Positions 1 to 32,900 of a stretch of DNA of 32,900 bases are shown here, in pieces. The notes under the pieces are model-generated. The model saw only the letters and a list, made by a program, of their open reading frames with translations. It had not been told where the DNA came from and did not search any database. Position numbers and translations under genes: made by a program. This stretch comes from Candidatus Melainabacteria bacterium (GTDB lineage Bacteria; Actinomycetota; Actinomycetes; Mycobacteriales; CAJCIY01): contig CAJCIY010000291.1 of the NCBI GenBank assembly GCA_903970495.1, positions 1 to 32,900 on the forward strand, written 5' to 3'. How positions within the stretch are numbered: the stretch's first letter is position 1; every line of letters starts with the position of its first letter.

Positions 1-2
1 AG

Positions 3-536
3 GTCACCGCGCCGGGCGCGGAGGCGGCACTGGCGCTCGTCGGCGCGGCCCGCCGGCTCGGCGTCGCTGCGAAGGCCCGGGACGTCCGCGGCGTCGACCG
101 CGTCGTGGTCCGCGACGGCGACGCGATCGCGGCGCTGCTGACCCGCCTCGGCGCGCACGACAGCCGGCTGACCTGGGAGGACCGCCGGCTGCGGCGCGAG
201 GTGCGCGCGAGCGCCAACCGGCTCGCCAACTTCGACGACGCCAACCTGCGCCGGTCCGCCCGTGCCGCCGTCGCGAGCGGCGCCAGGGTCAAGTCCGCGC
301 TCGAGATCCTCGGCGAGGACGCTCCCGAGCACCTGCTGTCCTCGGGCCGGCTCCGGCTCGAGCACCCACAGGCCAGCCTGGAGGAGCTCGGCGCCCTCGC
401 CGACCCGGTCATGACCAAGGACGCCGTCGCCGGCCGGATCCGCCGGCTGCTCGCGCTCGCGGACAAGACGGCGGCCGGTCGCGGCGAGCCGACGACCGAG
501 GCGAGCGTCACCCCGGACATGCTCACCGACTACTGA
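3..536 (+). CDS. whiA: WhiA, sporulation/cell-division regulator (3' part only)
   Basis: The gene is cut by the window start; 177 C-terminal residues are visible, with the reading frame entering at base 3. WhiA is a DNA-binding protein that, with WhiB, controls sporulation and cell-division genes in actinobacteria. Full-length proteins have an N-terminal LAGLIDADG-like domain and a C-terminal HTH domain. The visible part is the HTH half: the segment [22 protein letters not shown] and what follows are typical of the family (residues such as [13 protein letters not shown]), as is the late stretch [20 protein letters not shown], which contains the recognition region. Gene order (whiA followed by gap-pgk-tpiA) matches other actinobacteria. 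It ends at TGA and is followed within 5 nt by a hairpin, so it is probably the last gene of its operon. The N-terminal half cannot be judged here. Confidence 0.93.
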
Positions 537-540
537 CCTG

Positions 541-571
541 CGCCGTCGGGGACTGACGCGACCCGACGGCG
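541..571 (+). terminator. Hairpin terminator after whiA
   Basis: A perfect 10-bp inverted repeat (cgccgtcggg / cccgacggcg) with an 11-nt loop begins 5 nt after the whiA stop codon. There is no T-tract, which is usual for high-GC actinobacterial terminators. It separates whiA from the gap operon. Confidence 0.7.
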
Positions 572-631
572 GGCATCACCCCGTCCTCGGTGATCTCCGT
601 CACGTGACCGAAACACCGGCCCGTACTGGGC

Positions 632-637
632 TACTGT
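632..637 (+). promoter_or_regulatory. Candidate -10 box for the gap operon
   Basis: TACTGT fits the actinobacterial -10 consensus TANNNT and lies 42 nt before the gap GTG, after the whiA terminator. No convincing -35 is visible; GAAACA at 610-615 has a 16-nt spacing but is a poor match. The leader would contain the strong gap ribosome binding site. Confidence 0.4.
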
Positions 638-679
638 TCGGCGCCACGAGCGGCGGAACGAGCTCGAGGAGGAGCGCAG

Positions 680-1684
<1,005 letters not shown>

Positions 1685-1685
1685 C

Positions 1686-2879
1686 GTGCGCACCATCTCG
1701 GACCTCGAAGCCGACCTCGGGGGCCTCTCCGGTCGGCGGGTGCTCGTCCGCAGCGACCTGAACGCCCCGCTCGACGGCGTCCGGATCACCGACGACGGCC
1801 GGATCCGTGCCTCGGTTCCGACCATCCGGCAGCTCGCCGACGCCGGCGCCCGGGTGGTCGTGGCCTCCCACCTGGGCCGCCCGAAGGGCATCGACCCCGC
1901 GCTGTCGCTCGCGCCGGTGGGCCGGCGGCTCGCCGAGCTCATCGACCGCCCGGTCGCGCAGGCCGAGGACGTGGTGGGGGAGTCTGCGCACAAGGTCGTC
2001 GCCGGCCTCGCCGACGGCGAGGTCGCGCTGCTCGAGAACGTCCGGTTCGAGCCGGGCGAGACGGCGAACTCCGACCGCGTCTCCGACGCGTTCGCCGACC
2101 TGTGCGACGCCTACGTGGACGACGCCTTCGGCGTCATCCACCGCCGGCACTCCTCGGTCGTCGGGGTCGCCCTGCGCCGCCCGAGCGCCGCGGGCCTGCT
2201 CGTGCTCGCCGAGATGGGCGTACTGAACCGGCTGGTCGACGCCCCGGCGCAGCCGTACGCGGTCGTCCTGGGCGGCTCCAAGGTCAGCGACAAGCTCGCC
2301 GTCCTGGAGCGGCTGGTCGAGCGGGCCGACCTGGTCGTCGTCGGCGGCGGGATGTGTTTCACGTTCCTGGCCGCGCAGGGCTGCGACGTCGGGTCCTCGC
2401 TGGTGCAGACCGACCAGATCGAGGCCGTGCGCCGGCTCGCCAAGCAGGCCGCCGCCTCCGGTACGCAGCTGCTGCTGCCGGTCGACGTGGTGGCCGCCGC
2501 GTCGTTCGCCGTCGACGCCGACCACGTCGTCGTCGCGGCCGACGCGATCCCGGCCGACCGGATGGGGCTCGACATCGGCCCGCGCAGCGTCGCGGCCTTC
2601 GCCGCAGCACTGGGCGAGGCCCGGACGATCTTCTGGAACGGCCCGATGGGCGTGTTCGAGATGGCGCCGTTCGCGGCGGGGACGCGCGGCGTCGGCGAGG
2701 CGATCGCCGCCGCCACCGACGCCGGCGCCTTCACGGTCGTCGGCGGCGGCGACAGCGCCGCTGCGGTGCGCTCGCTCGGCCTCGGCGAGGACCGCTACAG
2801 CCACATCTCGACGGGCGGCGGTGCGTCGCTCGAGTTCCTGCAGGGCGCCGAGATGCCCGGCCTCACCGCACTGCTGTGA
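1686..2879 (+). CDS. pgk: Phosphoglycerate kinase
   Basis: 397 aa, normal for the family. It transfers the acyl phosphate of 1,3-bisphosphoglycerate to ADP, giving ATP and 3-phosphoglycerate. Visible signatures are the N-domain substrate motif VLVRSDLNAPLDG, the LGRPKG loop, VLGGSKVSDKL, the C-domain NGPMGVFE nucleotide-binding motif, and GGGDSAAAV followed by ISTGGGASLEFL. The GTG start lies 1 nt after the gap stop with no clear separate ribosome binding site, so it is probably translated by ribosomes finishing gap. tpiA follows after 37 nt. Nothing unusual is seen in the protein. Confidence 0.98.
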   Translation: MRTISDLEADLGGLSGRRVLVRSDLNAPLDGVRITDDGRIRASVPTIRQLADAGARVVVASHLGRPKGIDPALSLAPVGRRLAELIDRPVAQAEDVVGESAHKVVAGLADGEVALLENVRFEPGETANSDRVSDAFADLCDAYVDDAFGVIHRRHSSVVGVALRRPSAAGLLVLAEMGVLNRLVDAPAQPYAVVLGGSKVSDKLAVLERLVERADLVVVGGGMCFTFLAAQGCDVGSSLVQTDQIEAVRRLAKQAAASGTQLLLPVDVVAAASFAVDADHVVVAADAIPADRMGLDIGPRSVAAFAAALGEARTIFWNGPMGVFEMAPFAAGTRGVGEAIAAATDAGAFTVVGGGDSAAAVRSLGLGEDRYSHISTGGGASLEFLQGAEMPGLTALL

Positions 2880-2916
2880 CGCGCGCCGCTGCGAACGGCG
2901 CTGGGGGACTGCCCGG

Positions 2917-3738
2917 GTGAGTCGCGCCCCGCGCCGGACCCCGATGGTGGCCGGCAACTGGAAGATGAACCTCACCCACCTCGAGGCCATCGCGTTGGTG
3001 CAGAAGCTCGCGTACGGGCTCAAGCCGGACGTGACCGCGGCGGTCGAGACCGTCGTGCTGCCGGCGTTCACCGCGATCCGCAGCGTGCAGACCTGCGTCG
3101 ACGGCGACCACCTGCCGCTGCGCTACGGCGCACAGGACCTCGCGGTCGAGGCGTCCGGTGCGTACACGGGCGACGTCTCCGGGCCGATGCTCAAGGCGCT
3201 GGGCTGCACCTACGTGGTCGTCGGGCACAGCGAGCGGCGGAGCCACCACCACGAGGACGACGCGGTCGTCCGGGCCAAGGTCGAGGCCGCGTACGCGGCC
3301 GGGCTGACGCCGATCCTCTGCGTGGGCGAGCCGGCCGAGGTCCGCGACGCGGGCGACCAGCTCGCCCACTGCACGGCCCAGCTCCGCGCCGCGGTGGCGG
3401 GGCTGACGGCCGGTCAGCCGGCGGCGCTGGTCGTCGCGTACGAGCCGCTGTGGGCGATCGGGTCGGGCACGAGCGCGACGCCCGACGACGCGCAGCAGAT
3501 GGCCGCGACGCTGCGGGCGACCCTGGCCGAGACGTTCGACCGGGCGGTGGCTGCCGCGGTCCGGATCTTGTACGGCGGCTCCGTGAGCCCGGCCACGGCG
3601 GCCGACCTCTTCGCCGGTCCTGACGTCGACGGCGGCCTCATCGGGGGCGCCAGCCTGAAGGACGCGGACTTCTGCGCGATCGTCGCGACGCTAGGGCCAT
3701 CTGGCCCAATGCCCGGCGGCCAGGCTTCGCGCTCGTAA
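2917..3738 (+). CDS. tpiA: Triosephosphate isomerase
   Basis: 273 aa counted from the GTG at 2917, which has a GGGGGA ribosome binding site at 2903-2908. It interconverts dihydroxyacetone phosphate and glyceraldehyde-3-phosphate. Catalytic residues are present: Lys16 in AGNWKMN, His104 in VVGHSERR and Glu176 in VAYEPLWAIGSG; the phosphate loop YGGSVSP and the GGASLKDADF motif follow. The protein is slightly long. After the usual end of the fold (CAIVATLG) there is a tail of about 15 Gly/Pro/Ser-rich residues (PSGPMPGGQASRS) that I do not recognise as conserved and that coincides with inverted repeats in the DNA (3694-3723). It is the last gene of the glycolytic operon; in related genomes secG follows closely, but here an ABC importer intervenes. 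Confidence 0.97.
   Translation: MSRAPRRTPMVAGNWKMNLTHLEAIALVQKLAYGLKPDVTAAVETVVLPAFTAIRSVQTCVDGDHLPLRYGAQDLAVEASGAYTGDVSGPMLKALGCTYVVVGHSERRSHHHEDDAVVRAKVEAAYAAGLTPILCVGEPAEVRDAGDQLAHCTAQLRAAVAGLTAGQPAALVVAYEPLWAIGSGTSATPDDAQQMAATLRATLAETFDRAVAAAVRILYGGSVSPATAADLFAGPDVDGGLIGGASLKDADFCAIVATLGPSGPMPGGQASRS
3694..3723 (+). promoter_or_regulatory. Two alternative hairpins at the tpiA 3' end
   Basis: gggcca (3694-3699) can pair with tggccc (3702-3707); as RNA this would be a 5-bp stem with a tetraloop. The overlapping ctggcc (3701-3706) can instead pair with ggccag (3718-3723). The two structures exclude each other. They lie inside the last codons of tpiA and could act as a processing or termination signal before the importer genes. 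No T-tract follows. Confidence 0.3.
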
Positions 3739-3883
3739 CCGGTTGGTCTCGAAGAGATCACGGTTCCGGGACCTGAAGATTCCCCTCTGGTCATTCGTCT
3801 GCAGTCGGTGCACTGTGCTCCTCGCCGCGGAGACACCGCCGGCATCGGTCGGCGCGTTCGCGCGTCGGTGGGACGGGAGCAGG

Positions 3884-5698
3884 ATGCGCACCATTCGTAT
3901 GGCATCCGGCATCATCGCGGTCAGTGCCGTCGCGATGATCGCCGCTGGATGCGGATCGTCGAGCAACAGCAAGGGGACGCCGAGCGGCAGCCCCAGCAGC
4001 GCCAACCCGGTCGCTGCGGCAGGTGAGAACTCGATCCTCCCGACCGGCACGTCGGGCACCGGCGTCTCGGGCGGCACGCTGAAGGTCGTGGGCCAGGGCG
4101 ACGTCGACCACCTCGACACCGCCAGCGGCTACTACACGACCACCTACAGCCTCTTCCGCGACATCACGCGGCAGCTGGTCCAGTACCCGACCACGACCGA
4201 CACGACGACGGCGAACACGCCGACCTCGGACGCCGCGACCTACACGGTCAGCCCGGACGGCCTCACGTACACCTTCAAGATCAAGCAGGGTGTCATGTGG
4301 GACGCGCCGAGCGGTGCCCGCCAGGTGACCTCCGCAGACGAGGTCCTGGGCATCAAGCGCCTCTGCAACCCGTACGTGTCGTCGGCGGCCATCGCCTACT
4401 ACACCGGCACGATCACGGGCATGACGACCTTCTGCAACGGCTTCGCGAAGGCCCCGCAGACCGTCGCCGGCATCAAGGCCTACATCGAGGGCAACCAGAT
4501 CTCGGGCATCGCGACGCCGGACAGCTCGACCGTCGTGTTCACGCTGACCAAGCCGGCCAGCGACTTCCTGAACATCATGGCGCTGCCGTTCGCGTCCCCG
4601 GCTCCGATCGAGGACCTGAACTACCTTCCGGACTCGCCGCAGTTCCGGCGGGCCTTCATCTCCGACGGGCCCTACAAGATCGACAGCTACACCGCGAACA
4701 AGTCGATCACCCTGAGCCGGAACCCGGACTGGCAGGCCAGCACCGACCCGCTGCGCAAGGCTTACGTCAACGCGATCGACATCACCGAGGGCGAGTCGGA
4801 CACCTCCGTGCAGCAGCAGCTGCAGGCCGGTACCGCTGACTTCGAGTGGGACACGATCGTGCCGACCGCGCAGATCAAGGCGCTCTACCAGGCCAAGGAC
4901 CCGCACTTCATGCTCGCGTTCAACGGGTCGATCTCCTACATCCCGTTCAACTTCAAGAGCGCGAACCTGCAGAAGCCGGCCGTCCGGCAGGCCCTGCAGT
5001 ACTGCGTGAACCGCAAGCACCTGATCCAGGTCGGTGGTGGCTCGATCACCGGCGTCCCCAGTGACCAGATCCTCCCGCCGCAGCTGACGGGCTTCAAGCA
5101 CATCGACCCGTACGACGTCGCCGGCACCGGTGGCGTCGGTGACCCGACGAAGTGCAAGAGCATGCTCGCCGCTGCGGGTGCCTCGAACCTGACCCTCCGG
5201 GTGCTCTACACCGAGACCCCGCCCGGGCCGGCCGGCTTCCAGGCACTGCAGAGCGACCTCAAGTCCGAGGGCATCAACGTCGTGGGCGTCCCCCAGCAGA
5301 CGACCGGTGACCTCTACACCTTCGAGGAGACGGCAACCAACCTCGGCAAGTGGGACCTCGGTTCCGGTGGCTGGGTGCCGGACTGGCAGGGCAACGCGGC
5401 TCGCTCGTTCTTCGTGCCGCTGCTCGACGGTCGCGAGATCGGTGCCACCACGACGAACTACGGCAACTACAACGACCCGACGGTCAACGCCGACATCGAC
5501 AAGGCGCTGAGCGCCACGACGGTGTCCGCCGCTGCCGCCGACTGGGCCGCTGCTGACAACTACGTGACCACGACGAACCCGGCGTGGATCCCGGTCAGCT
5601 ACGAGGCTCTGCCGCAGTACTTCGGCACCCGTGTGAAGAACCCGGTGTACAACAACTTCACCGGCTACCTGGACATGACCAACGTCTGGGTGAACTAG
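3884..5698 (+). CDS. ABC importer substrate-binding lipoprotein, SBP_bac_5 (DppA/OppA) family
   Basis: 604 aa. This is the extracytoplasmic binding lipoprotein of a peptide/nickel/opine-type ABC importer. The start ATG at 3884 gives a clean lipoprotein signal: positive MRTIR, a hydrophobic stretch, then lipobox AAGC with the lipidated cysteine at residue 23. A Ser/Gly/Thr/Pro-rich linker to about residue 60 would tether the domain to the membrane. The family-5 fold starts at GGTLKVVGQGDVDHLD and includes YTFKIKQGVMW, DGPYKIDSY and PAVRQALQYCVNR. The ribosome binding site GGGAG is at 3875-3879. Translation from further upstream would destroy the signal peptide. The gene looks less GC-extreme than its neighbours and uses more GGT/GCT codons, which fits either high expression or acquisition. 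A strong hairpin follows it. The true ligand cannot be told from sequence. Confidence 0.93.
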   Translation: MRTIRMASGIIAVSAVAMIAAGCGSSSNSKGTPSGSPSSANPVAAAGENSILPTGTSGTGVSGGTLKVVGQGDVDHLDTASGYYTTTYSLFRDITRQLVQYPTTTDTTTANTPTSDAATYTVSPDGLTYTFKIKQGVMWDAPSGARQVTSADEVLGIKRLCNPYVSSAAIAYYTGTITGMTTFCNGFAKAPQTVAGIKAYIEGNQISGIATPDSSTVVFTLTKPASDFLNIMALPFASPAPIEDLNYLPDSPQFRRAFISDGPYKIDSYTANKSITLSRNPDWQASTDPLRKAYVNAIDITEGESDTSVQQQLQAGTADFEWDTIVPTAQIKALYQAKDPHFMLAFNGSISYIPFNFKSANLQKPAVRQALQYCVNRKHLIQVGGGSITGVPSDQILPPQLTGFKHIDPYDVAGTGGVGDPTKCKSMLAAAGASNLTLRVLYTETPPGPAGFQALQSDLKSEGINVVGVPQQTTGDLYTFEETATNLGKWDLGSGGWVPDWQGNAARSFFVPLLDGREIGATTTNYGNYNDPTVNADIDKALSATTVSAAAADWAAADNYVTTTNPAWIPVSYEALPQYFGTRVKNPVYNNFTGYLDMTNVWVN

Positions 5699-5711
5699 CA
5701 CCGAGCACTGA

Positions 5712-5759
5712 CGACGGTGGCGTCACAGCGGGGGAGACCCTGCTGTGGCGCCACCGTCG
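5712..5759 (+). terminator. Large hairpin after the binding-protein gene
   Basis: An 18-bp inverted repeat (5712-5729 with 5742-5759) with a single G-T wobble and a 12-nt loop begins 13 nt after the binding-protein stop. The arms are cgacggtggcgtcacagc and gctgtggcgccaccgtcg. It may be a partial terminator or 3' stabiliser that lets the binding protein be made in excess over the transporter subunits. There is no T-tract. Confidence 0.72.
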
Positions 5760-5857
5760 CGCTCGACCCCGGTGGGCAACGCAGCCCAGGTCCGTGCGGT
5801 CCGACCGACCGCGTACGGACATCCCAGGTGCCTGTCGCCTGATCGACGGCGCGCGGT

Positions 5858-5863
5858 TAGCCT
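5858..5863 (+). promoter_or_regulatory. Candidate -10 box before the importer ATPase genes
   Basis: TAGCCT matches TANNNT in the 238-nt gap between the binding-protein gene and the first ATPase gene. No good -35 is visible. If used, the leader would be about 67 nt and would include the direct repeats at 5895-5927. Confidence 0.25.
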
Positions 5864-5894
5864 GAGCGCGCTCCACGCCCCGCACGACCGCGAC

Positions 5895-5927
5895 ACGACC
5901 TGTCGCGCCGTCGCGCTACGACCTGTC
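5895..5927 (+). repeat. Direct repeat acgacctgtc in the leader of the ATPase gene
   Basis: Two exact copies of the 10-mer acgacctgtc lie at 5895-5904 and 5918-5927, 23 nt start to start. The first also forms a small palindrome, cgaca-cgacc-tgtcg (5891-5905). They sit directly before the ribosome binding site AGGAG (5928-5932). They may be a regulator site or chance in this sequence composition. Confidence 0.4.
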
Positions 5928-5936
5928 AGGAGTTGC

Positions 5937-6986
5937 GTGCCTCTCTTCGAAGTACAGGACCTGCGCGTCACGTTCCACACCGACGACGGCGACGTCCGCG
6001 CCGTCCAGGGGATGTCGTTCTCCCTCGACCGGGGCGAGACCCTCGGCATCGTGGGGGAGTCCGGCTCCGGCAAGTCCGTCAGCACGCAGACGGTCGTCGG
6101 CCTGGTCAACGGCGCCGAGGTGAGCGGGTCGGCGGTGTTCGACGGCGTCGACCTGCTGCAGGCGTCCGAGAAGACCATGCGCGGCCTGCGCGGCGAGAGC
6201 ATCTCGATGATCTTCCAGGACCCGCTGACCAGCCTCCACCCGCTCTACAAGGTCGGCGACCAGATCGCGGAGGCCGTCAAGGCGCACCGCAAGATCTCCA
6301 GGTCCGACGCCCGGGCGCGCGCCGTCCAGCTCCTGCGCGACGTCGGCATCCCCAACCCCGAGGGCCGGGCGCGGGAGTACCCGCACAAGTTCTCCGGCGG
6401 CATGCGCCAGCGCGCGATGATCGCCATGGCCCTCGCCCTCGAGCCCAAGATGCTCATCGCCGACGAGCCCACCACCGCGCTCGACGTGACCGTGCAGGCA
6501 CAGATCCTCGACCTCATCGAGCGGCTGCGCACCGAGCACCAGACGGCCGTCATCCTCATCACCCACGACATGGGCGTCGTCGCCGAGGTCGCGGACAAGG
6601 TCGTCGTCATGTACGCCGGCCGCCCGGTCGAGGTGGCGGACACCCGTTCGCTGTTCACCGAGCCGCACCACCCCTACACGCAGGGCCTGCTGCGCTCGAT
6701 CCCGGCGTTCGCCGCCCGGCTGGACAAGCTCGAGGCGATCCCGGGCGCACCGCCCTCGCTCATGGTCGAGCAGACCGGGTGCCCGTTCGCGCCGCGCTGC
6801 CCCCATGTCGTCACCGCCTGCACGACGTCGGTGCCGCCGCTCGAGCCGGCCGGGTCCGCCCCGGGGCACCTGTCGGCCTGCATCCGCTCGCGGCACGCGG
6901 TCGGCGTCGACGCGACCGACGGCTCCGCCGGCCAGTCCGCACCGTCGGGGGAGAGCACCTCCTGGAAGGGGTCCGCGTCCGTATGA
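5937..6986 (+). CDS. Peptide-type ABC importer ATPase, DppD/OppD-like
   Basis: 349 aa from the GTG at 5937, preceded by AGGAG (5928-5932). It is one of the two cytoplasmic ATPases that power the importer. Walker A GESGSGKS is at residues 40-47, the signature FSGGMRQR and Walker B MLIADEPTTALDV follow, and the H-loop is LITHDMG. The C-terminal oligopeptide-transporter extension has four cysteines (GCPFAPRCP, TACTTSVPP and LSACIRS), which in OppD/DppD proteins can hold an Fe-S cluster. It overlaps the next ATPase gene by 4 nt (ATGA), so the two are translationally coupled. A start further upstream in the same frame would add residues not found in the family. Confidence 0.95.
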   Translation: MPLFEVQDLRVTFHTDDGDVRAVQGMSFSLDRGETLGIVGESGSGKSVSTQTVVGLVNGAEVSGSAVFDGVDLLQASEKTMRGLRGESISMIFQDPLTSLHPLYKVGDQIAEAVKAHRKISRSDARARAVQLLRDVGIPNPEGRAREYPHKFSGGMRQRAMIAMALALEPKMLIADEPTTALDVTVQAQILDLIERLRTEHQTAVILITHDMGVVAEVADKVVVMYAGRPVEVADTRSLFTEPHHPYTQGLLRSIPAFAARLDKLEAIPGAPPSLMVEQTGCPFAPRCPHVVTACTTSVPPLEPAGSAPGHLSACIRSRHAVGVDATDGSAGQSAPSGESTSWKGSASV

Positions 6987-8128
6987 GCACCGTCACCGCG
7001 CCCGCCGGTCCGACGGTCCACCCGGCCGGGGACAACCTGCTCGAGATCACCGATCTCGTGAAGCACTTCCCGATCAAGTCGGGCAGCCTGCTCGGACGCA
7101 CGGTCGGCCAGGTGCGTGCCGTCGACGGCGTGACGCTCTCTGTCCGCCGCGGTCGCACGCTCGGCCTCGTCGGCGAGTCCGGCTGCGGCAAGTCGACGCT
7201 GGCCCGCGTCGTGACCGCGCTGCAGCCCGCCACCTCGGGCTCCATCAAGCTCAACGGCACCGAGCTGACGACGCTGCGGAGCGGCCAGATGCGGGGGCTG
7301 CGCCGGCAGGTGCAGATGGTGTTCCAGGACCCGTACGGCTCGCTCAACCCGCGACGCCGGGTCGGCTCGATCCTCGGGGAGCCGTACGCGATCCACGACG
7401 GCCCCAAGGGCAAGGACCGGCAACAGGCGGTGCAGCAGCTGCTCGAGCGCGTCGGGCTCTCCTCGGACCACTACAACCGCTTCCCGACGGAGTTCTCCGG
7501 CGGCCAGCGGCAGCGGCTCGGCATCGCCCGTGCGCTCGCCCTGCGCCCCGAGCTCGTCGTCTGCGACGAGCCGGTATCGGCCCTCGACGTGTCGATCCAG
7601 GCGCAGGTGCTCAACCTGCTGGAGGACCTGCAGGACGAGTTCGGGCTGACCTACCTGTTCATCGCCCACGACCTGTCGGTCGTCCGCCACGTGTCCGACG
7701 AGGTCGCGGTCATGTACCTCGGCAAGATCGTCGAGCGGGGGCCGGTGGAGTCGTTGTACTCCCGCCCGCGGCACCCGTACACGAACGCGCTGCTCTCGGC
7801 GGTGCCCGACCCGTCGGCCGCCGCCCAGCGCGGCACCAGCACCCGCATCGTGCTGACCGGCGACGTCCCGTCGCCGGCGGCGCCCCCGAGCGGCTGCCGG
7901 TTCCACACCCGCTGCCCGAAGGCGCAGGACCTCTGCTCTCAGGAGGAGCCGCTGCTGCGGCCGACCCCCGAGGACCCCGAGCACGTCTTCGCCTGCCACT
8001 ACCCGGTGGCGGCCGGCGAACCGCTGTCGATCGGCACCTGGTCGGAGAGCGCGCAGGCCGCGGTGCCCCGCCGGGCGCCCAGCCCCGCCCGTACGAGCAT
8101 CACGAAGAACCGGGAGGGCTCGGCATGA
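6983..8128 (+). CDS. Peptide-type ABC importer ATPase, DppF/OppF-like
   Basis: 381 aa. It is the second ATPase of the importer, partner of the DppD-like protein. The N-terminus has about 20 extra residues before the ABC domain begins at LLEITDLVKHFPIKSG. Walker A GESGCGKS is at residues 64-71, Q-loop VFQDPYGSLNPR, signature FSGGQRQRLGIARAL, Walker B VCDEPVSALDVS, and H-loop FIAHDLSVV. The C-terminal cysteine-bearing region (GCRFHTRCP, QDLCSQEEP and VFACHYP) matches the OppF/DppF extension. The start overlaps the upstream stop (ATGA), and its own stop overlaps the next start in the same way. The Arg/Ala-rich tail after the last cysteine is poorly conserved in the family. Confidence 0.95.
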   Translation: MSTVTAPAGPTVHPAGDNLLEITDLVKHFPIKSGSLLGRTVGQVRAVDGVTLSVRRGRTLGLVGESGCGKSTLARVVTALQPATSGSIKLNGTELTTLRSGQMRGLRRQVQMVFQDPYGSLNPRRRVGSILGEPYAIHDGPKGKDRQQAVQQLLERVGLSSDHYNRFPTEFSGGQRQRLGIARALALRPELVVCDEPVSALDVSIQAQVLNLLEDLQDEFGLTYLFIAHDLSVVRHVSDEVAVMYLGKIVERGPVESLYSRPRHPYTNALLSAVPDPSAAAQRGTSTRIVLTGDVPSPAAPPSGCRFHTRCPKAQDLCSQEEPLLRPTPEDPEHVFACHYPVAAGEPLSIGTWSESAQAAVPRRAPSPARTSITKNREGSA

Positions 8129-9096
8129 GCGCGACGGACCTCGTCGACATCAGCGACCCGGGCGGTGAGCCCGCGCCGACCGCTGATGCGCCCGCGAAGA
8201 TCGCCGGCCGTACCCCGATGCAGCTGGCGCTGCGGCGGCTGCGCAAGGACAAGCTCGCGATCATCTCGGCGGTCTTCATCGTGCTGCTCATCCTGGTGGC
8301 GATCTTCGCCCCGGTGATCACTGCCGTGATCGGCCACGGACCCAACGTGCAGTTCCCGAACACCGGCCTGGACGCGTTCGGCACGCCGGTCGGCCCCGGC
8401 AAGCACTTCCTGTTCGGCACCGACGAGCTGGGCCGCGACGTGCTGTCCCGGGTCATCTACGGCGCGCGGGTCTCGCTCGCCATCGGCATCGGGGCGACGC
8501 TCATCTCCCTGATCATCGGGATGGTCGTCGGGATCTTCGCGGGCTTCTACGGCGGCCCGGTCGACACCTTCCTGTCCCGCTTCATGGACCTGCTGCTGAG
8601 CTTCCCGTTCCTGCTGCTGGCGATCGCGCTGGTGGCGAGGTTCGGGCCCAGCTTCCAGCTGGTCCTCTACCTGCTGGCCTTCTTCGGCTGGCCGGCGATC
8701 GGGCGGCTCGTCCGTGGGCAGGTGCTGGCGCTCAAGGAGCGCGAGTTCGTCGAGGCGGCCCGCTCGCTCGGCTCGAACAACCTGCGGATCATGTTCGTGG
8801 ACATCCTCCCGAACCTGCTGCCGCTGGCCGTCGTGTACTCCACCCTGCTGGTGCCGATCAACATCGTGGCCGAGGCGACGCTCTCGTTCCTCGGCCTCGG
8901 TGTCCAGCTCCCGACCGCCTCGTGGGGCGGCATGATCTCGGAGTCGCAGAACGGCTCGCTCTACCAGGTCGCCTGGTGGCTGCTGGTGTTCCCCTCGATC
9001 GCCCTGTTCCTGGTGACGCTCGCCTTCAACCTGCTCGGTGACGGACTGCGGGATGCACTCGACCCCCGCTCCGGCCGCAGCCAGCTCGGAAAGTAG
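8125..9096 (+). CDS. Peptide-type ABC importer permease, DppC/OppC-like
   Basis: 323 aa inner-membrane subunit. After an N-terminal cytoplasmic tail of about 45 residues comes the first membrane segment (IISAVFIVLLILVAIFAPVI), the OppC-type extracellular domain with FGTDELGRDVLSRVIYGAR, then five further hydrophobic segments. The EAA loop that contacts the ATPases is EFVEAARSLGSNN. The ATG at 8125 overlaps the upstream stop. It is followed after 8 nt by the DppB-like permease gene; this C-before-B order is the reverse of the common dppBC order. Confidence 0.95.
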   Translation: MSATDLVDISDPGGEPAPTADAPAKIAGRTPMQLALRRLRKDKLAIISAVFIVLLILVAIFAPVITAVIGHGPNVQFPNTGLDAFGTPVGPGKHFLFGTDELGRDVLSRVIYGARVSLAIGIGATLISLIIGMVVGIFAGFYGGPVDTFLSRFMDLLLSFPFLLLAIALVARFGPSFQLVLYLLAFFGWPAIGRLVRGQVLALKEREFVEAARSLGSNNLRIMFVDILPNLLPLAVVYSTLLVPINIVAEATLSFLGLGVQLPTASWGGMISESQNGSLYQVAWWLLVFPSIALFLVTLAFNLLGDGLRDALDPRSGRSQLGK

Positions 9097-9104
9097 GGCC
9101 TGCC

Positions 9105-10073
9105 GTGTTCTCGTTCGTGGTCCGTCGGGTCATCTACCTGGTGATCGTGCTGCTGATCCTGAGCTTCCTGACCTACCTGCTGTTCTTCGGGGGCAACCCC
9201 GGCAACATCGCCGCCCAGGTCGTCGGCCGCAACGCCACGGCGGCCCAGATCGCGAACACCCGGATACGCCTCGGGCTCAACCACTCGCTGCTCTACCAGT
9301 GGTGGCACTACGTGACGCAGGCCGTCTTCCACGGCAACCTCGGCACCGACTTCCAGAACCAGGAGCCGGTGATCACCGAGATCAAGCAGGCGCTGCCGGT
9401 CACGGCATCGCTCACCATCGGCGGGGCGATCCTCTGGATGCTGCTGGGCATCCCGATCGGCATCCAGTCGGCGACCAAGCCGCGCAGCATCCGCGACCGG
9501 CTGTCGACCATCTTCGCGCTGACGTTCCTGTCGATCCCGAGCTTCGTGCTCGGCCTCGTGATGCTCTACTTCCTGTTCTTCGACCTGACCGACCACGCGC
9601 ACCTCCACTGGTTCCCGTCCGGCACGTACGTGCCGATCACCCAGAACGTGGGGCAGTGGTTCGTGCACATGATCCTGCCGTGGATCTCGATCGCCCTGGT
9701 CAGCGCCGCGGTCTACACCCGCCTGATGCGGGCCTCGCTGCTCGACGTCCTCGGCGAGGACTACATCCGGACGGCCCGGGCCAAGGGTCTGCCGCGCCGG
9801 ACGGTGCTGTTCAAGCACGGCGTCCGCGCCGCGCTGAGCCCGATCGTCACCCAGTTCGGCCTCGACATCGGCACGCTGCTGGGTGGGGCCGTCATCACCG
9901 AGCAGGTCTTCAGCCTGCAGGGGATCGGTAAGCTGTCGCTGACCTCGCTGTTCTCGAAGAACCTCCCGGTGGTGTCGGGGACGATCCTCCTCGGCGCGGC
10001 CTTCATCGTGATCTTCAATGCCATCGTCGACGTGCTGTACGCGGTCCTCGACCCGCGCGTCCGGCTCAGCTGA
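9105..10073 (+). CDS. Peptide-type ABC importer permease, DppB/OppB-like
   Basis: 322 aa from a GTG at 9105. It forms the transmembrane pore with the DppC-like subunit. The first membrane segment is right at the N-terminus (FVVRRVIYLVIVLLILSFLT), followed by a long external region and five more hydrophobic segments. The EAA loop is DYIRTARAKGLPRR, and the C-terminal LDPRVRLS ending is typical of OppB/DppB. It closes the importer cassette: only 27 nt separate it from secG. No terminator is visible in that gap, but a candidate promoter for secG is. Confidence 0.95.
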   Translation: MFSFVVRRVIYLVIVLLILSFLTYLLFFGGNPGNIAAQVVGRNATAAQIANTRIRLGLNHSLLYQWWHYVTQAVFHGNLGTDFQNQEPVITEIKQALPVTASLTIGGAILWMLLGIPIGIQSATKPRSIRDRLSTIFALTFLSIPSFVLGLVMLYFLFFDLTDHAHLHWFPSGTYVPITQNVGQWFVHMILPWISIALVSAAVYTRLMRASLLDVLGEDYIRTARAKGLPRRTVLFKHGVRAALSPIVTQFGLDIGTLLGGAVITEQVFSLQGIGKLSLTSLFSKNLPVVSGTILLGAAFIVIFNAIVDVLYAVLDPRVRLS

Positions 10074-10086
10074 CCCGGCGACGACG

Positions 10087-10092
10087 TACACT
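10087..10092 (+). promoter_or_regulatory. Candidate -10 box for secG (leaderless)
   Basis: TACACT is a perfect TANNNT match. It ends 8 nt before the secG GTG at 10101, so transcription would begin at or within a few nt of the start codon. No ribosome binding site lies between them. It would give secG expression independent of the importer. Confidence 0.5.
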
Positions 10093-10100
10093 CACCGACC

Positions 10101-10331
10101 GTGGAGACCGTGCTGCGCGTGCTGCTGATCGTCAGCAGCCTGTCGATCATGCTGCTGATCCTGCTGCACCGCGGCAAGGGCGGCGGCCTGTCGAACCTCT
10201 TCGGCGGCGGGGTCTCGTCCTCGCTCGGCGGGTCGTCGACGGTCGAGCGCAACCTCGACCGGTTCACGATCGCGTCGATCATCGTGTGGGTGGTCTGCAT
10301 CGTCGGCATCGGGCTGCTCCACCGCACCTAG
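10101..10331 (+). CDS. secG: SecG, preprotein translocase subunit
   Basis: 76 aa, the usual size. SecG is the small, non-essential subunit of the SecYEG channel that assists SecA-driven export. Two membrane segments are visible (about residues 3-22 and 54-72), separated by the Gly/Ser-rich loop HRGKGGGLSNLFGGG that is characteristic of SecG. The GTG start is preceded by no ribosome binding site but by a close -10-like TACACT, suggesting a leaderless transcript. In related genomes secG directly follows tpiA; here the importer cassette separates them. rbpA follows after 71 nt, which contain an inverted repeat. Confidence 0.95.
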   Translation: METVLRVLLIVSSLSIMLLILLHRGKGGGLSNLFGGGVSSSLGGSSTVERNLDRFTIASIIVWVVCIVGIGLLHRT

Positions 10332-10354
10332 CCCGCCCGGCACCCCCACACCTT

Positions 10355-10373
10355 CCGGTCACACCGTGACCGG
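10355..10373 (+). promoter_or_regulatory. Perfect inverted repeat between secG and rbpA
   Basis: ccggtcac-acc-gtgaccgg is an 8-bp perfect inverted repeat with a 3-nt centre, 23 nt after the secG stop and 29 nt before the rbpA start. It could be the secG terminator or an operator for rbpA. I do not recognise a SigR-type promoter (GGAAT...GTT) here, although rbpA belongs to that regulon in Streptomyces. Confidence 0.45.
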
Positions 10374-10402
10374 TACGCACCACCAACGAACGAGGAGACG
10401 TC

Positions 10403-10735
10403 GTGGCAGGCGGCAACGCGATCCGGGGCAGCAGGGTCGGCGCCGGCCCCATGGGCGAGGCCGAGCGCGGCGAGGCGGCGCCGCGAACGCGGATCTCCTA
10501 CTGGTGCGCCAACAAGCACGAGACGCGCCCGACCTTCGCGCACGACGCCGCGATCCCCGACACCTGGGACTGCCCGCGCTGCGGCTACCCGGCCGGCCGG
10601 GACCGCGAGGACACCCCGGCGCCCCCGAAGACCGAGCCGTACAAGACCCACCTCGCCTACGTCCGCGAGCGGCGCAACGACGCCGACGGCGAGACGATCC
10701 TGCAGGAGGCACTGGCCAAGCTCCGCGGCCAGTAG
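10403..10735 (+). CDS. rbpA: RbpA, RNA polymerase-binding transcription activator
   Basis: 110 aa, the normal size. RbpA is an actinobacterial RNA polymerase partner that binds the principal sigma factor and the beta' zipper, stabilises open complexes and is important for growth and rifampicin tolerance. The zinc ligands fit the Streptomyces pattern: Cys35 and His39 in WCANKHE, Cys57 and Cys60 in CPRCG. The basic linker and the C-terminal sigma-interaction domain (KTHLAYVRERRNDADGETIL) follow. The GTG start has ribosome binding site GAGGAGA (10392-10398). It converges with pgl with only 3 nt between the stop codons. Confidence 0.97.
   Translation: MAGGNAIRGSRVGAGPMGEAERGEAAPRTRISYWCANKHETRPTFAHDAAIPDTWDCPRCGYPAGRDREDTPAPPKTEPYKTHLAYVRERRNDADGETILQEALAKLRGQ
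10711..10733 (+). terminator. Possible hairpin at the rbpA stop codon
   Basis: actggcc (10711-10717) pairs perfectly with ggccagt (10727-10733), a 7-bp stem with a 9-nt loop ending on the rbpA stop codon. Since rbpA and pgl converge with 3 nt between them, a terminator must overlap coding DNA; this is the best candidate seen. The short stem leaves it uncertain. Confidence 0.35.
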
Positions 10736-10738
10736 CCC

Positions 10739-11473
10739 TCAGCAGCGGTCGAGTGCGGCCAGGTCGGCGAGGACCAACGACTCCTCGGTGCCGACGGCGC
10801 CGGCGGCCGGCACGTCGAGCTGCTTCGCGCCGCCGACCACCTGCGCGAGCGCGTCGGCCTTGCTGCTGCCGGTGACGACCAGCCACACCGCCCGGGCCGA
10901 CTGGATGGCGCCGAAGCCGAGGCTGACGCGGGTCGGCGGCGGCTTCGGGCAGTCGCGGACCGCGAAGGCCGCCCGCTCGTCGCGCGCCGCGGGCGACCGC
11001 GGGAAGATCGAGGCCATGTGACCCTCGGGTCCCATGCCCAGCAGCAGCACGTCGAAGGCGGGCACCCGACCGCCGCCGGAGGCGAGCAGCGCGGCGACGT
11101 ACGCCTCCGCCGCGGCCTCGGGGGTGTCGTACTCGGCGGTCGACCCCATCCGGTGCACGCGCGCCTCGTCGAGGGTGATCGCGGCTCCCAGTGCGTCGAG
11201 CGCCTGCAGGTCGTTGCGGTCCGGATCGTCCGGACCGACGAACCGCTCGTCGCCCCACCACACCTCGACGCGGGACCAGTCGACGACCTGCCGCGCCGGC
11301 GCCGCCGCGAGCGCCGTCAGCACGGCGATGCCGATGCCCCCACCCGTGAGCACGACGGAGGCGTCCCCGCGTACGGACTGGGCGTCGGCCAACGCCGTGA
11401 CCAGCCGGGCTGCGGTCGCCGCGGCGAGGACGTCGCCGTCGGCCGCCGGCACGATCTGCCGGGGCGCACTCAC
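10739..11473 (-). CDS. pgl: 6-phosphogluconolactonase
   Basis: 244 aa. It hydrolyses 6-phosphogluconolactone to 6-phosphogluconate, the second step of the oxidative pentose phosphate pathway. Family motifs are present: VVLTGGGIG (usually LSGGSTP), VEVWWGDERFVGPDDPDRND, FDVLLLGMGPEGHMASIFP with the catalytic-loop histidine, and PPTRVSLGFGAI. The start is the GTG at 11473, which overlaps the opcA stop (GTGA), so translation is coupled. It is the last gene of the tkt-tal-zwf-opcA-pgl operon. A longer reading in the same frame runs into opcA and is not real. Confidence 0.95.
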   Translation of the reverse strand: MSAPRQIVPAADGDVLAAATAARLVTALADAQSVRGDASVVLTGGGIGIAVLTALAAAPARQVVDWSRVEVWWGDERFVGPDDPDRNDLQALDALGAAITLDEARVHRMGSTAEYDTPEAAAEAYVAALLASGGGRVPAFDVLLLGMGPEGHMASIFPRSPAARDERAAFAVRDCPKPPPTRVSLGFGAIQSARAVWLVVTGSSKADALAQVVGGAKQLDVPAAGAVGTEESLVLADLAALDRC

Positions 11474-12459
11474 GACGCCGACCGCTCGGCCGGGTCGCGC
11501 CACACGTGGGTGCGCGTGCGGGGCCGGTCGGCGAGGTCGCCGAGGTCGGCCGACAGGCCCAGCGCCGCGGCATAGACCGGGTCGTCGTCGAGGCGGCGGA
11601 GCTCCTCGGCGAGCAGGTCGCCGAGGTCGAACCACGGCAGCGGCATGGTGCGGTCCGGCTCGCCCGTACGCGAGAGCGTGCCGCTGCGATCGCCGTCGCG
11701 CGCGAGCGCGATCGTCGTGCCGCCGGCTCCCTCGCCGCCGTCGAGGTTCAGCTCGATCGCCTGGATGCCGCGGCCCTCGGCCTCGACGACGGGGACGTGG
11801 ATGCCGAGCCGGCCACCCAGCCAGCAGGCGAGCAGGGTCCCGCTCGTGCTGCCGGGTCGGGCGGTGACGCTCGCGTCCGTCGCGGTGCCCGGCACGCCGT
11901 CGAACGCGCCGGCGAGGACCGCACGCCACGGCGTCGTCCGCGACCACGCCAGGTCGGTGTCGCCGGGTGCGAAGTCGCGGGCGCGCTGCTCGAGCGCAGC
12001 CAGCGGGTCGGCGGCGTTGGCGATGTCAGTGACCCGGCGGTCGGCGAGGACGCCGAGCGGGTCGTGCGCGATCAGGTCCGGCGGGTCACCGACCCACCAG
12101 GTGACGACAGGGGAGTCGGACGCCAGCAGCGGCAGCACCACGGACTCGGCGTGCAGCCCGAGCCGCCCGGACATCCGCAGGATCACGCTCTCGCCCGGTC
12201 CGAGCCGGCCGCCGATGAGGACCTCGGCGTCGAGCCGCGGCTGCGCCGCGTTGACCTGCCGGCGCACGACGATCAGCACCCGGCACGGGTGGGCAGAGGA
12301 GGCGACGGACGCGGCACGCTCGGCCTCGGCCACCTGCTCCTCATCGGCCACGACGACGAGCGTCAGCACCAGCCCCCTCGCCACGCCGCCGGCCTCGAGC
12401 CGGGCCTCGCTGAGGGCACGGACGACCGCCGTGCCGGTGGTGTCCCAGAGCGTCGTCAC
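11470..12459 (-). CDS. opcA: OpcA, glucose-6-phosphate dehydrogenase assembly/activator protein
   Basis: 329 aa. OpcA binds glucose-6-phosphate dehydrogenase and is needed for its full, redox-responsive activity in cyanobacteria and actinobacteria; it has no catalytic function of its own known. The N-terminus (MTTLWDTTGTAVVRALSEAR), the SSAHPCRVLIV segment, the central LPLLASDSPVVTWWVGDPP and the later RTTPWRAVLAGAFD are typical of the actinobacterial family. The GTG start follows GAAGGGA with about 8 nt spacing, and zwf ends 25 nt upstream. The gene overlaps pgl by 4 nt, and its position between zwf and pgl fits its role. Confidence 0.95.
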   Translation of the reverse strand: MTTLWDTTGTAVVRALSEARLEAGGVARGLVLTLVVVADEEQVAEAERAASVASSAHPCRVLIVVRRQVNAAQPRLDAEVLIGGRLGPGESVILRMSGRLGLHAESVVLPLLASDSPVVTWWVGDPPDLIAHDPLGVLADRRVTDIANAADPLAALEQRARDFAPGDTDLAWSRTTPWRAVLAGAFDGVPGTATDASVTARPGSTSGTLLACWLGGRLGIHVPVVEAEGRGIQAIELNLDGGEGAGGTTIALARDGDRSGTLSRTGEPDRTMPLPWFDLGDLLAEELRRLDDDPVYAAALGLSADLGDLADRPRTRTHVWRDPAERSAS

Positions 12460-12484
12460 GCGAGCGGTCCCTTCGGGCTGCGGG

Positions 12485-14026
12485 TCACGGCCGGCGCCAG
12501 CTGCGGCCGTCGGCGGCGAGCATGTCGTCGGCCGCGCGCGGCCCCCACTCGCCGGCGCGGTAGGCGTGCGGCTGCTTGCCCGCCCAGAACGCCTCGAGCG
12601 GGTCGACGACCCGCCAGGAGGCCTCGACCTCCTCGTTGCGCGGGAAGAGCGTCGCGTCGCCGAGGAGCACGTCGAGGATGAGCCGTTCGTACGCCTCGGG
12701 CGAGCCTTCCGTGAAGGCCGCGCCGTAGGAGAAGTCCATCGACACGTCGCGGACCTCCATCGCCGAGCCCGGCACCTTGGAGCCGAACCGCAGCGTGACG
12801 CCCTCGTCGGGCTGCACCCGGATGACCAGCTGGTTGTTTCCCAACTCGGTGGTGTCGGTGACGGCGAACGGGAGGTGCGGCGCCTTGGCGAAGCTGACCG
12901 CGATCTCGGTCACCCGCCGCGGCAGCCGCTTGCCCGTACGCAGGTAGAACGGCACGCCGGCCCAGCGTCGGGTCTCCACGCCCAGGCGGACCGCGGCGTA
13001 CGACTCGGTCGTCGAGGTCTTCGGGATGCCGGACTCGTCCAGGTAGCCGTGCACGCGCTCGCCGGCGAGCCAGCCCTGCTCGTAGCGGCCGCGGATGGCG
13101 TAGCGGTCGAGGTCGGTCGGCAGCGAGATGGCGTCGAGCACCTTGGACTTCTCGATGCGCAGGGCGTCGGCGTCGAAGGCCACCGGCTCCTCCATGGCGG
13201 TGAGCGCCAGCAGCTGGAGCAGGTGGTTCTGCAGCACGTCCCGGGCAGCGCCCGCCGAGTCGTAGAACCCGGCGCGGCCGGCGATGCCGACGTCCTCGGC
13301 CATGGTGATCTGGACGGAGTCGACGTAGTGCGCGTTCCAGATCGGCTCGAACAGCGTGTTGGCGAACCGCAGCGCGAGCAGGTTCTGGATCGTCTCCTTG
13401 CCGAGGTAGTGGTCGATCCGGAAGACGTCCTTGGCGGTGAACACCGAGTCGACGAGGTGGTTCAGCTCGCGGCTCGAGGCGAGGTCGTGGCCGAACGGCT
13501 TCTCGACCACGACCCGGCGCCAGCCGCCGGAGACGTGGTTGTCGGCCATCCCGGTGCGCTCCATCTGCTTGAGCACGACGGGGAACATCGCCGGCGGGAT
13601 CGAGAGGTAGAACGCGGTGTTGCCGCCGATGCCGTGCGAGGCCTCGAGGTCGATGAGCGTCTGCGCGAGGGTGTCGAACGCCTCGTCGTCGTCGAACGAG
13701 CCCGGCACGAACCGGACCGCCTCGCTGATCCGCTGCCAGGCCTCGGGCCGCCACGGCGTCCGGCAGTGCGCCTTCGCCGCCTCCATCGCGAGCTCCTCGA
13801 AGTCGCCGTGGTCCCAGTCGCGCCGGGCGAAGCCGAGCAGCGCGAAGCCGGGCGGCAGCAGGCCGCGGTTGCCGAGGTCGTAGATCGCGGGGATGAGCTT
13901 CTTGCGCGCCAGGTCCCCGGTGACGCCGAAGACGACGAGCGCGCACGGGTCGGGTACGCGGGGCAGCCGCCGGTCCCTCGGGTCGCGCAGCGGGTTGGTG
14001 GCTGCGGCGCGCGGCTCGGCGACCAC
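12485..14026 (-). CDS. zwf: Glucose-6-phosphate 1-dehydrogenase
   Basis: 513 aa, normal for bacterial enzymes. It oxidises glucose-6-phosphate to 6-phosphogluconolactone, making NADPH. The coenzyme motif VVFGVTGDLARKKL is at residues 31-44, EKPFG at 175-179, the substrate motif RIDHYLGKE at 203-211, and the catalytic-base histidine in QNHLLQLLALTAMEEP at about residue 268. The N-terminal NPLRDPRDRRLPRVPDP segment is typical of actinobacteria. The GTG start is preceded by GGGAGGG; an overlapping ATG is in another frame. The gap to tal is 35 nt. There is no pgi gene between tal and zwf, unlike in some relatives. Confidence 0.98.
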   Translation of the reverse strand: MVAEPRAAATNPLRDPRDRRLPRVPDPCALVVFGVTGDLARKKLIPAIYDLGNRGLLPPGFALLGFARRDWDHGDFEELAMEAAKAHCRTPWRPEAWQRISEAVRFVPGSFDDDEAFDTLAQTLIDLEASHGIGGNTAFYLSIPPAMFPVVLKQMERTGMADNHVSGGWRRVVVEKPFGHDLASSRELNHLVDSVFTAKDVFRIDHYLGKETIQNLLALRFANTLFEPIWNAHYVDSVQITMAEDVGIAGRAGFYDSAGAARDVLQNHLLQLLALTAMEEPVAFDADALRIEKSKVLDAISLPTDLDRYAIRGRYEQGWLAGERVHGYLDESGIPKTSTTESYAAVRLGVETRRWAGVPFYLRTGKRLPRRVTEIAVSFAKAPHLPFAVTDTTELGNNQLVIRVQPDEGVTLRFGSKVPGSAMEVRDVSMDFSYGAAFTEGSPEAYERLILDVLLGDATLFPRNEEVEASWRVVDPLEAFWAGKQPHAYRAGEWGPRAADDMLAADGRSWRRP

Positions 14027-14061
14027 TCATCCCTCCCGGGCGGCGAGGCGGGTCGGCGCCG

Positions 14062-15183
14062 TCACTTCTTCGCTGCCTCGAGGTTCGCCGCGAGCGAGTC
14101 GAGGAGCTCGGTCCAGGCGACCTCGAACTTGTCGACGCCCTCGTCCTCGAGCACCTGGACGACGTCGTCGTAGTCGACGCCGAGGGCGGCGAGCTCGTCG
14201 AGGACGGCCTGCGCCTCGGCGTACGTCCCGGTGATGGTGTCGCCCCGGACGACGCCGTGGTCGGCCACCGCGTCGAGCGTCGCCTCGGGCATGGTGTTGA
14301 CGACATCCGCGGCGACGAGGTCGACGACGTAGCGGGTGTCCTCGTACGCCGGGTCCTTGACGCCGGTCGAGGCCCACAGCGGCCGCTGCGGGCGAGCACC
14401 GAGCGCAGCCAGGGCAGCCCAGCGCTCGCCGCCGAAGACCTCCTCGAACGCCTGGTACGCCAGCCGCGCGTTGGCGATGGCGGCCTTGCCGCGGACGGCG
14501 GCGGCCTCCTTGCTGCCGATCTTGTCGAGCCGCTGGTCGATCTCGGTGTCGACGCGGGAGACGAAGAACGACGCGACGCTCTCCAGGCCCTTGAGCTCGC
14601 CCCCCGCGGCGCGGCGGCGCTCGAGCCCGTCGAGGTAGGCGTCCATGACCGCGCGGTACCGCTCGAGCGAGAAGATCAGCGTGACGTTGACGGAGATGCC
14701 CTCGGCCAGCGCCTGGCTGATCGCTGGCAGGCCCTCGCGGGTCGCCGGGATCTTGATGAAGAGGTTGGGCCGGTCGACCTGCCACCACAGCGCGCGCGCC
14801 TCGGCGATCGTGAACGCGCCGTCGTGGGCGACCCGCGGGTCGACCTCGATCGACACCCGGCCGTCGCGGCCGTCGGTCGCGTCATAGGTCGGACGGAGCA
14901 CGTCGCAGGCGTTGCGGACGTCCATCGTGGTGATCGCCCGGACGGCCTCGCCGAGGTCGACGCCGCGGGTGGCGAGGTCGGCCACCTGCTCGGCGTACGC
15001 CTCGCCGTTCGACAGCGCCTTCTGGAAGATCGACGGGTTGGTGGTGACGCCGACGACGTGCTTGTCGCGGACCAGACCGGCGAGGCCGCCGGTGGTGATG
15101 CGGGTCCGGTCGAGGTCGTCGAGCCACACGGCGACGCCGGCCGCGGACAGGTCGCCGAGCGGGGTGGTGTCGGACTGGGCCAT
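14062..15183 (-). CDS. tal: Transaldolase
   Basis: 373 aa, the long actinobacterial form. It moves a dihydroxyacetone unit between sugar phosphates in the non-oxidative pentose phosphate pathway. [12 protein letters not shown] (residues 45-56) is the N-terminal signature; the Schiff-base lysine is Lys144 in [27 protein letters not shown] and [11 protein letters not shown] follow. The C-terminus ([20 protein letters not shown]) closes the barrel with a helix. The ATG start is 29 nt after the tkt stop. It is co-directional with tkt and zwf and clearly in the same operon. Confidence 0.98.
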
Positions 15184-15212
15184 GGGGCGCTCCCGGGGTC
15201 GAGGGTCGGAGG

Positions 15213-17306
15213 TCAGGCGCCGGCGTGCTGCAGGCTGGCGTGCGCGGCCGCGACGACGCGGTCGGGGGTGAAGCCGTACTGCTCGAGCAGGACCTCGCCG
15301 GGCGCGCTGGCACCGAAGTGGTCGATGCCGACGATCTCGCCGCTGTCACCGGCCAGGTCCGCCCAGCCGAACGGCGTGGCCGCCTCGACGACGACGCGGG
15401 CCCGGACGTCCGGTGGGATGACCTCGTCGCGGTAGGCGCGGTCCTGGTCGGCGAACCACTCGCGGCAGGGCATGGACACCACGCGGGTCGGCGTGCCCTC
15501 GGCCTCGAGGACCTCGCGGGCGGCGACCGCCAGCTGCACCTCGCTGCCGGTCGCGATGAGGATCACCTGCGGGGTGCCCTGCGCGGCCTCGGCGAGGACG
15601 TACCCGCCCTTGGCCACGCCGTCGGCCGGCGCGTAGACGGTCCGGTCGATCGTCGGCAGCTTCTGCCGGCTGAGGATCAGGCCCGCCGGCCGGTCGGTGT
15701 GGCGCAGGATCGTGGTCCAGGCGGCGATCGTCTCGGTCGCGTCCGCCGGGCGTACGACGTCGAAGTCGGGGACCGCCCGCAGCGACGCGAGGTGCTCGAT
15801 CGGCTGGTGGGTCGGGCCGTCTGCGCCGAGGCCGATGGAGTCGTGGGTCCAGACGTACGTGACCGGGAGCTTCATGAGGGCGGCCAGCCGCACCGCGCCC
15901 CGCATGTAGTCGGAGAAGGTCAGGAACGTGCCGCCGTAGACGCGGGTGCCGCCGTGCAGCGCGATGCCGTTCATGATCGCGCCCATGCCGTGCTCGCGGA
16001 TGCCGAAGTGCAGCACCCGGCCGTACGGGCCGCCTTGGAACATCTTGGTCTGCCGGTCCTCGGGCAGGAACGACGGCTCGCCCTTGGGGGTCGTGTTGTT
16101 GCTGCCGGCGAGGTCGGCCGAGCCGCCCCAGAGCTCGGGCAGCAGCGGCGCGGCCGCGGTCAGGAAGTCCTGGCTCGCCGTGCGCGTCGCGACCTCACCC
16201 GGGGCCTCGTACGTGGGCAGGCCGTCGGTCCAGCCGGCGGGGAGCTCGAGCCGGGCCATCCGCTGCTGCAGCGCCTTGGCCTCGGGGTTCTTCTCGGCCC
16301 AGGCGTCGAAGTCCTTCGTCCACGCCGCATGTGCCTCGCGCCCGCGGTCGGCGACCTTGCGGACGTGGGCGAGGACCTCGTCGGGCACCGCGAAGGTGGC
16401 CTTCGGGTCGACACCGAGGATCTTCTTGGTGGCCTCGATCTCCTCCTGGCCGAGCGCCGACCCGTGGGCCGCGCCGGTGTTCTGCTTGGTCGGGGCGGGC
16501 CAGCCGATGATGGTCCGGAGCGCGATGAAGCTGGGCTGGTCGGTGACCCGCTTCGCCGCGTCGAGTGCCTTGCTCAGCTCGACGATGTTCTCGGTGTAGC
16601 TGCCGTCGTCGGCCAGCCAGTCGACGTGCTGGACGTGCCACCCGTACGCCCGGTAGCGGGCGGCGACGTCCTCGGTGAACGCGATGTCGGTGTTGTCCTC
16701 GATCGAGATGTGGTTCTCGTCGTAGACCAGCGTGAGGTTGCCGAGCCGCTGGGTGCCGGCCACCGACGACGCCTCGGCGGAGACGCCCTCCTCGAGGTCG
16801 CCGTCGGAGGCGATGCAGTAGATGTGGTGGTCGAACGGGCTGGTGCCCGGCGCCGCGTCGGGGTCGAACAGGCCGCGCTCGCGGCGCTGCGCCATCGCCA
16901 TGCCGACGGCGTTGCCGACGCCCTGGCCGAGCGGTCCGGTGGTCACGTCGACGCCCGGGGTGTGGCCGTACTCGGGGTGACCCGGGGTGCGGCTCTCCCA
17001 GGTGCGGAGAGACTTCAGGTCGTCGAGCGAGAGGCCGTAACCGGAGAAGTAGAGCTGGATGTACTGGGTGAGGCTCGAGTGACCGCACGAGAGGACGAAC
17101 CGGTCGCGGCCGATCCAGTCCGGATCCGTCGGGTCGAAGCGCAGGTAGCGCTGGTAGAGCAGGTACGCGAGCGGGGCGAGGCTCATCGCGGTGCCGGGAT
17201 GGCCGTCACCGGACTTCTCCACCGCGTCCATCGCGAGCGTCCTGACCACGTCCACGGCCTGCCGGTCGAGGTCGTCGTCCCATCCGGTGCTGGTGCTGGC
17301 TGCCAC
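15213..17306 (-). CDS. tkt: Transketolase
   Basis: 697 aa, normal length. This thiamine-diphosphate enzyme transfers two-carbon ketol units between sugar phosphates. His36 in [16 protein letters not shown] is a substrate-site residue; the cofactor motif is [15 protein letters not shown] (GDLEEG at 169-174) with YDENHISID-like residues following. The central domain contains [19 protein letters not shown], and [12 protein letters not shown]-like residues ([21 protein letters not shown]) mark the pyrimidine domain. The C-terminal domain begins near [14 protein letters not shown]. The start is GTG at 17306 with GAGG about 6 nt upstream. It is the first gene of the pentose phosphate operon and faces away from ctaB across a 257-nt intergenic region. 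Confidence 0.98.
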
Positions 17307-17323
17307 GTCCGGCCTCGTACCTC

Positions 17324-17343
17324 TCGTCGTCTGTCGTCGTCTG
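17324..17343. repeat. Tandem 10-bp repeat upstream of tkt
   Basis: Two perfect head-to-tail copies of tcgtcgtctg (17324-17333 and 17334-17343) with a partial third copy (tcgct). They lie in the 5' leader of tkt on the minus strand, where they read cagacgacga twice. This may be slippage-prone DNA or a protein site. Confidence 0.6.
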
Positions 17344-17405
17344 TCGCTGTGCAGGTGCGCCGTCTGCCTGTGTCGCGCAGGAGCGCGGCCGTGGCGAGCC
17401 TGCCG

Positions 17406-17438
17406 TCGACCTCGAACCTAGCCGTGCGGCAAGGTCGA
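17406..17438 (-). promoter_or_regulatory. Candidate tkt operon promoter inside an inverted repeat
   Basis: On the minus strand TAGGTT (17420-17415) fits the -10 consensus. It is bracketed by a 7-bp inverted repeat, tcgacct (17406-17412) and aggtcga (17432-17438). The arrangement would suit a repressor site over the promoter, but no good -35 is visible. The rest of the 257-nt tkt-ctaB intergenic region holds only the tandem repeat and the ctaB promoter. Confidence 0.35.
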
Positions 17439-17551
17439 GATGTCGCTGCGCGCCGTCTGCCCGTCGACGCCTCCGTGAACGCTCCCCGACCCGGCGGCGA
17501 TGCCGGATCCGGCGGACGGCTCGCCGGCGCGACCCCAGCCGCTGCGAGCCC

Positions 17552-17557
17552 TAGACT
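17552..17557 (+). promoter_or_regulatory. Candidate -10 box for ctaB (leaderless)
   Basis: TAGACT matches TANNNT and ends 6 nt before the ctaB GTG (17564), so the transcript would begin on the start codon. No Shine-Dalgarno sequence is seen in the preceding 15 nt. The -35 region is not recognisable. Confidence 0.5.
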
Positions 17558-17563
17558 CACGCC

Positions 17564-18484
17564 GTGTCGATCGCCGTCCAGTCTGCCCCTGCCCGCACGG
17601 GACGCGCTGGAATCCTCCCGACGGCGCGGGGTTATCTGGCTCTCACCAAGCCCCGGATCATCGAGCTGCTGCTCGTCACGACGCTCCCGCCCATGGTGCT
17701 CGCCGAACACGGGTTCCCGTCGTGGTGGCTCGTCGTCGCGACGCTGGTCGGCGGCTCGTTCGCGGCCGGTGCGGCGAACACGATCAACTGCTACTGCGAC
17801 CGCGACATCGACAAGGTCATGCACCGCACGTCGAAGCGGCCGCTCGCGGCGGCGGCGAGCATCGAGCCGGTCAACGCGCTCCGGTTCGGCCTCGCCCTGT
17901 CGGTGGTCGCGACCCTGCTGCTCGGGTTCGCGGTCAACTGGCCGTCGGCGCTGCTGGCCGACGCCGCGATCGCGGTCTACGTCTTCGTCTACACGCTCGG
18001 GCTGAAGCGGCGCACCCCCTCGAACATCGTCATCGGCGGCGCGGCCGGCTGCTTCCCCGCGATCATCGGGTGGTCGGCGGTCACCGGCACCGTCGGCTGG
18101 CCCGCCGCCGTCCTGTTCGCGGTCGTCTTCTTCTGGACGCCGCCGCACTTCTGGGCCCTGGCGCTGCGGTTCAAGGACGACTACGCCTCTGCGGGCGTGC
18201 CGATGCTGCCGGTGGTGGCGCCGCCGCGCACGGTCGCCCGCCGGATCGTCGGCTACTCCTGGGGCATGGTCGCCGTCTCGCTCCTGCTCATCCCGGCTGC
18301 CGGCTGGATCTACGGCGCGGTCGCGCTCGCGGCCGGCGCCTGGTTCCTGAGCGAGGCGTACGCCCTGCGCCGGCGGGTGCGGGCCGGCACCGACCCGAAG
18401 CCGATGCGGCTGTTCCACTACTCGATCAGCTATCTGACGCTGCTGTTCCTCGCGGTGGCCGTCGCCCCGCTCATCAGCCGCTAG
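17564..18484 (+). CDS. ctaB: Protoheme IX farnesyltransferase (heme O synthase)
   Basis: 306 aa integral membrane prenyltransferase of the UbiA superfamily. It attaches a farnesyl group to heme B, giving heme O, for haem-copper oxidases. The prenyl-diphosphate motif is in [23 protein letters not shown] (NxxxDxxxD type), and the second conserved region is [19 protein letters not shown], then [13 protein letters not shown]. Eight or more hydrophobic segments are visible. The GTG start has no ribosome binding site but a close -10 box. It runs divergently from tkt and converges on ctaA, overlapping that gene's 3' end by 11 nt. Cytochrome oxidase structural genes are not in the window. Confidence 0.97.
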
Positions 18485-19415
18485 GAGCCAGCTCCCCGCG
18501 CCCGACCTGGAGCGGCTCGGTCAGGGACAGCGCCAGCAGCAGGCAGGACGCCCAGAACGCGGTGGCGCCCGCGACGTGCACCTCGATCAGCCAGCCGGGC
18601 AGGCCCGTCGCGTACTGCAGGAAGCCCACCGCAGCCTGCGCGATGAGCAGGCCCAGCACCCAGGACGCCCGGCGGCGGACGTCCGCCGGGGCGCCGGCGA
18701 CGCGCAGCAGCACCACCAGCACGACCACACCGCCCGCGAGCAGCAGGACCAGGTCGCTGTGCAGCTGCGTGATGTCGCGGCGGTCGAAGGGCAGGCGGTT
18801 GTCGACGCGGCTGCCGGCCCACGGTCCGGTGCCGGTGACGAGCGTGCCGACCACGATGACGGCCCCCGCTCCCGCGACCAGCGCGCGGCTGAGCCACGTC
18901 ACCTCGGGGCGTACGCGAGTCACCACCGCGCCCGCCGGCCGGCCCAGCCGGTGGTGGATGACCAGGGCGTCCCAGAGGAGCCCGAGCGCGAGCAGCAGGT
19001 GGACGGCGACCAGCAGCGGGTTGAGCCGGGTCAGCACGGTGAGGCCGCCGAGGACGGCCTCGGCGACGTAGCCGCCGAACAGCGCGCCGACCAGCCCGTA
19101 GCAGTCGCTCCGGCGGACCCGCAGGACCAGCCAGGCGAGGACGACGACGCCGGCCAGGAAGACGCCCGCGGACAGCACGCGGTTCCCGAACTCGATCAGG
19201 CCGTGGAAGGTCAGACCGCTGTGCAGCGAGTCGGCGGTGCACGTCGGCCACGTCGGGCAGCCCAGGCCGGAGCCGGTGAGGCGTACGGCTGCCCCGGTGA
19301 CGACGACCAGCCCGAGGATCCAGCAGACCGCGCCGGCCATCCGGCGGGCGGTCCGCGGGTCGGCCGGCGGCCGGAGCCGGAGCGCCCGGGTCGGTGTCGT
19401 GGTCGGTGCGCTCAC
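18474..19415 (-). CDS. ctaA: Heme A synthase (CtaA/COX15)
   Basis: 313 aa membrane protein. It oxidises heme O to heme A for cytochrome c oxidase. The N-terminal half has the conserved cysteine pair in GCPTWPTC (Cys53, Cys59), His71 and Glu75 in [11 protein letters not shown]; later histidines in [21 protein letters not shown] and [12 protein letters not shown] are probable heme ligands. The position equivalent to the second residue of the EXXH pair of the Bacillus enzyme is Asn78, which I believe is usual in actinobacteria. Eight hydrophobic segments fit the family. The GTG start at 19415 overlaps the stop of a 12-codon upstream ORF (GTGA), so translation may be coupled to it. Confidence 0.95.
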
Positions 19416-19450
19416 GGCGTCGCCGACCGGGCGCGGGCTGGGCTCGTCAT
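19412..19450 (-). CDS. 12-residue leaderless ORF coupled to ctaA (candidate)
   Basis: ATG at 19450 opens a frame of 12 codons ([12 protein letters not shown]) ending in TGA at 19414-19412. That stop overlaps the ctaA GTG (19415-19413). A -10-like TACCCT ends 9 nt before the ATG, the same spacing as for the ABC-F gene in this window, so the mRNA may begin at or near this ATG. The peptide has no recognisable function; its role would be to load ribosomes onto ctaA, which has no strong ribosome binding site of its own. The evidence is positional only. Confidence 0.4.
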   Translation of the reverse strand: MTSPARARSATP

Positions 19451-19459
19451 GGCGAAGCC

Positions 19460-19465
19460 AGGGTA
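19460..19465 (-). promoter_or_regulatory. Candidate -10 box for ctaA and its short upstream ORF
   Basis: On the minus strand TACCCT matches TANNNT and is followed after 9 nt (ggcttcgcc) by the ATG of the 12-codon ORF. It lies in the 99-nt gap between the secreted-protein gene and ctaA, giving ctaA its own promoter. No clear -35 was found. Confidence 0.45.
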
Positions 19466-19514
19466 CGGCCGCGGCGTCGCTTCCGGCTCGTCGGCGCTTG
19501 TGGCCGGCGCGGTG

Positions 19515-20879
19515 CTAGTGAGAGATGTGGGCCGCGCGCGTCTCGCCGGCCGCAGCGCGCGTGACCAGCAACGACGTGGTCGTCAGCGGGCCGATGACCT
19601 GGTGCCACCCGGTCCAGATGTGGGCACCCGGCAGCAGGATGTCTTGCTCCTGCACACCGCCGATCACCGCCGACACCGTGACCGTGCCGTCGGTCGTCCG
19701 GGTCACGCTGGGCTGGGTCGGGACGCGCGCCGCGCCGAACGGTGTGGTCCAGCTCCACGTGGCGGTCCCTGCCGTCCAGGTGCCGTACTGCAGGATGCCG
19801 TTCGCGGACTCGACGACGAAGTCGGCGGTCCCGGGTCCGTTGGCGACCGCCGGGTCACCGGCGATAGATGGTGGCGGGGTCACCGGGCGGAGCCAGCCGC
19901 TCCAGGTCGTCCCGATGATCGTCGCGTGCCAGAGCACGCCGGTGCCATCGGCGGTCGTGCTGCCGAGCTGCCGCCCGACGACGTCGATGCGTCCGGCGCT
20001 GCCGCTCGCGTCGATGCCGTACACGGTGCCCGAGCTCGTCAGTGTCCGCGCGCTCCAGGCGCTGCCGCTCCAGCTGAGCTCGATCAGTGCGCCGTCCTGG
20101 CCGGTGCCGAGGATGACGAGCTGGCCGTCGCTCGGGCTGGCGATGGCCGGGGCCGTCCGCAAGATCGGGATGCGGAGCGCTGCCGTGAGGTCCTCGGTCT
20201 CGAGGGCTGCGGTGGGAGACGTGCGCCAGCTGTGCACGATGTGGCCGGCGGCGTCGAGGCTGACCTCGTCGACGCGAGTGCCGCCGAAGGATGCCATGCG
20301 CGGGACGTCGGCGACCGCGTCCTTGTCCGCGTACGGCGTGTAGCTCGCCCAGTAGCCGTCGAGGTCCTGGTCGGTCGAGACCGATGCGTCGGTGCCGGTG
20401 TGCGCCTCGGAGATCATGTCGAAGTAGCGGTGGCGGCCGGCGTCGTCGGCCGACCAGCCCAGGAAGAGCACGACGTGCTGCTCGCTGGCGCTCTGCACGC
20501 CGAGCAGGTCGCCGCGCTGCAGCGCCGCGACCGACGGCAGCCGGGCGTCGTAGGGCGACGCGCTCGAGACGAAGTCTCCGGTCACCGCCGAGGTCGGCAG
20601 GTCCCACGCCATCGACAGGAACCCGGAGCAGTCCTGCCGGTACGAGTGTCCGGTGCCCGTCCGCGGCGCCGAGGCCGGGTAGTAGGCGGACTGGCTGTAG
20701 GGGACCGGCTCCGTCGTCCAGGACAGCGCCCGCTCGACGATCTCGGTGCGGCTGATCGAACTGCCGGTGTCGACGGTGCCCACCGTGGCGTGCGCCGGAG
20801 CGGCGCCGGTGACGGCCAGACCGACCCCCACGACGCTCGCGGCCACGAGGCCGACGAGGGTGCGGCGGAGCGGGTTCAC
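19515..20879 (-). CDS. Secreted NlpC/P60-like protein with C-terminal propeller-like region
   Basis: 454 aa from a GTG. A Sec signal peptide is clear: MNPLRR, a hydrophobic core, and AHA cleavage after residue 31. Residues about 40-190 resemble an NlpC/P60 cysteine peptidase/amidase: RQDCSGFLSMAW with candidate catalytic Cys84, then ALQRGDLLG and EQHVVLFLGW with candidate His135. The third catalytic residue is not obvious. Residues about 210-450 are rich in Trp, Gly, Ser and Thr, with repeating blocks such as DGALIELSWSGSAWSA and TGVLWHATIIGTTWSGW. This pattern suggests a lectin-like or tectonin-like beta-propeller that might bind cell-wall glycan. It lies between ctaA and an ABC exporter, all on the minus strand. 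NlpC/P60 proteins cleave peptidoglycan stem peptides, but related proteins have other activities, so the substrate is unknown. Confidence 0.75.
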   Translation of the reverse strand: MNPLRRTLVGLVAASVVGVGLAVTGAAPAHATVGTVDTGSSISRTEIVERALSWTTEPVPYSQSAYYPASAPRTGTGHSYRQDCSGFLSMAWDLPTSAVTGDFVSSASPYDARLPSVAALQRGDLLGVQSASEQHVVLFLGWSADDAGRHRYFDMISEAHTGTDASVSTDQDLDGYWASYTPYADKDAVADVPRMASFGGTRVDEVSLDAAGHIVHSWRTSPTAALETEDLTAALRIPILRTAPAIASPSDGQLVILGTGQDGALIELSWSGSAWSARTLTSSGTVYGIDASGSAGRIDVVGRQLGSTTADGTGVLWHATIIGTTWSGWLRPVTPPPSIAGDPAVANGPGTADFVVESANGILQYGTWTAGTATWSWTTPFGAARVPTQPSVTRTTDGTVTVSAVIGGVQEQDILLPGAHIWTGWHQVIGPLTTTSLLVTRAAAGETRAAHISH

Positions 20880-20965
20880 GCCTGGTGCCTCGTCGCGCGC
20901 CCGCGACCACCTTGACCCGACACGCGGGCATGTTCACCCGGATGGGCGCAGGTGTCCACCCCTCG

Positions 20966-21703
20966 TCAGGCCTGCCAGCGGAAGCTGCGGGCGGCCAGCG
21001 CGATGCCCGCCACCGCCCAGACCGCCAGGACCAGCACGTCGTGGCCCGGCAGCGAACCCTGCCCCAGCGAGGCGCGCAGGCCGTGCGAGAGGGCGGCGGC
21101 GGGAAGCTGCTGGGCGATCGACCGGACGACGTGGGGGAGCGCCGTCAGCGGGAACACGATGCCGCCGAGGAGCAGCAAGACGAGGTAGACGCCGTTGGCG
21201 GCGGCGAGGGTCCCCTCGGCCCGGAGCGTCCCGGCCATCAGCAGCCCGAGCCCGCTGAACGCGGCCGTCCCGAGGACGAGCAGCAGCAGCGCCGGGGCCG
21301 GGTTGCCGTGCGGGTGCCAGCCCAGGACGTACCCCAGCCCCACGAGCAGCGCGGCCTGCACGACCTCGACCGCGACGACCCCCAGCGTCTTGGCGGTCAG
21401 CAGCACGGGCCGGGTCAGCGGCGTCGTCCCCAGCCGGGCGAGGACACCGTAGGACCGCTCGAAACCGGTGGCGATCGCCTGGCCGGTGAACGCCGTCGAC
21501 ATGACCGCCAGCGCCAGGACTCCCGGCACCAGGAACTGCACCCCCGCACCGTCGACCTTCACGGCCGAGAAGAACGCGAGCAGGACCAGCGGGATGACCA
21601 GCGTGAGCAGCAGCGACTCGCCGCGGCGGAGCGAGAGCCGGAGCTCCATGGCCGTCTGCCGGCCGAGGATGGTGAGCGCCGGAGCCGGCGCGTTGCCGCT
21701 CAT
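20966..21703 (-). CDS. ABC-2 type exporter permease
   Basis: 245 aa membrane protein with about six hydrophobic segments (LLLTLVIPLVLLAFFSAV, VLALAVMSTAFTGQAIATGF, VVAVEVVQAALLVGLGYVL and three later). It has the ABC-2 family layout of DrrB-like drug or lipid exporters, including ERSYGVLARLGTTPLTR after the second segment. The ATG at 21703 overlaps the ATPase stop (ATGA), so the pair is translationally coupled. In other actinobacteria an ABC-2 pair lies between ctaA and sufR. The substrate cannot be told; the adjacent acetyltransferase may be a hint. Confidence 0.9.
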   Translation of the reverse strand: MSGNAPAPALTILGRQTAMELRLSLRRGESLLLTLVIPLVLLAFFSAVKVDGAGVQFLVPGVLALAVMSTAFTGQAIATGFERSYGVLARLGTTPLTRPVLLTAKTLGVVAVEVVQAALLVGLGYVLGWHPHGNPAPALLLLVLGTAAFSGLGLLMAGTLRAEGTLAAANGVYLVLLLLGGIVFPLTALPHVVRSIAQQLPAAALSHGLRASLGQGSLPGHDVLVLAVWAVAGIALAARSFRWQA

Positions 21704-22593
21704 GCGCGCAGGTCCCGTCCGGTGAGCTCGAGGAACACGTCCTCGAGGTCGCGCCCGACCTGCAGGTCGTCGGGCATCGCGCCCTGCGCGGCGGCCCAGG
21801 CCGTCACGTCGGCGACCAGGGCCGGGGAGACGGTCGCCGCGGTCACGACGTACCGGCCGGGCTCGGGCTCGCTGACCCGGGCGCCGGCGACGGCGAGCCG
21901 GCCGGTGTCCAGGCCCGGGGTCGACCGGAAGCGGACCGAGCCGGCGCCGGCGGTGAGCTCGGCCACGGTCCCGGCGGCGCGTACGCGGCCGTGGTCGACC
22001 ACGACCACGTGGTCGGCGAGCTCGGTCGCCTCGCCCATGTCGTGGGTCGTCAGCAGGACGCACGCGCCCTCGGCGCGCAGGTCGCGGACCAGCTGCCAGG
22101 TCTCGGCGCGGGCCTGGACGTCGAGACCGGCCGTGGGCTCGTCCAGGAAGACCACCTCGGGCCGGCCGACGACCGCCATCGCGAGCGACAGCCGCTGCCG
22201 CTGGCCGCCCGAGAGCCGGCGGAAGGAGGTCCGGGCCACCTCCGTCAGTCCCAGCCGGTCGAGCAGGGCCGCGGGGTCGAGCGGGTCGGCGAAGTACGAC
22301 GCGACCAGCCGCAGCATCTCCGCGCAGCGCGCCCCGGGGTAGCCGCCGGGCTGCTGCGGCATCACCCCCACCCGGTGCCGCAGCGCACGGCTGCCGGGGC
22401 GCAGGCCGAGGACGGCGACCTCGCCGCCGTCGGCGGTCCGCAGCCCCTCGCAGATCTCGACGGTGCTGGTCTTGCCGGCGCCGTTCGGGCCGAGGACGGC
22501 GGTGACCGCGCCGGCCGCGGCGTCGAGGTCGAGCCCGTCGACGGCGCGGAGCGACCCGTACGCCTTCACCAGCCCGCGCACCCGGACGGTCAC
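21700..22593 (-). CDS. ABC exporter ATPase, DrrA/CcmA-like
   Basis: 297 aa from GTG at 22593. It powers the ABC-2 permease encoded directly downstream. Walker A is GPNGAGKTS, the Q-loop region VGVMPQQPGGYPG, the signature RLSGGQRQRLSLAMAV, Walker B VVFLDEPTAGLDV and the H-loop LTTHDMGEA. After the ABC core comes a C-terminal domain ending in LEDVFLELTGRDLRA, the typical end of DrrA-type drug-exporter ATPases. The start overlaps the acetyltransferase stop (GTGA) and its stop overlaps the permease start, making a tight three-gene unit. Confidence 0.95.
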   Translation of the reverse strand: MTVRVRGLVKAYGSLRAVDGLDLDAAAGAVTAVLGPNGAGKTSTVEICEGLRTADGGEVAVLGLRPGSRALRHRVGVMPQQPGGYPGARCAEMLRLVASYFADPLDPAALLDRLGLTEVARTSFRRLSGGQRQRLSLAMAVVGRPEVVFLDEPTAGLDVQARAETWQLVRDLRAEGACVLLTTHDMGEATELADHVVVVDHGRVRAAGTVAELTAGAGSVRFRSTPGLDTGRLAVAGARVSEPEPGRYVVTAATVSPALVADVTAWAAAQGAMPDDLQVGRDLEDVFLELTGRDLRA

Positions 22594-23375
22594 GGGTGCT
22601 CCCGCTGCAACCAGTCGGCGGCGAAGGCCGCTGCGCCCTCGGCGGGCAGCAGCCGCGCGGTCGCCCCGGCGACGGTGCCGACGGTGACGGCCCCGGTGGC
22701 CTCGTACGCGGCCCCCAGCCGGTCGAAGTCGGCCGCATCGAAGTCGAGGTCGGTCCAGGTGACCCAGCGACGATCGCCGCCGGTGGCGAGGGCGGCACCG
22801 TGCATGACGGTCTTCGCCGTGCCCGCCCGCTGCTCGCCTACGTGGAAGACCGAGCAGGACGACCAGCCCGCGCCGAGCAGCAGCACCGACCCGCGGGCGG
22901 CGGCGACGCGGCCGAGCGGGCTGGCCTCGCCGAAGCCCGGCGCGAGCCGGTGGGCGGCGGTCAGCTCCGCCGCGCGGTCGCCGACGGCCGCGAACGACAG
23001 CTGCGGGTGGTCGCTGCGCTGCGCACCGGGCCACGTGCGGACGAGCTCGGCGACGGCACCCATGTGCTGCGACGGCGAGGACCGCGGGTGGTAGCCGGGC
23101 AGCTCCGCACGGATGAGCGGCCACTCCTCGGGAGGGGCCGGCGGGTTCGACCAGCTGGCCGGATCGCTGTTGCCGGGGGTGTGCGTGGGGACCAGCAGGG
23201 TGCCGTGCCGCCCGACGACGTCGAGCAGCGCCTGCACCACCGCGACCGGTCCGCCGAGCACCCGGCCGAGCGCGCGGAGCGAGGAGTGGACGCAGACGAC
23301 GTTGCCCCAGCCGAGGCCCAGTGCGGTCAGGTCGGCGGCGATGCTCGTACGCGTCGCGAGCGGCCGGTCGGTCAC
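22590..23375 (-). CDS. AAC(3)-family (aminoglycoside 3-N-acetyltransferase-like) acetyltransferase
   Basis: 261 aa, the length of AAC(3) enzymes. The family uses acetyl-CoA to acetylate amino groups, classically the 3-amino group of aminoglycosides, though members such as FrbF act on other substrates. Diagnostic motifs are VHSSLRALGRVLGG near the N-terminus, TLLVPTHTPGNSDPASW, the WPGAQRSDHPQLSFAAVG block with its conserved histidine, ASPLGRV, VLLLGAGWSSCSVFHVGEQRAG with His and Glu, and a tail involved in substrate binding. The GTG start follows GGGAGG (minus strand 23389-23384) with 8 nt spacing. It is first in an operon with an ABC-2 exporter and divergent from sufR (61 nt apart). Resistance is plausible but unproven. 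Confidence 0.9.
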   Translation of the reverse strand: MTDRPLATRTSIAADLTALGLGWGNVVCVHSSLRALGRVLGGPVAVVQALLDVVGRHGTLLVPTHTPGNSDPASWSNPPAPPEEWPLIRAELPGYHPRSSPSQHMGAVAELVRTWPGAQRSDHPQLSFAAVGDRAAELTAAHRLAPGFGEASPLGRVAAARGSVLLLGAGWSSCSVFHVGEQRAGTAKTVMHGAALATGGDRRWVTWTDLDFDAADFDRLGAAYEATGAVTVGTVAGATARLLPAEGAAAFAADWLQREHP

Positions 23376-23425
23376 CTCGGCATCCTCCCAGGGCCCTGCG
23401 TTCGACGCCCGGCGGCATTTACGTC

Positions 23426-23440
23426 ACACTAGGGTTGTGA
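23426..23440 (+). promoter_or_regulatory. Probable SufR operator overlapping the sufR start
   Basis: ACACT-agggt-TGTGA fits the mycobacterial SufR operator as I recall it (ACACT-N5-TGTGA). The wider palindrome is TCACA...TGTGA (23424-23440). It covers a -10-like CACACT (23425-23430) and the sufR start codon GTG (23437-23439), so bound SufR would block initiation directly. A weak -35 candidate, TTCGAC (23401-23406), has 18-nt spacing. Confidence 0.75.
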
Positions 23441-24083
23441 AAACCCAGGCCGAGCCGACGCGGGAGCGCGTCGTCGGTCTGCTGCTGGCCGAGGGACCCA
23501 CCACGGCCGCCTGTCTGGCCGAGCGGATCGGGCTCACGCCCGCCGCCGTCCGCCGGCACCTCGACGGCATGGTCGGCGACGGCACGCTGATCGCCTCCTC
23601 GCCGCAGCCCGCCCCGTGGCGGGAGCGCGGCCGCGGCCGCCCGGCCCGGACGTACGCCCTCAGCGACGTCGGCCACGCCCGGGCGCAGCACGCGTACGAC
23701 GACCTGGCGGCCGACGCCCTGGACTTCCTGGACGCGCTCGGCGCGGTCGAGGAGTTCGCGTCCGCTCGCGCCGAAGAGCTGCGCGCCCGCTACGCACCGC
23801 AGGTCGGTGACCGGGGAACAGCCGGCCTCGCCGACGCGCTGACCAGCGACGGGTACGCCGCCACCACCCACGTCGTCCCCACGGGGACGCAGCTGTGCCA
23901 GCACCACTGCCCGGTCGGCGGCGTCGCCGCCCGGTTCCCGCAGCTGTGCGAGGCCGAGACGGCAGCCTTCCAGCAGCTGCTCGGCCAGCACGTCCAGCGA
24001 CTGGCCACCATCGCCCACGGCGACGGTGTCTGCACCACGCACGTCCCGAGCACGACCAGCCAGACCGAGCGAGAGGCGAGTGC

Positions 24084-24087
<4 letters not shown>
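23437..24087 (+). CDS. sufR: SufR, Fe-S cluster-sensing repressor of the SUF operon
   Basis: 216 aa from the GTG at 23437. SufR is an ArsR/DeoR-type winged-HTH repressor that carries an Fe-S cluster and shuts off the SUF operon when clusters are plentiful. The HTH is [20 protein letters not shown] with the wing [13 protein letters not shown] (about residues 27-77). The cluster ligands fit the actinobacterial C-x3-C-x12-C pattern: Cys154, Cys158 and Cys171 in CQHHCPVGG...QLCE. It is the first gene of the operon, overlaps sufB by 4 nt (ATGA), and its operator overlaps its own start, indicating autoregulation. No ribosome binding site is visible, which suggests leaderless translation. An earlier in-frame start would run through the divergent acetyltransferase gene and is rejected. 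Confidence 0.96.
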
Positions 24088-25507
<1,420 letters not shown>

Positions 25508-25511
<4 letters not shown>

Positions 25512-26731
25512 CGACGGCCGCGACGAAGAACGTCGAACGAAAGCCCGCGACCGCGGTCAGCGTCGCCCCGGGCTCGGCCGCGACCGAGCGCAGCGGCGGC
25601 CCCGGCGCGCCGGTCGCCAGCCGCGCGCTGCGCCCGACCAGCCGTGAGGTCGATGCGTTCGCCCCGGTCACCGGTCGCGAGGAGGAGTGGCGCTACACGC
25701 CGCTCGCCCGCCTCGGCGGCCTGCTCGACGGGGTGGCTGCCGACGGCTCGGCCGAGGTCACGGTGTCCGAGCGCGAGGGCGTCACGACCTCCCGCGTCCC
25801 GATGAGCGACCCGCTGGTCGGGTCGGTGCTGACCCCCGCCGACCGGCTCTCCGCGGTCGCCATGGCCAGCAGCGCCGACGCCCTCGTCGTCCGCATCGCC
25901 GCGGAGGCCGTCGTCGCCGAGCCGGTCGAGATCGACGTACGCACCTCGGCGGGGACCTCCTACGGGCACCTCGTGCTCGACGTGGGCGCCCATGCCCGCG
26001 CGACCGTCGTGCTCGACCACACCGGGGGCGGCGTACGCGGCAGCAACACCGAGATCCGCGTCGGCGACGGCGCCCGCGTCACCGTCGTCGACGTCCACGA
26101 GCAGGACCGCGACGCCGTCCACGCCGAGGCCCAGGCGGCCTCCGTCGGCCGCGACGCGGTGCTCCGGCACGTCGTGGTCACCCTCGGCGGCGACCTGATC
26201 CGCATCACGCCGACGGTCACGTACGCGGGTCCCGGCGGCGACGCCGAGCTCGCCGGCCTCTTCCTCACCGGCGCGGGCCAGCACCACGAGCACCAGCTGT
26301 TCGTCGACCACGAACCGCCGCAGTGCCGCAGCCGCGTGCTCTACAAGGGCGCGCTGCAGGGCGTGGGCGCGCACGCGGTCTGGGTCGGCGACGTCCGCAT
26401 CGGCGCCCGCGCCGAGGGCACCGACACCTACGAGCTGAACCGCAACCTCGTCCTCACCGACGGCGCCCGCGCCGACTCGGTCCCCAACCTCGAGATCGAG
26501 ACCGGTGAGGTCACCGGCGCCGGCCACGCCAGCGCCACCGGCCGGTTCGACGACGAGCAGCTCTTCTACTGCATGGCCCGCGGCATCCCCGAGACAGCTG
26601 CTCGTCGACTGGTCGTCCGGGGCTTCTTCGCCGACGTGCTCTCCCGCGTCGACGACGAGCCGCTCCGCGACCGGCTGCTCGCCCGGGTGGACGACCTGCT
26701 CGAGGCTCCGACCCCGGCGGACGCGGCATGA
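25508..26731 (+). CDS. sufD: SufD, Fe-S cluster assembly scaffold
   Basis: 407 aa. It is the partner of SufB in the SufBC2D complex and belongs to the same beta-helix family. Visible are [12 protein letters not shown] (the Glu-Trp-Arg-Tyr-Thr motif near residue 60), the central beta-helix repeats, [25 protein letters not shown] with the histidine conserved in Suf[21 protein letters not shown] and [23 protein letters not shown] at the C-terminal end. The first 45 residues look disordered and Ala/Thr-rich. It overlaps sufB and the Rieske gene by 4 nt each (ATGA), so translation is coupled along this part of the operon. Confidence 0.98.
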
Positions 26732-27075
26732 GCTGGACCCGCGTCGCGTCGGCCGCCGAGGTCGGCGAGGACAAGGCCGTACGCGTCGAGGTCGGCGGCA
26801 CGCCGATCTGCCTCGCCCGCTCGAACGGCCGGCTCTACGCCGTCGCCGACACCTGCACCCACGCCGACGTCTCGCTCTCCGAGGGAGAGGTCGACGACGG
26901 CACGGTCGAGTGCTGGCTGCACGGCAGCTGCTTCGACCTCGCCACCGGCGCACCGACCGGCCTGCCCGCGACCGTCCCGGTCGCCACGTACCCGACCAAG
27001 ACCGAGGGCGAGAACGTCTACGTCTCCCTCGGCGACAGAGGCGAGGACGCCCAGGGCGCCCTCGCGGAGGAGTGA
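26728..27075 (+). CDS. Rieske-type [2Fe-2S] ferredoxin in the SUF operon
   Basis: 115 aa. A small soluble Rieske protein of the type that serves non-haem dioxygenase systems. Cluster ligands are Cys43 and His45 in DTCTHADVSL and Cys62 and His65 in ECWLHGSCFD. The PVATYPTKTEGENVYVSL ending is typical. It is encoded inside the SUF operon, overlapping the sufD stop and 8 nt before sufC. Such a gene is common at this place in actinobacteria, where it is thought to be an electron carrier or a cluster recipient linked to SUF assembly; its exact role is not established. The tail after GDRGED is acidic and not conserved. Confidence 0.95.
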   Translation: MSWTRVASAAEVGEDKAVRVEVGGTPICLARSNGRLYAVADTCTHADVSLSEGEVDDGTVECWLHGSCFDLATGAPTGLPATVPVATYPTKTEGENVYVSLGDRGEDAQGALAEE

Positions 27076-27083
27076 GCCCCGCC

Positions 27084-27836
27084 ATGTCGACGCTCGAGAT
27101 CAAGGACCTGCAGGTCGCCGTGGAGGACAAGGAGATCCTCCGCGGCATCAGCCTCACGGTGAAGGCCGGCGAGACCCACGCGATCATGGGTCCGAACGGC
27201 TCCGGCAAGTCGACGCTGGCCTACGCCGTCGCCGGCCACCCGAAGTACACCGTCACCGGCGGTTCCGTGACGCTCGACGGTGAGGACGTGCTGTCGATGT
27301 CCGTCGACGAGCGCGCCCGCGCGGGCGTGTTCCTGGCGATGCAGTACCCGGTCGAGGTGCCCGGGGTCTCCGTCGCCAACTTCCTGCGCAGCGCCGCGAC
27401 GCAGATCCGAGGCGAGGCGCCGAAGCTGCTGCCCTGGAACCGCGAGCTGAAGGCCGCGATGGCCGAGCTGCAGATGGACCCGGCGTTCTCGGGGCGCTCG
27501 GTCAACGAGGGCTTCTCCGGCGGCGAGAAGAAGCGGCACGAGATCCTGCAGCTGGAGCTGCTCAAGCCGAAGATCGCGATCCTCGACGAGACCGACTCCG
27601 GCCTCGACGTCGACGCCCTGAAGGTCGTCTCCGAGGGCGTCAACCGGGTGCGCGCCGGCGGCGAGACCGGCACGCTGCTGATCACGCACTACACCCGGAT
27701 CCTGCGCTACATCGAGCCCGACTTCGTCCACGTCCTCGTCGACGGCAAGGTCGTCGAGGAGGGTGGCCCGGAGCTCGCGCAGGTCCTGGAGGACGGCGGG
27801 TACGAGCGCTTCCGTCCGGCAGCGGCGACGTCATGA
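27084..27836 (+). CDS. sufC: SufC, Fe-S cluster assembly ATPase
   Basis: 250 aa. It is the ABC-type ATPase that binds SufB and SufD and drives conformational change of the scaffold; it is soluble and not a transporter. Walker A GPNGSGKS is at residues 36-43, the Q-loop lies in FLAMQYPVEVPGV, the signature is NEGFSGGEKKRHEILQ, Walker B is IAILDETDSGLDVDAL and the H-loop LLITHYTRIL. The SGGEKKR and ETDSGLD variants are characteristic of SufC. The ATG has GGAGGAG (27066-27072) upstream with about 11 nt spacing. It overlaps sufS by 4 nt. A longer in-frame reading upstream overlaps sufD and the Rieske gene and is not real. Confidence 0.98.
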   Translation: MSTLEIKDLQVAVEDKEILRGISLTVKAGETHAIMGPNGSGKSTLAYAVAGHPKYTVTGGSVTLDGEDVLSMSVDERARAGVFLAMQYPVEVPGVSVANFLRSAATQIRGEAPKLLPWNRELKAAMAELQMDPAFSGRSVNEGFSGGEKKRHEILQLELLKPKIAILDETDSGLDVDALKVVSEGVNRVRAGGETGTLLITHYTRILRYIEPDFVHVLVDGKVVEEGGPELAQVLEDGGYERFRPAAATS

Positions 27837-29119
27837 CCGCCGTGACCGACCTCAGCGGAGCTCACGCCGTCTACGACGTCGACCGGGTGCGCAAGGACTT
27901 CCCGATCCTCGGCCGCGAGATCCACGGCCGGCCGCTGGTCTACCTCGACTCCGCGAACTCGGCGCAGAAGCCGCAGGTCGTCATCGACGCCGAGGCCGAC
28001 CTCTACGCCCACCACTACGCCAACGTCGCCCGCGCCGTGCACACCCTCGGTTCGGAGGCGACCAACGCCTTCGAGGCGGCGCGCGACACGGTGGCCGCGT
28101 TCCTCAACGCGCCGAGCCGCGACGAGGTCGTCTTCACCAAGAACATCTCCGAGGCGCTGAACCTGCTGGCGTACTCGTTCTCGAACGCCTCGACCTTCCC
28201 CGGCGCGGAGCGGTTCCGGCTCGGCCCGGGCGACGAGATCGTCGTCACCGAGATGGAGCACCACTCGAACCTCGTGCCGTGGCAGCTGCTCGCGCAGCGG
28301 ACCGGGGCGACGTTCCGTTGGATCCCGCTCGACGACGAGGGCCGGCTCGTCTCCGCGGCTATCGACGAGGTCATCAACGAACGGACCAAGGTCGTCTCGT
28401 TCGTCTACCAGTCGAACGCGCTGGGCACGATCAACCCGGTCGCGCGGCTCGTCGCGCGGGCCCGCGAGGTGGGCGCGATCTCCATCGTCGACGCCGCGCA
28501 GGCCGCACCGCACCTGCCGCTCGACGTGCAGGAGATCGGCGCCGACTTCGTCGCCTTCACCGGCCACAAGCTCTACGGCCCCACCGGCGTCGGCGTCCTC
28601 TGGGGCCGCTACGACCTGCTCGCCGCGATGCCGCCCTTCCTCGGCGGCGGCGAGATGATCGAGACCGTCGACATGACCGGGACGACGTACGCGGCGCCGC
28701 CGCACCGCTTCGAGGCGGGGACGCCGGCCATCGCGCAGGTCGTCGCCCTCGCGACCGCGGTCGAGTGGGTGCAGGGCGTCGGGCTCGACGCGATCCACGC
28801 CCACGAGGTCGCGCTGCTCGAGCACGCGCTCGAGGTGCTGCCGACGGTCGAGGGGCTGCACATCGTCGGGCCGACGACGGCCGTCGACCGCGGCGCCACG
28901 ATCTCCTTCACCCTCGACGGCGTCCACCCGCACGACGTCGCCCAGCTGCTCGACGAGCGCGGCATCGCGGTGCGCGCCGGCCACCACTGCGCCCGCCCCG
29001 TCTGCGTCCGGTACGGCGTCGCGGCGACGACGCGGGCGTCGTTCGCCGCGTACACGACCCTGGGCGAGATCGACGCGCTGGTGGCGGGACTGCGAGAAGT
29101 CGGGGAGATGTTCCGGTGA
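27833..29119 (+). CDS. sufS: SufS, cysteine desulfurase
   Basis: 428 aa. A PLP-dependent class V aminotransferase-fold enzyme that takes sulfur from L-cysteine for cluster building and passes it to SufU. The PLP lysine is Lys246 in AFTGHKLYGPTGVGVLWG, and the persulfide-carrying cysteine is Cys386 in RAGHHCARPVC, the group II (SufS) signature. Other features are YLDSANSAQKPQ near the N-terminus (variant of YLDNAATTQKP), ITEMEHHSNLVPWQ-like VTEMEHHSNLVPW, and IVDAAQAAPHLPLDVQ. Both ends overlap neighbouring genes (sufC and sufU). Confidence 0.98.
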   Translation: MTAVTDLSGAHAVYDVDRVRKDFPILGREIHGRPLVYLDSANSAQKPQVVIDAEADLYAHHYANVARAVHTLGSEATNAFEAARDTVAAFLNAPSRDEVVFTKNISEALNLLAYSFSNASTFPGAERFRLGPGDEIVVTEMEHHSNLVPWQLLAQRTGATFRWIPLDDEGRLVSAAIDEVINERTKVVSFVYQSNALGTINPVARLVARAREVGAISIVDAAQAAPHLPLDVQEIGADFVAFTGHKLYGPTGVGVLWGRYDLLAAMPPFLGGGEMIETVDMTGTTYAAPPHRFEAGTPAIAQVVALATAVEWVQGVGLDAIHAHEVALLEHALEVLPTVEGLHIVGPTTAVDRGATISFTLDGVHPHDVAQLLDERGIAVRAGHHCARPVCVRYGVAATTRASFAAYTTLGEIDALVAGLREVGEMFR

Positions 29120-29583
29120 GCATGCCGTCGCCGCAGCTCGAGTCGATGTACCAGGAGGTCATCCTCGACCACTACAAGCACCCGCACCACAAGGGCCTGC
29201 AGGACGACTTCGACGCCGAGGTCCACCACGTCAACCCGACCTGCGGCGACGAGGTGACCCTGCGGGTGCGGGTGCGCGACGGCGCGGTCGCCGAGGTCTC
29301 CTACGACGGGCAGGGCTGCTCGATCAGCCAGGCCTCGACCTCGGTGATGACCGAGCTCGTGACGGGTCGGCAGGTCACCGACGCGCTCGGGCTGCAGGAG
29401 GAGTTCCTCGCGCTGATGCAGGGCCGCGGCCAGGTCGAGCCCGACGAGGAGTCGCTCGAGGACGCCGTCGTGTTCGCGGGTGTCGCGAAGTACCCGGCGC
29501 GCGTCAAGTGCGCGCTGCTGGGCTGGATGGCGTGGAAGGACGCGACCGCACGGGCGGTCGCCGGCGAAGGGAACCCGGTATGA
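29116..29583 (+). CDS. sufU: SufU, zinc-dependent sulfur acceptor of SufS
   Basis: 155 aa. SufU is a zinc protein that accepts the persulfide from SufS. Three cysteines are conserved: NPTCGDE (Cys43), GQGCSIS and RVKCALLGW; the Asp in CGDE is the fourth ligand in this family. The start chosen is the GTG at 29116, which overlaps the sufS stop (GTGA); a second in-frame ATG at 29122 is possible and would shorten the protein by two residues. The insert between the second and third cysteines is typical of SufU rather than IscU. It overlaps the next gene by 4 nt. Confidence 0.95.
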   Translation: MSMPSPQLESMYQEVILDHYKHPHHKGLQDDFDAEVHHVNPTCGDEVTLRVRVRDGAVAEVSYDGQGCSISQASTSVMTELVTGRQVTDALGLQEEFLALMQGRGQVEPDEESLEDAVVFAGVAKYPARVKCALLGWMAWKDATARAVAGEGNPV

Positions 29584-29909
29584 GCGTGGCCACCGAGGAC
29601 GACGTCACCGAGGCGATGCGCGACGTCGTCGACCCCGAGCTCGGCATCAACGTCGTCGACCTCGGACTGCTCTACGGCGTCACGCTCAACGACGACGGCA
29701 GCACCACCCTCGACATGACCCTGACGTCAGCGGCGTGCCCGCTGACCGACGTGATCGAGGACCAGACCCGCGGTGCGCTCATGGGCGGGCCCGGCGGCGG
29801 GCTGGTCAGCGAGGTCACCATCAACTGGGTCTGGATGCCGCCGTGGGGTCCGGACAAGATCACCGACGAGGGTCGCGAGCAGCTGCGGAGCCTCGGCTTC
29901 AACGTCTGA
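29580..29909 (+). CDS. sufT: SufT-like MIP18/DUF59 Fe-S maturation factor
   Basis: 109 aa. A MIP18-family protein that helps mature or transfer Fe-S clusters; in mycobacteria SufT is the last gene of the SUF operon. Conserved segments are DPELGINVVDLGLLYGV near the start, TLTSAACPLTDVIEDQ with the conserved cysteine, and VTINWVWMPPWGPDKIT before the C-terminus. The ATG at 29580 overlaps the sufU stop. The PaaD protein of phenylacetate degradation belongs to the same family, but the operon context supports SufT. It is followed after 13 nt by the cyanase gene. Confidence 0.95.
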   Translation: MSVATEDDVTEAMRDVVDPELGINVVDLGLLYGVTLNDDGSTTLDMTLTSAACPLTDVIEDQTRGALMGGPGGGLVSEVTINWVWMPPWGPDKITDEGREQLRSLGFNV

Positions 29910-29922
29910 GGAGGAGCGGCAC

Positions 29923-30369
29923 ATGTACGTCACCCGAGAGCAGGCCACGGCGACGTGTCTTGCCGCCATGGAGACCGGCCACGTCACCTTCGCCGCGCTC
30001 GGCGAGGCCGTCGGACGCCATCCCGTGTGGGCCGCCGCCGCCGTCCACGGCCAGGCGACGATGACGGCCGACGAGGCCATGAAGGCCGTGGCGCTGCTGC
30101 AGGTCGACGACGACGTGGCCGCGGCACTGCAGCGCATCCCGACCAAGGGGAGCGACCGTGACGTGCCGGTCGACCCGCTGCTCTACCGGTTCCACGAGAT
30201 CAACCAGGCGTTCGGCGCGGCCATGAAGTCGGTGATCCACGAGATGTTCGGCGACGGGATCATGAGCGCCGTCGACTTCGAGGTCGACATCCAGAAGATC
30301 GCGGACCCCAAGGGCGACCGGGTCCAGGTCACCTACAACGGGAAGTTCCTGCCGTACCGGAAGTTCTGA
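29923..30369 (+). CDS. cynS: Cyanate hydratase (cyanase)
   Basis: 148 aa, close to the usual 147-156. It catalyses cyanate + bicarbonate to carbamate + CO2, hence ammonia and CO2. The C-terminal catalytic domain is unmistakable: YRFHEINQAFG, EMFGDGIMSAVDFEVDI and GKFLPYRKF. The catalytic triad is present with exact spacing: Arg89, Glu92 and Ser115 (Arg96, Glu99 and Ser122 in E. coli). The N-terminal helical domain is more diverged. The ATG is served by GAGGAGGAG (29908-29916), which overlaps the sufT stop. With only 13 nt between the genes, it is probably co-transcribed with the SUF operon, which I do not recall as a standard arrangement. No cyanate transporter or carbonic anhydrase gene is adjacent. 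Confidence 0.95.
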   Translation: MYVTREQATATCLAAMETGHVTFAALGEAVGRHPVWAAAAVHGQATMTADEAMKAVALLQVDDDVAAALQRIPTKGSDRDVPVDPLLYRFHEINQAFGAAMKSVIHEMFGDGIMSAVDFEVDIQKIADPKGDRVQVTYNGKFLPYRKF

Positions 30370-30383
30370 CCCCGGCGGGCCCG

Positions 30384-30389
30384 TACCAT
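30384..30389 (+). promoter_or_regulatory. Candidate -10 box for the ABC-F gene (leaderless)
   Basis: TACCAT matches TANNNT and ends 9 nt before the ATG at 30399. There is no ribosome binding site in the 29-nt gap after the cyanase gene, so a leaderless transcript is likely, with this gene expressed apart from the SUF operon. Confidence 0.45.
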
Positions 30390-30398
30390 GGGAACCCC

Positions 30399-31991
<1,593 letters not shown>

Positions 31992-32013
31992 CCCCGGTGT
32001 GCCGCCGCCGGGG
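31992..32013 (+). terminator. Possible weak hairpin after the ABC-F gene
   Basis: ccccgg (31992-31997) can pair with ccgggg (32008-32013) around a 10-nt loop, immediately after the ABC-F stop. The stem is short and the region is GC-rich, so chance pairing is possible. Confidence 0.3.
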
Positions 32014-32062
32014 CGGTGGGAGATCATGAGCGGTACCCATCGTTCGAGCAGGAGGCGGCAGC

Positions 32063-32275
32063 GTGGCGCAGCTCAAGAAGGGCAGTCGGATCGTGGGGGC
32101 GGAGCGCGACAAGCTCGCGACCGACCTCAAGAAGAAGTACGAGAAGGGCGAGTCGATCCGGGCTCTCGCGGAGTCGACGGGCCGGTCGTACGGCTTCGTG
32201 CACCGGGTGCTCTCCGACTCCGGCGTGACCCTGCGCGGTCGGGGTGGCGCCACCCGCCGCCCCGCCAAGTCCTGA
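32063..32275 (+). CDS. Small helix-turn-helix protein
   Basis: 70 aa, basic. The sequence contains a helix-turn-helix of the form SIRALAESTGRSYGFVHRVLSDSG (about residues 31-54), with a basic N-terminus and a short Arg/Ala-rich tail. It resembles the conserved small HTH protein found next to the ABC-F gene in mycobacteria (Rv1473A region), annotated as a possible transcriptional regulator; no target is known. The GTG start has AGGAGG (32050-32055) with 7 nt spacing. It follows the ABC-F gene by 71 nt and precedes the crotonase gene by 17 nt. Confidence 0.88.
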   Translation: MAQLKKGSRIVGAERDKLATDLKKKYEKGESIRALAESTGRSYGFVHRVLSDSGVTLRGRGGATRRPAKS

Positions 32276-32292
32276 CGCCGCCGGCGCCCGCG

Positions 32293-32900
32293 GTGACCGC
32301 CGTCGACGTACCGGGGCTCGATCCGGATGCGCACCTGCTGGTCAGCCGCGAGGACGAGGTCGTCACGGTCACCCTCGACCGTCCCGAGGTCCACAACGCG
32401 CAGACCCCGGCCACCTGGTACGGCCTCGGGGCCGTCGGCCGTTGGCTGCCCGGTGACGTCCGGGCGGTCGTGCTGAAGGGCTCGGGCCGCTCGTTCTCCT
32501 CAGGCCTCGACCGGAAGGTGTTCGCGGCCAGCGAGCCGGCGAGCCTCGCGGACATCGCCACCTACCAGCTCGGCTTCACCTGGCTGCGGGACCCGTCGAT
32601 CCTGACGGTCGCCGCGGTGCAGGGCTACGCCCTCGGTGCCGGCTGCCAGCTCGCGCTCTCGTGCGACCTGCGGGTGCTCGCCGACGACGCTCAGCTCGCG
32701 CTGCCCGAGCCCTCGCTCGGTCTCGTACCGGACCTCACCGGGACCCACCCGCTCGTGCACGCCGTCGGCTACGCGCGGGCGCTGGAGATGTGCCTGACCG
32801 GCCGGCGGCTGGCGGCCGACGAGTGCCTGCGCATCGGCCTGGCCAACAGCGTCGTCGCCCGCGCCGAGCTCGACGAGGCCGTCGACGCGCTGGTGGCCGC
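32293..32900 (+). CDS. Enoyl-CoA hydratase/isomerase (crotonase) family protein, 3' end beyond window
   Basis: The first 202 codons are visible and the gene runs off the window end. Crotonase signatures are VTVTLDRPEVHNAQ, RSFSSGLD (first oxyanion-hole loop), GYALGAGCQLALSCDLRVLAD (second loop), ALPEPSLGLVPDLTGT and MCLTGRRLAADECLRIGLAN. Of the two glutamates used by true enoyl-CoA hydratases, the one in PEPSLG is present but the one in the GxGCE motif is glutamine here, as in many isomerases and other crotonases. Activity is therefore unclear. In M. tuberculosis a crotonase gene (echA12) also lies near the ABC-F gene. The GTG start at 32293 has no good ribosome binding site and is the least certain part. 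Confidence 0.85.
   Translation, partial: MTAVDVPGLDPDAHLLVSREDEVVTVTLDRPEVHNAQTPATWYGLGAVGRWLPGDVRAVVLKGSGRSFSSGLDRKVFAASEPASLADIATYQLGFTWLRDPSILTVAAVQGYALGAGCQLALSCDLRVLADDAQLALPEPSLGLVPDLTGTHPLVHAVGYARALEMCLTGRRLAADECLRIGLANSVVARAELDEAVDALVA

Follow-up and report, generated by a model that had tools for sequence, protein, structure and literature searches.

Among the described systems closest to the protein analyzed here are the NlpC/P60 enzymes of peptidase family C40 and the propeller lectins of the PLL type. A passage of PMC3573020 states that the third catalytic position of the superfamily permits Gln, Asn, His, Glu or Asp. For the related lysin Pal, an excerpt of PMC8586454 reports that alteration of the third residue (His111Ala) left 36% of the activity, compared with 4% for alteration of the main histidine. 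In Streptomyces lividans, a table in PMC6833217 gives a secreted NLPC/P60 endopeptidase and, separately, an amidase with Tachylectin 2. Searches of openly licensed papers yielded no description of the enzyme-propeller fusion that is the subject of this work, of its family or of its third residue.

The fusion is encoded on the minus strand of the window, by which we mean the whole stretch of 32,900 nucleotides that was analyzed. Its product, a "hypothetical protein", becomes a testable wall hydrolase: it is probably a secreted peptidoglycan hydrolase carrying a lectin propeller of the glycan-binding type. Computed here were the fold of the enzyme half, the conservation of its Cys and His, the propeller kinship of the C-terminal half, the swapping of modules among relatives and the presence of the enzyme domain on phage contigs. 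The features of the locus are as follows.

19515..20879, minus strand: whole gene, GTG start, 454 amino acids, probable secreted NlpC/P60 enzyme with lectin-like propeller (open reading frame, translation, third-position G+C of 0.94)
20787..20879, minus strand: signal-peptide-like N-terminus, residues 1-31 (translation judged by eye; cleavage guessed after AHA)
20310..20762, minus strand: predicted NlpC/P60 papain-like catalytic domain, residues 40-190 (AF2, VIA-align, profile match to E. coli Spr)
20628..20630, minus strand: codon of Cys84, presumed nucleophile, in DCSG (invariant in alignment A5, 78 sequences)
20475..20477, minus strand: codon of His135, presumed base, in HVVLF (invariant in A5, 78 sequences)
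20406..20411, minus strand: codons of Ser157-Glu158, the canonical third-residue site and its neighbor (column count, 96 sequences)
19518..20315, minus strand: likely lectin-like propeller region, C-terminal, residues 189-454 (hhalign profile match over residues 205-404; weak Foldseek)
18474..19415, minus strand: ctaA (COX15-CtaA), downstream neighbor, not part of the system (Pfam COX15-CtaA, 2.4e-17)
20966..21736, minus strand: ABC-2 permease, upstream neighbor, not part of the system (Pfam ABC2_membrane, 8.2e-20)

The G+C content at the three codon positions of the minus-strand frame is 0.64/0.59/0.94, the pattern of a true gene. An overlapping plus-strand frame of 779 amino acids gives the mirror pattern (0.94/0.58/0.70), which argues that the minus-strand frame is the gene and the longer one its shadow. 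The N-terminus has the look of the signal peptide proposed in the earlier note, with RR, a hydrophobic run and AHA before residue 32 as judged by eye. A scan for promoters and terminators found none. The host genome (2.6 Mb in 350 contigs, an 87% complete assembly) holds one copy of the protein.

Structure prediction with AF2 used the mature protein and 47 relatives of its enzyme half (48 sequences, alignment A2; L073, L082 and L090 were omitted, as their start is too short). Residues 40-190 are well predicted, with block means mostly of 84-95, and the remainder of the mature protein poorly. In VIA-align the predicted domain superposes on NlpC/P60 enzymes with an rmsd of 2.7-3.6 over 112-124 residues: the Z-score is 12.3 for both 3h41 and SagA (6b8c), 12.0 for Cg1735, 9.9-11.3 for RipA and 10.3-10.8 for Spr/MepS. 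The model thus contains the papain-like core that the earlier note had anticipated, with an NlpC/P60 fold at Z 12.3 and with Cys84 and His135 predicted to lie where this fold places them, rather than far apart. A Foldseek search with the whole model gave no NlpC/P60 match among the first 50, which were led by the second half of the protein. Sequence profiles agree with the fold. The A1 profile of 16 sequences, compared with solved NlpC/P60 enzymes, matches E. coli Spr at 6.8e-6, MepS at 1.1e-5 and CwlO at 4.5e-4; the search pattern, not their result, excluded L002, L008, L011, L015 and L017 from A1, and DCSG and the His are present in each of them. Against Pfam NLPC_P60 the protein scores 15.6 bits over residues 79-141 (18.4 for the domain alone), below the cut-off of 23, and no NCBIfam model matches it at cut-off. 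The low Pfam score reflects sensitivity and not another fold, since the relative L142 reaches 23.4 bits with the same model.

Cys84 and His135, the pair singled out in the earlier note, do not vary in any of the 78 sequences aligned in A5, and neither do 17 other residues. In the model, Cys84 (model residue 53) would open helix 53-60 and His135 (model residue 104) would lie in strand 103-111; this strand is joined by a hairpin to strand 121-126, after which Glu158 comes directly. This hairpin between His135 and Glu158 is three residues longer than in most relatives. The third catalytic residue had been described as not obvious, and so it proved, the canonical site being Ser157, followed by Glu158. 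Counted over 96 sequences, the classical third position holds Glu in 69, Ser in 12, His in 7, Gln in 5, Ala in 2 and Tyr in 1, the last from a misread row; the residue after it is Gln in 42, Glu in 41, Leu in 5, Phe in 4, Ser in 3 and Met in 1. The count includes the window protein, and near-identical rows such as L004 and L045, which represent a single locus, were kept. The column was assigned by counting from the His, with manual offsets for the window protein, L005 and L037; L038, which by eye is E-E, was read one position off. The Ser157-Glu158 pair is common to 9 of the 96 sequences, the window protein included, and to L002.

A Ser at the canonical site, together with scores below the family cut-offs, would suit a catalytically dead or weak domain kept within a lectin-like binding protein. 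We regard this as very improbable: Cys84, His135 and the DCSG, LxxGD and HVVLF motifs are all intact, the Ser recurs in 12 of the 96 sequences including the window's own, and the activity reported for Pal His111Ala in the excerpt of PMC8586454 suggests that a related lysin depends only in part on its third residue. An active enzyme is the likelier reading, because the third position is varied in the superfamily, because Pal keeps 36% of its activity without its third residue, and because of E444 in RipA, where PDB titles record mutation of C383, H432 and E444 and suggest Glu as the third residue there too. A group of relatives (L067, L088, L095 and L158, the last by eye) has Ser-Phe or Ala-Phe at the site and thus no acidic or amide residue; it is possibly an inactive or altered subgroup.

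The bond that an active enzyme would cut can be read in more than one way. The motif on the His side, E-Q or E-E, is nearer to CHAP-type triads than to the classical Cys-His-His. Four of the 16 family members touch Amidase_5 and three touch CHAP, with weak E-values, and the model superposes on Tse1 and CHAP as well (Z 8-9). From these signs one could argue for an amidase or peptidase acting on something else (N-acetylmuramoyl-L-alanine amide, polyglutamate or a protein linked to the wall) in place of a D,L-endopeptidase. This is unlikely, since D,L-endopeptidases and enzymes closely akin to them make up most of the best superpositions and profile matches.

The enzyme domain also occurs on eight viral contigs. 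A terminase gene adjoins it in L145, a portal protein lies upstream in L146, and in L142 and L144 a hydrophobic frame of 77 amino acids with no family match follows directly 3'. L147 (3507-5801) has an amidase-type endolysin, a small open reading frame and then the NlpC/P60 domain with PG_binding_1. The presence of the domain amid phage and lysis genes supports wall peptidoglycan as the substrate. A phage origin of the window gene itself was considered and rejected: the C-terminal half is without a viral relative, and the whole protein has one weak match to a phage record, over 24% of its length.

Among 394 genomes of the class, the A1 profile matches 89 at 1e-5. Of these, 54 score at least 78 bits and constitute the family of the window protein, and the remainder, at 40 bits or less, are ordinary NlpC/P60 enzymes. 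The domain is therefore found in roughly every seventh genome of the class (54/394), and some members, the window's included, are missed at the Pfam cut-off. A pattern search of genome contigs found at least 574 related stretches, the best 80 of which are nearly all actinobacterial (one is a metagenome-assembled genome titled Labilithrix); a scan of genome contigs with the whole 454-residue protein found no relative. In 78 proteins (77 relatives and the window protein) Pfam recognizes NLPC_P60 in 48 at E 0.001, PG_binding_1 in 31, Tachylectin in 9, FG-GAP in 5, and DUF346 and Tectonin in 1 each. Several Streptomyces plasmid proteins of the family have a RICIN module. On a Streptomyces globosus plasmid (L018, 487-3438) the order is reversed, with a tachylectin-like stretch (by eye) ahead of the enzyme and a tachylectin-related gene adjoining; in view of this reversal, such fusions probably have more than one origin. 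Tandem arrays, each with four copies of the domain within about 3.5 kb, stand at G358:C12:88769-92373 and at G310:C15:25361-28716. The window gene is an ordinary, though much altered and diverged, member of a widespread and poorly annotated family found in actinobacteria and some of their phages, and the interest lies more in that family than in the gene itself. The family offers a set of lectin-like heads already assembled, from which the targeting of lysins could be studied.

These exchangeable heads on one catalytic domain, the sparse and patchy presence (54 of 394 genomes) and the homologous domain on phage contigs, where killing through the wall is the job, could also describe a bacteriolysin, an enzyme set free to lyse competitors or prey by cutting their walls, with the propeller choosing the surface glycan of the victim. 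Against this, 31 of the 78 proteins have a simple peptidoglycan-binding domain as their head, as in enzymes that act on their own wall; apart from an ordinary-looking signal peptide the protein shows no dedicated signal for secretion, and the named neighbors include no recognizable immunity gene. We judge the bacteriolysin reading rather unlikely, and the wall and sugar-binding modules of the relatives (PG_binding_1, Tachylectin, RICIN and others) were counted for a secreted wall hydrolase.

The second half of the protein is likely a PLL-like propeller, on the strength of its sequence kinship to C-termini within the family. Aligned by hhalign to a PLL/DUF346-like profile built from the C-termini of five relatives (L014, L158, L160, L081 and L023), it matches over residues 205-404 with a probability of 90 and a score of 49.1, compared with maxima of 20.9 in 100 shuffles and 23.5 in 25 others. 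Other groups of C-termini score 25.6 (FG-GAP), 19.8 (L012 alone) and 18.7 (tectonin-like), the rest falling within the shuffle range. When 67 other C-termini of the family were placed on the PLL profile, L012, which is propeller-like too by eye, scored 48.9, L093 33.1, L067 28.9, L022 27.8 and the rest 26.2 or less. The match rests much on two relatives, because the score falls to 26.0 or 27.8 when L014 or L158 is withdrawn; both values are above all 100 shuffles, and withdrawal of any other row leaves at least 38.5. Taken singly, the PLL-type rows L081 and L023 are each at about chance level. Foldseek gives the same indication weakly: 21 of its first 25 matches are lectins of the PLL, PHL, AAL, AFL, FleA or RSL type, at E 0.03 or worse.

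Viewed by itself the C-terminal half is hard to place. Folded alone it has a pLDDT of 34, with strands in about six groups; five or six repeat groups can be discerned. It matches no Pfam family, DUF346 included; its best PDB match, a fucose lectin at E 0.15, is not significant; and in 296 genomes of the class it finds one 20-bit match besides its own genome. Self-alignment of the single sequence gives no significant internal repeats, as 9 of 100 shuffles score as high, and two alignments of this half, A3 and A4, were discarded as MAFFT had misplaced the repeats. The half had been called Trp/Ser-rich and repeated. The Trp enrichment holds (11 of 266 residues, compared with 4 of 157 in the enzyme half) and Thr is abundant (36 of 266); the repeats do not reach significance in the single sequence, and a Ser-rich repeat is rejected, Ser amounting to 23 of 266 residues here and 22 of 157 in the enzyme half. 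The propeller-like character suggested at the same time finds support in the profile of related proteins (49.1, shuffles at most 20.9), and reaches significance only there.

A mode of action for the secreted wall hydrolase can be proposed. The protein would be exported, and its NlpC/P60 domain would attack an amide bond of the wall peptides, Cys84 serving as the nucleophile and His135 as the base; the weak orienting part played by the third residue may fall to Glu158 or to Ser157, which occupies the canonical site. The bond cut would be that between D-glutamate and the diamino acid, the default of NlpC/P60 enzymes. The diverged PLL/DUF346-like propeller would hold the active enzyme on a glycan of the wall or envelope, and the target may be the cell's own wall rather than that of another cell. 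A broader scheme is also conceivable, which we consider doubtful: an actinobacterial NlpC/P60 domain, shared with the lysis genes of actinophages, would have been fitted with exchangeable heads (PLL/DUF346, tachylectin, tectonin, ricin, FG-GAP and peptidoglycan-binding), so that cells keep or swap secreted lysins for different surface glycans, and the window protein would be a fast-diverging member with its own target and a shifted third site at Ser157-Glu158.

The gene does stand between ctaA and an ABC exporter, as the earlier note had observed: a permease and an ABC ATPase lie upstream and ctaA downstream, as identified by Pfam. The gene order sufB/D, ABC ATPase, permease, ctaA, ctaB, tkt recurs widely. 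The relatives sampled, 60 in all, belong to other families of the host's taxonomic order. Of 40 ctaA regions (from 40 of 61 genomes, several of the stretches cut by contig ends), 23 have the ATPase and permease on the upstream side of ctaA. Sixteen of these 23 leave no more than about 205 bases between permease and ctaA, and in the other 7 there is 0.9-4 kb of other sequence. The seven gaps differ in gene content by eye (an MFS protein with TetR, an FtsX-like protein and others); filtered for likely genes, some have them and L183 has none. A tblastn search found no relative of the window enzyme in any of the 40 stretches, some of them truncated as noted. Because the junction is direct in 16 of 23 and filled with differing content in 7, none with a relative of the window gene, the gene represents the insertion of a single gene, specific to its lineage, at a permissive junction, and the surrounding genes give no clue to its function. 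The place is unusual, as had been remarked, and carries no functional message. A functional tie to ctaA or to the ABC exporter was rejected on the permissive junction and on the lack of an enzyme relative in the 40 ctaA regions. Directly upstream of the ABC ATPase, at 22590-23375 on the minus strand, is an aminoglycoside 3-N-acetyltransferase-like gene (Pfam Antibiotic_NAT, 1.3e-79; NCBIfam AAC_3, 198 vs 270 bits). AAC(3)-like genes are found upstream of ctaA in 3 of the 40 regions of relatives (L172, L173 and L176).

With the NlpC/P60 enzymes of family C40 (SagA, RipA, Spr/MepS) the protein shares the predicted fold over the whole domain, the Cys in DCSG and the His on the next strand. Identity in the top structural alignments is just 12-27%, and the protein departs from SagA, RipA and Spr in having Ser-Glu at the third-residue site and a likely propeller in place of a coiled coil, SH3 or LysM. 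The lysis enzymes of the actinophage-like contigs (L142-L147) have the same enzyme domain, several beside small membrane-like open reading frames, but end in PG_binding_1 or short tails, with no propeller seen. The seven-bladed PLL/PHL lectins and the fucose lectins of the AAL/RSL type are linked to the C-terminal half by profile kinship through the DUF346/PLL-like C-termini and by the Foldseek matches; the half differs from PLL in its five to six or so repeat groups compared with seven blades, in weak Foldseek values and in giving no closed superposition. A further comparison is with the actinobacterial family itself (Streptomyces, Amycolatopsis, Kutzneria, Lentzea, Micromonospora). The window protein stands apart from it in a propeller diverged beyond detection from a single sequence, and resembles it in 27-44% identity over the enzyme half, in the same motifs, in a secreted-looking build with an accessory module often following the enzyme, and in the PLL/DUF346 propellers that L014, L158 and L081 carry.
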